Shown piece after piece: positions 1 through 56,940 of a stretch of DNA of 56,940 bases. The stretch's first letter is position 1. Each line of letters opens with the position of its first letter. The notes beneath the pieces were generated by a model. It saw only the letters and a list, made by a program, of their open reading frames with translations. It was not told where the DNA came from and did no database searches. Source of the DNA: Verrucomicrobiales bacterium (lineage in GTDB: Bacteria > Verrucomicrobiota > Verrucomicrobiia > Verrucomicrobiales > DEV007); the NCBI GenBank assembly GCA_002698785.1, contig PAAG01000040.1, forward strand, positions 1 to 56,940, read 5' to 3'. Position numbers and translations under genes: made by a program.

Positions 1-2749
1 CTGGATGCGCATGCCCCTCATCGAAGGCATCCCCGCCAACGAATCCGGCAAACGCTGGGTCACCCTCCGCGATCAGATGGATGACGAAAAGCAACTCGCT
101 CTTCCCGTCATTTACGATGTGGTCGACCAACTACTCAACGCCGTTGCTTACGCTCACGAACGCGGCATCCTCCACCGCGACCTCAAACCGGCGAACCTAC
201 TTCTCACCGAAGGCGGCATCCTAATAGCCGACTTCGGCTTAGCCAAAGCAATAGAGCGGGAGGACTTCCGCGAAAAATTGCAGCAGTCACTGTTAGAAAC
301 GCAATTCTCTTCTTCCCCCGGAGAATTTGAAGGCGATCTCGGCGATATCGAAAACACCCTGCCCGACGTAAAGAGCAGCCGCACCGCAGCCATCATAGGG
401 ACGTTGCAATACATGGCGCCCGAACTGCGCCCACCCGCTTTCGAAGAGCACACCGTCCAGAGCGACCTCTACGCGATCGGTCTGATTGTTTACCAGATGC
501 TCACCGGCGAGTCCGAGCCAGGAATAGGCGACATGCCGTCCGACGATCGGGAAGACCTGTCCGGGGAAATGGACGGATGGGTCGGCAAAGCAATGGCGAA
601 GAAGGCCTATAAGCGTTTCGAGTCTGCGGCAGCGATGCAAAAGGAATGGCAGGCGTTGCCCGAGTTTGCTGGCGAGGGAGAAACGAATAGCGTTGAGAGT
701 CCGATTGCTGCGGAAAACACTCCTGGCCAAGTTTCGCCAAGTCAGGAACCGGAGGAGCAAACAGACCACGGAGCGCCAGAGCTTGAACCGCTTCCCAAAG
801 CGTCAACCGGAAAACCGAAGCGAACTTTGTATGTTTCTGTCGCGGTCGTATCGGTTCTCGCTCTTCTAGCGGCTATTTACGGCAGTCTGGGGAGCAGAGA
901 AGCTAAGCCGGAAGAGCTAAAGAAAGTTGCATTAGTAGAGAAGAAAAAGGAGTCTCATGTCTCGCCGGAGCCCGTTGTGGAAGACAAACAGCCGCTTGTT
1001 GCCCCTACGAAAAACCTTTCGGAAGAGAAAGTGATCTTCGATGTGGAGCCGGAACAAACCTCCGAAGGAATGGGTGGTAACAAAGCGGGCGAGATTCGGA
1101 CCTTCGGTGGCATTGAGTTCGTCTGGTGCCCACCGGGCGAGTTTCTGATGGGAAGCCCGGAAAGCGAAGTTGACCGGGGAGACGATGAAATCCAGCATCA
1201 GGTCAGGTTGACGAAGGGCTTCTGGATGGCAAAGACAGAATGCACCCAGGCGCAGTGGAAGAACGTGATGGGGAGCAACCCTGGGATACCGACAGGCGAG
1301 GAGCTTCCCATAGTGCTGGTTGGCTGGAACGACACCCGGGAATGGATGGGGAAAATGAATCAACTTCACCCTTTGCCAGAAGGCTGGCAGTGGGCTCTGC
1401 CGACCGAGGCCCAGTGGGAGTATGCCTGCCGGGCAGGTTCTAGAACGGCTTACAGTTTTGGCGATGACATATACAAACTAAAATCGTATGGGAATTTTGC
1501 GGATACAAATGCTCCTTTTTATTGGAAAGATAAACGTCATGACGATGGAATGGCGACAATTGCGGAAGTGGGCAGCTATGAACCGAACAATTGGGGGCTG
1601 TACGATATGCATGGTAACGTGGAAGAGTGGTGTGAGGATTTGTATGGAGAGTATCCCGCCGAATCAGTGGCCAATCCACGGGGTGCCGCTGTCGGCTCCG
1701 ATCACGTTATTCGAGGAGGTGGTTGGTTCGACCGCGGGAGTGATTGCAGATCGGCAGGTCGCTTAGCAGGCATGCCGGATGATCGTCTCGACTACCTGGG
1801 GTTTCGTCCTGCCATTAGCTTTGTTGGAGATGCGGCGGAGAATAGTAGTGCGAAAGTAGAAGCCGAAACCGAGAAGATAAAAGAAACAAAAATAATAGCC
1901 GAAAAACCAGCAGGAAAGCCGACCGTAGCTCCCGCAGACCCAATGGAAGGCACTAGAGCAGGCGATACCCGCACCTTTGGTGGCATCGAATTCATCTGGT
2001 GTCCACCAGGCGACTTTTTTATGGGTAGTCCGGAAAGTGAGAAGGATCGAGACGATGACGAAACTCAGCATTCGGTGACATTGACGCGAGGTTTCTGGAT
2101 GGCGAAGACAGAATGCACCCAGGCGCAATGGACAAGTGCGATGGGAAGCAATCCGAGTGAGTTCGAAGGAGACATGCTGCCTGTGGAAACGGTAAGCTGG
2201 GACGACGCGCAAGAGTGGCTCAAGAAAATGAACGAGCAGCATTCGATGCCGGAAGGGTGGAAGTGGACATTGCCGACGGAGGCACAATGGGAGTATGCGT
2301 GCCGAGCGGGAACGCAGACGGCGTACAGTTTTGGAAACGATAGTAGCAAATTGTATCAATATGGGAATTTTGCGGACACGAACGTTTCGTTCGGTTGGGC
2401 AGAAAAAAGCCAGGACGATGGAGTGGGAGAAACCACAGCCAAAGTGGGTAGTAACAAGCCGAATGAGTGGGGATTATGCGACATGCACGGGAACGTGGGG
2501 GAATGGTGTGCGGATTGGTATGGCGATTACGCGACAGGCTCTGTTACGGATCCTTCGGGCGCATTTGCCGGCTCCCACCGCGTGTTTCGCGGCGGCAGTT
2601 GGAGCAACCGTGGGCACAACTGCCGGTCGGCGATTCGTTACTGGTACTACTCGGATTACCGGGACTACGGCCTGGGCTTCCGTCCTGCCGTGAGTTTCAC
2701 TCCGTCGCTGGAGGGAGTGCGGAGCACCGAGCCTGCGGGGCCTCTTTAG
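1..2749 (+). CDS. Ser/Thr protein kinase with two tandem SUMF1-type domains (5' end outside window)
   Basis: Partial gene: the frame is open at base 1, and the kinase N-lobe (glycine loop, catalytic Lys) must lie upstream. Numbering from the first ATG at 5, the catalytic loop HRDLKPAN is at residues 57-64, DFG at 76-78, followed by an APE-like segment. After a Pro/Glu-rich linker comes one membrane helix (about 273-295), then two SUMF1/formylglycine-generating-enzyme-type domains at about 365-603 and 655-898. The two copies are very similar, so they arose by recent internal duplication. In both, the first active-site Cys position of true FGEs is replaced (RGGGW / RGGSW) while a later Cys (DCRSA / NCRSA) remains, so sulfatase-activating chemistry is unlikely; as in Chlamydia Pkn1-like proteins the domains are probably ligand-binding. 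Inference: a transmembrane sensor kinase with a cytoplasmic kinase and exported SUMF1 domains. Confidence 0.9.
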   Translation, partial: WMRMPLIEGIPANESGKRWVTLRDQMDDEKQLALPVIYDVVDQLLNAVAYAHERGILHRDLKPANLLLTEGGILIADFGLAKAIEREDFREKLQQSLLETQFSSSPGEFEGDLGDIENTLPDVKSSRTAAIIGTLQYMAPELRPPAFEEHTVQSDLYAIGLIVYQMLTGESEPGIGDMPSDDREDLSGEMDGWVGKAMAKKAYKRFESAAAMQKEWQALPEFAGEGETNSVESPIAAENTPGQVSPSQEPEEQTDHGAPELEPLPKASTGKPKRTLYVSVAVVSVLALLAAIYGSLGSREAKPEELKKVALVEKKKESHVSPEPVVEDKQPLVAPTKNLSEEKVIFDVEPEQTSEGMGGNKAGEIRTFGGIEFVWCPPGEFLMGSPESEVDRGDDEIQHQVRLTKGFWMAKTECTQAQWKNVMGSNPGIPTGEELPIVLVGWNDTREWMGKMNQLHPLPEGWQWALPTEAQWEYACRAGSRTAYSFGDDIYKLKSYGNFADTNAPFYWKDKRHDDGMATIAEVGSYEPNNWGLYDMHGNVEEWCEDLYGEYPAESVANPRGAAVGSDHVIRGGGWFDRGSDCRSAGRLAGMPDDRLDYLGFRPAISFVGDAAENSSAKVEAETEKIKETKIIAEKPAGKPTVAPADPMEGTRAGDTRTFGGIEFIWCPPGDFFMGSPESEKDRDDDETQHSVTLTRGFWMAKTECTQAQWTSAMGSNPSEFEGDMLPVETVSWDDAQEWLKKMNEQHSMPEGWKWTLPTEAQWEYACRAGTQTAYSFGNDSSKLYQYGNFADTNVSFGWAEKSQDDGVGETTAKVGSNKPNEWGLCDMHGNVGEWCADWYGDYATGSVTDPSGAFAGSHRVFRGGSWSNRGHNCRSAIRYWYYSDYRDYGLGFRPAVSFTPSLEGVRSTEPAGPL

Positions 2750-2764
2750 CGAAGCCGCACGGAG

Positions 2765-2782
2765 TTCCGCATTCATGCGGAA
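2765..2782. repeat. Hairpin downstream of the kinase gene
   Basis: A perfect 7-bp inverted repeat, TTCCGCA / TGCGGAA with a 4-nt loop, starts 16 bp after the kinase stop codon. No U-tract follows, so it is not a canonical Rho-independent terminator; it may still mark the 3' end of the mRNA. Confidence 0.4.
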
Positions 2783-2950
2783 TTCGAAGCCCACCCGCAA
2801 CTGCGTGCAACCACCACCTAAAGGCTGAACTACATACATTCCTAATTTCCGAAGCTCAGAGCCCTTTTGCGCATCTTACGCTTTCTCCGGGCATCAACGA
2901 CAGCGCGTTTGCGGCCAAAACCTTCCGCGTATTCCGCGGTCCTCTCCCCC

Positions 2951-4291
2951 TTAATCCAAAACACTCGAACCCTCATCCTTCACCAGAAACTCAACCCCCT
3001 CCGGCAACCCTGACACAATCCAGTTGTCCACCATCACCTCCTGCGAATTCTCCAGCACTACGCCGCTCGCGCTCTCCGTCAGAATATTCGACGAAAGATT
3101 CATTCGCTGGCAATCACGCAGCGTCACCGCGCCACCCTCCGCCGCCAGTGCTCGGAACGTATTGTCCGAAACGATGCAATCCTGACACGCATCAAAAATT
3201 AGCCGCCCTGGTCGCTCGAACTGACGCGGGTTGAACGTATTCCCGTGCACTACCAGGCGCTTGCTCTTCGTCGCATGCAGGAAATCCGGATTCGGGGCAA
3301 AGAAAGTGTTGCCCGTCACCGTGATGTCCGTCGCATCCTTGATGTCGACTAGCAGCGAAGTATCGCTCACCACATTGCCACTGATCGTCACCGAATCGAT
3401 CGGCCACATCTCCTTACCATAAATGCGAATATTCGCCCCACCCGGAGCAATGGAATCAAAGTCCTTCCCGCCATAGTTCGAACTGTGCTGAATCGTACAT
3501 CCCGTGATCGCCACCTCAGCGATCGACTTGCTCTTGTCGTCCGGTGAACCCGCCACATGCAGTAGAATATTCGCCGCTTCCGTCTGCGTATCGTCCGCTG
3601 GCATATTTCCTTCGATATCGCATCCCGTAATCTGCAGGTTCCTGACATTGCCATCAATCACCACGATTCCACCCTGACGATTGTAACTGATGTGCGAATT
3701 GCTCACATTGATCTGGTGCAGGTTCACATCGTCAAGAAACAGTCCGACACCCGAATTCTCATACAGGTGAACATCCGAAACCACCACATTGCGATTCCGC
3801 TCCACCAGGTGAATCCCATGCCTGCACCACCGAACACCCACCTTGCTGATCGTTGGGGCAACGCACTGGTATAGCTCAATCCCGTCCGCTTCTGGATGAT
3901 TCCCAACAATCTCGATCCCTTCTACGATCGGCATCCTTTCATTCCAGGTCGCTGGCTGAAACGACTTCGGACTCGCCGTTCCCTCATGCGAACCTGCAAT
4001 ACGGATCGCCGGTCCCGGTCCATCCATGATCAAAGTCACCGGACCGGACTCCGGACGCACAATCGTGCTCCGCACCTGCTCCAAATCGAAAACCAGCGTC
4101 TCCGTAATCCGATAAACCCCCGGAGCGATCACCAAAGTCCCATCATTATCCCCGATCTGCTTCTGCAACTCAGCCGTCCGATCTGGCATGTCGGCAATGC
4201 CCTCGAACTGAACTGATGCTAAAGGTTCCCCAGCTTTGGACAGGACAACCCCACCAATCAGAATAAAGAGAAAAAGAACTCTGTAAATCAT
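2951..4291 (-). CDS. Secreted parallel beta-helix (pectate-lyase-like) protein
   Basis: 446 aa. Residues 1-20 form a typical Sec signal peptide. The mature part opens with the pattern seen in pectate-lyase superfamily proteins (DNDGTLVIAPGVYRI, around 48-62) and then carries many imprecise right-handed beta-helix coils with the recurring pattern I-x-G/S-N-x-I/F (for example ITGCTI, ISGNVV, VTGNTFF). Proteins of this fold bind or cleave acidic polysaccharides, or serve as surface beta-helices. No catalytic residues could be assigned with confidence, so the enzyme activity is unknown. It is encoded alone, convergent with the kinase gene. Just before the start codon is a stable hairpin (see 4294-4309). 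Confidence 0.8.
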   Translation of the reverse strand: MIYRVLFLFILIGGVVLSKAGEPLASVQFEGIADMPDRTAELQKQIGDNDGTLVIAPGVYRITETLVFDLEQVRSTIVRPESGPVTLIMDGPGPAIRIAGSHEGTASPKSFQPATWNERMPIVEGIEIVGNHPEADGIELYQCVAPTISKVGVRWCRHGIHLVERNRNVVVSDVHLYENSGVGLFLDDVNLHQINVSNSHISYNRQGGIVVIDGNVRNLQITGCDIEGNMPADDTQTEAANILLHVAGSPDDKSKSIAEVAITGCTIQHSSNYGGKDFDSIAPGGANIRIYGKEMWPIDSVTISGNVVSDTSLLVDIKDATDITVTGNTFFAPNPDFLHATKSKRLVVHGNTFNPRQFERPGRLIFDACQDCIVSDNTFRALAAEGGAVTLRDCQRMNLSSNILTESASGVVLENSQEVMVDNWIVSGLPEGVEFLVKDEGSSVLD

Positions 4292-4293
4292 GC

Positions 4294-4309
4294 GGGAGCC
4301 TATGCTCCC
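4294..4309 (-). promoter_or_regulatory. Hairpin directly upstream of the beta-helix start codon
   Basis: Perfect 6-bp stem GGGAGC / GCTCCC with a 4-nt loop, ending two bases before the ATG of the minus-strand gene. It occupies the place where a ribosome binding site should be, so it could limit translation initiation. A dispersed palindromic repeat is the alternative. Confidence 0.4.
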
Positions 4310-4351
4310 AACGGCAACTTCAGCAATAACGTGGACGCGGTTGAGAATACG

Positions 4352-4380
4352 CTATTCTGCCGTCAAAGCCCCGCGCCCAT
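4352..4380 (-). repeat. Degenerate direct copy of the ABC-F gene 3' end
   Basis: 29 bp that match 5648-5676, the last bases of the ABC-F gene, at 24 of 29 positions; all five differences are transitions and the same-frame stop codon is kept. Read on the minus strand it encodes the same C-terminus (RGALTAE, then stop) as the ABC-F protein. The two copies bracket the nucleotidyltransferase pair at 4486-5645, as expected if a cassette inserted at the 3' end of the gene and left or brought a duplicated end. Confidence 0.55.
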
Positions 4381-4485
4381 TGCTGGCGCCGAACCTCTCA
4401 ACAGAATGTTGCTCCCGGAGATAGTACATTATCCAGGGTTGGCACTCACTCTCGAAGGGGCATAACTCCAAGTATAGACTAGTTC

Positions 4486-5094
4486 GTGTCTCCTCCCGTT
4501 GATTTCGCCATTTTATCGTCGAAACTATGGCCGATGGAGATGTCAGAGAATAAGGCGACTCTCGCGAAGCGACTCGGCTGCACAGTGCACATTTCACCGC
4601 TGGAAATGAAGCTGCGTAGAATGCGTTTAAAGTATTCAAATTCGAGTGGTGATACCCTCGATGAGTGGCTTGTCGACATTTGCAACGCGCGTGGTTATTA
4701 CGCGATCTTTCGCCCCGGAGTGAAAGTTGCAGAGTACGACTATCCTGGGGAGAGCGAGCTTCTGGACGAGGAGTTGGCTGCGTCGCTCCTTCTCTTGTCT
4801 CGTGTCGATGAACCTCGAATCCTGAGGCTCGCTTCTCAAATCATCTCTCGGGCAGAAATTTATCCGGCTACATTTTCCCGTTTGGTTGAGATAGAGAGAT
4901 TGCAAAGGCAGGTGAAGATGCTGGCAAGGCAGGCATTGAAAGTATCGCCTCATCACTCAGCATGGGCTTCGATTTACAAAAGATTCCAGGATGCGTGCGA
5001 CTTTTCCGATTCATTGATTCATTGGACGCGACTTGCTGAACCGCAGATGGAACCCGGTAAAGTGGGCGCGAAAACTTGGAATCTGATCTCGTGA
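4486..5094 (+). CDS. Putative antitoxin or partner of a nucleotidyltransferase; unknown family
   Basis: Up to 202 aa if the GTG at 4486 is used; ATGs at 4534 and 4540 are credible alternatives (186 or 184 aa), and no ribosome binding site decides. I do not recognise the family. It is a soluble, mostly alpha-helical protein with no signal peptide and a basic segment (KLRRMRLKYS) near residue 45. It overlaps the next gene by up to 19 bp (or only 4 bp, GTGA, if that gene starts at 5091), so the two are translationally coupled. The pairing with a small nucleotidyltransferase-like protein resembles AbiE- or MNT/HEPN-type toxin-antitoxin pairs, in which the first gene is often the antitoxin; that role is inferred from arrangement only. 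Confidence 0.65.
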   Translation: MSPPVDFAILSSKLWPMEMSENKATLAKRLGCTVHISPLEMKLRRMRLKYSNSSGDTLDEWLVDICNARGYYAIFRPGVKVAEYDYPGESELLDEELAASLLLLSRVDEPRILRLASQIISRAEIYPATFSRLVEIERLQRQVKMLARQALKVSPHHSAWASIYKRFQDACDFSDSLIHWTRLAEPQMEPGKVGAKTWNLIS

Positions 5095-5645
5095 GTTCGA
5101 ATCCTGAGAAAATACTGGGCCGCCTGGATTATTACCTCGATACTCCCGTCGAATTAACCTTGTACGGTCGGGCTGCGCTTCTACTCGGTTTCGAAAAGCC
5201 GGATCCCGTTTTCGCCATGACCTGCGACGTCGATGCGGTATTCTGGATCGGTCAGGGACAGGAATTGCTGGAAGATACAAATTTCTGGGAAGCGGTAGAT
5301 CGGGTGAATCAAGAATTGGCCAGCGATAGACTCTTTATCAGCCATTTTTTTGAAGAGTCACAAGTGATCCTGACTCCAGGCTGGAAGTCTGACCGAGTTT
5401 CCATCTCGATCGATTATCTCCGAAACTTGAACCTCTACAGATTGTCAGACCATGACCTGCTACTTAGCAAACTCATGCGAGACGACCCACAGGATCGAAG
5501 CGATGCGGAATTCATCTGTCGGCAAGCAGGTTTCGGTTTGAGCGACGTCACGGATTTTATTCGGCGAGCTCGAGTTCCAGAGGAAACCGAGATTGTCGAG
5601 CAGTTCAAGATCGCCTCCGAAAAACTGCTTAAGAAATTATGCTAG
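5076..5645 (+). CDS. DUF6036-like nucleotidyltransferase (toxin-type)
   Basis: 189 aa from the ATG at 5076; the GTG at 5091, overlapping the upstream stop as GTGA, would give 184 aa. The N-terminal region fits the small nucleotidyltransferase fold: TLYGRAALLLGF (G-R/S-A-A-L-x-x-G in place of the GS motif) followed by a candidate metal-binding D-x-D (CDVDAVF). Family members are DUF6036 or AbiEii-type proteins that transfer nucleotides to RNA or protein and act as toxins. The C-terminal half is helical with many Asp and Arg. It is coupled to the upstream gene and lies inside a short direct-repeat pair, which supports a mobile toxin-antitoxin cassette. The activity itself is inferred. Confidence 0.65.
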   Translation: MESDLVSSNPEKILGRLDYYLDTPVELTLYGRAALLLGFEKPDPVFAMTCDVDAVFWIGQGQELLEDTNFWEAVDRVNQELASDRLFISHFFEESQVILTPGWKSDRVSISIDYLRNLNLYRLSDHDLLLSKLMRDDPQDRSDAEFICRQAGFGLSDVTDFIRRARVPEETEIVEQFKIASEKLLKKLC

Positions 5646-5647
5646 CA

Positions 5648-5676
5648 CTACTCCGCCGTCAAAGCTCCGCGCTCGT
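5648..5676 (-). repeat. Direct repeat partner at the 3' end of the ABC-F gene
   Basis: Matches 4352-4380 at 24 of 29 positions, including an 11-bp exact core (gccgtcaaagc). It includes the stop codon of the ABC-F gene. See the entry at 4352 for interpretation. Confidence 0.55.
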
Positions 5677-7255
5677 CACCGCCGCCTCTCTTTTCGATGA
5701 AATAATCCCAGTCTCCGTGGAATCGCTTAGCTTCTCCGTTGTTCACGTGGATCACATCGGTCGCCAGCTTTCTGATGAAGTGCACGTCGTGTGAAATGAA
5801 GACCAGCGTTCCCGCATAGTTCTCCAGCGCCAGAATCAAAGACTCCACCGTCAAGATGTCCAAGTGAGTCGTAGGCTCGTCCATCAACAGGATGTTCGGC
5901 GGATCGACGAGGAACTTCACCAGGTTGAGTCGGCTCTTTTCACCACCGCTCAATACCTTGGTCATTTTGTAAACTTCTTCCTTACGGAACATGAACGATC
6001 CCAGAATCCCTCGCGCTTCGTCTTCGCGTAGGGTGGGGGCGGCTTCCAACACTTCGGAGAGGACTGAATTGTTCGGATTCAGCGTAGCGGCACGGTGCTG
6101 AGAGAAGTAACCAATCTTCGCATTGTGCCCTTCGATCCGTTTTCCTTGCTGCGGTTGTAGCTCGTCAGCGAGCAACTTCAAAAGTGTCGACTTACCGGAA
6201 CCGTTTGGACCGACGAGCACGGTACGTTCTCCCTTTTCGATAACAAGATCGATGCCTTCGTAGACCTTGTAGTCGCCGTAGGCGAAATGAATTCCCTCGA
6301 GGGTCAGCGCCTTCTGTCCACCGCGTGGAGGATCAGGAATTTGGAAACGGAACGGTTTCTTCGGTGCCTGTGGCTTTTCGATTTTTTCAATACGCTCGAT
6401 CTCTTTGAGCTTCGACTGCGCTTGCGACGCCTTCGAAGAAACATTCCGGAATTTGTTCGCAAAGTCCTGCAGCTCCTTGATCTGCTTTTGCTGATTCTTA
6501 TACGCCTGGTTCTGCCGTTCGTAGTTCTGCTGGCGCTGTTCGACGTAGTCCGAGTAGTTCCCTGTGTAATGGATCAGCTTGTGATTGTCGATATCGTGGA
6601 CCGATTCGACCAGCGCATCCATAAATTCACGGTCGTGAGAAATCATCAGGATCGCTCCCGAGTAAGTCTTCAGATAATCCTGAAACCACAGGAGCGACAT
6701 CAGGTCGAGGTGGTTGGTAGGCTCATCGAGCATCAGCAGGTCGGGCTCGATTACGAGAAGCCGTGCCAGGTGTGCCCGCATGATCCATCCGCCAGACATC
6801 TCCTTCGCAGGACGCTCGAAGTCTGCTTCTTTGTATCCGAGACCACGAAGCATCTTCTTCGCTTTCGCTTCGACCTCGGGATTGGCAAGCGCATCGAATT
6901 TACCCTGCGCCTCGATGTATTCAGGGACGTCCACCGTTCCCGCGTCTTCGAGATTCTTCAAAGTCGCTTCCAGCTTCTCGATCTCACCGGCCTGACCTGT
7001 CGCGATCTGGAGCACCGTGTAATCACCGACGTCTTCACTCTCCTGAGGGAGAAAGCCCGTCAGCGTCCACTCATCACGCTCGACAGTTCCTTTGTCGGAC
7101 TCTTCTTCTCCGAGGATGATGCGGAAAATGGTCGATTTGCCGGCTCCATTTGGGCCCACGAGGGCGGCACGTTCTCCGTAGTTGATCTGGAGATCGGCGT
7201 CCTCAAAGAGAGCATTTCCACCGTAGGATTTTTTGAGATTTCGGATCGTAAGCAT
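5648..7255 (-). CDS. ABC-F family ATPase (ribosome-associated translation factor type)
   Basis: 535 aa, two ATP-binding cassettes and no membrane segments. Cassette 1: Walker A GPNGAGKS (34-41), signature MSGGWIMRAHLARL, Walker B LLMLDEPTNHLD. A charged linker (about 240-310, rich in Lys, Gln and Glu) corresponds to the P-site tRNA interaction motif region. Cassette 2: Walker A GPNGSGKS near residue 347, signature LSGGEKSRLNLVKF, Walker B LLMDEPTTHLD. ABC-F proteins such as EttA, Uup, YbiT or antibiotic-resistance factors bind the ribosomal E site; the subfamily cannot be told here. The last codons are duplicated at 4352-4380. Transcribed divergently from the WXG100 operon with 153 bp between starts. 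Confidence 0.92.
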   Translation of the reverse strand: MLTIRNLKKSYGGNALFEDADLQINYGERAALVGPNGAGKSTIFRIILGEEESDKGTVERDEWTLTGFLPQESEDVGDYTVLQIATGQAGEIEKLEATLKNLEDAGTVDVPEYIEAQGKFDALANPEVEAKAKKMLRGLGYKEADFERPAKEMSGGWIMRAHLARLLVIEPDLLMLDEPTNHLDLMSLLWFQDYLKTYSGAILMISHDREFMDALVESVHDIDNHKLIHYTGNYSDYVEQRQQNYERQNQAYKNQQKQIKELQDFANKFRNVSSKASQAQSKLKEIERIEKIEKPQAPKKPFRFQIPDPPRGGQKALTLEGIHFAYGDYKVYEGIDLVIEKGERTVLVGPNGSGKSTLLKLLADELQPQQGKRIEGHNAKIGYFSQHRAATLNPNNSVLSEVLEAAPTLREDEARGILGSFMFRKEEVYKMTKVLSGGEKSRLNLVKFLVDPPNILLMDEPTTHLDILTVESLILALENYAGTLVFISHDVHFIRKLATDVIHVNNGEAKRFHGDWDYFIEKRGGGDERGALTAE

Positions 7256-7408
7256 TGCGTAGCGCAGGTCTTTCGGGTCCCCTACATACTTGAGTCTTCG
7301 CTATCCGCAAATCGAAAGGCGGGACAACCCGCGGTTGATTGCTGAAATCCTTTCCTTGCAAGCCAACAAAGCTGTTGTCGCGTGCTTCCCGATTTGATAG
7401 CGTGAGAT

Positions 7409-7681
7409 ATGTCGAAGGCAATTGTAGATCCCGACGAACTTCGGAAGTTCGCAGAAGAATTGAAACGTTTCAATTCCGACCTTCAAAACTCCCTCTCCTC
7501 CCTGAATGCCAGATTCGCTGCCCTTGGAGACACGTGGCAGGACAATGAGCAGGCAAAATTTGCCCAGGATTTCCAAGATACGATGAAGGTATTGCGCCGC
7601 TTTATTGAGAGTTCGAACCAGCAGGCACCTTTCCTGATGAGAAAGGCCCAGCGGATCGAAGAATATCTCAGTCAGCGATAA
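7409..7681 (+). CDS. WXG100 (ESAT-6-like) protein
   Basis: 90 aa, the length of a classical WXG100 protein, and all-helical. The helix-turn-helix centre is W43-Q44-D45 within LGDTWQDNEQAKF, with the following A49 and F51 at the spacing of the family pattern (W-x-G/D-x-A-x-x-F). No signal peptide and no Cys. WXG100 proteins are dimeric substrates or escorts of type VII secretion systems, recognised by an FtsK/EssC ATPase; such an ATPase is encoded three genes downstream in the same direction. This is the first gene of the operon, and the next gene starts 16 bp after its stop. The start ATG at 7409 has only a weak GTGAG upstream. The WQD variant instead of WXG is common in distant members. Confidence 0.85.
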   Translation: MSKAIVDPDELRKFAEELKRFNSDLQNSLSSLNARFAALGDTWQDNEQAKFAQDFQDTMKVLRRFIESSNQQAPFLMRKAQRIEEYLSQR

Positions 7682-7697
7682 GCCCCTGCCTCTCACC

Positions 7698-8171
7698 GTG
7701 TCAGATCGTGCCAATGTAACCAACATCGAGGCGCTGGAACGTTTTCGTTCGAGCCTTGTCCTGTTCGTGGAAAAAGCGAACGCCGTCCTCGATGAGGTCA
7801 GCGAGGAGGTAAAGCGCACTCGCATCTGGCTCCAGACCGAGCAGCGCCTGAACATCACTCGCGAGATCAAAAAGGGAAACCGCGATCTCGAGATGCTCGA
7901 GCAACAGCTCTTCACCGCCCGCCTGTCCCGCATCCAGAATGCGAAGACCGGGCAGCAGATGCAGATCAACAAAAAACGCCGGGAGATCCGCGAGCTGGAG
8001 GACAAACTCCGCGCCGTTTCCGCGTGGCTGCGAAATTACGATTCCACCGTCGAGAACGAAGCCCGCAAAGTCGAAAAGCTCCGTCACCTCCTCGATTCCG
8101 ACATGGCCAACGCTTTGTCTTTTCTCGCCGAGTCGGTGAAAAGCCTCGATGCGTATACTCAAGGAGAGTGA
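7698..8171 (+). CDS. Coiled-coil protein of the WXG100/EssC-like operon
   Basis: 157 aa with a GTG start at 7698. It is almost entirely predicted alpha-helix: an N-terminal helix containing a run of hydrophobics (SSLVLFVEKANAVLDEV), then long charged heptads with many Glu, Lys and Arg (about 45-140). The N-terminal helix resembles the first helix of WXG/LXG-like proteins (long amphipathic helix with acidic positions), but there is no clear WXG turn. No signal peptide or membrane segment. Sitting between two WXG100-type genes and an EssC-like ATPase, with 16 bp and 9 bp gaps, it is probably a structural partner, chaperone or substrate of the same machine. No function is recognised from sequence alone. 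Confidence 0.75.
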   Translation: MSDRANVTNIEALERFRSSLVLFVEKANAVLDEVSEEVKRTRIWLQTEQRLNITREIKKGNRDLEMLEQQLFTARLSRIQNAKTGQQMQINKKRREIRELEDKLRAVSAWLRNYDSTVENEARKVEKLRHLLDSDMANALSFLAESVKSLDAYTQGE

Positions 8172-8180
8172 TCAAAACAA

Positions 8181-8396
8181 ATGAGCCTGAATCACAGCAA
8201 AGGACGAATGATGGGGCTCTCCCGCGAATTGTTGAAAACGTGGCAGGAGACCCAGGCCCACTGGCACGACCAGAAAAGCCGCGAATTCGACAGCACCTAC
8301 ATGCAACCCATGTTCGACGCCATGGACAACGCCGTGACCGCCATGGACGACCTCGACAAAATGCTCCAGAAACTCCGCAAAGATTGTGAAACATAA
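8181..8396 (+). CDS. Mini WXG100-like protein
   Basis: 71 aa, shorter than standard WXG100 proteins (about 90-100). A short first helix with W21 leads to a WXG-like turn W28-H29-D30 followed by F36 and Y40, and then a long second helix ending KLRKDCET. It therefore looks like a WXG100 protein with a shortened first helix. The ATG at 8181 lies 9 bp after the upstream stop, and the gene overlaps the ATPase gene by 11 bp, so the three products are likely made together. It could be the heterodimer partner of the 90-aa WXG100 protein, in analogy with EsxA/EsxB pairs; that is inference. It has a single Cys, near the C-terminus (C69). Confidence 0.7.
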   Translation: MSLNHSKGRMMGLSRELLKTWQETQAHWHDQKSREFDSTYMQPMFDAMDNAVTAMDDLDKMLQKLRKDCET

Positions 8397-11300
8397 GCCG
8401 ATATCCACTCCCGAATCGATCGACCTCCTTCAGCGAGTGACCGACGGCTTGCGATCTTTTTCCGAGCGGGAAAAAGGAATCGAGCGAGCCCGCAAGCTCA
8501 AGAACTCCAACTTCCGCCAGAGCCTCATCGAGCGGGAGGAACTCATCGAAAAGGAAAACGCCGAGGCCGTCTCCCAGCTGCGCAACCGAGCCAACGAAGA
8601 GAAAGCCCGCATCGAAGAGATCTTCACCCAGCGCAAGCTCCGCATCGACAAAGCCCAGATCGACGTCCGCAACCGAGTCATCTCCGAGATCCAGCACACC
8701 GAGGGCCAGCGCCGCGCCGTCCTCCAGCGCAAATTCATGCAGGCCGGGAAAGCACGCGAGACCGACCTCGCCGAGAACAACGCCCTCCACGACCAGCGCC
8801 TCGCCGAATCGAACAAGTGGCAGAAACGCTTCACCACGCTGGAAAAAGAATCCGTCAAATCCTTCAACGGCTTTCACTCCCTTCGCTCCGAGTTGATCAG
8901 CGCTCTCAAAAATCTCAGCGAAGCCTCCGCCAAAGGCATCTCTCCCGATCGGCTCGAAGAGATGCACCGTGACCTCCGCGAGCGATTGAAAAAGCATCTC
9001 CGAAATCCCCTCATCGCCTGGTTCAACGGCTTCCCACTCACTCTCCAGATTTTCCTCATCCTCGCCATCGGTGGGGGACTCCCATTTCTTCTCAGCCTTG
9101 TCGACGTCACCGCCGTCAGCTATCCCGTCGCCATTGGTGGTGCCGTTGGGCTCTCCATCCTTGTCGGCGTTCTCTTTCTCGTCGCACGGGTGAAAGCCCT
9201 CGCCTTTGCCTCCGACTACAACGACTCCCTCCTCGAAGCCCGCAAATCCCGGCTCCAGTTCCGCGAGTGGGTCGAGCATTCCTACAAGCTCCGCAACCAG
9301 CAGATCGAAAGCGAATTCCAGAAAACCAAAGCCGAATTCGACAAAGGACTCGCCACCGCCGCGAAGGAAGAAGAAACCTCCGCCGCTGGCAAAAAATACA
9401 GCGGTCCCGAAGACGTCGAGGCCCGCGCCACTTCGCTCAAAGATCGCCTCGCCGGAGCCAAACGCGCCCGCCTCGATTCCGTCGGTCGCAGGCTCAATCG
9501 CGACATCGCCGAGATCGAAAAGAAACGCGAAGAAAGCCTCCACGCCCTTTCCGGCGACGCCCAGACCTCCGAGGCTGGGATGATCGAAGAGCTCGACCGC
9601 CAGTTCGGCTCCCTCGTCGACCAGTGGGAAAAATCCATCATCCCCGCCCACACCACGCTTAAGGAAGAGACAACCACCGACCCCACCACAGTCGAGTGGC
9701 TCGAGGCAGGCCCCGACCAGTGGACCGCCCCCGACACCTTTTCCGAGACCGTTCGCTACGGCAGTATCTCCCTTTCCGGCGCCGCCGAGGAGCTGCCCCT
9801 CCCGCAGTCCGATCGCATGCAGCTCCCCGATGCGCCCGAGTACACCTTGCCCCTGCGACTGCGCGTTCCCGACTCCGCCTCCATCCTTGTCGAGACAAAG
9901 CAGTTCGGTCGTGACGAAGCCATCAAGTTCCTCAACTACCTCTCCCTCGCCTGGCTCGCCGATTCGCCCGCCGGTCGACTGTCCTTTTCCTTCATCGATC
10001 CCGTCGGCCTTGGCGAGAGCTTCGCCGGGCTCATGCACCTTGCCGACTACGAAGAAATCCTCATCAACTCCCGCATCCGCACGCAGGAAGACCAGATCGA
10101 GGCCCGCCTCGGCGAACTCTGCGATCACATGGAAAAAGTGATCCAGATGTATCTCCGTAGCGACTACGAGACCATCACCCAATACAACGAAGCCGCCGGC
10201 ACCATTGCCGAGCGATACCACTTCGTCGTCATCGCCGATTTCCCCAAAGGCTTCTCCGACCTCGCCGCCAAGCGTCTCCAGAGCATCGCCGCCTCCGGCG
10301 CCCGATGCGGAGTCTTTCTCCTCGTCCACAGCGACATGCGCGCCGAGCTTCCGCCCGGATTTGAAATGGACGACCTCCGCCGCGCTTGTGTCTGTGTTAG
10401 GAGTAATATCGACGGCTTCTTCCTCAAAGACAATCCCGTCTCCGGGACAAAGCTCCAACTCCTGCAGCCACCCGCGCCTGACAAGTTCGCCACCTGGGTG
10501 CATCGGATAGGGGAGGCCAACCGCGACTCCAACCGCATCGAGGTACCCTTCTCTTTCATCGCTCCCGACGAGGAGGAAATGTGGACCTCCAATACCGCCT
10601 CCGAGCTCACCGTTCCCATCGGGCGCAGCGGCGCGACGAAGCTCCAGCAATTCGCCCTCGGCAAAGGCACCTGCCAGCACGCCCTCATCGCTGGTAAGAC
10701 CGGTTCCGGTAAATCGACCCTCTTCCACATCCTCATTACCAACCTCGCCCTCTGGGCCGATCCCGACGAAGTCGAGTTCTACCTCATCGACTTCAAAAAA
10801 GGCGTCGAGTTCAAATGCTACGCCGACGCCCAGCTTCCCCATGCCCGCGTCATCGCCATCGAGAGCGACCGCGAGTTCGGCCTCAGTGTCCTCCACCGCC
10901 TTGACGAAGAGCTCAAACACCGCGGCGAACTCTTCCGTACCGCCGGCGTGCAGGATGTCGCCAGCTACCGGGAAACAGAGGGCGCCGTTCCCATGCCGCG
11001 CACCCTTCTCCTCATCGACGAGTTTCAGGAGTTCTTTACCGAAGACGACCAGATCTCCCAGCAGGCCGCCGTCCTCCTCGATCGCATCGTCCGGCAGGGC
11101 CGGGCCTTTGGCATCCATGCCGTCCTCGGTTCCCAGACCCTTGGCGGAGCCTTCACCCTTGCCCGCGCCACCCTTGGCCAGATGACCGTCCGCATCGCCC
11201 TTGCCTGTAACGAGGCCGACGCCTACCTCATCATGGACGACACCAATCCCGCGCCCCGACTCCTTACCCGGCCCGGCGAAGGTATCTACAACGACCGCGC

Positions 11301-12243
11301 CGGAGCCGTCGAGGCCAACTCGCCCTTCCAGGTCGTCTGGCTCGAGGAAAAAGAACGCGTCCGCTACCTCGAGAAAATCCGGGACCGCGCTCGCGCCACC
11401 GGCAAGACCGGCATGGGCCAGGTCGTCTTCGAAGGCAACGCCCCCGGCGACGTCACCCGCGATGCCGAAGTCGCCGAACTCATCGCCAGCGGCCCGCGCG
11501 AAGCCGAGGCCCCCACCATCTTCGTCGGATCTCCCAACGCCATCAAAGGCCCCACCGAGATCCGCTTCGAGCGCCAGAGCGGCTCCAACCTCCTTATCGT
11601 CGGTCAGCGCGACGACGTCGTCGACACCATGGTCGCCGTCGGCCTCCGCATCCTCCGCGCCCAGCTCGGCGACGACGCCCGTCTCATCCTCATCGACAGC
11701 CGTTTCAGCCAGCCCGGAACCAAAACCTGGTACCACCAAGTCATCGAAAAGGTGAGGGGAGTCGAAACGCCCGACGCCCACGAGATCGGCAACGTCATCA
11801 ACGAACTCGCCACCAGCATGAAAGCCGTCTCCGAGGGCGAAGCTCCCGCCGGACCGCCCGTTATGCTCATCATCCCGTCCCTCCATCGCTACAAAAAGCT
11901 TCGCTACGAAGAAGACTTCAGCTTCTCCCTCGACGAAGAGGCTGAGGCCAAGCCCGCTACCTCCCTCAACGAATTGATCTGCGAAGGGCCCGGCTGGGGC
12001 TACCACACCATCCTGTCACTCGACTCCTACAACAACGTCAACCGCACCCTCGGTCGAAAAGCCGCCGGAGAATTCGAGAAAAAGATCCTCTTCCAGATGT
12101 CAGCGTCCGACTCCGCCAGCCTCATCGACACCGGCGCCGCCTCCGACTTAGGATTGAACCGAGCCCTCTACTACGACGAACCCACCGGCGAGCAGGAGAT
12201 CTTCCGGCCGTATGCACAACCGCCGCTGGAGTGGTTTGGTTAG
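8386..12243 (+). CDS. EssC/FtsK-like secretion ATPase with coiled-coil N-terminus
   Basis: 1285 aa from a GTG at 8386, overlapping the mini-WXG gene. Order: cytoplasmic coiled coil (about 15-205), two membrane helices (about 217-240 and 247-269), a second coiled coil (about 275-420), a beta-rich linker, then FtsK/SpoIIIE-type ATPase domains. Domain 1 is intact: Walker A GKTGSGKS (770-777, K776) and Walker B LLLIDE (D878, E879). Domain 2 is degenerate: at 1073 the loop reads GQRDDVVD without GK-S/T, and near 1158 the Walker B position is IIPSLH. Two membrane helices before tandem FtsK domains is the EssC/EccC layout, but FHA domains are absent and replaced by coiled coil. Paired with WXG100-type genes it should be the motor of a type VII-like system. 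Very GC- and C-rich codon use, which produces a long antisense open frame. Confidence 0.88.
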   Translation: MKHKPISTPESIDLLQRVTDGLRSFSEREKGIERARKLKNSNFRQSLIEREELIEKENAEAVSQLRNRANEEKARIEEIFTQRKLRIDKAQIDVRNRVISEIQHTEGQRRAVLQRKFMQAGKARETDLAENNALHDQRLAESNKWQKRFTTLEKESVKSFNGFHSLRSELISALKNLSEASAKGISPDRLEEMHRDLRERLKKHLRNPLIAWFNGFPLTLQIFLILAIGGGLPFLLSLVDVTAVSYPVAIGGAVGLSILVGVLFLVARVKALAFASDYNDSLLEARKSRLQFREWVEHSYKLRNQQIESEFQKTKAEFDKGLATAAKEEETSAAGKKYSGPEDVEARATSLKDRLAGAKRARLDSVGRRLNRDIAEIEKKREESLHALSGDAQTSEAGMIEELDRQFGSLVDQWEKSIIPAHTTLKEETTTDPTTVEWLEAGPDQWTAPDTFSETVRYGSISLSGAAEELPLPQSDRMQLPDAPEYTLPLRLRVPDSASILVETKQFGRDEAIKFLNYLSLAWLADSPAGRLSFSFIDPVGLGESFAGLMHLADYEEILINSRIRTQEDQIEARLGELCDHMEKVIQMYLRSDYETITQYNEAAGTIAERYHFVVIADFPKGFSDLAAKRLQSIAASGARCGVFLLVHSDMRAELPPGFEMDDLRRACVCVRSNIDGFFLKDNPVSGTKLQLLQPPAPDKFATWVHRIGEANRDSNRIEVPFSFIAPDEEEMWTSNTASELTVPIGRSGATKLQQFALGKGTCQHALIAGKTGSGKSTLFHILITNLALWADPDEVEFYLIDFKKGVEFKCYADAQLPHARVIAIESDREFGLSVLHRLDEELKHRGELFRTAGVQDVASYRETEGAVPMPRTLLLIDEFQEFFTEDDQISQQAAVLLDRIVRQGRAFGIHAVLGSQTLGGAFTLARATLGQMTVRIALACNEADAYLIMDDTNPAPRLLTRPGEGIYNDRAGAVEANSPFQVVWLEEKERVRYLEKIRDRARATGKTGMGQVVFEGNAPGDVTRDAEVAELIASGPREAEAPTIFVGSPNAIKGPTEIRFERQSGSNLLIVGQRDDVVDTMVAVGLRILRAQLGDDARLILIDSRFSQPGTKTWYHQVIEKVRGVETPDAHEIGNVINELATSMKAVSEGEAPAGPPVMLIIPSLHRYKKLRYEEDFSFSLDEEAEAKPATSLNELICEGPGWGYHTILSLDSYNNVNRTLGRKAAGEFEKKILFQMSASDSASLIDTGAASDLGLNRALYYDEPTGEQEIFRPYAQPPLEWFG

Positions 12244-12675
12244 TGTGTAGTGAGGAGTTCAGCGTTCCAGGTGTTGAGGTTTTCAGGACTGAGACGATGC
12301 ACCAATGCGCTTCACCCGCGTCCGCGGGATCGCTTCACGAATGAAACGAATTTTCACGAACGCGGATAGGCAGTGGAGTGATTGGCTTTGTGGATGGAAG
12401 CCCTGATTCGTGCAAATTCTTTCCATTCGTGTTTTCAACATTGAACACTAAAAACCAAGTGGATGAGATTTGCGAAAGCCAATGAAAGATTACTACCCGA
12501 TCTATGTGTTTCCATCTAATGAAACCCACGAAAAGGCGCCTCTTTTCGAAAGAAAGTGAATGCCTTCGAGTACTGCTGCAACGTTTCGACAATTGATCAA
12601 CTTGGAAAACTCACTCATTGGAGATTCCGCAATAACGGGATTGCCCACTGTGAATATATATATTAATTACTCGGT
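12244..12675. other. 432-bp intergenic region between the EssC-like gene and qatA
   Basis: No convincing gene. It holds an inverted repeat CCCGCG-TC-CGCGGG at 12315-12328, repeated short words of the type TTCACGAA around 12334-12360 typical of dispersed intergenic repeats, and an AT-rich stretch at 12652-12668 (TATATATATTAATTAC) just before the qatA start that probably carries its promoter. Base composition changes here from GC-rich (left) to clearly AT-richer (right), so this is probably the left boundary of the Qat island. Confidence 0.5.
12652..12668 (+). promoter_or_regulatory. Candidate promoter region of the qat operon
   Basis: An AT-rich run (TATATATATTAATTAC) ends about 8 bp before the qatA ATG at 12676. 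A TTGCCC at 12640-12645 lies at a workable -35 distance from TAATTA-type -10 candidates inside the run. If used, the mRNA would have almost no leader. Position and composition are the only evidence. Confidence 0.25.
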
Positions 12676-14520
12676 ATGTGGCACGATAATGAGACACAAA
12701 AAGACTTCGTAAATTTTACGGCGGTGGCGAAGACAGTGTCGACATTGATCCAAAAGTCAGGAAGTGAACCCCTGTCAATCGGAGTTTGTGGCGGCTGGGG
12801 GATAGGGAAATCTTCTATGGTTTCACTGATTCATCAAGAACTGAAAAATAGTGAGGATGACTACCTGTTTATTGAGTTTAACGCATGGTTGTACCAAGGG
12901 TTTGATGATGCACGAGCTTCATTGATGGAGGCAATTGCCCGCCCGCTCTTAAAGAAAGCAGAGGGGAACGAATCAGCAATGGAAAAGGCAAAAGGTTTTT
13001 TAAAGCGAGTGAATTGGGTTCGGTCTGCTGGGGTTGTCGCAGGTACTGCTGCATCTCTGTCTTTAGGGCTACCTCCCGTTGGCTTGCTAGGAGAGATTTG
13101 GAAGGCTGGGCAGGGGATCGCTGATGGTGATATCACGGAAGATGATTTCGAAGCTGCGCAACAGGCTGCAAAAAAGGGAGCAGAAACCGGCAAAAAACTA
13201 CTTAAGCCGAAAGAGAAAAAATCTCCCCCTGAAGAAATTGATCACCTTCGCGAATTGTTTAAACAAACGCTCAAGGCTTTGGATGTGAAGCTTGTAGTTC
13301 TTGTTGATGATTTGGATCGATGCTTACCCGAAGTTGCGATTTCAACCCTTGAAGCGATGAGGCTATTCCTCTTTATGGAAAACACCTCCTTCATCATTGC
13401 TGCTGATGATACAATGATCAGACAAGCGGTTAGGTCACATTTTGGAAAAATCGAAATCGATGACGATTTAGTGACAAACTACTTTGATAAGCTCATCCAG
13501 ATTCCAGTCAGGGTGCCGCCCTTGGGAACGCAGGAAGTGAGAGCTTTTCTCTTCCTGCTCTTTGTTAGTCGGAGCAATTTACCCGAGGAAAAAAAGGAAG
13601 AAGTTAGGCAGTCGGTCTGCGGTCGGCTAAGTGAGAGTTGGCAAGGGAATAGCGTAGATCAGAAGTACATCGAATCTGTAATAGGAAACTGTCCTGAGGA
13701 ATTGTCATCGGAGTTCGAATTAGCAACACGAATTGCACCTTTGATGACAACTTCTGAGAAGATTCGTGGAAATCCGCGACTGATAAAGCGTTTCCTAAAC
13801 ACCCTTTCCATTCGATTGGCGATTGCTAAAAGTCAGGAGGTGTCTGTGGATGAGGCGGCTCTGGCAAAAATGCTGTTATTTGAGCGGTGCGGAAACCAAA
13901 CGTTATACGCGACCTTAGTTCGAGCGATCAACGAAAGCGAAGATGGAAAGCCCGAATTTCTAGCTGATTTAGAGAAGGAAGCAAGAACAGGGAAACCTAT
14001 TTTGGATGATGAGTGGTCTGATGAATTTTCCAGGCAATGGCTATCTTTGTCACCACAGTTCGCTGACTTAGATTTGCGTGGGGTAGTTTACGCAAGTAAA
14101 GACTATCTTCCGATTGTATCAAGCGGAGATCATTTATCGCCTGAGGCGGTCCAAGTTTTGGAGACTCTATTGAGTTCTAAGCCAAAAGGGGCAAGTAAAG
14201 TTCTGGCTGATGAATTGAAAATATTGCCCAAGCGGGAACGTGTATTGATTACTGAAAAAGTGCTATCTCGAGCACGTAGTGAGCAGAAATGGGGAACACC
14301 TCCGGCGCTTTATCACCTATTGACATTGATTAAGGCTGATGGTGAGTTGGAAGTCCCAATTTCCCGATTCTTTAAAAATCTCCTTGGTGTGCAAATTGAT
14401 GCCAGCATAGTTCCGACACTTAGCAGTCTGCAATTAGCAAAGAAAGAAATCTTTCCTGAGTGGCTTAATAAGGATATCTCCACTCCTGTTAAGAAAGCGA
14501 TTGAAGTAGAAACGACGTAA
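12676..14520 (+). CDS. qatA: QatA: KAP-family P-loop ATPase of the Qat anti-phage system
   Basis: 614 aa. KAP-type NTPase: Walker A GWGIGKSS at 40-47 (K45), a family-typical FIEFNAWLYQG after it (about 61-71), and Walker B VVLVDDLDRC at 207-216. A short hydrophobic segment (about 115-140, VVAGTAASLSLGLPPVGLL) sits inside the P-loop domain, as is usual in KAP ATPases, and may touch the membrane. The C-terminal half is helical. In the four-gene Qat system (ATPase, QatB, QueC-like QatC, TatD-like QatD), described as a phage defence system by Gao and colleagues in 2020, this is the first gene; here all four follow with overlapping or abutting frames. How the ATPase contributes to defence is not known from sequence. 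AT-richer than the neighbouring operons, consistent with horizontal transfer. Confidence 0.93.
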   Translation: MWHDNETQKDFVNFTAVAKTVSTLIQKSGSEPLSIGVCGGWGIGKSSMVSLIHQELKNSEDDYLFIEFNAWLYQGFDDARASLMEAIARPLLKKAEGNESAMEKAKGFLKRVNWVRSAGVVAGTAASLSLGLPPVGLLGEIWKAGQGIADGDITEDDFEAAQQAAKKGAETGKKLLKPKEKKSPPEEIDHLRELFKQTLKALDVKLVVLVDDLDRCLPEVAISTLEAMRLFLFMENTSFIIAADDTMIRQAVRSHFGKIEIDDDLVTNYFDKLIQIPVRVPPLGTQEVRAFLFLLFVSRSNLPEEKKEEVRQSVCGRLSESWQGNSVDQKYIESVIGNCPEELSSEFELATRIAPLMTTSEKIRGNPRLIKRFLNTLSIRLAIAKSQEVSVDEAALAKMLLFERCGNQTLYATLVRAINESEDGKPEFLADLEKEARTGKPILDDEWSDEFSRQWLSLSPQFADLDLRGVVYASKDYLPIVSSGDHLSPEAVQVLETLLSSKPKGASKVLADELKILPKRERVLITEKVLSRARSEQKWGTPPALYHLLTLIKADGELEVPISRFFKNLLGVQIDASIVPTLSSLQLAKKEIFPEWLNKDISTPVKKAIEVETT

Positions 14521-15383
14521 TGGGTACTTCGAAAGGTAGTTCGGGACCCGTTGGGGGAGTTCCACTGATTCCATCTTGGGTGGATACCGGAGACGACGAT
14601 GCGGGCAGTACTGAAGAAATCGAAAAGGATCACGATAATCAAGAAGATTCTGATCCATCAGAAAATCAGAACAATCCAAAATTGGAGGCGCCTCCACCCG
14701 TACTTGCACCCGTTGCAAGATTTCGTTCTGCGAGATCAAATCTCAAGTCGTTTGGGGAAACTGGTGATAAGGAGAGCCTGAAGAGAGGCTTGGCGCACTA
14801 TAGCAGACGCGGTCTCGGCGGTTCCGTTAATGCAGGTGCGAGAATGGGAAAAACTTCCCAAACTGCTCAACGCCTAGTTGATACCTTCAGCAGGCTGCGA
14901 GATGGCGAAGAACTTCGCAATGATGATCGGGAAATAAATCGAGAAGCTCTACGTGGAAAGTCCGCTCGGGAGATCGGAGATATCGTAATCGAAATCGTAC
15001 GCCCAAGTGATGGAACTCAGGATGCCGAAGCAAACAGAGAATCCTTGAATTCAGCACTCTCGGAGGTTGCTCAGGAATTTGAAGATTTAGACTTTGCGAG
15101 TCTTACCGATGACCAGATGGAGTTTCTTGTCGAGCGGTATGTCGGTCACGATATTTGCCACCGAATAGAACTCGATGTTGGCCAAGTAATCATCGAAAAA
15201 TCGGGAATAGCGGAAGGATACCGCAGGTTGGAGGAAATGTTAGAGTTTGTGCACGGAAAGGTTCATGCGGAATTTGATAAAATGCGGGCAACTGATAAGC
15301 GGATCTCATCATCGAATGCGTCCGCTTTTACGAATTCAATTATTGTTTCAACATTTAACGTTTTTGAGGAGTACTTGCATTGA
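14520..15383 (+). CDS. qatB: QatB of the Qat anti-phage system
   Basis: 287 aa. The start overlaps the qatA stop by one base (TAATG). No enzymatic motif. The N-terminal 70 residues are acidic and low-complexity (Asp, Glu, Pro, Asn), probably disordered. Around residues 95-125 is a Gly/Arg-rich segment (RRGLGGSVNAGARMGKT), and the C-terminal 150 residues are helical. The call rests on position: second gene of an ATPase-QatB-QueC-TatD operon, where the second protein is always a family-specific protein without known domains. It overlaps qatC by 4 bp (TTGA). Confidence 0.85.
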   Translation: MGTSKGSSGPVGGVPLIPSWVDTGDDDAGSTEEIEKDHDNQEDSDPSENQNNPKLEAPPPVLAPVARFRSARSNLKSFGETGDKESLKRGLAHYSRRGLGGSVNAGARMGKTSQTAQRLVDTFSRLRDGEELRNDDREINREALRGKSAREIGDIVIEIVRPSDGTQDAEANRESLNSALSEVAQEFEDLDFASLTDDQMEFLVERYVGHDICHRIELDVGQVIIEKSGIAEGYRRLEEMLEFVHGKVHAEFDKMRATDKRISSSNASAFTNSIIVSTFNVFEEYLH

Positions 15384-16639
15384 AAGTCGCTTGTGTATCA
15401 GAAAGTAAGCTTGATCTAATTAGGGCGGATCGAAAGTTTTCCCTGTTCAGCTCAACCGAGAATAAAGGAGTTGGAGCAATTGGAATACCAATTCAAGGGC
15501 TCGTTGCTCGGAAAGGTCTTGTGCCCTCTGTCAGAGCATGGGATCTGATGGCGATTTGTCTATCGGCTATCGGAGCCGATCATGCAGTCACTCGACGAAA
15601 GAGCCCAGATGGATGGACAAGAGAGATCGAGTTAGTTGTTTCCGTCATTGATCACGATTTTTGGTCGGAGCAGTCCAAAAATTTAGAGAAGACTTTCTCT
15701 TTTTTGACTGGTGATCTGTGGTCAATTCAATTCGTTGGAGATGGTGCAGAGTTTTTTAAGCCTTCGAAAAGATCGCTATTCAAGCAAGAGTCAGTTTCTT
15801 TGCTGTCAGGAGGATTGGATAGTTTAATTGGTGGGATTGATCAGGTTGCTGACGGACGCCGGCCGTTATTGGTTAGCCAGGTTTCGACAGGCGATAAAGA
15901 AAAACAGAAGTATTTTGCAAACCACCTGAAGTGCGAACACATTCAACTGCCACAGTCTGTCCATGCGGTGTCGGAACAAACTGAAGGTTCAACACGAGCT
16001 AGGTCCCTTGCATTTTTTAGTTATGGTATCTTGGTTGCAACATGCTTAGAGCGTTATGGCAATGGTGGTGGCGTAGATCTGATTGTTCCGGAAAACGGTT
16101 ACATCAGTTTAAACGTTCCATTCACGCCAATGAGAATAGGTAGTCTGAACACGAAGACCACTCACCCCGTATTTGTTCGTTCCCTGCAAGAAGTTTTGAA
16201 CGCGGCGGAGATTCGTGTCTCTCTTCGAAACCCGCATCAATTTGATACAAAAGGGGAAATGATGGCGAATTGTGGTGATCAAGAATTGCTCAAAAGCTTA
16301 GCCTCTCAAAGTTCGAGTTGCGGAAAGGGGGGGCGCATCCATATGCACTGCGGGAGATGTGTACCTTGCCTCGTTCGTCGTTCTGCTTTTTTTGTTTCTG
16401 GTTTCGAAGACGAAACAAAATACATGTATTCGGATCTCTCTAAAAATGATAAAAATCATCTGCATTACGATGATGTGAAATCCGCTTGGCTCGCCATACA
16501 GCGATTAAAAAAGGTTGGGGTGGAAAAATGGGCGGGGAGCGCGATTAGTTCTGCGCTCCTTGGTGGAAATGTTTCAGACTATTATTCAGTAGCTGAACGC
16601 GGGTTGAAGGAAATTAAAAGATTTTTAGAATCGAATTGA
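15380..16639 (+). CDS. qatC: QatC: QueC-like PP-loop protein of the Qat anti-phage system
   Basis: 419 aa from a TTG start at 15380 that overlaps the qatB stop (TTGA). The PP-loop ATP-pyrophosphatase motif SGGLDS is at 143-148, inside a QueC-like fold. Near the C-terminus is a Cys cluster that fits the QueC zinc site: C-G-K-G-G ... H-C-G-R-C-V-P-C (about 314-331). The 130-residue N-terminal extension before the PP-loop is typical of defence-linked QueC homologues rather than of queuosine biosynthesis enzymes. Together with the TatD-like neighbour it defines Qat. Defence-type QueC proteins are thought to modify protein or nucleic-acid termini through 7-deazaguanine-like chemistry; which substrate is used here cannot be seen. 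Confidence 0.93.
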   Translation: MKVACVSESKLDLIRADRKFSLFSSTENKGVGAIGIPIQGLVARKGLVPSVRAWDLMAICLSAIGADHAVTRRKSPDGWTREIELVVSVIDHDFWSEQSKNLEKTFSFLTGDLWSIQFVGDGAEFFKPSKRSLFKQESVSLLSGGLDSLIGGIDQVADGRRPLLVSQVSTGDKEKQKYFANHLKCEHIQLPQSVHAVSEQTEGSTRARSLAFFSYGILVATCLERYGNGGGVDLIVPENGYISLNVPFTPMRIGSLNTKTTHPVFVRSLQEVLNAAEIRVSLRNPHQFDTKGEMMANCGDQELLKSLASQSSSCGKGGRIHMHCGRCVPCLVRRSAFFVSGFEDETKYMYSDLSKNDKNHLHYDDVKSAWLAIQRLKKVGVEKWAGSAISSALLGGNVSDYYSVAERGLKEIKRFLESN

Positions 16640-17401
16640 ATGGACGTCGATTTTCACTGCCACCTTGATCTTTACTCAAATCCTACCGAAGTCGCAGCTG
16701 AAGCTGATTCAATCGGTTGCTACGTGCTATCAGTCACTACAACTCCTGCCGCATGGGAGGGAAATCAGTCGAGGTTTGCTCGATTTGATCGAATCAAGGT
16801 TGCTTTGGGATTACACCCTGAACTTATTGGATCTCGAGGAAAAGACCTGAAACTATTTTTGGAGCTATTGCCGTGTGCGGAATATGTCGGGGAGGTGGGG
16901 ATAGATGGCTCATCGAGATTTAAAAGCTCAATTGAGAGGCAGAAATACGCTTTCGAGCGGGTTTTGAGTGAATGTGCAAATTTAGGTGGTCGGATCATGA
17001 GTATTCACTCAAGGGGAGCCGAGGATGAAGTCTTACAGATGCTGGAGAAGAATTGTGGGGCGTCAGTTCCCGTTCTCCACTGGTTTACCGGGACTATAAA
17101 GCAGGCAAAGAAAGCCATACAGCTTGGATGTTGGTTCAGCTTAGGTTATCCCATGTTGAGATCTGCAAGAGGTCGGAGGCTCTTGAAAGTATTACCTTTT
17201 GATCGGGTTATCACAGAGACTGACGGTCCTTTTGTTGCCGTGAAGGGAAAATCAATGGTTCCGGCTGAGGTATTTCAAGTTCGCAATCTTCTCGCAGAAG
17301 AGTGGAACTTGTCTGAAGACGAAGTCGAAATGAGGATTCGAGAAAACTTCCGTAGGTTAATGCGGTCCAAACCGAGAATGGTGAGGGTAGAAGGGAATTA
17401 G
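16640..17401 (+). CDS. qatD: QatD: TatD-like nuclease of the Qat anti-phage system
   Basis: 253 aa; the ATG abuts the qatC stop. TatD metal-hydrolase motifs in order: H6-x-H8 (DFHCHLD), GLHPEL, GEVGIDG with the metal-binding Glu, SIHSRGA, HWFTG, and TETDGPF near 194-200. TatD enzymes are metal-dependent DNases of the amidohydrolase fold; in Qat the member is the presumed nuclease effector or processing enzyme. Length matches standalone TatD proteins. Last gene of the operon; the terminase-like gene follows after 53 bp with a very different codon style, so the operon appears to end here. Confidence 0.93.
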   Translation: MDVDFHCHLDLYSNPTEVAAEADSIGCYVLSVTTTPAAWEGNQSRFARFDRIKVALGLHPELIGSRGKDLKLFLELLPCAEYVGEVGIDGSSRFKSSIERQKYAFERVLSECANLGGRIMSIHSRGAEDEVLQMLEKNCGASVPVLHWFTGTIKQAKKAIQLGCWFSLGYPMLRSARGRRLLKVLPFDRVITETDGPFVAVKGKSMVPAEVFQVRNLLAEEWNLSEDEVEMRIRENFRRLMRSKPRMVRVEGN

Positions 17402-17454
17402 TTCGTTTCTTTCGCTTGTCGACATTTTTATGTGGTTATGTTAGAATTAACCGC

Positions 17455-18195
17455 ATGAAAACACAATCAAACACACGCCCCCTAAACTCCCGCCAAAAAC
17501 ACTTCCTCGACCGCTACCACATCACGGGGAACTTGGGCCAATCCTGGCTCGACGCGGGCTACAACTGCTCCTTCGAAAGCGCCTCGGGAAATGCCGGTCG
17601 CATCCTCCAGCGTGAGGACGCACAGGAATACCTAGCCGAACTCCACCAATCGACTCGTCAGCATACCGGCCTGACCCGCGAAAAGATCCTCGACCGGCTC
17701 GAAGAAATCATCGACGACCGCACCGCCAAAAACCGCGACGTGATATGGGCCTGCCGCGAAGCCGGACGCATGGTCGGTGCCTACACTCCCAAACCCGAGC
17801 CAAAAGAACCCGTTCGCGACACCCTTCACGAATTCATCCGAAGAGTCCGGGCAGGAGAACCCGTCGAAGACCTCGAACCCCACCATTTGCCACCCATCCA
17901 CCACCAACCGGAACCCGAAACTTATCAGACACCCACACCCGAAGCCCCAATCTCAGAGCAACAGCATCAAGAGCCCGAGCCGCAACCCGAACCAGAGCCC
18001 ATCGCACAGGACATGACAAAGCATCCGCACTATCACCAGCGGGTAAAAGCCGAAATGGAGGCCGACCGCCGCGACCCCAACCGCGACCCAAACTGGCATC
18101 CACAGTACAACCCCTACTACGACCCAACCAACCAAGCCTACCAAAAGAGCAGACCCCGCAAAAACATAACCATCCGCCCCAGGGGAATGAGGTAA
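17455..18195 (+). CDS. Phage terminase small subunit-like protein (orphan)
   Basis: 246 aa from the ATG at 17455; a TTG at 17416 in the same frame would add 13 residues and is less likely. Residues 8-95 match the terminase small-subunit pattern: LNSRQKHFLDRYHI, then a GN..QSWLDAGY helix-turn-helix, repeats of the type GNAGRILQREDAQEYLAEL, and LTREKILDRLEEI. The rest is a low-complexity tail very rich in Pro, Glu, Gln and His, unlike phage proteins of this type, ending in a basic segment. No large terminase, portal or capsid gene is near. It may be a prophage relic or a domesticated DNA-binding protein. The coding strand is strongly A- and C-rich, unlike qatABCD. Confidence 0.75.
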   Translation: MKTQSNTRPLNSRQKHFLDRYHITGNLGQSWLDAGYNCSFESASGNAGRILQREDAQEYLAELHQSTRQHTGLTREKILDRLEEIIDDRTAKNRDVIWACREAGRMVGAYTPKPEPKEPVRDTLHEFIRRVRAGEPVEDLEPHHLPPIHHQPEPETYQTPTPEAPISEQQHQEPEPQPEPEPIAQDMTKHPHYHQRVKAEMEADRRDPNRDPNWHPQYNPYYDPTNQAYQKSRPRKNITIRPRGMR

Positions 18196-18314
18196 AAACA
18201 AAAATCCCTTCATTTCCCCTCATTTTCCACTCCTTCTCCTACCCATAATCATAATCCTTCTCCCCAAAGCCCAAGATCCAAGATCGACCTTGCGCCCCTC
18301 GAACGAAGGCAAAG

Positions 18315-18350
18315 CACTGATCACCGATTACTGATCACCGATTACTGAAA
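18315..18350. repeat. Dispersed GATCACCGATTACTG-type repeat, left copy
   Basis: Two tandem 14-bp units (ACTGATCACCGATT) plus a partial third at 18316-18347. As a block it is an inverted copy of 19850-19885, matching at 32 of 36 positions with an 18-bp perfect core (GATCACCGATTACTGAAA at 18333-18350). The pair frames the DUF1552 gene. Such GATCA/GATTAC short repeats occur as dispersed intergenic elements in several bacterial groups. Confidence 0.7.
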
Positions 18351-18443
18351 AAGCTCCTCCGGCGCAAATAACCCCTTTGGACACGAAATCCCCCGCATAA
18401 ACGCGCCCGTTGTGGGCACGTCTCCTGCGGTTAGGTTGTCGTA
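18342..18443 (-). pseudogene. Possible remnant of a minus-strand gene 3' end
   Basis: On the minus strand, about 33 codons read as protein-like sequence (YDNLTAGDVPTTGAFM, then RGISCPKGLFAPEELFQ) and end at a TAA that lies inside the left dispersed repeat. The frame stays open upstream only into the start of the DUF1552 gene, so no intact gene is possible. It may be a truncated relic or chance. Confidence 0.2.
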
Positions 18444-18484
18444 AGTTACTGAAACACTGTTGTTTCTCTTACTGATTCCCTGAC

Positions 18485-19849
18485 ATGACGAATTCTCCTT
18501 TCAATCGACGAAATTTCCTGCGTGGCCTGGGCGCTTCTATCGCTCTTCCGACGTTTGAGACCTTTTTGCCGAAGGCTGCGGTAGCGGCTGGTGCTAAGGG
18601 ACTTGCGACGACTGCGACGGGTATGCCCTTGCGGACGGCTTTCCTCTACAAGCCGAATGGGGTGAATCCATGGAAATGGGAGCTGGAAGGCACGGGGAAG
18701 GACTACAAGTTCAACGAAACGCACCAGCCCTACGCGGAATATAAGGACGATTTCCACATTATCAGCCACCTGGCGCATCAGAATGGCACCTCTGGCGGTG
18801 ACGGCGGTGGTGACCATGCCCGTGCGAACGCGAGCTTTTTGACGGGTGTTCGTCCCCGGAAAACAGCGGGTGCAGACATCAAGCTGGGCGTATCGGTGGA
18901 CCAGGTGATCGCCAACGCGATCAGCGATCAGACGCGTTTTCCTTCGCTGGAGCTTTCCTGTGACGGAGTAAGGAAGAGTGGTGTGTGCGACTCGGGGTAT
19001 TCCTGCGCGTATCAGTTCAATCTTTCGTGGCGTTCGGACACGACGCCAATGACTCCAGAGTCGAATCCTCGCCACGTATTTGAGCGTCTTTTTGGCTCGG
19101 GTAAGGGCGAAGAGCGCTCGAAGGGCTTTGCGATGCGGAATCAGCAGCAAAAGTCGATCCTCGACTTTGTAATGGAGGACGCGAAGGCACTGAACAAGGA
19201 GCTGGGCCGCAACGACCAATTGAAACTGGATGAGTATATGACCGGTGTCCGTGAGATCGAGCGTCGTATCGAGCGTGCGGAGAAGTTTGGCCTCCCAGAG
19301 GCGCCTGATATGGATCTGCCGGAGGGAACTCCGGGCACTTTCCAGGAGCATGTCCGCCTGATGATGGACATGATGGTGATGGCTTTCGAGACGGATTCGA
19401 CTCGCGTTGTTTCTTTCCTTCTCGCTCATGACGGTAGTAACCGCAGCTTCAAGGAAATCGGCGTATCGGATGGTCACCACACGCTTTCTCACCACCGTAA
19501 GGATGAAGAGGCGTTGGCGAAGCTGGCAAAGATCGACCTTTTCTACTCGGAGCAGTTTGCGTATCTGCTGCAGCAGCTGAAGAGCCGCAAGGATGCGGAC
19601 GGAAATACATTGCTCCACAACTCGCAGCTCGTCTGGGGTGGTGGGCTCTACGACCCGGACCGTCACCAGCACACAGAGCTGCCGATCATCGTAGCCGGAA
19701 ACGGCGGTGGAACGCTCCAGACGGGGCTCCACACGGATCTCGGAAGCGATACTCCGCTGTGTAACGTGTTCCTGAGCATGCTCGACCGCGTCGGCCTGCA
19801 GGAAGAGCGTTTCGGCGACTCGACCGGACGCGTTGGGGCGCTGGGCTGA
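18485..19849 (+). CDS. DUF1552 family protein with Tat signal
   Basis: 454 aa. A twin-arginine signal (NRRNFLRGLG, R8-R9) is followed by a hydrophobic core ending near AVAAG, so the folded protein is exported by Tat. The remainder matches DUF1552: an early TAFLYKPNGVNPWKWE, HIISHLAHQNG, the SFLTG segment, and a C-terminal WGGGLYDPDRHQHTELPI(I/V) motif with conserved His residues. The family is abundant in Planctomycetota and Verrucomicrobiota, normally downstream of a large DUF1587/1592/1595 cytochrome-like gene; here that partner is missing. The role is unknown, perhaps in polysaccharide-related oxidative metabolism. A Rho-independent terminator follows at 19962. An inverted repeat pair lies immediately on either side. 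Confidence 0.92.
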   Translation: MTNSPFNRRNFLRGLGASIALPTFETFLPKAAVAAGAKGLATTATGMPLRTAFLYKPNGVNPWKWELEGTGKDYKFNETHQPYAEYKDDFHIISHLAHQNGTSGGDGGGDHARANASFLTGVRPRKTAGADIKLGVSVDQVIANAISDQTRFPSLELSCDGVRKSGVCDSGYSCAYQFNLSWRSDTTPMTPESNPRHVFERLFGSGKGEERSKGFAMRNQQQKSILDFVMEDAKALNKELGRNDQLKLDEYMTGVREIERRIERAEKFGLPEAPDMDLPEGTPGTFQEHVRLMMDMMVMAFETDSTRVVSFLLAHDGSNRSFKEIGVSDGHHTLSHHRKDEEALAKLAKIDLFYSEQFAYLLQQLKSRKDADGNTLLHNSQLVWGGGLYDPDRHQHTELPIIVAGNGGGTLQTGLHTDLGSDTPLCNVFLSMLDRVGLQEERFGDSTGRVGALG

Positions 19850-19885
19850 TTTCAGTAATCGGTGATCGGTAAACAGTGATCAGTC
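19850..19885. repeat. Dispersed GATCACCGATTACTG-type repeat, right copy (inverted)
   Basis: Begins at the base after the DUF1552 stop codon. Inverted relative to 18315-18350, 32 of 36 positions identical, with an 18-bp perfect core at 19850-19867 (TTTCAGTAATCGGTGATC). Confidence 0.7.
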
Positions 19886-19961
19886 GGTCGGCTCCGCTTT
19901 GCACAAGCGGAGTTGGGTGAATTTTCGGTTGAATTCCGATCTATCGGACGCGAGAACCTTT

Positions 19962-20000
19962 GACGCTGGTGGTTTGGCTGCCAGCGTCTTTTCATTTTTC
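19962..20000 (+). terminator. Rho-independent terminator after the DUF1552 gene
   Basis: Perfect 8-bp stem GACGCTGG / CCAGCGTC (19962-19969 and 19981-19988), 11-nt loop, followed by a T-rich tail (TTTTCATTTTTC). Placed 112 bp after the DUF1552 stop and 12 bp before the FkbM start, so it separates the two transcripts. Confidence 0.8.
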
Positions 20001-20011
20001 CGTTTTTTCTG

Positions 20012-20761
20012 ATGTCACCTACTTACAAGCGCGTCCTCCGTTCGGCTCTCCGTAATCTCCGCACTCGAATCAAGGGCGGACCGGCCGAGGGCTACAAGTG
20101 GAGTCTCCCAACACGGACGCGTTTCCTGAAAGGCACCTATGAGTCGCAGATGGCGAATTTCGTCGGTGATTCGCTGCATTCAGAGGATGTCTTCTGGGAT
20201 GTGGGCGCGCACTTTGGCTACTACTCGCTGATCGCGGCAAAGAAGCTGACGGCGGGGCGGGTGTATTCGTACGAGCCATCGAGCGAGAATCTGTTTTACC
20301 TGCGTTCCCATGTGAAGTGGAACCGTCTAAACCACGTAACGGTGATCCCGAGTGCGATGTCGGAGGAAGACGGGACGGCTGTCTTCGGCGGGCAGGGGAC
20401 GGGCTCGGGAATGATCGGTGGCGATGGGGAAGAGGTCACGGTGCGGTCGATCGATTCGCTGATCGGATCGGGCGATGCGGTGGCACCTACGTTTTTGAAG
20501 GTCGATGTGGAAGGACAGGAGGCGAATGTGCTACGGGGTGCGGCAGAGCTGCTCTCAACTGCGTCGGCAACGTTCGTGATTTCGACCCACGGGGACGAGG
20601 TGCACCAGGAGTGTATCGATATTCTTCAGACGTATTCTGCGTATACGCTGTTTCACTGTTTTGAGGAGAGTTTGATCCTTGCGATTCCTCCGGGGCGCAA
20701 GATCAATGGGCCTGCCCTTTTTGAGGGCACGCCGGAGAAGCTGATGTCGACGGAGTTGTGA
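20012..20761 (+). CDS. FkbM family SAM-dependent methyltransferase
   Basis: 249 aa, cytosolic. The SAM-binding motif I is DVGAHFGYYSLIAAK (about 67-81), followed by YEPSSENLFYL with the acidic residue that binds the ribose. The family hallmark LKVDVEGQEANVLRGA (about 167-182) is present. FkbM-type enzymes O-methylate sugars or polyketides, often in surface polysaccharide synthesis; the substrate is not evident. The gene lies alone downstream of a terminator and its stop abuts the stop of the convergent amylosucrase gene (no spacer). Confidence 0.9.
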   Translation: MSPTYKRVLRSALRNLRTRIKGGPAEGYKWSLPTRTRFLKGTYESQMANFVGDSLHSEDVFWDVGAHFGYYSLIAAKKLTAGRVYSYEPSSENLFYLRSHVKWNRLNHVTVIPSAMSEEDGTAVFGGQGTGSGMIGGDGEEVTVRSIDSLIGSGDAVAPTFLKVDVEGQEANVLRGAAELLSTASATFVISTHGDEVHQECIDILQTYSAYTLFHCFEESLILAIPPGRKINGPALFEGTPEKLMSTEL

Positions 20762-22705
20762 TCAACCTCCCTGGCGGAGGAGGACCATGAACTGGAGTGG
20801 CTCCATCTCGAGTTGCTTCGCAGCGATGACGGTCTGGCCGGCAATGATGTCGACGAGGACTTTCTTCAAGCCTAACTGACGAAGCCGAGGAGCGGCAACG
20901 GTCTGTGGGCGGTCGCTGAAGTTGGCCAGGCAGAGGATGCTCTGGTCGTCGGCGGTGCGGAAGTAACCAAAGACGTGTTCGTTCCCGGTGTCGACGATCT
21001 CGGTTTCTCCGCGGGCCAGGGCGGCGTTGTTGACTCGGAGTTGGTTGAGTTTGAGAAAGCCTTCGTAAATGGTTTGCTCGGCGGTGCCATCTTCGTTTCG
21101 AAGCTCGGCTTTGTCCCAATCGAATTTGGGACGGTGTAGCCATCTTGAGTCGCCTTCTTTGTCGAGCTCTTCGCGGAAGTTGTAGTCGTTGAGCATGCCG
21201 ATTTCCTCTCCGAGATACACGAGGGGAATGCCACCGATGGTAAAGGTAACGCCGTGGATGAGTAGGATTCGGCGCAGGGAAAACTCGATCTCTTTTTCGT
21301 CGTTCTCGGCGAGGGCTTTCTGAAGTCCGCAGAGGGAGGCGGTGGTGCCGCAGACGCGGGCATCGCCGGTGTTCGGATCTTCCTGAAAGGGTTCGCCCTG
21401 AGCGAAGGTGGACTCGTGTCGACCGATGTAGAAGTCTGTCAGGAACTTGCGGTGGCCGTGGGGATCGATACCGACTTCGTAGGCGTCGGTGTTGTCGAAG
21501 CCCCAACCGATGTCATCGTGGGAGCGGATGTAGTTTACCCAGGCGCAGCCGTCGGGAACGGAGAACCGCTTTTCCATGGAGTGGCGGAGGAGCTTGGCGC
21601 TGCGCGTCGCGAGGCTCTCCCACAGCAGTGCCATGAGAAGTGGGTTGTAGGAAATCTGGCATTCGTTGACGCCCATGTATTTCCGGATTTCGTCGGGGGC
21701 GACAATGGCTTCGGATTTGAAGACCATGCCGGGGGCGACGATACGGGCGACGGCGTTGAAGGCCTGGATGACGGTGTGTGCCTCGGGGAGGTTCTCGCAG
21801 TTGGTGCCTTTCTGTTTCCAGACGAAGGGAACGGCATCCATGCGGAGGATCTCGACGCCTGCGTTGGAGAGAAAGAGCATCTCGGTCACCATGGCGTTGA
21901 AGACCTCGGGGTTGCGGTAGTTGAGGTCCCACTGATAGATGTGGAAGGTGGTCCAGACCCACTTTTTGAGACGGGTGAGGTAGGTGAAGGAGCCGGGGCG
22001 CTCGTTGGGAAATATGTCGCGCAGGTTTTGTTCGTATTCCTGGGCCTCGGCGCGTGAATTGAACATCAGGTAGTAGCCCTGGTAGGTCTCGTCGCCTTCG
22101 CGGGCTTTGACGGCCCACTCGTGTTCGTCGGAGGTGTGATTGAAAACGAAATCGAGAACGAGGCTGATGCCCTGGCGACGGAGTTCCTGCGAGAGTTCCT
22201 CGAGGTCTTCCATGACACCGAGGTCGGGATCGATTTCCCGATAACTGCTCACGGCGTATCCTCCATCGTCGTCACCCTCGGGTGTCTTGTAGATGGGCAT
22301 CAGGTGGAGGTAGGTGATGCCTAATTCTTTCAAATACGGGATGCGATCGAGGAGACCTTTGAGGTCGTCGGAGAAGAGGTCGACGTAGGCCATGGCTCCT
22401 ACGAGATGGCCGGACTGATACCAGGAGGGATCAGCTTCGCGCATGACGTCGATACTTTTCAGCTCGGGGGAGCGATCGAGCCATGCGCTGGCCATGACCT
22501 CGAGGAGGCGCTCAAGGTGGTAGTAGAAGTCGAAGTGATGCCCGTATAGCTCCAGTAGATGAGGCAGGAGTGTGGGGAAGGTATTTTTCAGCCGATCTGC
22601 AAAGGCTTCCCATTCAGGAAGGTTGACGGCTTCAGGATACCGTTTCTCCAGCAATTGTTGGAGACGGGCAAGGGTGGTCTGGCACTGGCGTTCGGAAATT
22701 ACCAT
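20762..22705 (-). CDS. ams: Amylosucrase (GH13 family)
   Basis: 647 aa, starting at the ATG at 22705, 47 bp after the fructokinase stop; the open frame extends further upstream only into the fructokinase gene. Catalytic residues are clear: nucleophile D290 in EILRMDAVPFVW, acid/base E332 in KSEAIV, and transition-state stabiliser D397 in RSHDDIGW. These sit exactly four residues later than D286, E328 and D393 of the Neisseria polysaccharea enzyme, and QWDLNYRNP and WKQKGT are also shared, so amylosucrase is favoured over sucrose phosphorylase or hydrolase. It uses sucrose to build an alpha-1,4-glucan, releasing fructose, which the next-upstream fructokinase can recover. No signal peptide. Last gene of the sucrose operon. 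Confidence 0.92.
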   Translation of the reverse strand: MVISERQCQTTLARLQQLLEKRYPEAVNLPEWEAFADRLKNTFPTLLPHLLELYGHHFDFYYHLERLLEVMASAWLDRSPELKSIDVMREADPSWYQSGHLVGAMAYVDLFSDDLKGLLDRIPYLKELGITYLHLMPIYKTPEGDDDGGYAVSSYREIDPDLGVMEDLEELSQELRRQGISLVLDFVFNHTSDEHEWAVKAREGDETYQGYYLMFNSRAEAQEYEQNLRDIFPNERPGSFTYLTRLKKWVWTTFHIYQWDLNYRNPEVFNAMVTEMLFLSNAGVEILRMDAVPFVWKQKGTNCENLPEAHTVIQAFNAVARIVAPGMVFKSEAIVAPDEIRKYMGVNECQISYNPLLMALLWESLATRSAKLLRHSMEKRFSVPDGCAWVNYIRSHDDIGWGFDNTDAYEVGIDPHGHRKFLTDFYIGRHESTFAQGEPFQEDPNTGDARVCGTTASLCGLQKALAENDEKEIEFSLRRILLIHGVTFTIGGIPLVYLGEEIGMLNDYNFREELDKEGDSRWLHRPKFDWDKAELRNEDGTAEQTIYEGFLKLNQLRVNNAALARGETEIVDTGNEHVFGYFRTADDQSILCLANFSDRPQTVAAPRLRQLGLKKVLVDIIAGQTVIAAKQLEMEPLQFMVLLRQGG

Positions 22706-22752
22706 GAGGTAAGGGAGACTCGTCGAGGTTTCTCGATGGGACAGGTTTTCGA

Positions 22753-23676
22753 CTACAGCAGTCGCTGTGCCAGCGTCAAGGCGCCGACGATGCCTGCCAT
22801 TTGATCGAGGACGGGTGTCTGCAGGTATAGCTCTAGTGGTGGGAGTGACCAGTAGTCTCCCGACATTTCGTGAAATTCTCGTCGCACGCGGTCGATGAGG
22901 CCGGCTTTCTGGGAAACGCCACCGCCGAGGATGATGAGATCGGGTGACCATACGGCGGTGAGATTGATGCAACCGGCGGCGAGGTATTTCGCCTGGAGGT
23001 CCCAAGCGGGGTGGTCGTCGGGGAGTTCTCCTCCCGGGACACCCCAGCGGGCTTCTATTGCTGGACCGCTGGCTCTGCCTTCGAAGCAGGATTCGTGGAA
23101 TGGACAGACGTTCGTGCTATGGCCGAGGACTTTTTCGAAATTCGGCATGACCATGTGTCCGATCTCTGTGTGCATGCGGCCGTGAAGTAGCACGCCGTCG
23201 TGCATGAAGCTGCCTCCGATACCTGTGCCGATGGTGAAATAGGCGACGAAGCGGTGATTTCTACCGCCGCCGTATTCTGCCTCGGCGATGAGGGCTGCAT
23301 TCACGTCGGTGTCGAATGCGATGGGGACAGGGAGGTGGAGGCCGTCGCGGATGGCGTTTACGACATTGTATCCAGACCAGTTGAGTTTTGGTGTCTTGAG
23401 GATGGAACCGTAACCGGGTGACCGAGGATCGATGTCTGCAGGGCCGAATGTGCCGATGCCCATGGAGCGGATAGGACCGTAGGACTCGGCGGCTTCCTTA
23501 AAGAAAGCGACGGCCTGCTCGATGGTCTTTTCCGGATCCTCTGTAGGAAAGCGTGTCTCCAGGAGCGGTTCGGTAGGATTCGTTGCTACGGCGCAAACGT
23601 ATTTGGTGCCGCCGGCCTCAATTCCGGCCAGCAATGGGGCTTCTTCTTGGTTCGGTTCAGTTGTCTTCTCCATCAC
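22753..23676 (-). CDS. ROK-family fructokinase
   Basis: 307 aa (two Met codons at the start, 23676 or 23673). ROK features: AGIEAGGTKYVCAV phosphate loop at 17-30, GIGTFGPADI, TPKLNW, FDTDVNAAL with the catalytic Asp, TIGTGIGG, and the zinc-site segment H-T-E-I-G-H ... CPFHESCFEGRASGPA (about 168-205). The Cys/His-rich site and EGRASGP are typical of bacterial fructokinases. It would phosphorylate fructose released by amylosucrase. It overlaps the sps gene by 20 bp and precedes ams by 47 bp, so the four sucrose genes form one operon. Confidence 0.9.
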   Translation of the reverse strand: MMEKTTEPNQEEAPLLAGIEAGGTKYVCAVATNPTEPLLETRFPTEDPEKTIEQAVAFFKEAAESYGPIRSMGIGTFGPADIDPRSPGYGSILKTPKLNWSGYNVVNAIRDGLHLPVPIAFDTDVNAALIAEAEYGGGRNHRFVAYFTIGTGIGGSFMHDGVLLHGRMHTEIGHMVMPNFEKVLGHSTNVCPFHESCFEGRASGPAIEARWGVPGGELPDDHPAWDLQAKYLAAGCINLTAVWSPDLIILGGGVSQKAGLIDRVRREFHEMSGDYWSLPPLELYLQTPVLDQMAGIVGALTLAQRLL

Positions 23677-25900
23677 TCATATGTACTACCATGTCCGGGG
23701 AGAGAACGGATTCTCGTTCTTCGGCCTCTTCGGGCATGAGTCGTTTTGCACTGTCGGGAACGCGGATTTCTCCGTCGAACTGATATGCTTCCACACCTTC
23801 GAGAAGTCCAGCAAAGTTCGGATTCTTTGCGAGGTACACTCGTGGAAGGCTTGCGGTCGATTTCAGCTCCAGACTGTGGTCAGACCCGAGCACAGCAAGA
23901 AACTGGCCGGACAGGGCTTCATAATCACTTCCTCTTCTTGCGTAGAAGAGAACTTTGTCTGCCGGGATGCCCCAGCGCATGGCAATGTAGCGGATCGCAT
24001 TGCCTTTCCCGGACCGTAGTGGGATGACGTCGAGCCAGCATCCCATGGAGAGAATGACCTTTGCCGGGATGTTATTTTCGCGCAGCAGTTTCTGGATTTC
24101 GCGGCGGCGTGGGGCTACCCCTTTTTCGTAATTGTAGGAGATCTTGAATTGGTGTTGGCGACCTTCTTCCTCCTGGATGGTCATTCCGGGGATTCCTTCG
24201 AGCACTTCCATAATGCGCTCTGGTTCCCATCGGTGGGCGAGGTGCTTTTCCCAGGAGAGGTCGAGGATCTGGCGTTTGCTGTAGTGAATTTCGCCTCCGA
24301 GCTGTGTGATGTAGACGTCGGGCTCGGGGAGGCCGTGCTTTTCAATGAGAGCGCGAGACATTTTGAGACTGCGTCCCGTGGCAATGCCAAATCCGAGTTT
24401 GGGAATATTGGATGCGGTGAGTTCCCGGAGGCGCTCGATCGCGGCGGGATCGGAGTCGAGAGGGTTGTCCTCAAGTCCTGTGAACATGATCCGATCCGCT
24501 AGGGGGAGAGCTGTTCTGACCTTTTCTTTGATCAGGTGGGGCTTGGTGATTTCTTCGAGGAGGCCTGCTGTGGCCTCGAGGTAGGTCTCGACGTGGCCAC
24601 TCCACGTGTAGTGGTCGGAGACTCCCTTGAGGCCGTTGGTGGATTGTTGCTGCCAGCGTTCCGGATCGGACGTGGCTCTTTCCAGTGCTTCTGTCAGGGC
24701 AGGAACGTCGAGCGGGTCGATGAGCTCTCCATTCTGACAGTTGGCAAGAATGTCTCGTGGCCCCCCGTCGTTGGTTGCGAGAACCGGGAGTCCGGAGGCG
24801 GCGGCTTCGATCAATGTCAGGCCAAATGGTTCTGTTAGTGCCGGGTTGACGAAAAGGCCCTTCTTGTCTGCTGCGTAGCGATAGAAAGCGGGGATTTCGT
24901 CAGGCTGGTGGTGTTTGGGAATCGATACGACGCCATAGAGATCGTAATCGTCGATGAGTTGGAGGAGTTCGGTCCAGACTTTCCGAGCACCGGGGTCGAG
25001 TTGTGAGATTTTGTCTCGGTTGCCTGCGACGAGGACGAGATTCGCCCTGTGCCGCATGTGCTCGCTCTCTCCAAATGCTTTTACCAGAGAGCGAAGGTTT
25101 TTCTTTTCGTCGGCTCGAGCGATCGCGAGGATGCAGGGGCGCTCAGGGTGGTCGAGGAAACGTTCGATTTTCTCGGTGACCTCGCCAGGGACTTCGGCGC
25201 TGCCCGGTGGGGAGAATCGTGATACGTCGACACCCGGAGGGATGACTCGCATCCTTTCGGGCGCATACAGTTCGTAGGTGGAATATTGCTGCTCCACTTC
25301 CTGGTTTGTGCTTGTGCAAACCAGTGCGGCGGTGTCCAAAGCAAGCTCCTCTGCTTCGATACGGGCCGGGAGGTTGTAGCGGCGTCGGATTTTCCCGGGA
25401 TCCGCGTTGTTTGCGAGAAGTCTTTCCAGCTTTGATCGGCCAAGTGAGTGGCCTGTAAATATGAATGGGCAACCCAATAGCGAGGCGAGCCGGCTTCCGA
25501 CGTATCCGGCATCTGCGTAGTGAGCGTGGATAATGTCAGGCAGTCTGTGGTTCTGCCTGAAGACGGCTAGCGAATGGTCGATGAATGCATCGAGGTAGCG
25601 CCAGAGGGTTTCTTTCCGAAGGTATCGGCGAGGGCCTGCCTGAATGCGTTTGATGAATGCGTTGTTGCCAAGGGCTTCGACTGGCTGGGCGTAGTCGTCG
25701 CTTACCTTTGGGTCGATCACGCGGCGTGTGAAGAGGTCAACTTGACCCACTTTCTCGTGTTCGGCGAGTGCTTTGACGAGTTCGACGACGTATTTGCACT
25801 GGCCACCAGTGTCTGCGTCTCGACCGAGTTCGAGGTTCTCACCACGGATTAATCCGTGTATGGACAAATGTACAAAGTATAGGTTGTCAGGCACTTTCAT
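23657..25900 (-). CDS. sps: Sucrose-phosphate synthase (GT4) with degenerate phosphatase-like C-terminal domain
   Basis: 747 aa. N-terminal GT-B glucosyltransferase: HGLIRGENLELGRDADTGGQCKYV (14-37; shown as HGLIRGENLELGRDADTGGQ plus CKYV) is the sucrose-phosphate synthase signature, with the retaining-GT motif EPFGLTLIEAAASG near 357-370. From about residue 465 a HAD-IIB sucrose-phosphatase-like domain follows, but the catalytic D-x-D-x-T is replaced (FTGLEDNP), so it should be inactive; a real phosphatase is encoded just upstream. Reaction: UDP-glucose plus fructose-6-phosphate gives sucrose-6-phosphate. The start overlaps the spp stop by 4 bp (ATGA). Confidence 0.92.
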   Translation of the reverse strand: MKVPDNLYFVHLSIHGLIRGENLELGRDADTGGQCKYVVELVKALAEHEKVGQVDLFTRRVIDPKVSDDYAQPVEALGNNAFIKRIQAGPRRYLRKETLWRYLDAFIDHSLAVFRQNHRLPDIIHAHYADAGYVGSRLASLLGCPFIFTGHSLGRSKLERLLANNADPGKIRRRYNLPARIEAEELALDTAALVCTSTNQEVEQQYSTYELYAPERMRVIPPGVDVSRFSPPGSAEVPGEVTEKIERFLDHPERPCILAIARADEKKNLRSLVKAFGESEHMRHRANLVLVAGNRDKISQLDPGARKVWTELLQLIDDYDLYGVVSIPKHHQPDEIPAFYRYAADKKGLFVNPALTEPFGLTLIEAAASGLPVLATNDGGPRDILANCQNGELIDPLDVPALTEALERATSDPERWQQQSTNGLKGVSDHYTWSGHVETYLEATAGLLEEITKPHLIKEKVRTALPLADRIMFTGLEDNPLDSDPAAIERLRELTASNIPKLGFGIATGRSLKMSRALIEKHGLPEPDVYITQLGGEIHYSKRQILDLSWEKHLAHRWEPERIMEVLEGIPGMTIQEEEGRQHQFKISYNYEKGVAPRRREIQKLLRENNIPAKVILSMGCWLDVIPLRSGKGNAIRYIAMRWGIPADKVLFYARRGSDYEALSGQFLAVLGSDHSLELKSTASLPRVYLAKNPNFAGLLEGVEAYQFDGEIRVPDSAKRLMPEEAEERESVLSPDMVVHMSDGEDN

Positions 25901-26721
25901 ACTACGTCTTCCGCAGGCGAATCGGTTGCCTCAGGGGAGTGCGCCTGCGAAAAGTGGGCGAGGCCTTCCACTACGCCATAGGCGCAGGGGGAACTCGCGA
26001 AATAGGAAGAATCGGATGGGACGGCGTTGCACAGTGCCTCTTCAGCATTGGATACAAGTATGCCGTTTACTCCAGCGACCTGGAACATCGAAGAATCGTT
26101 TCCGGAATCTCCGGCAACAACAATCGGAAGTGATTGCCTGTCGAGCCAAGTCCACAACCAAGAGACAGCGTTCCCTTTGTTCGCGCCATTGGGAAGAATG
26201 TCGAGGTCTTTTCTTGATGAGTAGACGACTTGTGCGTTGAGGCCCGCTGCTGCTAAAGCGTTGCGAAGGGCTTCGAGATCGGAGTCATTTTTATTGTGCC
26301 AATACCAGCTGCACTTGTGAGGGTTCTGGCAGGCTTCTGGCTGCATTTCGATTTCTTGAGCGGTAGCCAAGACTATCTCTACGACTTTCTCGAAGCTCCA
26401 GCCTTCGGATAGTGATTCGTGCCAAGCGGAAAGTTGAGAACCATTGTTCCAATCGAACATCTCGGTTCCGACGCCGCAGATCAGGTAATCCGGCTCCGGG
26501 AGGTCGGTAGTTGCGATTAGATTCTTTGCGTCGTCGAGAGCGCGACCTGTATTGTAGGCCAGAATCGGTGGATTCTCACTTTCCTTCAAATTTCCCCAGA
26601 AGCTGGCGAACTCTTTCGCCGTTTCGGGGCCATCGTAGACGGTACCGTCAATGTCGGTTGAAAAAAGAAACATAAATTGATCTATCTGTGCCGTGTTAAC
26701 AGTTACGGATAGAGCCTTCAT
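25897..26721 (-). CDS. spp: Sucrose-6-phosphate phosphatase (HAD-IIB)
   Basis: 274 aa from 26721; an internal ATG at 26673 would give 258 aa and start directly at the catalytic strand, so the true start is uncertain. HAD motifs: STDIDGTVYDG with D23 and D25, AYNTGRAL (motif II), KG in GANKGNAV (motif III) and VVAGDSGNDSSMF (motif IV). This set defines the sucrose-phosphatase-like Cof subfamily. It removes phosphate from sucrose-6-phosphate made by the next gene. First gene of a spp-sps-fruK-ams order; the same four functions form the sucrose operon of halotolerant methanotrophs. Divergent from the Gfo/Idh gene. Confidence 0.88.
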   Translation of the reverse strand: MKALSVTVNTAQIDQFMFLFSTDIDGTVYDGPETAKEFASFWGNLKESENPPILAYNTGRALDDAKNLIATTDLPEPDYLICGVGTEMFDWNNGSQLSAWHESLSEGWSFEKVVEIVLATAQEIEMQPEACQNPHKCSWYWHNKNDSDLEALRNALAAAGLNAQVVYSSRKDLDILPNGANKGNAVSWLWTWLDRQSLPIVVAGDSGNDSSMFQVAGVNGILVSNAEEALCNAVPSDSSYFASSPCAYGVVEGLAHFSQAHSPEATDSPAEDVV

Positions 26722-26824
26722 CCTAGCCGGACCTTTCTCGATTTCCAGAAGAGATTCTGGCAGAGTGCATCTTGTCGATTGATTCTCTCTTGATTGGAAG
26801 GGTTTCTGATTCGTATTTTGAAAT

Positions 26825-27808
26825 ATGGGGGATTACGAAAAGCAATATGGATGGGGATTGATCGGACCAGGGCGTTTTGCCCGGGAGTTTGCTGAAGAAC
26901 TGGGGGATGTCGAGCGCGCACGGCTGGTGGCAGTGGCGTCTCGGAGTCAGGAGAGGGCGGAGAGTTTTGCGAGGGATTTCGGTTTCGAGCGAACCTACAC
27001 CTCCTATGAAGACCTGATTGACGATAGTGATGTGGACATCGTCTACATTGTGCTTCCCCACGTTTTTCATCGGGATGTGGCAGAGAAGGCCCTTGCTGCA
27101 GGAAAAGCTGTCGTCTGTGAGAAACCTCTTACCCCATCTAGCCGCGAGACAGGCGCACTCATTGAGTTCGCGAAGGAGAAGGGAGCATTCCTGATGGAAG
27201 CAATGAAAACCGGTTTCCTGCCCGCCGTTCGACTTGCGAGAGACTGGATCGAGCAGGGTGCTATTGGTGAGGTGCGCCTCGCGAAAGCCGACTTTTGTTT
27301 TCAAGGACCCGACGATCCGTCTGATCGACTGATGAATCCCGAACTCGCCGGGGGAGCCGTGTTGGATGTCGGGATTTATCCACTCTATCTGGTTCGCTTT
27401 CTCCTTGGAGAAGTGGAGAAGGTCTCCAGCTTTGGGGCTTTGGCTTCGACCGGGGTGGAAGATTCAGCAGCTATCCTGACGGCACATACGAGTGGTGCAT
27501 CTTCCGCCCTGACGTGTTCATTTCGAACGGCAGAGCATATGGACGCCGTGATACTAGGAACAGACGGAGAAATTCGCATTCCTACCTTTCATGCCGCAAA
27601 GACGGTTGAGCTGTACAAAGATGGATTTCTTTACGAGCAGGAAGAGTTTCCTGACTGCGGTATGGTTCGGCCCGAAATCGAGGCAGTCATGAGATCGCTC
27701 GATGAGGGAAAGGTTGAAAGTCAGTTACATTCTCACAAAGACACCCTTCGTCTCGCTGAAATTATGGATGAGGTGCGGGATCAACTGGGTGCGAAGCGCC
27801 CCGAGTAA
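26825..27808 (+). CDS. Gfo/Idh/MocA family NAD(P)-dependent oxidoreductase
   Basis: 327 aa, cytosolic. The Rossmann fold opens with YGWGLIGPGRFAREF (about 8-22; G-x-G-x-x-A). VVCEKPLTPSSRE (about 96-108) is the EKP motif carrying the catalytic Lys. The C-terminal alpha/beta domain holds GGAVLDVGIYPL with the conserved Asp and the usual dimer strand. These enzymes oxidise or reduce sugars, inositols or trans-dihydrodiols; the closest pattern is the dihydrodiol/glucose-fructose oxidoreductase group, but the substrate cannot be fixed. Encoded alone, divergent from the sucrose operon with about 100 bp between starts. Confidence 0.9.
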   Translation: MGDYEKQYGWGLIGPGRFAREFAEELGDVERARLVAVASRSQERAESFARDFGFERTYTSYEDLIDDSDVDIVYIVLPHVFHRDVAEKALAAGKAVVCEKPLTPSSRETGALIEFAKEKGAFLMEAMKTGFLPAVRLARDWIEQGAIGEVRLAKADFCFQGPDDPSDRLMNPELAGGAVLDVGIYPLYLVRFLLGEVEKVSSFGALASTGVEDSAAILTAHTSGASSALTCSFRTAEHMDAVILGTDGEIRIPTFHAAKTVELYKDGFLYEQEEFPDCGMVRPEIEAVMRSLDEGKVESQLHSHKDTLRLAEIMDEVRDQLGAKRPE

Positions 27809-27819
27809 CGAAGGCGCCC

Positions 27820-28467
27820 TTATTCGGCGGCGTTGGATTTCACTGAAATGTCGTCAATGTCGACGCCGTCACCAATCACGCGATATACCAGCGTGGGTTT
27901 CTTCACTCCGAAGGTAGGGTGTTCTGCCTTGAGTGGCGCGAACCCATCGATAGTCGCGGTGACGGATGTGCCATCAGTAACCACTTCGAGGGAATACCAT
28001 TTTCCAGTCTCAAATGAGTTCGATGCAGTAGCCAGCACCTCGTTCGGGTCTTCTTTCGGGCGGTCTTTGTCTACGTGCTTCATGATTCGCCAACCTTTCG
28101 GGCTGATGATTACGGAGAAAAGGTGTCCACGTTTTTTCAGTTCTCCTCGAGCAGGGTCAAAACCGAAGTGGAAAGCCTTTGCTCCCTCAGTTAGTCGGAA
28201 TTTCATTTGGTAAGTTGCGTCTGTTGTCTGAACAACTCGACGTGCAGCGGCGGAGTGGTTGTCTTCAGGAATTTCGGCCCCATGGAGTGCTCCTTCCCGG
28301 ATTTCCCAAGCGCCGGTCTGGATCGTCCAGCCTTTCCCGAGTTCTGTTCTTTCGAAGTCGTCCTCGACGAGAGGTTTTTCATCTGCCGCAAAAGCCGTGT
28401 GAAAAAGGATAGCGAAGTATGCGAGTAAGAAGGACAGTTTCGAGAGCCGAATGGGGAAGTTTTTCAT
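27820..28467 (-). CDS. Secreted lectin-like (DUF1080/LamG-type) protein
   Basis: 215 aa from the ATG at 28467; the frame continues upstream to 28602 but only this Met gives a proper signal peptide (Lys/Arg then LSFLLAYFAILFHTAFA, cleavage near AFA-AD). The mature part reads as a beta-sandwich: VEDDFERTELGKGWTIQTG, AWEIREGALHG and the late FGVKKPTLVYRVIGDGVDIDDI pattern of 3-keto-disaccharide hydrolase/DUF1080 or LamG-like folds. These bind or cut carbohydrate outside the cytoplasm. No catalytic residues assigned. Convergent with the oxidoreductase gene (11 bp between stops) and divergent from the kinase. Confidence 0.78.
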   Translation of the reverse strand: MKNFPIRLSKLSFLLAYFAILFHTAFAADEKPLVEDDFERTELGKGWTIQTGAWEIREGALHGAEIPEDNHSAAARRVVQTTDATYQMKFRLTEGAKAFHFGFDPARGELKKRGHLFSVIISPKGWRIMKHVDKDRPKEDPNEVLATASNSFETGKWYSLEVVTDGTSVTATIDGFAPLKAEHPTFGVKKPTLVYRVIGDGVDIDDISVKSNAAE

Positions 28468-28620
28468 TGGAGAAGAATTCTTGATTCGGAATGCCCGGAA
28501 ATCGAGCCCGATTTTTTCCTCTAATGCGGTAAGAAAGGTTGGACAATCAGGGGAGAAAATGAGGAAATGATAGGGCAGTTCTGTAGATCTTATAATACTC
28601 ATGCAATTCTAAAGGCCGAG

Positions 28621-30789
28621 ATGTCCGATCGCTACGAAATCCAGGGAAGACTGGGGCGTGGGGGAATGAGCGCCATCTACCGTGCCTACGACAAGGTCAT
28701 GGGGCGAAAGGTTGCGATCAAGCGCCTCCTGCCCGTCGAGGAAACGCGTCTGAACCAGGAAGCTACGGCAGCGCTGGAGAGGGAAGCCGCAGCTTTGTCC
28801 CGTTTCCAGCACCCCAATGTGGTGACGGTTTATGCGCTTGAGGAGGATGAAGAGGGGCCCTACGTGGTGATGGAACTGATTGAGGGCCAAGACCTCAATT
28901 CTGTAATGAAATCCGGTGCTTTGTCTTACGAGGATTTCAAGGACATCGCAATGCAGTGCCTCGAACCGCTGGTGGCAGCAAATGAGGTGAGTTTGCTTCA
29001 TCGCGACATCAAACCAGCCAATATCATGCTGACCTTGACCTCGTCAGGGAGGTTTCTGGTGAAGATACTCGATTTCGGTCTCGCCAAATTCAGTCAGCAG
29101 CCATCTACCCAGACCCTGGATCAATCTGGATCATTTCTTGGTTCTATCGAATACATCGCTCCCGAGCAGCTTGAGCTGCGACCGCTCGACCAGAGAACCG
29201 ATCTGTACTCCCTGGGGTGTGTGCTCTACTATTCTCTGGCTCAAAAAGGACCCTTTACAGGAGATACACCGGCCCGCACTTCGATGAATCACCTGGAGCA
29301 TAATTGTCGAGACATCCGGGAGATTCGGCCGGACATACCTAAACCTGTGGGAGGCTGGTTGATGAAAATGATCTCTCGCAGCGTGGGAGACCGACCTGCC
29401 AATGCAAGTGAAGCTCTCGCTACGCTTAGGGCTGCGATCGATGGGCAAGAGGCGGAAGAAGAGATTCCTGTCGCGAAGCTGGCCGATCCAGTGCCAGAGG
29501 CTCCGCCGAAAGCCGTGCCGGCACCACCGGATACGAGCGAGCAAAAATCTACTTCGGGACTGAGGCCGCATCGTAATCCAGCGAGTAGCACCAGACACAG
29601 TGGGCCTATCGCCGGTGGGCAGAACCCCATTTCCTCCGGTCCGCAGATTCCGATCATGTCTAACACGGCGAGACAGAAGGTTGTGCTTCGAACCGCGACT
29701 GGTGAGATTAAGCCAGCCCCTCGTACAGGACAAAATTCGCCAAGCAGAGATTCTTCGAGGCCGGTGACGCGGAAAGCTCCTTCTCGCCCGGTTAAGAAAA
29801 CCGACGGGGAGGATGACGTTCGCCCTTGGTATAAAAATCGCACGCTGTGGATCGGTGCGGGTTCTTCCTTGCTCCTGCTGGTTTTGCTAGGGGTAATTTT
29901 TTCTGGTGGTGATGATAAGGAACCGGAAGCTCTACCTGAGGAAATTGAACCGAAAGTGGTAGAAGAGGTCCCGCTGCCTCTGCCCAAGAGCCTTCCGGCA
30001 GATATGGGATGGGCAGCTCCGTATTCGCTATCGACGGAGGCGGGTCTCGTCGCCCGAGTTGTCGCTGAAGAGGGAACCTTGGCGAGGGACTATCAGTCTC
30101 CTGCAGAACCGGGTTCTCCCATTGCTCTGTGGGTGAACCTGAAAAAGCAAACGATGCCAGCTTCTTTATCCAGAGATTTTACAGACGAGTTCGGAAAATA
30201 TCTGCCGAATTTTGCTTTGTACGGCCCTGAGGAGATTCCGAATCTTAAGAAAGAGATTGCTGCTGCCGACCTTTCCAATCTCTCCTTTTTAGGAACGCGT
30301 TCGGGGAGTATCAGCGCGACCAATGGCGTCAGTGTGGTAGGGATGGTTCGGCTGAGAGCGGGAGCAGGAAAATTTCTGCAGTTAATGTCGACGGAACAGA
30401 GGGACAGGTGGCTTACATTCTCCGTCGACGTTTCGGGCCAGGTTATCGCGACTCTTCGTCTGGATCCCGATACAAAAGATCCGAGAGTCAGTGCCGTGTG
30501 GTCGGATGGAAATTTCGGGGTATTCGGCTATTCGTGGAATGCGAACGAAGGAAAGCACGTTCTCACTACCCGGGAAGAGGGCGATTCCAAAGTCTATCAG
30601 TTTACTGAACCTGCCGAAGGAGAGCTTATTCCATTCAATCGATTTACGATCGGAAAGAGGGGGTGGACTGACGACTTTGTCGACGAGCAGGTTGCTTCGA
30701 TCGGAGAGGTTGCGGTATACAATCGCCCGATTGCAGCTGAAGACCTTGAGAAGTTAGTTGTCGAAATGGCAGCTCAGTATTTCGACTGA
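28621..30789 (+). CDS. Transmembrane Ser/Thr protein kinase with lectin-like extracytoplasmic domain
   Basis: 722 aa from the ATG at 28621, chosen because the kinase fold starts immediately ([16 protein letters not shown]); upstream in-frame Met at 28567 adds nothing recognisable. Complete Hanks-type kinase: glycine loop GRGGMS 12-17, catalytic Lys K34 in [12 protein letters not shown] with D129, DFG with D151, APEQ after SIEYI. A Pro/Ser/Arg-rich linker (about 285-400) leads to one membrane helix (about 411-431) and a roughly 290-residue exported domain that resembles a concanavalin/LamG-type lectin (late [16 protein letters not shown] motif). Likely a receptor kinase reading an envelope or periplasmic cue. 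Encoded alone. Confidence 0.9.
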
Positions 30790-30793
30790 GAAT

Positions 30794-32821
30794 TCAGGGG
30801 CGAGCAGACGCTCCTCGAGAGGTGTTGCGACTTTGCCTTGCGCGTTTGGTTGCTTTGCTGGCAGCGTTGGGTCGAGATGAACGGGCCGGATTGCGAGAAG
30901 CGGCTCCCTTACGAAACACGTGTCCCGGTCCAGATCGGTGGGCTGCCACCGAGCGGGAGACGGGGCGGAAGTCTTCTTGCGGGGAAGGGCTCTCGATGGA
31001 CGTTTCCGGGGCAGGGGCAACAGGTGCGAGAACCTCGCGTGGAGAGGGGTAAGAAGGCATCCTGCCCTCGACACTGTGACGGGTAGTCTTCTTCACACGG
31101 CTCTTGGTGATGTGCGTATCGAGTCTCGACTGACCGAATTTCCTGACCGGACGGCTTTCTGATTTTATTTTTCGAATCTTCGAAACTGCCGCAGAGAGGG
31201 CGATGACTGCGGACTGGCCGCCCGGGTGAGTAATGTAAACCACCTCGGTCGTTTCGATCTCTTCTTCGATCTGTTCCTCCACTTCCTCGACTGCTTCCAC
31301 AGTCTCCAATACTTCCTCGGGCGTGCCTTCTTCCTCTACAATCGCAGTGGAAGGTGTTTCGGGCTCGATGGATTCGGTTGTGACAGCTTCCGCAGGCTCT
31401 TCCGGGCTCACTTGCGTTTCGGCTGGTGCCGACGGGGCTGGTTCTACAGAAGCTGGGCGTGGTTGGACTGGCTGAGTGTATCCAGTTCTCCGTTGGTTGT
31501 GGATTTCTGCGAGCAGGGCAAGGCCGGGAACTCCGACGGGAAGTCGTTCTTCCACTGAGGGGCGGTGAAGGATTTCGGTTTTCGATTTTGAATGAATTCG
31601 ATAATCGATACCTGCCCACTGAATGCGGTTCTGTGTCCAGGTGCTAATGAGCAGAATCCAGTGCAGGAACATCCAGATGGGGGTGAGCATGTGCTCCAGC
31701 CAGCATGCGGCAAATAGCTTGCTGCGGATTCCGTTTTCCGGAAACAGAGAAAGGTAGACTTGCTGTCGAGCCAATGCCCGAAACTGATCGATGACGTAGG
31801 CAACTGCGATCGGAATCCATGCCCAGAAATATCCGTAGATCAGGGCGGTGAGGATCGACATGGCTCCGATGATGTAGAATCCGAGAACAAAGTTTGTCCC
31901 GGTATACAGGATGGGGCTGAAAAATTTTACTTGAGTGTATTGGCGCTTGGTAAACTCGAAGAAGCCTTTCCAGTCGAAGTCGATCATGGTAGGCATGATC
32001 AGCGACCGGACAAACGCGATTTTGTTCCCCGCCTTTCGAGCTGCTTTTGACAAACGAAGGTCGTCGTTCAATGAGCCTTTGAATAGGTTGGGAACGTCCA
32101 ACTCGAGGAAAAGGTCGTGAGTGATCGCCATGGATCCGCCCCATAAGACATTTGTGAGTTCGCTGCCTCCCTGCGTTGTGATGGATCCATTGATGACGCT
32201 GGCCAATTGATTGGGGAGGGTAGGGCGTTTGGGAACGAGCCAGCGGTAGGTCGTTGAGAGTCGATGGCTGCCGTGATTGATTGGGGCGACGAGCCGATCC
32301 AACCAATCTCTTTTGCAATGAATGTCGGCATCTGCGAAAGCCACAATGCGATCGGAATCCTTTAACATGCCGAATGCGGCTCGCTGGTTGTGCACTTTCT
32401 GTCCTTCTGACTTCGATGTGCCAGCGCAGACCAGCGTGACCGATTTGAGAGGAGAATCAGGATTCGGGTGGTGCCAGGTCGATGGTTCCTCGGGAAGGTC
32501 GAACTGGTCCCTGAGCCAGGTCGAAACTGGGTCGTTCCAGGACTCAAAGCAGACAATCACCCGATACTCGGGATACTCCTGAGCGAAGAGTGCGTCGAAG
32601 AAGCGTGGTGTTGATTGGAGGTCGAAGCCTTTGACTGGCACGATCAAGGCGACCGGCAAGTGTGTGGCAGGTTTTTTTCTTAACTTTCGGTCCTGAGCTC
32701 GCCGTGCAATGAAGAATCCAAGCACACGAAACGCTGCGATCAGGATCAAAATCAGCCAGAGTCCCCACAAGATGAACAGGATACGTTCACCGATAGGGAA
32801 GTTTAAGAAGCGGTCGATCAT
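30794..32821 (-). CDS. Membrane GT2/GT21-type glycosyltransferase with long acidic-basic tail
   Basis: 675 aa. One N-terminal membrane helix (about 14-39), then a GT-A domain: ALIVPVKGFD, the D-x-D motif FADADIHC (about 161-168), later SLNDDLRLS and a KRQYTQVKFF motif (in the Q-x-x-R-W position), then four or so hydrophobic segments to about residue 392. This is the layout of ceramide glucosyltransferase-like and hopanoid HpnI-type enzymes, so a lipid acceptor is likely. Unusually, residues about 430-675 form a low-complexity tail: Pro/Ala-rich, then strongly acidic (about 494-532, many EE pairs), then a basic Ser/Arg/Lys-rich end. The tail may be a cytoplasmic binding platform. Divergent from the ABC ATPase gene. 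Confidence 0.82.
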   Translation of the reverse strand: MIDRFLNFPIGERILFILWGLWLILILIAAFRVLGFFIARRAQDRKLRKKPATHLPVALIVPVKGFDLQSTPRFFDALFAQEYPEYRVIVCFESWNDPVSTWLRDQFDLPEEPSTWHHPNPDSPLKSVTLVCAGTSKSEGQKVHNQRAAFGMLKDSDRIVAFADADIHCKRDWLDRLVAPINHGSHRLSTTYRWLVPKRPTLPNQLASVINGSITTQGGSELTNVLWGGSMAITHDLFLELDVPNLFKGSLNDDLRLSKAARKAGNKIAFVRSLIMPTMIDFDWKGFFEFTKRQYTQVKFFSPILYTGTNFVLGFYIIGAMSILTALIYGYFWAWIPIAVAYVIDQFRALARQQVYLSLFPENGIRSKLFAACWLEHMLTPIWMFLHWILLISTWTQNRIQWAGIDYRIHSKSKTEILHRPSVEERLPVGVPGLALLAEIHNQRRTGYTQPVQPRPASVEPAPSAPAETQVSPEEPAEAVTTESIEPETPSTAIVEEEGTPEEVLETVEAVEEVEEQIEEEIETTEVVYITHPGGQSAVIALSAAVSKIRKIKSESRPVRKFGQSRLDTHITKSRVKKTTRHSVEGRMPSYPSPREVLAPVAPAPETSIESPSPQEDFRPVSRSVAAHRSGPGHVFRKGAASRNPARSSRPNAASKATKRARQSRNTSRGASARP

Positions 32822-32881
32822 TTACCCCGTGCAAAATGTATTTGGCCAGCTAGACTTCAAGCGTTATTGCAATTGAGCAAC

Positions 32882-33580
32882 ATGAAAGTTGTTGAAACCC
32901 GAAATCTCAAGAAGACTTATCATTTTGGTGACACCGAGGTGAACGCCCTGGGAGGGGTGGACTTTGATATTGAGGAACGGGAATTCGTTGCGGTGTGGGG
33001 CCCGTCGGGATCTGGGAAATCAACTTTGTGTAATCTCATTGGTTTGATTGATGCTCCGACTTCCGGGGAAGTGGTGGTCAATGGCGAGGCTGCGTCGGGT
33101 TTGGTCGACGGTAAGAGAAGCGAACTCAGGAACTCGGCGATTGGATTTGTTTTTCAGAATTTTAATCTTATCCCCGTTTTGACGGCGCTGGAGAATGTGA
33201 TGCTGCCTCTCCAGATTAGCGGTGCGTCCCGTTCCGAAGCAAAGGATAAGGCTGCGATGTTGTTGGGAGAAGTCGATCTGGGTGATCGAATGGATCACCG
33301 ACCGCAGAAGATGAGTGGTGGACAGCAGCAGCGGGTCGCGATTGCTCGAGCTTTGGTTACAGACCCTGTCCTCGTCATTGCTGACGAGCCGACGGCAAAT
33401 CTCGATACGAAGAATGCGAATTTGATCATCGATTTGATGCGTCGTATCAATAATGAACGGAGTGCAGCTTTTGTATTTTCCACTCACGACGATCGTTTGC
33501 TCGATCGTGTGGACCGCAGAGTGCACCTGCAGGATGGCAAAATCATTGAGGACGAAAGATTGACGGAGGGGCAAAATTAA
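32882..33580 (+). CDS. LolD/MacB-type ABC transporter ATP-binding protein (no permease nearby)
   Basis: 232 aa from the ATG at 32882 (a TTG at 32867 in frame is possible). Single ABC ATPase: Walker A GPSGSGKS (about 39-46), Q-loop [19 protein letters not shown], signature [17 protein letters not shown], Walker [15 protein letters not shown]-loop FSTHDD. The sequence belongs to the MacB/LolD group, which power lipoprotein release or efflux permeases with a MacB-type partner. No permease gene is adjacent: the ECF sigma gene follows after 93 bp. Either the partner is elsewhere or the module was split. Confidence 0.9.
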
Positions 33581-33673
33581 AGTGGAGAGGGCAAAATTGA
33601 TTGTGGATTCGTTGAAAGGCTCTCGATTTCTCGCGGTAGATGAGTATTGTTGCACCTCACGTACTTCTTTGAA

Positions 33674-34381
33674 ATGAGCAGTTCGACAACCGAAGTCAAA
33701 GCGCTGAAGCATGCCGACGACCTGGCATTGGTCGATCGGGCGATTTCGGGTGATGGCGAAGCTGTGAAAGGCTTCCTGGAAGAGTATCAGCCGATGCTGG
33801 AGCGGGTGATGATGTCCCGAGGGATCGAGAAAGTCCACGCTCAGGACCTGGTTGCGGATGTGATCGCCGAGTGTTTCGGGGCGGGCAAGAAGGGCCAGAC
33901 TCGGCCTCTGCTGGAGAAATTTGAGGGAAGATCTTCTCTTTCTACCTGGATGATTCGGATCACCTGGAACCGTTGGCTCGATCTGAAGCGGCGAGACAAA
34001 TTCCGCGGTGAGTTGCCTGCTTACGAGGACGATGACGAGCGGGCAGGTGACCGCTTCGACCGTGTGGCTGGTGAAGTTGCGGAAGAGGAGTTGCTCGATC
34101 AGGATCTATCGGAATTGATGGGAAAGGCCATCAAGGAGGCGTTTGATTCTCTAGAGCCGGAGGTTCTGCTGATGCTGAAGCTTTCGTATCTTCACGGAAT
34201 TAGCCAGACCGCGATCGCCCGTATGTGGCAATGTGATCAGACTCGAGTCAGCCGTGCGCTTACTTCTGCGAGAGAGCAAATCGCCTCTGTGACGATGAGG
34301 GCAATTCAAGAGTCGGACTCCGGGCTTTCCCTCGAATGGGAGGATTTCCAGCGTTTGTGCGCTGCTGGTTTGGATCTCTGA
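33674..34381 (+). CDS. ECF-type RNA polymerase sigma factor
   Basis: 235 aa from the ATG at 33674 (a TTG at 33647 in frame is less likely). Region 2: AQDLVADVIAECFGAG and STWMIRITWNRWLDLKRR, with the core-binding and -10 recognition helices. Region 4: LMLKLSYLHGISQTAIARMWQCDQTRVSRAL helix-turn-helix (about 160-195; LMLKLSYLHGISQTAIARMW then QCDQTRVSRAL). Between them an acidic stretch (YEDDDERAGDRFD). An extra 25 residues follow region 4. No anti-sigma gene is adjacent. The closest anti-sigma-like small protein in the window is at 52115, far away, and cannot be paired on this evidence. Confidence 0.88.
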   Translation: MSSSTTEVKALKHADDLALVDRAISGDGEAVKGFLEEYQPMLERVMMSRGIEKVHAQDLVADVIAECFGAGKKGQTRPLLEKFEGRSSLSTWMIRITWNRWLDLKRRDKFRGELPAYEDDDERAGDRFDRVAGEVAEEELLDQDLSELMGKAIKEAFDSLEPEVLLMLKLSYLHGISQTAIARMWQCDQTRVSRALTSAREQIASVTMRAIQESDSGLSLEWEDFQRLCAAGLDL

Positions 34382-34444
34382 TTCTCGCAATTTCGATAAA
34401 TAAATAGAAATTGTGGTAATTTGACTTGTATTTGAGTCGAAGAG

Positions 34445-34460
34445 TTGCGAAATTTCGCAA
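34445..34460. promoter_or_regulatory. 16-bp perfect palindrome upstream of the SGNH gene
   Basis: TTGCGAAATTTCGCAA, perfectly symmetric, 54 bp before the ATG at 34515 in an AT-rich intergenic region. A half-site-like CGCAATTTCGATAAA lies at 34386. It looks like a dimeric repressor or activator site for the SGNH hydrolase gene. No nearby regulator gene identifies the protein. Confidence 0.45.
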
Positions 34461-34514
34461 ACGTAAGAGTCTTGGTTTGTGCGAGGCTTTACGGAATCTG
34501 AATCAGACGGAGAT

Positions 34515-35690
34515 ATGAGATTTTCCTACCGCTGTGTTGTGAGAGTAATGGTACTCGTCCTGACCTTTTTTGCTTTTGGTTGGGAAAACGCTGAAGGATC
34601 TAGTTCGAAGAATCCACGGGTTTTGTTTCTGGGGGATTCTCTGAGTATTGGTGCGTTTGGAGCTACGCTTGATAGTTCGATGAGAGCGGCGGGATTTGAA
34701 GTGCATACTGTGGTCGCGGGAGGGGCCAGCCCGTATTACTGGCTGAAGAATTACCAATCTCTTCCCTGCACAATCGGCTTTTGGGAGAAGTCACCGACTT
34801 CGGAGCGCCGGCTCGGGTATGTTCGTGCTGTGCCAAAGCTTGAGGATCTGCTCGTGCAGCATAAACCGAATCTCGTGGTGGTTCAGACGGGGATCAATCT
34901 GTATGCGACCCTTCGGTCCAAGCGTCGGCCAAAGGAAGATAATGTGGCAGAGGTGCAGTCGCTGATCGAGCAGATGTGCTATTCGATTTCCAAGGGTGGT
35001 GCCACGTCTTACTGGATTTTGCCGCCACACTCTCACGAAAAACGCTATCCCATCGAGCTGCAGGAGGAACTGGCGTCTATCATGCGTCGAACGGTGAAGC
35101 GATTCGATGGAGAGGTTTTCGAAAGCGGAGAGGTCACTCACTTCGATGATCCGTATCCTGCGACCGATGGTATTCACTACGGTCCAGCGGATGCAAGGGA
35201 GTGGGCTACGAAGGTATCAACTCACTTTGCGACGTATGCCAAGATGGAACCGGATTCGAAGCCGGAAACTACGATCGTGCGTGCGTTGCCCTTGCAGGCC
35301 GTTCCCGTAGTGGACGGATCGCGAGGTGCCTACAGTTCGTCGCGAACGGATGTCGGGGCGCAACGTGATGAGGTCGATCTAGAGCTTCGACTTGTCGAAA
35401 AGTCAGTGTTGAACAATTTGGCGGAATTGGATTATTCCAACGCACTAGGGATCTACGAATATGAAGTCGTAAACGATCGACGTGGAAACTATCCCTTTGA
35501 TAAAATTCGGGTGGCGCATGGTATCGTTTTTGGACGAAGGCATACTGGCGCCGCAAATCGTGAAATTGGCAGCACGATAGGTCTGACTTTGGTTCCGCTC
35601 TCGAAATATAAGTCGCTGAATACCTGGCAGGTCGTCGACGATTTGCGTCCGAACTTTGAGCTGCCACCCTATACGCCGAAGCTGGACTGA
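34515..35690 (+). CDS. Secreted SGNH/GDSL-type hydrolase
   Basis: 391 aa from the ATG at 34515, which has a GGAG four bases upstream and gives a clean signal peptide (VVRVMVLVLTFFAFGW); the earlier frame start at 34479 does not. SGNH features: FLGDSLSIGAFG with the nucleophilic Ser, block II Gly in VVAGGASPYYW, block III Asn (GIN), and block V DGIHYG with the catalytic Asp and His. An extra C-terminal domain of about 130 residues ends with Pro-rich YTPKLD. Likely a periplasmic or surface esterase, for example removing acetyl groups from polysaccharide. A possible operator lies just upstream (34445). Confidence 0.82.
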   Translation: MRFSYRCVVRVMVLVLTFFAFGWENAEGSSSKNPRVLFLGDSLSIGAFGATLDSSMRAAGFEVHTVVAGGASPYYWLKNYQSLPCTIGFWEKSPTSERRLGYVRAVPKLEDLLVQHKPNLVVVQTGINLYATLRSKRRPKEDNVAEVQSLIEQMCYSISKGGATSYWILPPHSHEKRYPIELQEELASIMRRTVKRFDGEVFESGEVTHFDDPYPATDGIHYGPADAREWATKVSTHFATYAKMEPDSKPETTIVRALPLQAVPVVDGSRGAYSSSRTDVGAQRDEVDLELRLVEKSVLNNLAELDYSNALGIYEYEVVNDRRGNYPFDKIRVAHGIVFGRRHTGAANREIGSTIGLTLVPLSKYKSLNTWQVVDDLRPNFELPPYTPKLD

Positions 35691-35691
35691 T

Positions 35692-37017
35692 TTATTTCGC
35701 GATATCTGCGATCAGCTTTACCAGAAAAAGCGCGCTCAGGACGGCGAGAAACCAATGGACGCGTTTCCACTGTCCGGTTGCATACATGAGTATGGTGTAG
35801 AGGACGAATCCAGCGGCAATTCCCTCTGCAATCTGGAAATTGAGCGGAATCAGCAGAACGATGGCGAGAGCAGGAATGGCTGCCCGCCAGTCTTTCCAAT
35901 CCAGTCTTTTCAGGCCAACCATCATCATACCCCCTACCATGAGAAGCGCGGGTGCGACGGCGGCAGCTGGTATTGCGGTAAGGATAGGGTGAAAGAAAAG
36001 GGCCAGTAAAAAACAGATAGCTACGGTGACAGAGGTCCAGCCGGTCTTTCCTCCAGCTTCGATACCGGTTGCCGATTCGATGTATGAAGTGACGGGGGAA
36101 GTTCCGAGGCAGGCACCGACCGTGGTAGCTCCTGCGTCAGCGAGAAGCGCCTGTCGCATTTTGGGAAGGTTCCCATTTTTGTCTGTGAGTCCTGCTTGGC
36201 GGGATACGCCGATGAGAGTTCCGATGGTGTCGAATAGGTCGACAAAGACTAGTGTAAGGAGAGGGATCCACGCTGTGCCCGGGTTTTTAAAGGGGTAAAG
36301 CCAGTCGACCTGAAAGAGAATGGGGGCCAATGATGCGGGTTTCGAAACGACGGAATTCGGAGTCGGGGTGACCGGAGTTCCGTTGAGAGAAAGAAAGAGG
36401 CCGACAATGGTGGCGAGTGCTACGCCACACAGAATCGCCCCTGCGAAACGGAGGCGGTAGAGGAGAAGAATGGCGATGAGGCCGATAGCAGCAATGAGGA
36501 GAATCTGCCAGGGGACGTTCGAAAAGCCAGCCCATTGAAGGGCGATAAACCTTGGGGCTGGGTCTCCGAAGAGGCCGATATTTTTGAGGCCGATCACGAG
36601 GATGAATAATCCGATCCCCGCCTGAATACCGGTTTTCAGGGCGTCCGGGATGGCTTTCACAACCTGCTCGCGAAATCCTGACGCAGATAGAATCAGGAAA
36701 AGGACTCCTGTCCAGAACACGAGCCCGAGGGCGCCCTGCCAGGGTATCTCGAGCTGACCACAGATGGTGAAGGTGAAAAAAGCATTCAACCCCATTCCCG
36801 GAGCCAATGCGATGGGGTAGTTGGTGAGGGCAGCCATCAGGAGTGTCCCGACGATGGCTGATAATGCGGTTGCGGTGACGAGCGCGTTTGCATCCATTCC
36901 AGTGATGGCAAGCATCCCGGGATTGACCACAAGAATGTACGCCATTGAGGCGAAGGTGGTAATTCCGGCAAGAACTTCGCGGCGCCAGAATGGGCCTTGT
37001 TTTTGAGCGGTAGCCAT
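35692..37017 (-). CDS. AzgA/NCS2-type purine permease
   Basis: 441 aa from the ATG at 37017; the frame extends to 37065 but the upstream part is not membrane-like. About 13 hydrophobic segments. Family motifs: GITTFASMAYILVVNP near the N-terminus, NYPIALAPGMGLNAFF in the segment 3 region, and GLFILVIGLKNIGLF; these belong to the AzgA-like adenine/guanine/hypoxanthine proton symporters rather than the xanthine or uracil groups. It takes up purine bases across the inner membrane. Its stop is two bases from the SGNH stop (convergent). Divergent from the pseudouridine synthase gene. Confidence 0.9.
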   Translation of the reverse strand: MATAQKQGPFWRREVLAGITTFASMAYILVVNPGMLAITGMDANALVTATALSAIVGTLLMAALTNYPIALAPGMGLNAFFTFTICGQLEIPWQGALGLVFWTGVLFLILSASGFREQVVKAIPDALKTGIQAGIGLFILVIGLKNIGLFGDPAPRFIALQWAGFSNVPWQILLIAAIGLIAILLLYRLRFAGAILCGVALATIVGLFLSLNGTPVTPTPNSVVSKPASLAPILFQVDWLYPFKNPGTAWIPLLTLVFVDLFDTIGTLIGVSRQAGLTDKNGNLPKMRQALLADAGATTVGACLGTSPVTSYIESATGIEAGGKTGWTSVTVAICFLLALFFHPILTAIPAAAVAPALLMVGGMMMVGLKRLDWKDWRAAIPALAIVLLIPLNFQIAEGIAAGFVLYTILMYATGQWKRVHWFLAVLSALFLVKLIADIAK

Positions 37018-37132
37018 CAGGTATCCCGCGCAACGTGTGTCAGAGCGCTCGAGTGGACAAGGCAAAAGTAATCGAAAAGGGGAATGCTCTTGATATCATG
37101 AGGGCCAACGTGTTCTTTCGTGCTCGGTCTTG

Positions 37133-38083
37133 ATGGATACTTCTTCCGAAAATGGTTCTTCCCAATGCACAGTCACTGTCCCTGAATCAGCGGACGGTGA
37201 GAGGCTGGATCGTTTCTTACCCGGAGCTCTGGAAGCAGCCGGGCATTCTCTTTCACGCTCCGCGGTGCAGGGACTGATCAAGGATGGTGCGGCACTGGTA
37301 AACGGGAAAAAGGTAAAGCCTCGGCATGCTGTGGCTGTTGGAGATGTAGTGGTAGTCAGTTTTCCTGAAGCGAGATCCGAAAAGCCGGAAGCGGAGGATA
37401 TTGAAATCACCGTGTTGTACGAAGACGACGATATTATTGTCGTGAACAAGCAGACGGGGCTCGTGGTTCATCCTGCCTCAGGTAATCTGGACGGAACTCT
37501 GGTAAACGCACTGTTGCATCATTGTGATGGCAAGCTATGTGAACTGGCTGGCGACGATCGGCCTGGGATTGTGCATCGGTTAGACAAAGATACGTCCGGT
37601 TGTCTGGTCGCGGCAAAAACGGAGACGGCGTACCATTCTCTTGTGGCTCAATTTTCGGGGAGGGAAACCGGGAAGGAGTATCTCGCAATCACGAACGGAG
37701 TTCCGACCCAGCAACAGGGCACCATTGAAAATCGCATCGGACGCCACCCCGTAAACCGCCAGAAGATGGCGGTCCTCGAAGCGCCTGCGGGAAAAGAAGC
37801 GGTAACGGATTTTGAAGTGATCCGTCAGGATGAAGGCGGAAAATGGGCCGCAGTGAAGTGTGTGATTCACACAGGGAGGACTCACCAGATTCGAGTGCAC
37901 CTGAAGGAGTGTCTGCATGCTGCCATTCTCGGAGACCCGATCTATGGGCAGCCTTCGAGACAGAAAGTGAAGGTGGGGCGGCTGCTGCTACATGCGAGAC
38001 GCCTACGTTTCCGGCATCCCGTTACAGCTGAAATGGTCGAGTTTGAAGCTGAGGTTCCGGAAGAATTCGAGCCGTTTCTATAG
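37133..38083 (+). CDS. RluD-family 23S rRNA pseudouridine synthase
   Basis: 316 aa from the ATG at 37133 (the codon before it is TTG, also possible). An N-terminal S4 RNA-binding domain (about 15-75, ERLDRFLPGALEAAG...) precedes the catalytic domain with HRLDKDTSG, catalytic D151. LLYEDDDIIVVNKQ-type entry and the late GRTHQIRVHL and GDPIYG motifs are present. Length matches RluD, which makes pseudouridines in the H69 loop; RluC would be similar, so the exact site is uncertain. The 3' end overlaps the convergent flippase gene by 6 bp. Confidence 0.93.
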   Translation: MDTSSENGSSQCTVTVPESADGERLDRFLPGALEAAGHSLSRSAVQGLIKDGAALVNGKKVKPRHAVAVGDVVVVSFPEARSEKPEAEDIEITVLYEDDDIIVVNKQTGLVVHPASGNLDGTLVNALLHHCDGKLCELAGDDRPGIVHRLDKDTSGCLVAAKTETAYHSLVAQFSGRETGKEYLAITNGVPTQQQGTIENRIGRHPVNRQKMAVLEAPAGKEAVTDFEVIRQDEGGKWAAVKCVIHTGRTHQIRVHLKECLHAAILGDPIYGQPSRQKVKVGRLLLHARRLRFRHPVTAEMVEFEAEVPEEFEPFL

Positions 38084-39490
38084 AGGAGAGCTGACCGGGT
38101 GTACGAGTTCTTCTTCCATGACCGGAGGTTCTGGGGTCTGCGTGCGGCCTTTCTTGAAGAAGAGTGGGAACAGCCATCCAGAGAAAAGCACAAGTGTTCC
38201 TGCCATGGCTGCGTAGAGAGTGCCGAGGTTACCGGTCGTCATCACTATCATTGTTCCTAGTCCGAGGAGGAGGAGGCCTTCGGCGACAACGGTCCAGGCG
38301 ACTTGCGAAACCCACCCGACGCCGAGAGCGAAGACTTGATTGATGTGTCGCCAAATGTGAAGCGTGAAGTAGGCGGAGAAAGCAAGAAGAGTCATTCGGG
38401 TGAGTTCAAAACCGGAAGATACGTCGGTTTTTAATTCCTCACCTGCCCACAAAGGAAGGAGGATGGGGCCGAGCGCAACGAGCCCAATGGTGGTAGCGAT
38501 ACCAAACGCGATTCCTCCCAGAGAAAGGCGGCGGGAAGTTTTTGTGATCCATGCCTCGTCGTTCCGCTCGTAGGCGTCCATGAGGGCGGGCCAATAGGGG
38601 CGGGTGATCATTCCCACGACGTTGGTCAATGAGAAGTGCACGGTGATCATCACGGAATACACTCCGACGGCTTCGGGACCGATGACGCGACCGATGACAA
38701 AGGCGATCATATTGTACTCGATCATCGCGGCGAGAATGTAGGTAATCGAAAAGCGAAATCCGTCGAAGGCGAGGGGGCGAACGAGCTTTCTTTTAAAAAG
38801 AGAGAATTTCGGAATCAGATAGGGGCGCTGGATGAGGAGGTGAATGGTGTTTCCCAGTTTGGCGAGGACGATGGAACCATTTACGGCGAGCAGGAGGAAC
38901 TCGATGGTGGGAAAGTACCAGATTCCAGTCAATAGAGCGACTGCAGCAACGACGTTTCCGGCCGCGCCCCATGAATTGTTGAAGCGGGTTTCCTGATATC
39001 CGTCCCGGCCCATTTCAAATGTGGCGCAGATCATTTCCAGGACCATGATGCTCAAACCGATCCAGGCAGCTCGTTGCATGATCTCGGCAACCGGGGCGAA
39101 CTCGTCTCCAAAAAGGTCGGGAATAGGAATGAAAATGAGCAGTGCTGCTGCGATCGCTCCCATAAGGAGGGAGAGCCCTGTGCTGAGAAGTATGCTCGTA
39201 GAAAAAACGGTCGTCTCCCGTTCCCGGTCCTTTTTCGCGACTGCGCGGGAGATTTCACGGGTCAGCGCGGGGCCGATGCCTATGTGGAACATATCGATCA
39301 TTCCCACGGCGAGGGTGATCGCTGCGTAGACGCCGAACAGCTCCATCCCGAACTGGCTGATCGCGATGGGGATGGAAACCAATCTGAGGACAATCGTTCC
39401 GACTTTGGAAATCAAAGACGTAACAATCGCCAACCGTATTGAACGATCGCGGTTGGCAGTGCTGTCATCGTGGGAATCCGGGGTGCTCAA
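38078..39490 (-). CDS. Polysaccharide flippase (MOP/Wzx-like)
   Basis: 470 aa integral membrane protein with about 12 hydrophobic segments and few charged loops; the first pair is LVSIPIAISQFGMELFG with ALTREISRAVAKKDRER following, typical of oligosaccharide flippases (Wzx, MVF/MATE superfamily). It would move undecaprenyl-linked glycans or another amphipathic sugar lipid across the inner membrane. No other polysaccharide genes are next to it apart from the FkbM methyltransferase 18 kb away. Starts 88 bp from the end of the sorbosone-like gene downstream in coordinate order, same strand. Confidence 0.85.
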   Translation of the reverse strand: MSTPDSHDDSTANRDRSIRLAIVTSLISKVGTIVLRLVSIPIAISQFGMELFGVYAAITLAVGMIDMFHIGIGPALTREISRAVAKKDRERETTVFSTSILLSTGLSLLMGAIAAALLIFIPIPDLFGDEFAPVAEIMQRAAWIGLSIMVLEMICATFEMGRDGYQETRFNNSWGAAGNVVAAVALLTGIWYFPTIEFLLLAVNGSIVLAKLGNTIHLLIQRPYLIPKFSLFKRKLVRPLAFDGFRFSITYILAAMIEYNMIAFVIGRVIGPEAVGVYSVMITVHFSLTNVVGMITRPYWPALMDAYERNDEAWITKTSRRLSLGGIAFGIATTIGLVALGPILLPLWAGEELKTDVSSGFELTRMTLLAFSAYFTLHIWRHINQVFALGVGWVSQVAWTVVAEGLLLLGLGTMIVMTTGNLGTLYAAMAGTLVLFSGWLFPLFFKKGRTQTPEPPVMEEELVHPVSSPL

Positions 39491-39578
39491 GCTTCAGAGA
39501 TAGTGTTCTCTAAAGTATCGCATTTGTGGAAATTATAGCAAGATGGAATAAGAAGCCAAAGTTTGCTGTCGTTGCTGG

Positions 39579-41045
39579 TCACTTCGGGATCTCGTTCAGG
39601 GTGTAGTAGGCTTCGTTGTGGAGCAAGGGGGCTCCTTCCTCACTCTTCAGTCCTGCTGCTACGAGGGCGTGGACGTGTCCTTTTGTGAGTGGCTCTACTT
39701 TGAGCTTGAGGCTTTTTCCGTCTTCGGCAACCGACGCGACAGAAACCGTTGGTTCCACCTGATCGACCTCGGGGCTACCGTATGCTTTCTGGTAGATGTA
39801 GGTGAAAGCTTCCATTGAGAAGGCTTCGTCAGTGGCGGTCGATTTGTCGATCGGTTTGGTGAAAGTGAGTTCGAATCCATTTGGTGTCGCTCGCATTTCA
39901 TGGATTTCGAATGGCACTTTTCCTGTCCATGTGACGCGTTCGAAGTTGTAGAGTTTTCCTCCACGGGCTCCCCAACCGCGATTGGAGCCGCTGGTGTAAA
40001 GAATGCCATCCTTACTGATGCGGACTCCAATGTTTCCAGAGCCAAAACCTTCCAGGAATGGGAACATGGCACCCTGATAAAGACCGTTCACCTTTTCTAG
40101 ATAGACGCGATGGATCTTGGAATGCGTTTGTTCGCCCACGAATACCTGTCCGGCAAAAGGACCGAACTTTCCTTCGCTTAGGTCAGGTTCTATGCCTGTG
40201 GGTGAATTTCCTACTCGTTGGTGGGGAAGAATGACGGCAGGAGGAATGAGTTGGGAAATGTTTCCGCGCTCTGTAATCGTGCGGCTTCCTTCCTCGGTGT
40301 AGGGAGGATCTGTAGGGCGATCCCCGAGGGCTCCTTTCGCGAAAGGAAACCAGATATTACCGTTCGGGTTGCCTTGAAACGAACCCGGCTTGATCCACTT
40401 GAGCGAACTGGTTCCATTCCAGGCGCCCTGGTTATCGGTGTAGAAAACGTCGCCGGAGGCATTGAATCCGACTCCGCCGGGGGAGCGAACTCCGCTGGCA
40501 GTGGGGAGCATCGTGCCGTCTTCGTTGATACGGAGTACCCAGCCACGATAAAGCGATTCAGCGGTGAATGATCCTGTCAGGCAGAGAGCGAGCCAGAGAT
40601 TGCCCTCGTCGTCGAATCGAGAACCAAAAGTGTATTCGTGGTAGTTTCCGTTGATGCCCCAGTCGTCGTTGACGGTCTCGAAAACATCGGCACGGCCATC
40701 ACCATCTTCGTCTTTCATCCGTGTGACTTCGGGACGTTGTACCGTGTACAGCCAGCCGTCTTTCCAGGCTAAGCCAAGGGGCTCGTGGAGATACTCGGCA
40801 AAGAGCGTCCATTTGGCTGGCTTGTCAGGGTACTCCGCTGCATTTTCAATCATCCAGATTTGTCCACGCCGGGTGCAGACTGCAACACGACCATCGGGAA
40901 TCAATTCGATGGCGCCACCTTCGATCACCGCATCATCCGGGGCAGGAATAGCAGTGATCGTATAGTAGTCGGATTCCTTTGGATCTTCTGCGTAAGCGGA
41001 GAATGCTAGAAAGCAGGGGGCCAGTAGGGAGAGAATTCGCTTCAT
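39579..41045 (-). CDS. Secreted beta-propeller, sorbosone/glucose dehydrogenase-like
   Basis: 488 aa with a Sec signal peptide (1-19, KRILSLLAPCFLAFSAYA). The mature part has the repeating blades of the PQQ-type or soluble aldose dehydrogenase propeller: AIELIPDGRVAVCTRRGQIW, EPLGLAWKDGWLYTVQRPEV, LWLALCLTG, YTSGSNRGWGARGG. DEDGDGRAD is a metal-binding-like loop. Such proteins are frequent in Planctomycetota and Verrucomicrobiota, often beside cytochrome c domains, as here: the gene follows the cytochrome/PA14 gene by 24 bp on the same strand, so the two are probably one periplasmic oxidation unit. Substrate unknown. Confidence 0.8.
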   Translation of the reverse strand: MKRILSLLAPCFLAFSAYAEDPKESDYYTITAIPAPDDAVIEGGAIELIPDGRVAVCTRRGQIWMIENAAEYPDKPAKWTLFAEYLHEPLGLAWKDGWLYTVQRPEVTRMKDEDGDGRADVFETVNDDWGINGNYHEYTFGSRFDDEGNLWLALCLTGSFTAESLYRGWVLRINEDGTMLPTASGVRSPGGVGFNASGDVFYTDNQGAWNGTSSLKWIKPGSFQGNPNGNIWFPFAKGALGDRPTDPPYTEEGSRTITERGNISQLIPPAVILPHQRVGNSPTGIEPDLSEGKFGPFAGQVFVGEQTHSKIHRVYLEKVNGLYQGAMFPFLEGFGSGNIGVRISKDGILYTSGSNRGWGARGGKLYNFERVTWTGKVPFEIHEMRATPNGFELTFTKPIDKSTATDEAFSMEAFTYIYQKAYGSPEVDQVEPTVSVASVAEDGKSLKLKVEPLTKGHVHALVAAGLKSEEGAPLLHNEAYYTLNEIPK

Positions 41046-41069
41046 GTCTGGTAAAGGGTTAGGAGGGGA

Positions 41070-42710
41070 TCAGGATTCGAGTGGTGCGTTCCAGCGATAG
41101 GTAACTGTGATAGAGGACTCGCCGCTTACGGGAACGAGAGTTTCTTTTTTACCTTCGATCTGTCTGGTTACAGGATCGGCTCCCTGGATTTTGATTTTCA
41201 TTTTCTGACCGATATCGATCCATCCATCCTTCGTTTCCTGAGAGCCGGTGTCTGCCAGGCGAAGGTATAGGTTTTCATCCGCCTTTCCTTCAAACTCAAT
41301 GGTGCGAACGAGAGATGTTACTCCTTCAATCTCTTCCGGATTCATTCGGTCGGTAACGGTGAGTTTTTTGAAATCATATTTGAAGGTAGGAAATCGGTTC
41401 TTATCCAATCGGTAACCGCGGAACTGGTAGTCCGGGTGCTTCACGTTGATCGTTATTTCTTTCTGCGGATCGAGGGTGTCACGCTCATACTTCACCTTCG
41501 TCTCGGAAATCGGCTGCCATGGTTCGTCGAGACTCTCAAGAACTTGTAAGGGCATGCCTTGAGCTGTTTTTACGCGATCCTTTCCAAGAGGATTACTGCC
41601 TGAGCCACGGGCATTCCAGTTCGGAGAGGCATCCATAAATTCGCCTCGGTAGACGTAGGCAAGGTTCAGATTGTCGGCATCCCAAACGGCGCTGACTTTA
41701 TCAGGATAGCCAACTCCGATGGAACGTGGTTTTGCATCGGGGAGAAAAGCGCGATGCACGATCGCCTCTCCGGGGTTGCGAGCGGTGAGGGGAATGGGGT
41801 CGTAGGATTTTGATTTTGCTTTGCCTTCGCTTCTCACTTCAGAGATCCAAATCGTTCCCTGCTTTCCACGAACATAGGAGGAGAGGAATCGCTGACCGCC
41901 TCCGTCGAAATAAAGAATTTTGAATGTGTGCTCGCCCGCTTCGAGTTTGTTCTTTATTCGTTGAGTGCTTGCCGGGTGGATGCCGTCGTTTCCTACTCGC
42001 GTTTCTCCATCTACAACAAAAGCAGATCCATCGTCCGATGTGATTGAGAGGATGTATTCGTGGGTGTCGGGCAGGGAAAGGTTTCCTTCGAATACCATTC
42101 CGAATCCACCCTTTATGTCTTTGGCTGGTTCCAGGGAGATAAGGTTGTTCTCCAGTTTGCCGGTTTTGATTGGTGTGAGCTGGGAAAAATCGGGTAGTTC
42201 CTCCCACTTCCCTTCATAGATTGAATAAGTCACATTGGAGAGGAGTTTTGGTTCCTGCTCTGCCTTCAACATGTCTTCGAGATCAGACCGTTTCCATGGG
42301 CTCTTCTGGTCGGCGAAGGTCTTGCGTGCCTTGGCTACGGAGGCGGGGGAAACTTTTTGCCTTTTACCTGCGAACTCCTTCGTTACGTAGGCGATTACGG
42401 CAGCAATTTGTTCGTCATTCAGGGCGGCTTCGAGAGGTAGCATTGCCTGCACGTATTTGTTGTCCTCCTTGGCTATCCCTTTCAGAACAATTCCCGTGGC
42501 CAGAGTGTTGTCTTCCAGTTTGAGATACTTTGAACCGTGAAGAGACGGCGCCATGGACAGGTCTCCTGCTTTGATGCCTTTGCCGTCTGGACCGTGGCAA
42601 GCGACGCACAACTGATAGGTCTGCTGGCCCAGCTTCATTACTGCGTCGTCTTGAGATAGAACCGGTCCTGTCGCGAGCAGTGCTGAGAAGAAGAGTAGAA
42701 TTCGCTTCAT
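41070..42710 (-). CDS. Secreted cytochrome c with PA14-like domain
   Basis: 546 aa with a signal peptide ending near LS-QDD (residue 19). A class I cytochrome c domain follows: C35-V-A-C38-H39 heme site, ELQVACHGPDGKG-type loop, and AMLPLEAAL with the likely axial Met. From about residue 180 a PA14-like beta-barrel (EYILSITSDDGSAFVVDGE, FKILYFDGGGQRFL), then a long beta-rich C-terminal region. Periplasmic electron acceptor fused to a carbohydrate-binding domain; it precedes the propeller gene and may accept its electrons. Both start with the same MKRIL. Confidence 0.85.
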   Translation of the reverse strand: MKRILLFFSALLATGPVLSQDDAVMKLGQQTYQLCVACHGPDGKGIKAGDLSMAPSLHGSKYLKLEDNTLATGIVLKGIAKEDNKYVQAMLPLEAALNDEQIAAVIAYVTKEFAGKRQKVSPASVAKARKTFADQKSPWKRSDLEDMLKAEQEPKLLSNVTYSIYEGKWEELPDFSQLTPIKTGKLENNLISLEPAKDIKGGFGMVFEGNLSLPDTHEYILSITSDDGSAFVVDGETRVGNDGIHPASTQRIKNKLEAGEHTFKILYFDGGGQRFLSSYVRGKQGTIWISEVRSEGKAKSKSYDPIPLTARNPGEAIVHRAFLPDAKPRSIGVGYPDKVSAVWDADNLNLAYVYRGEFMDASPNWNARGSGSNPLGKDRVKTAQGMPLQVLESLDEPWQPISETKVKYERDTLDPQKEITINVKHPDYQFRGYRLDKNRFPTFKYDFKKLTVTDRMNPEEIEGVTSLVRTIEFEGKADENLYLRLADTGSQETKDGWIDIGQKMKIKIQGADPVTRQIEGKKETLVPVSGESSITVTYRWNAPLES

Positions 42711-42840
42711 TTGAAAGTTGGAAGGTGGGAGGCTAAATTACCAATTCCTCGCCGTCAAAAGCGTCTGAGGACACATCTGCGCAAGAAAATCCCCCGATTG
42801 TGTCTCAAATCTTTGTGAAGGTGACAAGAAACGAATAGAC

Positions 42841-43800
42841 ATGTTTGCCCCCTTGAAACGAATCAAATCGCTGTACTCTCTCGTTGTTATCGCTCTCTTA
42901 TGCGCTGTTTCGACCTCCCAATCTCAGGATGAGTCGCTGCCCGAGTGGCATGATGACTATCAATCTGGTGTGGAGCAGGCAAGAAAAGAAGGAAAGGATC
43001 TGCTACTTGTTTTCACAGCCACCAGTTGGATAGAAATCTGCGAAGAGTTTTATAAAGAGATCTTGAGACAGCCGGACTTCATGCAGCCGGTCTCAGAAAA
43101 GTTTGTTCTCATCAAACTTGAGTATCCAAAGGATGGGAAGTTGCAAAAAGAAGAAGCATTCCAGAAGTCCCTTCTCCGCGATGCTTACCGAGTAAACGGG
43201 TTTCCGACCGTAGTTTTCACCGATGCGGAGGGCAGGCCTTTTGGAATGAATGGGTATATGCCCGTCACCCCCGCTGAATATGCTGAGGTAGCACTGGCTA
43301 TCAAAGATTCTCATAAGAAAACCCTCGAGTCTCGCGAAGCGGCAGGGAACCTTTCTGGCATAGAGCGCGCAAAGAAGTTGATTGAAAGCGTCCCTCATCT
43401 TCCCGGCAATTTCGCGGCCCGATATTACAAAGAAATCTTGGAAGAAGTGGTCGAACTGGATCCGGAGAATACTCTCGGACACACGGAAAAGTTCCGGAAG
43501 CTCCTGGCTGATGCGGAGTATGCCACGAAAATGCAGGTTCTGGCAAAGGACGTGCAATGGCAAAAAATGATCGATCTTTCTGACCAGTACATCGAGGATT
43601 TCGGTTTGGAGGGGACCGAGAAACAGAAAGTTCTCATGAACAAGGCAGGAGTGCAAAAGCAGCAGAACAATGCTGTTGGGATGATCCAGACGCTGGTCGA
43701 AATCGTCAAAATAGATGAGACTTCTCCGCTTGGTTTGCAGGCCCAGCAACGGCTTGATGTTCTCCGCGCAGGTCGCCTGGAAGGTGAATTGGCGCGTTAG
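42841..43800 (+). CDS. Secreted thioredoxin-like protein lacking the first active-site Cys
   Basis: 319 aa with an N-terminal hydrophobic segment (SLYSLVVIALLCAVSTSQS). A thioredoxin-fold domain starts near 40: KDLLLVFTATSW, with the active-site loop W63-I-E-I-C67. In DUF255/DsbD-gamma-like relatives it would be W-C-x-x-C, so here the first Cys is Ile and only the resolving Cys remains. The cis-Pro loop (NGFPTVVF) is intact. A helical C-terminal half follows, perhaps TPR-like. It could be a non-redox binding protein or a monothiol holdase. Encoded alone. Confidence 0.8.
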   Translation: MFAPLKRIKSLYSLVVIALLCAVSTSQSQDESLPEWHDDYQSGVEQARKEGKDLLLVFTATSWIEICEEFYKEILRQPDFMQPVSEKFVLIKLEYPKDGKLQKEEAFQKSLLRDAYRVNGFPTVVFTDAEGRPFGMNGYMPVTPAEYAEVALAIKDSHKKTLESREAAGNLSGIERAKKLIESVPHLPGNFAARYYKEILEEVVELDPENTLGHTEKFRKLLADAEYATKMQVLAKDVQWQKMIDLSDQYIEDFGLEGTEKQKVLMNKAGVQKQQNNAVGMIQTLVEIVKIDETSPLGLQAQQRLDVLRAGRLEGELAR

Positions 43801-43862
43801 ATTACTTTATTTTTTAGAAATATTAAGTAATAGTATTTTTCTCAGGAATTGAGTTCTCTTTC

Positions 43863-43880
43863 GTTCCTGTTGTCAGGAAC
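43863..43880. promoter_or_regulatory. Inverted repeat upstream of the LysM lipoprotein gene
   Basis: Perfect 7-bp arms GTTCCTG / CAGGAAC with a 4-nt spacer, 24 bp before the ATG at 43904, at the edge of an AT-rich block. It may be an operator or a leader hairpin. Confidence 0.35.
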
Positions 43881-43903
43881 AAACTTTGAAGCTTCCGGGA
43901 GAA

Positions 43904-44455
43904 ATGAAACGTTCACAGATTTTTCGAGTCTGCTCGCATGTGGGGGCCGCCGTTTTGGTGGTATCTCTGCTGACGCAATGCAAAACGACCGCTTCGTACA
44001 AGGACATCGAGTATGACCCGGGCAAGTTGAAGACGCCATCCGGGCATGGACTCGAAAAAAAGGACTACCCTTTCGATGACGACGGAAGCTATCGGAAAGA
44101 CTGGGTGAAGAATGACACAGGGGGGCGGACTCGATCTTCCTACAATTCTCCGGAACCTGCCACAGCCGTAGCCTCTGCTGAATCGGGATCTACTCCCTCT
44201 GCCTATCCGACCTATGCTCAGGCATCCGCAGAAAGAGAAGCTGGGAATACGGCTTCGATGGCGGTCCCGGCTTCGATGACTTCGTCCGAACCTCCGTCTG
44301 TATCGGTTTCGCCCACTCAATATCATAAGGTTGCAGTGGGTGACACTCTCTTTGCCCTCTCAAAAAGATACAATACGAGTGTGGAAGAACTGCAGAGAGT
44401 CAACGGACTTACCGACAATACCATTCATGTCGGGCAGAGCCTTCGGGTGCCTTGA
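43904..44455 (+). CDS. LysM-domain lipoprotein
   Basis: 183 aa from the ATG at 43904, which has GGGAG upstream; earlier Met at 43886 is weaker. The signal ends with a lipobox (VVSLLTQC), so the protein is probably lipid-anchored in the outer membrane. A Ser/Thr/Pro/Ala-rich linker (about 60-135) leads to a C-terminal LysM domain (about 139-183: YHKVAVGDTLFALSKRYN, VEELQRVNGL, and a closing VGQSLRVP). LysM binds peptidoglycan, so it likely bridges outer membrane and cell wall. Confidence 0.88.
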   Translation: MKRSQIFRVCSHVGAAVLVVSLLTQCKTTASYKDIEYDPGKLKTPSGHGLEKKDYPFDDDGSYRKDWVKNDTGGRTRSSYNSPEPATAVASAESGSTPSAYPTYAQASAEREAGNTASMAVPASMTSSEPPSVSVSPTQYHKVAVGDTLFALSKRYNTSVEELQRVNGLTDNTIHVGQSLRVP

Positions 44456-44546
44456 TGTCGCATAGAGTTGGCAGGTCTTAGAAAGATTACAGTTTTGTCA
44501 TCTTTTTGCCTTCTCAGCTGTTATTTTCGTACTCCACTATTGGGGT

Positions 44547-45593
44547 ATGCAGAAAATCCCTTTCATCGGACTGGTAGGCATTGCTGGTTTTTTTCTGATT
44601 GGAGAGTTATCTGCCCAGCGTCCTGGGCCACTACCGGGAGGGCCAGGGCAGCGACCTAGCGGGCGTCAAGCTCGACAGCATACGGAAACGGAATCACAGC
44701 CTCTCCGTCTTGTCCCTGCCAATCGAAATCCTCCCGTTGCGTCTGAGGTTTCAATAAAAGCTGATCAGCGTGGTGTAAGAATCGAGTCAAATAGCATCCC
44801 GGATCATAAAGTGGGGCGGTTTCCGAATTCAGGAAATCCCAATGAGATTCGAGACCAGAATTTCGATGTCGTTGTTCCCGCAAAGCCGGAAGAAGCCGGT
44901 CACATCACCTACATCAACGGAAGTCCCAATGGGGGAGGGCGGAGAGGGTTTCGTGTTTTTGGGATCACCCTCGATGGGGTCATGATGGAGCCGGGAACAG
45001 CAGAGTCGTGGATGGGTCAGATGGACGGTTGGAATTATGAAGCGCTCGGTGGAGCGATTGATCTTGGGCTTGATGCCAATTACGCCCATGTCCAGCCCGG
45101 CGGAACTTATCACTATCATGGATTGCCGATCGGTCTGATGAAACGCCTGGGATACAAAACCGGTGATCATTCCCCAATGATAGGATGGGCGGCCGACGGT
45201 TTCCCTATTTACGCAATGTATGGTTACAAAGACCCTCTGGATCCCAATTCGGGAATTGAGGAGCTGACGACCAGCTATCAATTGCGGAAAGGGAATCGCC
45301 CCGGCGGGACAACAAACCCCGGTGGTGAGTACGACGGGGCATTCGTCCAAGACTACGAATTTGTCGCCGGCTCTGGAACTCTTGATGAGTGCAACGGCAG
45401 GTTCTGCGTAACCCCGGAATTCCCAGATGGGACATACGCTTATTTTCTGTCCCGAGAATGGCCAGTGCTTCCGCGTGCTTTTCGAGGCACTCCGGTGGAA
45501 TTGAAGTTTGGAAATGAAATGGAAGGTTTCGAAAGGCCGGGACGAGGAAGACCGCCATTTCCACCTCCGGGAGGCGGGCCTCCTCCTCGATAA
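44547..45593 (+). CDS. Secreted YHYH-domain protein
   Basis: 348 aa. N-terminal hydrophobic segment (LVGIAGFFLIGELSA) acts as a signal peptide. A Pro/Gly/Arg/Gln-rich region follows, then the YHYH domain with the name-giving motif Y188-H-Y-H191 in GGTYHYHGLPIGLM and a later IGWAADGFPIYAMYGY. YHYH proteins are secreted proteins of unknown function in marine bacteria, possibly metal-binding through the paired Tyr/His. The C-terminus is Pro/Gly-rich and low-complexity. Ends 3 bp before the convergent SET gene stop. Confidence 0.88.
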   Translation: MQKIPFIGLVGIAGFFLIGELSAQRPGPLPGGPGQRPSGRQARQHTETESQPLRLVPANRNPPVASEVSIKADQRGVRIESNSIPDHKVGRFPNSGNPNEIRDQNFDVVVPAKPEEAGHITYINGSPNGGGRRGFRVFGITLDGVMMEPGTAESWMGQMDGWNYEALGGAIDLGLDANYAHVQPGGTYHYHGLPIGLMKRLGYKTGDHSPMIGWAADGFPIYAMYGYKDPLDPNSGIEELTTSYQLRKGNRPGGTTNPGGEYDGAFVQDYEFVAGSGTLDECNGRFCVTPEFPDGTYAYFLSREWPVLPRAFRGTPVELKFGNEMEGFERPGRGRPPFPPPGGGPPPR

Positions 45594-45596
45594 GTC

Positions 45597-46163
45597 TCAG
45601 GACTTTTTCTTCTTCTTTTTGTCTTTCTTCTTTCGCTTTTTCCAGCCCTCTTTTGCTGCGAGTTTCCGTTTGAGCTTTTTCCAGTAGTCTTCTCCGCAGA
45701 TGTAGCCTACGCACTTTTTCGATCCGCAATAGCAGGGGTGATCTTCGTAATTCTCCAAGTCGAAGCCGTAATTAAAAAACAGCTCCTCATCCTTTTCGAT
45801 GTCTCGCACTGCGGAGATCCAGATCTTGTCCTCTTCGATAAAAGATTCGCAGTTCGGGTCACAGCTGTGATTGATAAGTCGTGCTGAATTCTCGGGGACA
45901 TTTCCGTCTACGTCCCAATCGTCATCAAGAGTGAAGATGTAAACGGCGGCATCTCCCGTCTCTTTCGCCCGGTCAAATTGCGCCCAGCCGCGATCATTGG
46001 ATTCGTCCTTGTCGATGCGTTCGCCTTTGTATTCGATGATGTAAGTGCCCGCAGGAATCTTCTTTTTCGCGAACATCCCGCGACCGTGTATGCCGGACTT
46101 TCTGACTTCGGCCCACTTGGAGTCACATTTTTCTCCGGGTAGCAGCGCACTCTTTTTACTCAT
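45597..46163 (-). CDS. SET-domain protein (bacterial lysine methyltransferase-like)
   Basis: 188 aa, no signal peptide. SET hallmarks: HGRGMFAKKKIPAGTYIIEYKG at the start (about 25-46; HGRGMFAKKKIPAG then TYIIEYKG), LINHSCDPNC near 97-106 with the SAM-binding Asn-His, ELFFNYGFD with the catalytic Tyr near 130, and a post-SET CYCGSKKC near 144-151. The last 25 residues are almost pure Lys. The first gene of this strand unit is the DsbD-alpha gene, which it overlaps by 8 bp. Bacterial SET proteins are found in chlamydiae and verrucomicrobia and can methylate proteins with Lys-rich tails; its own tail could be an automethylation site. Substrate unknown. Confidence 0.88.
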   Translation of the reverse strand: MSKKSALLPGEKCDSKWAEVRKSGIHGRGMFAKKKIPAGTYIIEYKGERIDKDESNDRGWAQFDRAKETGDAAVYIFTLDDDWDVDGNVPENSARLINHSCDPNCESFIEEDKIWISAVRDIEKDEELFFNYGFDLENYEDHPCYCGSKKCVGYICGEDYWKKLKRKLAAKEGWKKRKKKDKKKKKKS

Positions 46164-47055
46164 TGGAAAAGGTTCCTTCGGGCCAGGGGACTGAGATTTC
46201 TACCCATTTCGAGTCGATTCCAGGCCAACCCTTGGAAGAGTATAGAAGGCCGGAAATCGCGTCAGGATTTTTTGGGGCAAAATCGGGTCGAACCATTGTT
46301 TGTTTCAGATCGAAACTGTTGAGGTTTCCGGTGAGAATGGTCTGCTGAGGTTCGTCGGAATCCACCTGCAGATCGTCGCAAAAAAAATGGAACTCTCCGT
46401 CCCGCGTATCTACTTTAGGTCCATCAAATGTAACTCGAAGAGTGATGTTAGTGCCTTTGAGCGATACGCCGACAGTCCAGTCTTCCGGTGCTTGAGGAGG
46501 AATGGATGCCAGAACCTTCTCGAACATTTTCTTAATGCGGACGTCGGGGCCAACTGGTTCGCCAGATCGATTCACAGGGATCGAAAGTGAAAAATCCTGC
46601 ATGCCCGGATGGCAGGAAGTAGCGCAGGCCATCCATGCGCATTTCACTTTCAAATCGATTGTCTCGCCTGCGATCGTATCAGGCACTACGATTTTTGTGA
46701 GGAGGCATGTCTCTGTTTCGTACCCGTTCGCAGCGATGCCTGCCATGTCCGTTACTTTCGGTGGAGGCCAAAGTATGTTACCTGCCTCGAAACCGTCGGG
46801 AAGATTCCACTCAAGTAAGGTAGCGACTCCCACAATCCCGGGGCCTCTCCAGTAGGTGTGAAATCCGGGTTCATGGTCGAGAACAAGACCAACGTAGAAG
46901 TCTTCGCCGGGAACGACGGCGTTTGCTGCGGTAACAAGCTGGATTCGACTGAGCCCTTCAGCAGTCTCAAGTTTTGATTCGAGCGCACGCGTTTGTGAGG
47001 CTAACAAAGCCCCAAGAGTGAGTGCTGCAGATATCTGTGCAATCGCTTTCAACAA
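46156..47055 (-). CDS. Periplasmic DsbD-alpha-like domain protein
   Basis: 299 aa with a signal peptide (AALTLGALLASQTRA). The rest matches the DsbD N-terminal (alpha) domain: VPGEDFYVGLVLDHEPGFHTYW, ILWPPPK, and KCAWMACATSCHPG with Cys residues at the positions of the alpha-domain pair. In DsbD this domain hands electrons from the membrane part to periplasmic DsbC/CcmG. Here it stands alone without the membrane beta domain, so it would need a partner elsewhere. It is upstream of and overlaps the SET gene. Confidence 0.83.
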   Translation of the reverse strand: MLKAIAQISAALTLGALLASQTRALESKLETAEGLSRIQLVTAANAVVPGEDFYVGLVLDHEPGFHTYWRGPGIVGVATLLEWNLPDGFEAGNILWPPPKVTDMAGIAANGYETETCLLTKIVVPDTIAGETIDLKVKCAWMACATSCHPGMQDFSLSIPVNRSGEPVGPDVRIKKMFEKVLASIPPQAPEDWTVGVSLKGTNITLRVTFDGPKVDTRDGEFHFFCDDLQVDSDEPQQTILTGNLNSFDLKQTMVRPDFAPKNPDAISGLLYSSKGWPGIDSKWVEISVPWPEGTFSNE

Positions 47056-47127
47056 CGTGAAATCTTGCCGCGACCTCGGCCTGACTCAAATGCTTTTTCT
47101 ATTTGGGAAAAAGAAGATAGAGGGGCA

Positions 47128-50100
47128 TCAGCCACCAACTGCGGCTTCTTTCATCCCTTTTGCTTCGTCCGCTTTCGAGAATGTGACTCCCACGGTCTTG
47201 GATACCCCAAACTCTTCCATCGACACGCCATACATGACATCGGCACGAGACATTGTCCGCTTACTGTGTGTCACGATCACGAACTGGCTTCCACCAATGA
47301 ATCGGTCGAGAACACGAATGAAGCGTGTGATGTTGGCCTCGTCGAGCGGTGCATCCAACTCGTCGAGAACGCAGAAGGGAGAGGGCTTCACCATGTAGAT
47401 TCCAAAGAGAAGCGCAACGGCCGTCATGGATCTCTCTCCACCGGAAAGAAGACTGATGGACTGGAGTTTCTTGCCTGGAGGCTTGGCGATGATGTCGATG
47501 CCGCACTCAAGTGGGTCTCCATCATCGAGAAGAATCAGGTCGGCTTTCGCTTTCTCTCCGAAGAGTTCCTTGAACATGTCGCGGAAGTTTTTTCGGATGT
47601 TCTCGAATGTTTCAGAGAACATTTTGCGTGTGTCCCGGTTGATGCGAGCGATCATTCGCAAGAGCTCTTCTTTTGAATTCTCAAGGTCTTCCAACTGCTG
47701 GACATTGAAGCGGTAGTGCTCTTCCAGCTCATCGAACTCTTCGATAGCATCGATGTTCACCGGACCCATGGAATCGAGTTTGGTGCGCAGTTGCGTAACC
47801 ACTTCTTCTACAAATTCCCAGTCCGGTTCGGCGGGGTCTTCGAGCACAGTTTCGCCTTCCTCAGCAGTCTCGGTTTCGTCTGATTCTGCGGACTCGGTGT
47901 TTGACGGCTCTTTTTTCTGTGACCGACCTGCTCCTTTCTTCCGTTCTTCGATCGCCATCAACAGAGCATGGCTATCAGGCTCGAAAAATTCGAGTTCTGT
48001 CCGGTATCGGTCACGGCACGTGCGCTCGATGCTTTCGAGTTTCAGATCGAGTTGGGCGGATTTGACCTCTTCTTTGCCTCGTTGATCGGCGACTGATTGC
48101 ACCTCACGACGCTTTGTAGTGAGCTCGGTTTCTCCTTCTTCAATCTTGGCAGAGTAATTGTTCCGCTCGATCTGGATCGTTTCCTGTTCTGTTTTGCCAG
48201 AGGAGGCTTCTTCCTCCCAATGGAAAATCTTTTCCTGCAATTCCGCAGTTTCTTCCGCTGATCGATCGATGCGCTCACGATAGCTGGTTATTTCCTGGTG
48301 GCGGCGTTCGAGAAGTTCTTCGAGTTCCTTGAGACGCGCGATCATTGGAGCGCGCTGCTCTTCAATGTTCTGCCGAGTTCCCTGTTCGACGGCGAGATTG
48401 GTTCGAGCTTTGGTGACGAGTTCGGTCAACTCTTCTTCGCGGATGCGTGCAGCAGTCAGCTCTTCATTTGCGGATTCGGTCTCTCCATCGAGTTCCTCGG
48501 TTCGTGCCGTCTTCTCGGCGTGTTCGCCGCGATTTCGGTCGAGAATCTCAGATATTTTCTGCTGTCGCTCTTCGACTTCGCGGCGTTCCCATTCCAGGCT
48601 TTCCCGTTTGTTACCGAGCTGGTTCAGGTCTCGCTCGATCAGGGCGAGTTTTCCTTCGAGGGTAGAAGAAGCCACTTTCTTCTGTTGAAGACGTTCGCGC
48701 GCCTGGGAAAGAGCATCTTCCAACTGGTCGACTCGCTCATTCAGGTTGTCCCTGCGTTCCTGGCGTGTAGCGACCTCGGTCTTGAGTGCTTCCGCTACTT
48801 TCCCGAGTTCGCGGATCTCGGTCTGCATTTTGAGCACAGATACGGATTCTTCACCAGTTTGGCCGCCGTGAACGATTCCTTCTCGCGTGACGAATTCGCC
48901 AGCCAGTGTGGCGAGGGCTACATCAGGTCGCTTCTCTCGGAGGCGCATGGCCGTGTTAAGGTCCTCAACGATAAGGACACCCTCCAGCAAACGTGCAATG
49001 AGTGGCTGAACCTCCTCGTCGACTTTGACTTTTTCATTCGCCCATGAAATAGAACCCAGCGGCGCCCGGTCACGCTTCGATGATTTTTCGCGATTCAGAT
49101 GACCCTCTGCAATGAGCGAGGCTTCACCGACTTTGTTCTCACGGAGGTGTGTGAGGATCTCCTCCGCGATTGCTACATCGGAGACCACTACCGCCTGCAG
49201 AGTTCTTCCTAACGCAGCTTCGATCGCCTCTGCGTATTTAGAATCGACTTCGATGTAATTGCTGAGTGGCTTTCGAATTTTCTCACCGAAATGGTCGGGG
49301 TTATCCAGACCTTTCATGACAGCCTGAGTACCGGCAGCAAATCCTTCACCGTCTGCGAGCAATTGTTGCAACACCTCCAGGCGAGAACGCTTTTCCGCGT
49401 GGAGCTTGTGGAGGGAAGAAAGGCTCTCCTGCATCTCCATCGCAGCCCGCTTGGCTTGATGGTATTTTTGATCCATCTCCGCCAGTGTCTCTTCGAACTC
49501 TTCGATGGATGTCTGGTGGACGGAAATGCGATCCTTCAGGTCGCTTTTGTCAGAACCACGCTCACCTTCGTCCTTTCGCAGGCGTTCAATCTCGTCATCG
49601 AGTTGACGCATGCGTTGGGCGTCAGATTCGGACTGTCCGACGTTGGTTTCGATGGTGGCGTCGAGGCTTGCGAGCCGGCTCTTCAATTGGCTCCGTTCGG
49701 CTTCCAGGTCGCGGATACGCTGGTTGGCCTGTTCCCGGTTTGCACGCGCCTCACGAGTGGATTCTTCTAACTCGGCGACTTTCGCCTTTTCTTCTTCGAT
49801 GCGTCCTTCCACTTCGGAAAGCTGACGGTCTGATGACTCAATGTCCTGGACCTGTCTTTCCCGCTTCTCTCCGGTTTGGACAATGTCTTCTTCGTTTTTC
49901 CGGATCAGAACTGTTAACTCGTGGGTTCTTTCGCCGTTGAATTCGATACGGTTGTTGGCCGAACTGATCTCGTTATCCAGGCGCGCCAATGACTGCTGGA
50001 GTTCGGTAAGGCGATTCTCGATTTCCTGGTATTCAACTCGGGCTGCTGCCATGGCGGCCTGACGTTTCTCAATTGCATCTTCCAGCTCATCTTGTTTGAG

Positions 50101-50856
50101 CCGGAGATTGCGAATGGACGTGCTCAATTCCGATTTTTCGGCTCTTAGCTCACGCCATTGCTTGTGGCTGAGGTGAAGTTCCAGAGTCTTAACGTCATCA
50201 AAAAGCGATTGGAACCGCTTTGCTTTGGACGCCTGGCGTGAAAGTGAACGAATCTGCCTTTCATTCTCAGCGATGACGTCCCGAATACGAATCAAGTTCG
50301 CTTCGGTATAATCGAGTTTCCTGAGCGCTTCCTTTTTCTGACTCTTGTATTTGGTGATTCCTGCAGCCTCTTCAAAGACGGCTCTTCGGTCTTCTGGTTT
50401 GGAGCTGAGGAGCATGTCGATTTTGCCCTGCTCCATGATGGAGTAGCTAGTCCGGCCAATGCCGGTGTCCATTAGGAGGTTGTGGATATCCTTCAGGCGG
50501 CAGGGCTGCTTGTTGATGAGGTATTCGCCTTTCCCGTCCCGGAAAACGCGACGGCCCAGAGAGACCTCATCATACTCGGTGTCGAGAATACCTTCACAAC
50601 CCGACAAGGTGAGTGTGACCTCGGCCATGCCGAGAGGGGATCGGCGATCAGTTCCGTTGAAAATGACGTCAGCCATTTCGCCCCCACGGAGAGCTTTTGC
50701 TGAAGTTTCACCAAGTACCCAACGCATCGAGTCGACAATATTCGACTTTCCACAACCGTTGGGACCGACGATGCCGGTCACTCCTTCGTGGAATTCGAGT
50801 TTTGTCTTATCGGCAAAAGATTTGAAACCGTGGATTTCCAGAGATTTCAGGCGCAT
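47128..50856 (-). CDS. smc: SMC chromosome segregation ATPase
   Basis: 1242 aa from the ATG at 50856, where HGFKSFADKTKLEF begins; an earlier in-frame Met adds ten residues. N-terminal ATP-binding half with Walker A GPNGCGKS (31-38), long coiled coil with alternating heptads, a hinge around 520-650 (GVLIVEDLNTAM region), second coil, and the C-terminal half with signature LLSGGERSMTAVALLF (about 1130) and Walker B FCVLDELDAPLD. It organises and segregates the chromosome with ScpA/ScpB, which are not in the window. Slightly longer than many bacterial SMCs because of an acidic insertion (about 975-1005). Confidence 0.95.
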   Translation of the reverse strand: MRLKSLEIHGFKSFADKTKLEFHEGVTGIVGPNGCGKSNIVDSMRWVLGETSAKALRGGEMADVIFNGTDRRSPLGMAEVTLTLSGCEGILDTEYDEVSLGRRVFRDGKGEYLINKQPCRLKDIHNLLMDTGIGRTSYSIMEQGKIDMLLSSKPEDRRAVFEEAAGITKYKSQKKEALRKLDYTEANLIRIRDVIAENERQIRSLSRQASKAKRFQSLFDDVKTLELHLSHKQWRELRAEKSELSTSIRNLRLKQDELEDAIEKRQAAMAAARVEYQEIENRLTELQQSLARLDNEISSANNRIEFNGERTHELTVLIRKNEEDIVQTGEKRERQVQDIESSDRQLSEVEGRIEEEKAKVAELEESTREARANREQANQRIRDLEAERSQLKSRLASLDATIETNVGQSESDAQRMRQLDDEIERLRKDEGERGSDKSDLKDRISVHQTSIEEFEETLAEMDQKYHQAKRAAMEMQESLSSLHKLHAEKRSRLEVLQQLLADGEGFAAGTQAVMKGLDNPDHFGEKIRKPLSNYIEVDSKYAEAIEAALGRTLQAVVVSDVAIAEEILTHLRENKVGEASLIAEGHLNREKSSKRDRAPLGSISWANEKVKVDEEVQPLIARLLEGVLIVEDLNTAMRLREKRPDVALATLAGEFVTREGIVHGGQTGEESVSVLKMQTEIRELGKVAEALKTEVATRQERRDNLNERVDQLEDALSQARERLQQKKVASSTLEGKLALIERDLNQLGNKRESLEWERREVEERQQKISEILDRNRGEHAEKTARTEELDGETESANEELTAARIREEELTELVTKARTNLAVEQGTRQNIEEQRAPMIARLKELEELLERRHQEITSYRERIDRSAEETAELQEKIFHWEEEASSGKTEQETIQIERNNYSAKIEEGETELTTKRREVQSVADQRGKEEVKSAQLDLKLESIERTCRDRYRTELEFFEPDSHALLMAIEERKKGAGRSQKKEPSNTESAESDETETAEEGETVLEDPAEPDWEFVEEVVTQLRTKLDSMGPVNIDAIEEFDELEEHYRFNVQQLEDLENSKEELLRMIARINRDTRKMFSETFENIRKNFRDMFKELFGEKAKADLILLDDGDPLECGIDIIAKPPGKKLQSISLLSGGERSMTAVALLFGIYMVKPSPFCVLDELDAPLDEANITRFIRVLDRFIGGSQFVIVTHSKRTMSRADVMYGVSMEEFGVSKTVGVTFSKADEAKGMKEAAVGG

Positions 50857-50936
50857 AGCGTGGAAGGTAAGTGGGAAAATTTGCAAGCGCTCTCAGAATT
50901 GAGATGGTTAATTCTCAATAGTGATAAACTTATCTT

Positions 50937-50942
50937 TATAAT
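50937..50942 (+). promoter_or_regulatory. Candidate -10 box (TATAAT) on the plus strand
   Basis: A consensus TATAAT. The -35 candidates 16-19 bp upstream (CTCAAT, TTCTCA) are poor. It could start the transcript that ends at the terminator at 51249-51300, giving about 345 nt. Weak evidence. Confidence 0.25.
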
Positions 50943-51149
50943 GTGGGCTTCCGTGGCTTTGTCGAGAGATTTCTTTGCAACTTTGAGAATGAATGAGGTC
51001 ATTCGTGAAGCGCTATTGCAGATATCAACCAAAAAAGCCGTGAAAATTCGCAAATTTGAGAGAATTTTTAAAATTAGAATGCAATAATGTAAAAAAATCT
51101 CATTTTTTTGTTGCGGCTCAATTGGTTATTGATACGTTAGGACAGGTTT

Positions 51150-51291
51150 TGAAATCTCGGTGAATCGTCACCCGAAAAAGGGTGTGCTCGTTGAGACTCA
51201 AGACAAAAAGCAGGCACCAAAAGTGCCGAAAATTTGTGCGGAACGGGGCGGCCCGGTGCAGCGGATGAAAGTCTGAGTGCCGGGCCGTTTT
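51150..51291 (+). ncRNA. Candidate structured small RNA ending in a terminator
   Basis: Within 140 bp the plus strand can fold into a chain of hairpins. GGTGA / TCACC (51159-51163, 51168-51172, loop ATCG) and CACCC / GGGTG (51169-51173, 51180-51184) share bases and are mutually exclusive, as in a switch. GGCAC / GTGCC follows (51213-51217, 51223-51227). An 11-pair terminator closes the series at 51249. No plus-strand gene lies upstream or immediately downstream. It could be a trans-acting small RNA or an attenuator. No match to a known RNA family could be made. Ends of the RNA are guesses apart from the terminator. Confidence 0.35.
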
Positions 51292-51300
51292 CTTTCATTT
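51249..51300 (+). terminator. Strong Rho-independent terminator
   Basis: Eleven base pairs (51249-51259 with 51277-51287; the core is CGGCCCGG / CCGGGCCG), a 17-nt loop, then TTTTCTTTCATTTTTT. The T-tract is on the plus strand only; on the minus strand the hairpin is followed by CCCCGTTCC. It therefore ends a plus-strand transcript although no plus-strand gene precedes it. Confidence 0.8.
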
Positions 51301-51762
51301 TTTAATCGAGGATTTGTAGGCTGAATCGATCTGCGAAGAGTCTTGCGGAGGAATTGGGAGCAGCAGGTGCAATTCGGATAAACTGCGGTAGAATTCGATC
51401 TGTGGACGTGAGGAGTCGATTCCGTGTTTTTTGATCATCTCGCCAATGGTTGGACCAATTTGATCAGTTTTGTCAGACCAGTCGAAAAGTTTTGCTCGGG
51501 CGCAGGGGCCACCTTCGACTTCGCGGATGGAGAACCCAAGGTTTATAAATTTTGCCTCTTCTGTTTCTTCATCAGGGACGAGGCCTGCGAAGTAGTCCAT
51601 TCCTTCGGTGGTCTCGTAGACGAGCCCGTAGAATTTGCGTCCCTGGAGAGTGTCCAGGTGAGACTCCAAAGCGCTGAACGCAACTTTGTTCCCATCGGGG
51701 AATACTTCTGATTTGCAGACGATCAGGCGGAGAGGGCGCTGCAGGATTATGGAGGAATTCAT
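51295..51762 (-). CDS. GyrI-like (effector-binding domain) protein
   Basis: 155 aa, no signal peptide. The core pattern of the AraC-effector/GyrI-like domain is visible: a paired beta-alpha fold with FYGLVYETTEGMDYFAGLV and, after a turn, AKLFDWSDKTDQIGPTIGEM followed by IEFYRSLSELHLLLPI (a final strand with a conserved Glu-like position). Such domains bind small molecules or DNA gyrase. The last six codons run into the terminator T-tract of the plus strand. Upstream at 51780-51811 is a hairpin in its leader. Confidence 0.65.
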   Translation of the reverse strand: MNSSIILQRPLRLIVCKSEVFPDGNKVAFSALESHLDTLQGRKFYGLVYETTEGMDYFAGLVPDEETEEAKFINLGFSIREVEGGPCARAKLFDWSDKTDQIGPTIGEMIKKHGIDSSRPQIEFYRSLSELHLLLPIPPQDSSQIDSAYKSSIKK

Positions 51763-52114
51763 GCTTGGGTGACGGTTCGCCCCTTCCCTTGAGAAAACGC
51801 CTTTGAAGGGGATACATTTCCCCAGTATGGGGGATAGAAAGCAGAAAAGCGACGCCAGTCTGTTCAGACCGACGCCGCTTTTAACCCCTCAACACAAATT
51901 CACACGCATAAAAGCGTTAGTGCGTTCGAAGCTTACCCAAATTGTGAAGACAAGTCAATATAAAAACTATAAAAACCATATTATCTGGTTATTGTTTGTG
52001 AAGCGCGGAATTCCGTCCTTTCTAATTGGCGGAAAAAGAGCCAAATTTGTTGCATAAGTGACGCGTTGCCGGCGTCTACTTCTGGAACTCAGAACTCTCC
52101 CTTGATTAACTACC
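51763..52114. other. 352-bp intergenic region with several hairpins
   Basis: No coding frame supported. Contains CCCCTTC / GAAGGGG (51780-51786, 51805-51811), a small CCCC-AGTA-TGGGG hairpin near 51822, and AAAAGCG / CGCTTTT (51845-51851, 51876-51882) enclosing GTCTG / CAGAC, which is terminator-like with an A-run before and T-run after. The right part is AT-rich and probably carries the promoter of the 52115 gene set. Confidence 0.45.
51845..51882. terminator. Bidirectional terminator-like hairpin
   Basis: Stem AAAAGCG / CGCTTTT with an inner GTCTG / CAGAC hairpin. It sits between two divergent genes, so it would end only leader or small RNA transcripts. Alternatively an operator-like element. 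Confidence 0.4.
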
Positions 52115-52339
52115 ATGAATAACGAATTCTCCATTCTTGCTCAGTTCCTTGAGAATTTGAGCCCAGAAGTGTCCGGAAGGAACGGCAGTTCCGTCGCTCT
52201 TTCCGATGACCAGATCGATCAGATCAAAAAATTTGCCGCTGGCGAGCTGTCAGCAGAACAGCGCGATGCCCTTTTGCCGGATATCCTTGAGAACGACAAA
52301 GCTCTTCACGAATTAGTCGAAGCTCTGCAGTCGAAGTAG
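52115..52339 (+). CDS. Small acidic anti-sigma-like protein
   Basis: 74 aa, no signal peptide. The second half reads as FAAGELSAEQRDALLPDILE followed by DKALHELVEALQ, the pattern of the N-terminal helices of ECF anti-sigma domains (y-x-x-G-E-L-s-x-e-E-r-x-x-x-E), but without the zinc-binding Cys/His and without a membrane helix. It could instead be a small adaptor or precursor peptide. It is followed after 3 bp by the GAF gene and is the first gene of a four-gene set. The start at 52115 has no clear ribosome binding site. Confidence 0.65.
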   Translation: MNNEFSILAQFLENLSPEVSGRNGSSVALSDDQIDQIKKFAAGELSAEQRDALLPDILENDKALHELVEALQSK

Positions 52340-52342
52340 TCG

Positions 52343-52936
52343 ATGATCGGAGCGAGGACGAAGTTGCTTCGAAGCCCCGATTTTGTCCAGACAGGTCGGG
52401 ACCTCGAAGAACAACTGGAAACATGGATCGCTTCGAGCGATCCTTTTGCCTTGGTCGAATTGCTCGACGAGCACCTCATTCATCTGCTCGGAGATGTATT
52501 TGAGAGGGTAGGTGGTTGCGAAGGAACCGTCTGGCTTGCCGATCGAAGTGAAGGCAACCTTGTAGCGGTTTACAATTCGGGGATAGATTCAGAATCGTTG
52601 ATAGGTTTCGAACAGCCGATCGGAACCGGAATTATCTCAATGGTGTTTTCGCAGCAGCAGCCCTATTGCGAAAATGAGATCAGTTCCAGTGCGGGACACG
52701 ACGATACGCTCGACAAAAAAATCTCCAAGCACACCACGGCGATGATTGCCGTACCTTTCTATTTTGCTTTTGGGCTGCGCGGAGTGATTTCCTGCGTTCA
52801 ATTGGAAGAGTCTCCCACGTCAAAAGAGGGCTTCAGTTCCTCAGATGTCGCTGAGCTGGGAAACGTTTCCAATATTATCGAGCGCCTTATTAATGAGGCG
52901 CTACTCACCTCCGCCCTCGGTCTCAGCGATGGATGA
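52343..52936 (+). CDS. GAF-domain protein
   Basis: 197 aa, cytosolic. A GAF-like fold from about residue 50 to 190: DVFERVGGCEGTVWLADRSEGN, LVAVYNSGIDSESLIGFEQPIGTGIISMVFS (strand and helix with the lid Gly; here given as LVAVYNSGIDSESLIGF then EQPIGTGI), YCENEISS, and AMIAVPFYFAFGLRGVISCVQLE. GAF domains bind small molecules or sense redox state and often control a neighbouring enzyme. Its stop overlaps the start of the subtilase by 8 bp, so the two are translationally coupled. Confidence 0.78.
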   Translation: MIGARTKLLRSPDFVQTGRDLEEQLETWIASSDPFALVELLDEHLIHLLGDVFERVGGCEGTVWLADRSEGNLVAVYNSGIDSESLIGFEQPIGTGIISMVFSQQQPYCENEISSSAGHDDTLDKKISKHTTAMIAVPFYFAFGLRGVISCVQLEESPTSKEGFSSSDVAELGNVSNIIERLINEALLTSALGLSDG

Positions 52937-53705
52937 GCCTGGTCCACCAATATGGCCTGCCGTTGAGCAGGCGGTGGAGGCTCTCCGGATATCTGACGGA
53001 ACCGGGATCAAAGTTGCCATTATTGACTCCGGGGTCGAAGTGACTCATCCCGCGCTGGAAGGGATCCAGCTTGCCGATGACATATCGGTTTCCTGCGATG
53101 GGGTGAATCTGAAAATCGAAGAAGGGGTGGGGTCGGATGTGTATGGGCACGGTACTGCTGTGGCCAGCCTGGTGCTGAAAGAGGCTCCTGGCGTCACTCT
53201 GGGGAGCTTTCGCGCGCTCGACAGCAGCAATCACGCGCGCAGTTTTGTCATCGCAGAATGCGTGAACCAGGCGATGGCAAGAGGCTATCAAATCATCAAT
53301 TGCAGCTTTGGTTGTCGAGGTCTCCCTCGATATGTGATGGACTACAAAGAATGGGTCGATCGAGCTTATTTGCAGGGGGTCCAGATCGTAGCGGCGTGTA
53401 GCAATGTTGGCGCGGGGATCCGAGAATGGCCGGCCTATTTCCCATCGGTTCTTTCCGTGAGAGGAATTGATTGCGCGGAAGACGAGTTTTTCTTTCGCCC
53501 AGAGCGCATGGTGTCCTTCCTCGCTCAGGGGGAGCGGGTGGAAGTCCCTTGGTTGAACGGGGGCACGAAGATTGAAACGGGCAGTAGTTTTGCTGCTCCA
53601 CTCATAGCAGGTAAAATCGCCAAGCTCATGGCGGGGATCCCCGGAATCTCGCCAGCATCGATCAAACCGTTGCTGTCTATGCTCGCAAAGCCCGAGGAGG
53701 CCTGA
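52929..53705 (+). CDS. Cytoplasmic subtilisin-like (S8) protease
   Basis: 258 aa from the ATG at 52929, chosen because it overlaps the GAF stop by 8 bp; the frame is open to 52845 but that extension is a shadow of the GAF gene. Catalytic triad: D33 in VAIIDSGV, H74 in YGHGTAV, S220 in GSSFAAP; the oxyanion Asn is in AACSNVG. No signal peptide and no propeptide, so it stays in the cytoplasm, unlike most subtilases. Short for the family. It probably cuts a peptide or regulator made nearby; candidates are the 74-aa protein and the 53801 protein. Confidence 0.85.
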   Translation: MDEPGPPIWPAVEQAVEALRISDGTGIKVAIIDSGVEVTHPALEGIQLADDISVSCDGVNLKIEEGVGSDVYGHGTAVASLVLKEAPGVTLGSFRALDSSNHARSFVIAECVNQAMARGYQIINCSFGCRGLPRYVMDYKEWVDRAYLQGVQIVAACSNVGAGIREWPAYFPSVLSVRGIDCAEDEFFFRPERMVSFLAQGERVEVPWLNGGTKIETGSSFAAPLIAGKIAKLMAGIPGISPASIKPLLSMLAKPEEA

Positions 53706-53750
53706 GTTCTCACTCCTCAGGGAACGAAAAAAGAGAATATTTCGATAGAC

Positions 53751-53766
53751 TATTACTTAAGTAATA
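53751..53766. promoter_or_regulatory. 16-bp AT-rich palindrome before the PqqD-like gene
   Basis: TATTACTTAAGTAATA, perfectly symmetric, 35 bp before the TTG start at 53801. The 10-mer TTAAGTAATA also occurs at 43823 upstream of the LysM lipoprotein gene. Possible operator or promoter element. Confidence 0.35.
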
Positions 53767-53800
53767 CTATAATTACTGTAAATTTAACTATCTTCTATCC

Positions 53801-54778
53801 TTGAGCGCCCGACTACCAGGAAATCTGAAGGAGGTTTTTCCTCTTCGATTGCGAATGAAGGGGGGGATTGTGTTCTCGTTTCAACCCGATCAAATCCTGG
53901 CTGTTCGAACAGCGGATCGGGAGCAGTTTCTTCTGAAGAGATGGCAATATGAGCTTTTAACCCGGTTGGACGGGAAAAAGACGTTCGAAGAAGCGTCCCG
54001 TGAAGTCTATCGGATGAACAGCGGAGGCTTCAGTGCCGTGGGGCTATTGAATTTTTACAACTGGCTCTACAACGAGGATATTGTCATTTGCGAATGCGCT
54101 TCTGTATTCGAATTGGTAACGGAAGAGTTTGATGTGGAAGAGATAGCGGCAGCCAGACCTGCCAAGACCTCCAATGGTTCTTCCGAGTTTGAAATATTGG
54201 ACGACGAGCGGGACGAGCCGCAGTCTCTGGTGAGTAGATTGTGGGGCAATCAAAATGCACGTCGAGTTTTGACGGCTTCAGCGGCGGTGGCCTTTAGTCT
54301 CGCTGTCTTGCGAATTGGGTATGTGGCTTCTCCGATTGTGTTTTCACCAGCGAAAAAAGCTATCGCCCAATTGAATGATGCAAGGGTTGCCGGCCCGGAA
54401 ACAAAAGCGACATCGGAGACGGTGATCCCAGATTCTACGCGATCAGAACTTCAGTTATCGGGAAGAGCGCTGGAGGAAACCGAAGCACCCGTGATTGAAC
54501 CAACAACGGTTTCAAAAAGCGAGCTGAAGGAGATACCTGATATTCCGGAAGTTCCCGAAGTATCAGAGAAGGTAAAGACTGTCGATCAAGTCCCTGCGAA
54601 GCCCGCTACTGCTGCGCAACTGGAGGCCGAAATGGAAGAACTACGCCGAGAGCTTGCTGGTTGCCGTGTTCGCCGTGATGAATTCTATATCCAAAATGAC
54701 GAGGCCGGATATCGGCGCGAGGTTAAAAGAATGATCGAACTCGCCAAGACGATTGGTGAAATCGAAGCCAAGCTATAA
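53801..54778 (+). CDS. PqqD-like winged-helix protein with one membrane segment
   Basis: 325 aa with a TTG start at 53801; TTG at 53849 or ATG at 53855 in the same frame are alternatives, and an AAGGAGGT at 53828-53835 lies rather far from both. Residues about 25-105 resemble the PqqD/RiPP-recognition winged helix: FLLKRWQYELLTRLDGKKTFEEASREV then FSAVGLLNFYNWLYNEDIVI (first given as FLLKRWQYELLTRLDGKKT). A single hydrophobic segment (about 155-180) may be a membrane anchor, followed by an acidic Pro/Glu/Val linker and a coiled coil to the C-terminus. In RiPP systems PqqD-like domains hold precursor leaders for processing enzymes. Ends with its stop overlapping the PHP gene stop by 6 bp. Confidence 0.65.
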   Translation: MSARLPGNLKEVFPLRLRMKGGIVFSFQPDQILAVRTADREQFLLKRWQYELLTRLDGKKTFEEASREVYRMNSGGFSAVGLLNFYNWLYNEDIVICECASVFELVTEEFDVEEIAAARPAKTSNGSSEFEILDDERDEPQSLVSRLWGNQNARRVLTASAAVAFSLAVLRIGYVASPIVFSPAKKAIAQLNDARVAGPETKATSETVIPDSTRSELQLSGRALEETEAPVIEPTTVSKSELKEIPDIPEVPEVSEKVKTVDQVPAKPATAAQLEAEMEELRRELAGCRVRRDEFYIQNDEAGYRREVKRMIELAKTIGEIEAKL

Positions 54779-55612
54779 TACTCTGGAGGCAGCGAGGGAA
54801 TCGCGCACGTCCTCGATAGCCAGGTCACGCCTTTTTCTTTCTCGAAAAACACTGACGTTTTCGAAGCCCGCATCTTCAAGATTGTCGAGAGCGAGGTAAA
54901 AGCTTTCCGTTACCCTCCGGGGAGTGTGGGAATCTGAGCCAATGACGACGGGGATATTACGCTCGGCCATCATGGCGAGCATTTCCGGTCCTGGATTCAT
55001 TTCGGAGTAAACTTTATTCAATCCGGAGGTGTTCAACTCCATCGCGACACCTGTCTCTGCGATTCTGTCGAGTGCTTCTGCTATTATGGTGCGATTGCTT
55101 TCGAAGTCCCAATCGTGAGGGCTCGCATTTTTGATTAAATCAGGGTGAGCGAGGCAATCGAACAGGCCTGATTCAGCTGACTCGGCGAGGTGTTCGAAAT
55201 ACTGGCGACGAAATGCAGTGACATCCCCATCCCAGAAGGCGTCCATGTATTCCGGAATGTGCCAGTGCACGGATCCGAGGATATAGTGGAAGTCTGCCTT
55301 CTGGTGTAATTCTTCGAGCCACGGCTCCATTCCGGGGAAAAAGTCGCTCTCCATTCCGAGTAGGACCTCAAATCCATCGGGAGCTTCGTCTGCCGCGACT
55401 TGGACGATCGCACAATACTCGTCGAATTGCTCCGGTGCCATGCGGACCCGGTGGGAGAAACGATTCGGCATTGGGCTGTGGCATGTGATGATAATGCCGG
55501 CAAGGCCCCTTGCGACGCCCTGCTCCATGTACTCAACCGGGTGCCCGTCTGCGTGTTTGCAGAGCGGTGTATGCATGTGGCTGTCGAAATAGATGGGAGA
55601 AGTGTCGGACAT
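54773..55612 (-). CDS. HisJ-like PHP-family histidinol-phosphatase
   Basis: 279 aa from the ATG at 55612, where FDSHMHTPLCKHADG begins; earlier frame start at 55636 adds eight residues. PHP metal-site motifs in order: H-M-H (about 10-12), CKHADGHP, ITCHSPMP, GMESDFFPG, LGSVHWHIP, DCLAHPDL, ELNTSGLNK, GSDSHTP. The set and length match HisJ of the histidine pathway (L-histidinol phosphate to histidinol), though other PHP phosphoesterases cannot be excluded because no other his gene is near. Convergent, 6-bp overlap with the PqqD-like gene. Confidence 0.88.
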   Translation of the reverse strand: MSDTSPIYFDSHMHTPLCKHADGHPVEYMEQGVARGLAGIIITCHSPMPNRFSHRVRMAPEQFDEYCAIVQVAADEAPDGFEVLLGMESDFFPGMEPWLEELHQKADFHYILGSVHWHIPEYMDAFWDGDVTAFRRQYFEHLAESAESGLFDCLAHPDLIKNASPHDWDFESNRTIIAEALDRIAETGVAMELNTSGLNKVYSEMNPGPEMLAMMAERNIPVVIGSDSHTPRRVTESFYLALDNLEDAGFENVSVFRERKRRDLAIEDVRDSLAASRVL

Positions 55613-55664
55613 GGGGATGTTTCCAAGGTGCCTCAAAGGTCAGACACTCCAACCCTTTTTTCGA

Positions 55665-56459
55665 TCAATCTTGTGTCGCGCTGCGAACTGCGGCGCAATT
55701 CTCGCGCAGATGGTTGGGATTTAGCGTGCCGACGATGGCTGCGGTTGTCGCGGAATGGGCGAAGACAAATCGAAGGGCTGCTTCCACAGGATCTTCTTCC
55801 TCAGTATCGGCAGCGATCCAGCCGCTTCCCAAGGCTTTCTTCAAGAATACGGATGTCCCTGATGAAAGTGCCGCGTCCAATACAGGTCGTTCTTCAACAT
55901 GCTTGGGATTGTATGTCACCATGACGGCGTCGAGACCGAGGTCGATAGCTCGCAAACCTCCTTCAACGGTTTTTGTTGAGATGCCGATCGTGAGAACTTT
56001 GCCGGACTTTTTTAATTCGACGAGTGCATCGACCGCTCCGCTCTCGTTTAGAATTTGGAGATCATTTCCATCGGAGTGAAGAAGGAGGGATTCAATACGA
56101 TCTGTTTTGAGTCGTGTTAGTGTCCTTTCAGCGCTGCGAATGATGGCTTCTTTTGAGAAATCGAAGCGAGACTCTCCATCGATGAATTCTTCTCCTGCTT
56201 TCGAAACGATAGTCCAGTCATCCCGTCGGTTACCGAGGAGTTTTCCCAATCGCTCTTCGCTGGTGCCATAAGCCGGAGCTGTATCGAGGAGGTTGATGCC
56301 TTCTTTCTGGGCGAGGTCTAACAGGGATACAATCTCTTCGTCAGTAGGTAGATCGAAGCTGGTGGGATACTTGACCTGCTGATTGCGCCCGAACTTCACC
56401 GTGCCAAGTCCAAGGCAGGATACGGAGATATCGGTGGAATGTAGAGTGTGATACTTCAT
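55665..56459 (-). CDS. Aldo/keto reductase
   Basis: 264 aa from the ATG at 56459; its ATGA overlaps the stop of the upstream oxidoreductase by 4 bp. AKR tetrad: Asp and Tyr in LLDTAPAYGTSEERLG, Lys in IVSKAGEE, His in LLLHSDG. N-terminal SCLGLGTVKFGR binds cofactor. The (beta/alpha)8 barrel is somewhat shorter than classical AKRs. Likely reduces aldehydes or oxidises hydroxy compounds with NADP; substrate unknown. Co-transcribed with the FAD-dependent oxidoreductase. Confidence 0.9.
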   Translation of the reverse strand: MKYHTLHSTDISVSCLGLGTVKFGRNQQVKYPTSFDLPTDEEIVSLLDLAQKEGINLLDTAPAYGTSEERLGKLLGNRRDDWTIVSKAGEEFIDGESRFDFSKEAIIRSAERTLTRLKTDRIESLLLHSDGNDLQILNESGAVDALVELKKSGKVLTIGISTKTVEGGLRAIDLGLDAVMVTYNPKHVEERPVLDAALSSGTSVFLKKALGSGWIAADTEEEDPVEAALRFVFAHSATTAAIVGTLNPNHLRENCAAVRSATQD

Positions 56460-56940
56460 GGAAGATCCCAAGGGGCTTTCCCGATCGGTGGATGGGGTAA
56501 GGGGAGGGTGGCAGTAGAAGGGTGTGACGGTGAGGCGATTTTAAGCACCTGATCGGCCAAATTCGGAGCAAGAGCGAGTTTTGTGGGCCAGGCAACGATT
56601 ACGTTTCCTTGTTGGTCGCAATACGCTCCGGGAGGTCTGTCGCCGGTGCCGGTGTTTGGCTCTGCCCGATTTTCGCGCCAGGTAAACCATTCGGCTCCAT
56701 CGAGATTGATCCAAGAAAGGTGTTTTGCGAACCAGTCTTTACCCGCTTGAATTTGCTCTGCTTCGCTACGAGCCACGCCATTCTGTTCGGCGATGTCTCC
56801 GCCGATATACCAGACCTTTCGGCCTTCGCTATCGATATGGGTGGTTGTGACGATTGGTGGTTTTGGACCCGTTCCAACACAAACGCCGAAGAAGTCCGGA
56901 AGATCCGGCTTTCTCACAATGAGTTGGTGGAGGGGACGCA
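56456..56940 (-). CDS. FAD-dependent oxidoreductase, 3' part (5' end outside window)
   Basis: The frame is open at the window edge, so the N-terminal FAD-binding half lies beyond 56940. About 160 C-terminal residues are visible: FFGVCVGTGPKPPIVTTTHI, RKVWYIGGDIAEQNGVARSE, and GAYCDQQGNVIVAWPTKLAL, then LAPNLADQVL, which is the C-terminal pattern of glycine-oxidase/glycerol-3-phosphate-type FAD oxidoreductases. The 3' end overlaps the aldo/keto reductase start by 4 bp (ATGA). A possible oxidation-reduction pair with the AKR. Confidence 0.75.
   Translation of the reverse strand, partial: RPLHQLIVRKPDLPDFFGVCVGTGPKPPIVTTTHIDSEGRKVWYIGGDIAEQNGVARSEAEQIQAGKDWFAKHLSWINLDGAEWFTWRENRAEPNTGTGDRPPGAYCDQQGNVIVAWPTKLALAPNLADQVLKIASPSHPSTATLPLPHPPIGKAPWDLP

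What the first reader, a model, noticed from the sequence alone, without database searches (positions are those of the whole stretch)
7409..12243. Type VII secretion-like operon in a probable Gram-negative: WXG100, coiled-coil, mini-WXG and EssC-like ATPase
Seen: four tightly spaced genes (gaps of 16 and 9 bp, then an 11-bp overlap) coding a 90-aa WQD-type WXG100 protein, a 157-aa coiled-coil protein, a 71-aa WXG-like protein and a 1285-aa two-helix FtsK-type ATPase. Established: WXG100 proteins plus an FtsK/EssC ATPase are the minimal signature of type VII/ESX systems. Inference: the set is a self-contained secretion or membrane-targeting machine in an organism with an outer membrane, without the usual EsaA/EssA/EssB or EccB/D/E partners. 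It is the strongest candidate here for an undescribed system.
Basis: partly seen in the sequence, partly recalled or inferred. Interest (0 to 1): 0.75.

Follow-up and report, generated by a model that had tools for sequence, protein, structure and literature searches.

The report
Minimal WXG protein motor in Verrucomicrobiota
Four adjacent genes, kept together across many bacteria of one outer-membrane-bearing phylum, look like a stripped-down, membrane-anchored relative of the type VII protein export machine of Gram-positive bacteria, with no toxin cargo attached; whether it exports anything is untested.

Summary
The four genes are real, at the stated coordinates and spacings. Gene 1 passes the WXG100 cut-off; gene 3 is a short WXG relative by cross-profile evidence only; gene 2 is modelled as a long two-helix hairpin; gene 4 is an EccC/EssC-class ATPase rather than cell-division FtsK by sequence, with two membrane segments in most relatives and one active motor domain between two degenerate ones. 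69 of 80 related loci keep all four in order; hairpin and ATPase genes occur in the same 29 of 56 genomes. No neighbour is shared across lineages. In 8 genomes of the genus the set shares one chromosomal site by at least one flank; 5 species have that site empty; 3 others carry it elsewhere. The adjacent Qat defence system was seen beside no other copy. EssB, YukD and EccB were not found above cut-off in 10 carrier genomes.

Not wholly undescribed: a 2012 footnote names WXG plus a three-domain ATPase in Verrucomicrobia; soluble, nuclease-linked relatives were described in 2024. New here: the membrane-anchored, payload-free four-gene form. Best reading: a minimal inner-membrane WXG export motor (about 0.5). 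New variant of a known kind.

The parts
7409..7681 (+). gene 1: WXG100 protein, 90 aa, W43-Q-D45 turn motif
   Evidence: Pfam PF06013 E=1.1e-9 over cut-off; family profile best PDB match HP0062 3fx7 E=4e-10; W43 and D45 invariant in 17 rows
7698..8171 (+). gene 2: 157-aa long helical hairpin protein
   Evidence: no Pfam family over cut-off; AlphaFold2 model two helices 10-77 and 80-156, mean pLDDT 87; conserved next to genes 1, 3, 4
8181..8396 (+). gene 3: 71-aa mini-WXG protein, W28-H-D30, C-terminal DCE
   Evidence: invariant W21, W28, D30, K32, E35, F36, C69 in 16 rows; its family profile matches WXG100 proteins of distant relatives at about 1e-7; against: hhalign 1.2%
8386..12243 (+). gene 4: 1285-aa EccC/EssC-class ATPase
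   Evidence: PF01580 2.9e-31; EccCa 4e-32; Foldseek 4nh0 EccC 1.8e-29
9013..9207 (+). membrane-segment region of gene 4 (residues 210-274)
   Evidence: hydropathy scan
9703..10527 (+). gene 4 DUF/D0-like degenerate domain (residues 440-714)
   Evidence: model matches EccC5 DUF 7npt Z 14.1, rmsd 4.4, 221 aligned; YukB DUF 9qks Z 13.8, rmsd 3.8, 229 aligned
10585..11280 (+). gene 4 active motor domain (residues 734-965), Walker A at about 770-778, Walker B DE at 878-879
   Evidence: Walker A and B patterns in 74 of 74 full-length relatives; profile closer to D1 than D2 of three EccC/EssC proteins
11320..12240 (+). gene 4 C-terminal degenerate motor-like domain (about residues 979-1285)
   Evidence: no P-loop pattern there in 74 of 74; model matches EccC/EssC motor domains

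Best explanation
A minimal, membrane-anchored type-VII-like export motor. Gene 4 sits in the inner membrane by its hydrophobic pair, probably assembles as a hexamer and uses one active FtsK-type domain. Genes 1 and 3 are small WXG-type hairpins, probably pairing with themselves or each other, that engage the ATPase and are moved across or seated in the inner membrane; gene 2 is a longer hairpin that travels with or docks on them, equivalent in place to the trafficking half of nuclease-bearing proteins in distant relatives but without a payload. Shown: gene content, order, co-occurrence, domain make-up, motif conservation. Inferred: hexamer, pairing, direction, export, passage beyond the inner membrane.
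For: All-or-none co-occurrence of hairpin and ATPase in 56 genomes, 29 of 56 each, same set; WXG in 29 of 56, same set minus one contig edge (G017) plus one contig end (G022). Order kept in 69 of 80 loci and in 5 of 5 opened loci of more distant carriers (L131-L135). Two membrane segments in 74 of 86 full-length ATPases, as in EccC/EssC; DUF-like domain matching EccC5 and YukB. Walker A and B in 74 of 74. WXG profile finds HP0062 and EsxB structures. WXG is the most conserved member (mean column identity 79% against 67% ATPase cytosolic part, 55% mini, 46% hairpin), as expected of a machine part. Neighbour sample shows no clear excess of defence genes.
Against: No secretion evidence of any kind. 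No EssB, YukD or EccB above cut-off, so the channel is unexplained; one sub-threshold YukD-like match in the own genome (25.1 bits, cut-off 27). No payload-bearing homologue of gene 1 or 2 elsewhere in the carriers by profile, except a TerY-P type WXG in G005 and one weak hairpin match in G066. Fold Z-scores do not separate EccC from DNA-moving FtsK. In three loci with long upstream sequence (L061, L107, L109) WXG is not beside the ATPase.
Confidence: 0.5

Rival explanations
1. A membrane-anchored conflict or stress system (anti-phage or envelope sensing) in which WXG proteins and hairpin regulate the ATPase and nothing is exported, like the TerY-P/CoCoNuT-linked relatives.
For: Relatives L115, L126, L127 lie between VWA, PP2C and kinase genes with a coiled-coil protein of 436-442 aa; the paper on such loci predicts defensive roles (PMC11090510, passages). 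The window set is followed by QatABCD.
Against: QatA-D seen beside none of the other cassettes in 110 stretches, 29 of which have only about 1.5 kb of flank. PADLOC hits in 70 of 139 nearest neighbours: mad3 4, mad8 4, AriA 3, methyltransferase models 1 each; in 70 distal genes: mad3 1, mad8 1, AriA 1, E1-E2 models 1 each; the excess is ABC-type ATPases, at least three of them the ABC-F neighbour.
Confidence: 0.22
2. A DNA translocase for chromosome or plasmid movement, with WXG and hairpin as accessory factors.
For: FtsK motor structures fit the central domain as well as EccC does (Z 22.5 against 23.5).
Against: Sequence prefers EccC/EssC by 25 orders of magnitude in E-value over FtsK; the genomes keep a separate FtsK; WXG100 partner.
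Confidence: 0.1
3. A payload-less remnant or decoy of toxin-bearing type-VII-like systems, kept as immunity, jamming or competition module.
For: L114 and L130 carry gene 2 relatives with an extra C-terminal domain (hairpin score above 200 of 200 shuffles each); patchy presence and empty sites.
Against: Walker motifs intact in 74 of 74 and WXG 79% identical across 17 rows: not decaying.
Confidence: 0.13

Closest known systems
Solo WXG plus YueA-like three-domain ATPase, 'mobile versions of T7SS' (Zhang 2012, PMC3482391, Table 1 footnote 6; passages seen)
   Different: Footnote gives no gene set; here four genes, membrane segments, hairpin and mini-WXG, and a partly fixed chromosomal site, so mobility is at best partial
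EssC-like ATPase and two WXG100 proteins of Type III-A CoCoNuT / TerY-P loci (PMC11090510; passages seen)
   Same: Central motor domain only active, N-terminal coiled coil, two WXG-type proteins, a coiled-coil protein in the set
   Different: Those lack membrane segments, carry a restriction-endonuclease-like fusion and a further small gene, and lie in defence operons; the same-genus genome G005 has this other type as well (L120)
H. pylori HP0062-HP0066 'WXG100 secretion system' (PMC4978471 and PMC3397514; passages seen)
   Same: WXG100 with W-x-D turn (HP0062 is the best PDB match) beside an FtsK/SpoIIIE ATPase in a diderm
   Different: Cluster reported with an HNH/EndoVII nuclease; the Helicobacter plasmid relative L118 has a WHH nuclease and SUKH neighbour, absent here
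ESX/Ess type VII secretion (T7SSa, T7SSb)
   Same: WXG100 substrate class; membrane ATPase with DUF and D1-type motor
   Different: EccB, EssB, YukD not found above cut-off; one motor-like domain fewer than DUF plus D1-D3; no LXG, PE or PPE partner seen

Membership tests
Type VII secretion (T7SSa/T7SSb) | WXG100 protein | tested here: met
   PF06013 over cut-off for gene 1
Type VII secretion (T7SSa/T7SSb) | EccC/EssC membrane ATPase with two membrane segments | tested here: met
   EccCa 4e-32 although under the equivalog cut-off; two segments in 74 of 86
Type VII secretion (T7SSa/T7SSb) | three motor domains D1-D3 after the DUF | tested here: not met
   only three alpha/beta domains in residues 440-1285, the first DUF-like; the alternative numbering D1-D2-D3 without DUF is not excluded
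Type VII secretion (T7SSa/T7SSb) | EssB and YukD (T7SSb) or EccB (T7SSa) partners | tested here: not met
   0 of 10 carrier genomes over cut-off for PF10140, PF08817, TIGR03919; controls: B. subtilis rings for the first two, two actinobacterial plasmids for the third
Type VII secretion (T7SSa/T7SSb) | EccD | tested here: inconclusive
   0 of 10 over cut-off, two weak matches, no control genome rang
Type VII secretion (T7SSa/T7SSb) | EssA, EsaA, EccE, mycosin | not tested
   not searched
Type VII secretion (T7SSa/T7SSb) | ATPase-dependent secretion of WXG protein | not testable with these tools
   needs experiment
Solo-WXG three-domain-ATPase group (Zhang 2012; Bell 2024) | only the central of three FtsK-like domains active | tested here: met
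   Walker A and B in the central domain 74 of 74; other P-loop-like matches 2 of 74, both near the membrane segments
Solo-WXG three-domain-ATPase group (Zhang 2012; Bell 2024) | two WXG-type proteins | tested here: met
   gene 1 over cut-off; gene 3 by cross-profile hits only, hhalign negative
CoCoNuT/TerY-P-linked form (Bell 2024) | no membrane segments; coiled-coil nuclease fusion | tested here: not met
   membrane segments present; gene 2 is hairpin only
Cell-division FtsK | groups with FtsK | tested here: not met
   tree of 40 motor domains: family 14 rows (100/95) with L114 (96/92), FtsK rows apart (long branches flagged)

The most novel reading that the evidence does not exclude
A third, self-sufficient kind of type-VII-like export system in diderm bacteria: one membrane ATPase, two WXG-type proteins and a payload-free hairpin suffice to move protein across the inner membrane without any EccB/D/E or EssA/EssB/EsaA partner, and nuclease-bearing relatives arose (or this form arose) by gaining or losing the payload on the hairpin gene.
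Probability: 0.4. Interest if true: 0.75.

Novelty: new variant of a known kind. Interest (0 to 1): 0.52.

Why it matters
What the irreducible core of type VII export is remains open, and nearly all work is in Gram-positive bacteria and mycobacteria. A four-gene, payload-free set in diderm bacteria, some of them in isolate records (Verrucomicrobium sp. BvORR034 and BvORR106, L073 and L091), is small enough to move into E. coli K-12 whole and ask whether WXG plus ATPase alone export anything.

Tried and rejected
Defence-island reading from the neighbouring Qat: Qat seen beside no other cassette; its third-position GC 0.40-0.45 against 0.57-0.79 for the cassette.

One fixed site throughout the genus: my first reading, rejected on recount. 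Eight genomes share the site by at least one flank (window, G025, G028/L034, G007/L035, G030/L036, G031/L037, G032/L040, G004/L046), but L039, L044 and L045, with long flanks, have none of the six marker genes, so the cassette has moved or been gained more than once.

Gene 2 as homologue of every toxin N-terminus: supported only for L114 and L130 (10.3 and 13.0 bits, 0 of 200 shuffles reach it); not for L115 (122 of 200), L118 (35), L127 (21), weak for L120 and L126 (7 each) and L128 (4). Pfam finds no nuclease in L115, L120, L127 or L128; ParB_N in L130 is under cut-off.

Gene 2 as LXG fold: fold search gave only generic coiled coils, best E 0.011. Gene 3 and gene 2 against the WXG profile by hhalign: 1.2% and 0.5%; Pfam WXG100 matches 1 of 16 mini-WXG members.

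Viral contigs: 6 patterns, no relative. Phage records: 205 with a match, none covering 80% of the query. RNA families: none. tRNA: none. Promoter scan: one site, 1.1 expected.

Papers: searches gave no description of this four-gene set; only an open-licence library was searched. Anantharaman 2012 is not held; its content is known here only as cited in PMC11090510.
Full report
Observation. The four ORFs, spacings and overlap are as described. Pfam gives WXG100 for gene 1 (1.1e-9, over cut-off), FtsK_SpoIIIE for gene 4 (2.9e-31), only a sub-threshold WXG100 for gene 3 (0.019), nothing over cut-off for gene 2. In NCBIfam the ATPase scores EccCa 4e-32, EccCb 4.6e-26, EssC 5.6e-23, FtsK 4.6e-7, all under their cut-offs. 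The own genome has one WXG100 over cut-off, this one.

Distribution. These records overlap with the genomes, so the two sets are not independent. 69 of 80 loci hold all four genes in order (L098 among them with an interrupted ATPase frame). Of the 11 others, eight have the ATPase frame beginning within 1.2 kb of the start of the stretch (in L105 there was still room for a mini gene, and none was found); L061 lacks WXG and hairpin, L107 and L109 lack WXG, with about 9 kb or more upstream. In L061's genome (G075) hairpin and WXG lie on another contig. Among 56 relatives the hairpin and the full-size ATPase occur in the same 29; WXG in 29, losing G017 (contig edge) and adding G022 (contig end); G027 has an ATPase fragment at a contig start. 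In a sample of 383 genomes of the phylum 27 have a WXG match at 1e-5; 25 of these are strong (4e-37 or better), two (G274, G432) only of the divergent type. Five strong ones were opened and all five have the four genes.

Anatomy. Gene 1: W43 and D45 invariant in 17 rows, mean column identity 79%; its profile finds HP0062 of H. pylori first among solved structures (4e-10), then EsxB entries (5e-7), EsxA 0.04. Gene 3: two invariant tryptophans, W28-x-D30, invariant C69 in 16 rows; cysteine in the last six residues in 83 of 85, but absent in the deep members L131 and L134. Its profile matches WXG100 proteins of distant systems at about 1e-7 in small sets, while hhalign between the two families is negative. 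Gene 2: model of two long helices, pLDDT 87. Gene 4: hydrophobic segments in the N-terminal third, two in 74 of 86 full-length copies; five distant ATPases (L114-L118) showed none in an equivalent pair, three of them one single weak window. Walker A and B in the central domain in 74 of 74; no other P-loop apart from two matches near the membrane segments. Model of residues 440-1285 (pLDDT 76.5, pTM 0.53): Foldseek EccC 1.8e-29, EssC 1e-17, FtsK 2.3e-10. VIA-align: EccC 4n1a Z 23.5, rmsd 8.5, 466 aligned; FtsK 6t8b Z 22.5, rmsd 3.7, 255 aligned, a tie. The first domain matches the DUF of EccC5 (Z 14.1, rmsd 4.4, 221) and of YukB (Z 13.8, rmsd 3.8, 229). The central-domain profile prefers D1 over D2 in all three EccC/EssC proteins tested (2.1e-21 against 4.5e-14; 1.8e-22 against 6.1e-7; 1.6e-19 against 6.1e-16). 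I therefore read DUF, active D1, degenerate D2, no D3; PMC11090510 numbers similar proteins D1-D2-D3 with D2 active, which the fold data do not exclude.

Relatives with payload. L115 (Caballeronia plasmid), L126 and L127 (Verrucomicrobiota): VWA, WXG100, a 436-442 aa coiled-coil protein, a 113-125 aa protein, a 76-82 aa protein, an ATPase, then VWA (in L115 after a CARF gene, in L126 after a 592-aa gene), PP2C, kinase. L120, in a genome of the window's own genus, is the same kind, its small gene not called. L118 (Helicobacter plasmid): WXG100, hairpin plus WHH nuclease (1.1e-11), SUKH (1.6e-6), 77 aa, ATPase. L114 (Rhodococcus plasmid) and L130: the hairpin protein is 314 aa; the N-terminal part scores above 200 of 200 block shuffles (10.3 and 13.0 bits), and both end in a similar stretch that I read as ParB-like (Pfam ParB_N 0.033 in L130, under cut-off; nothing in L114). 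In a tree of 40 motor domains the verrucomicrobial family is one clade (100/95) with L114 next (96/92), inside a larger group of 27 rows (80/95, drawn open) apart from EccC/EssC, FtsK and SspH-like rows; long branches are flagged. So the nearest relative carries an extra domain on gene 2 that this family lacks; the direction of change is not resolved.

Context. In 81 stretches no flanking family occurs in more than 11, and that one mixes an ABC-F gene with noise. Eight genomes of the genus share the window's site by at least one flank (ABC-F gene on one side, the F1/F6 genes on the other); G012 and G006 have both flanks 163 and 205 bp apart with no cassette, G021 and G011 have ABC-F and F1 side by side, G026 has them about 0.9 kb apart; G008 and G020 lack the cassette with other neighbours. 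L039, L044 and L045 carry the cassette elsewhere. In the window QatABCD and a terminase-small-subunit-like gene lie between the ATPase and F1. Neighbour PADLOC counts show no clear excess beyond ABC-type ATPases; Pfam of the 70 sampled neighbours includes CTP synthase, Hsp90, DNA ligase, RNase E/G, fructose bisphosphatase.

Partners. EssB (PF10140) and YukD (PF08817) 0 of 10 over cut-off with B. subtilis as control; weak matches in G255 and, for YukD, in the own genome at 25.1 of 27 bits. EccB 0 of 10, control 2 of 2. EccD 0 of 10 over cut-off, no control rang. EssA, EsaA, EccE and mycosin were not searched.

Mechanism and standing. I commit to a minimal inner-membrane WXG export motor (0.5). 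That Verrucomicrobiota are diderm and that FtsK-type motors work as hexamers is recalled. Prior art: a footnote in PMC3482391, the soluble form in PMC11090510, the Helicobacter cluster in PMC4978471 and HP0062 in PMC3397514 (passages of each seen). It fails tested features of T7SSa/T7SSb (partners, number of motor domains), so it is not filed as a member; it can still work like one.

Noticed in passing
12676-17401: Complete QatABCD anti-phage system (QatA 2.6e-158, QatC 2.6e-99, QatD 5.2e-87, QatB 1.4e-43 in PADLOC) with low third-position GC, beside no other copy of the cassette examined.
   Followed up: partly
17416-18195: Terminase-small-subunit-like gene (PHROG 51, 1.4e-13) just after Qat, perhaps a phage remnant that came with it.
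   Followed up: no
4486-5645: A 202-aa gene overlapping a DUF6036 nucleotidyltransferase-like gene, found beside no other cassette; possibly a toxin-antitoxin-like pair inserted upstream of the ABC-F gene.
   Followed up: no
7966-12006: A 1346-aa antisense ORF over the ATPase, a by-product of high third-position GC; not counted as a gene.
   Followed up: no
L120 (G005:C85): The window's own genus also holds the TerY-P/CoCoNuT-linked type: VWA, WXG100, 445-aa coiled-coil protein, 120-aa protein, ATPase, VWA, PP2C, kinase.
   Followed up: partly
L122 (G080:C12): An f2/g19 genome of the same order carries two 97-aa WXG100-like genes, a 316-aa gene and an 836-aa ATPase: another arrangement.
   Followed up: no
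8385-8393 and relatives: Near-invariant cysteine at the C-terminus of the mini-WXG (83 of 85), lost in the deep members L131 and L134; its role is unexplained.
   Followed up: partly
L119: A faecal 'phage' contig (MT836827) encodes a 1423-aa relative of the ATPase.
   Followed up: no
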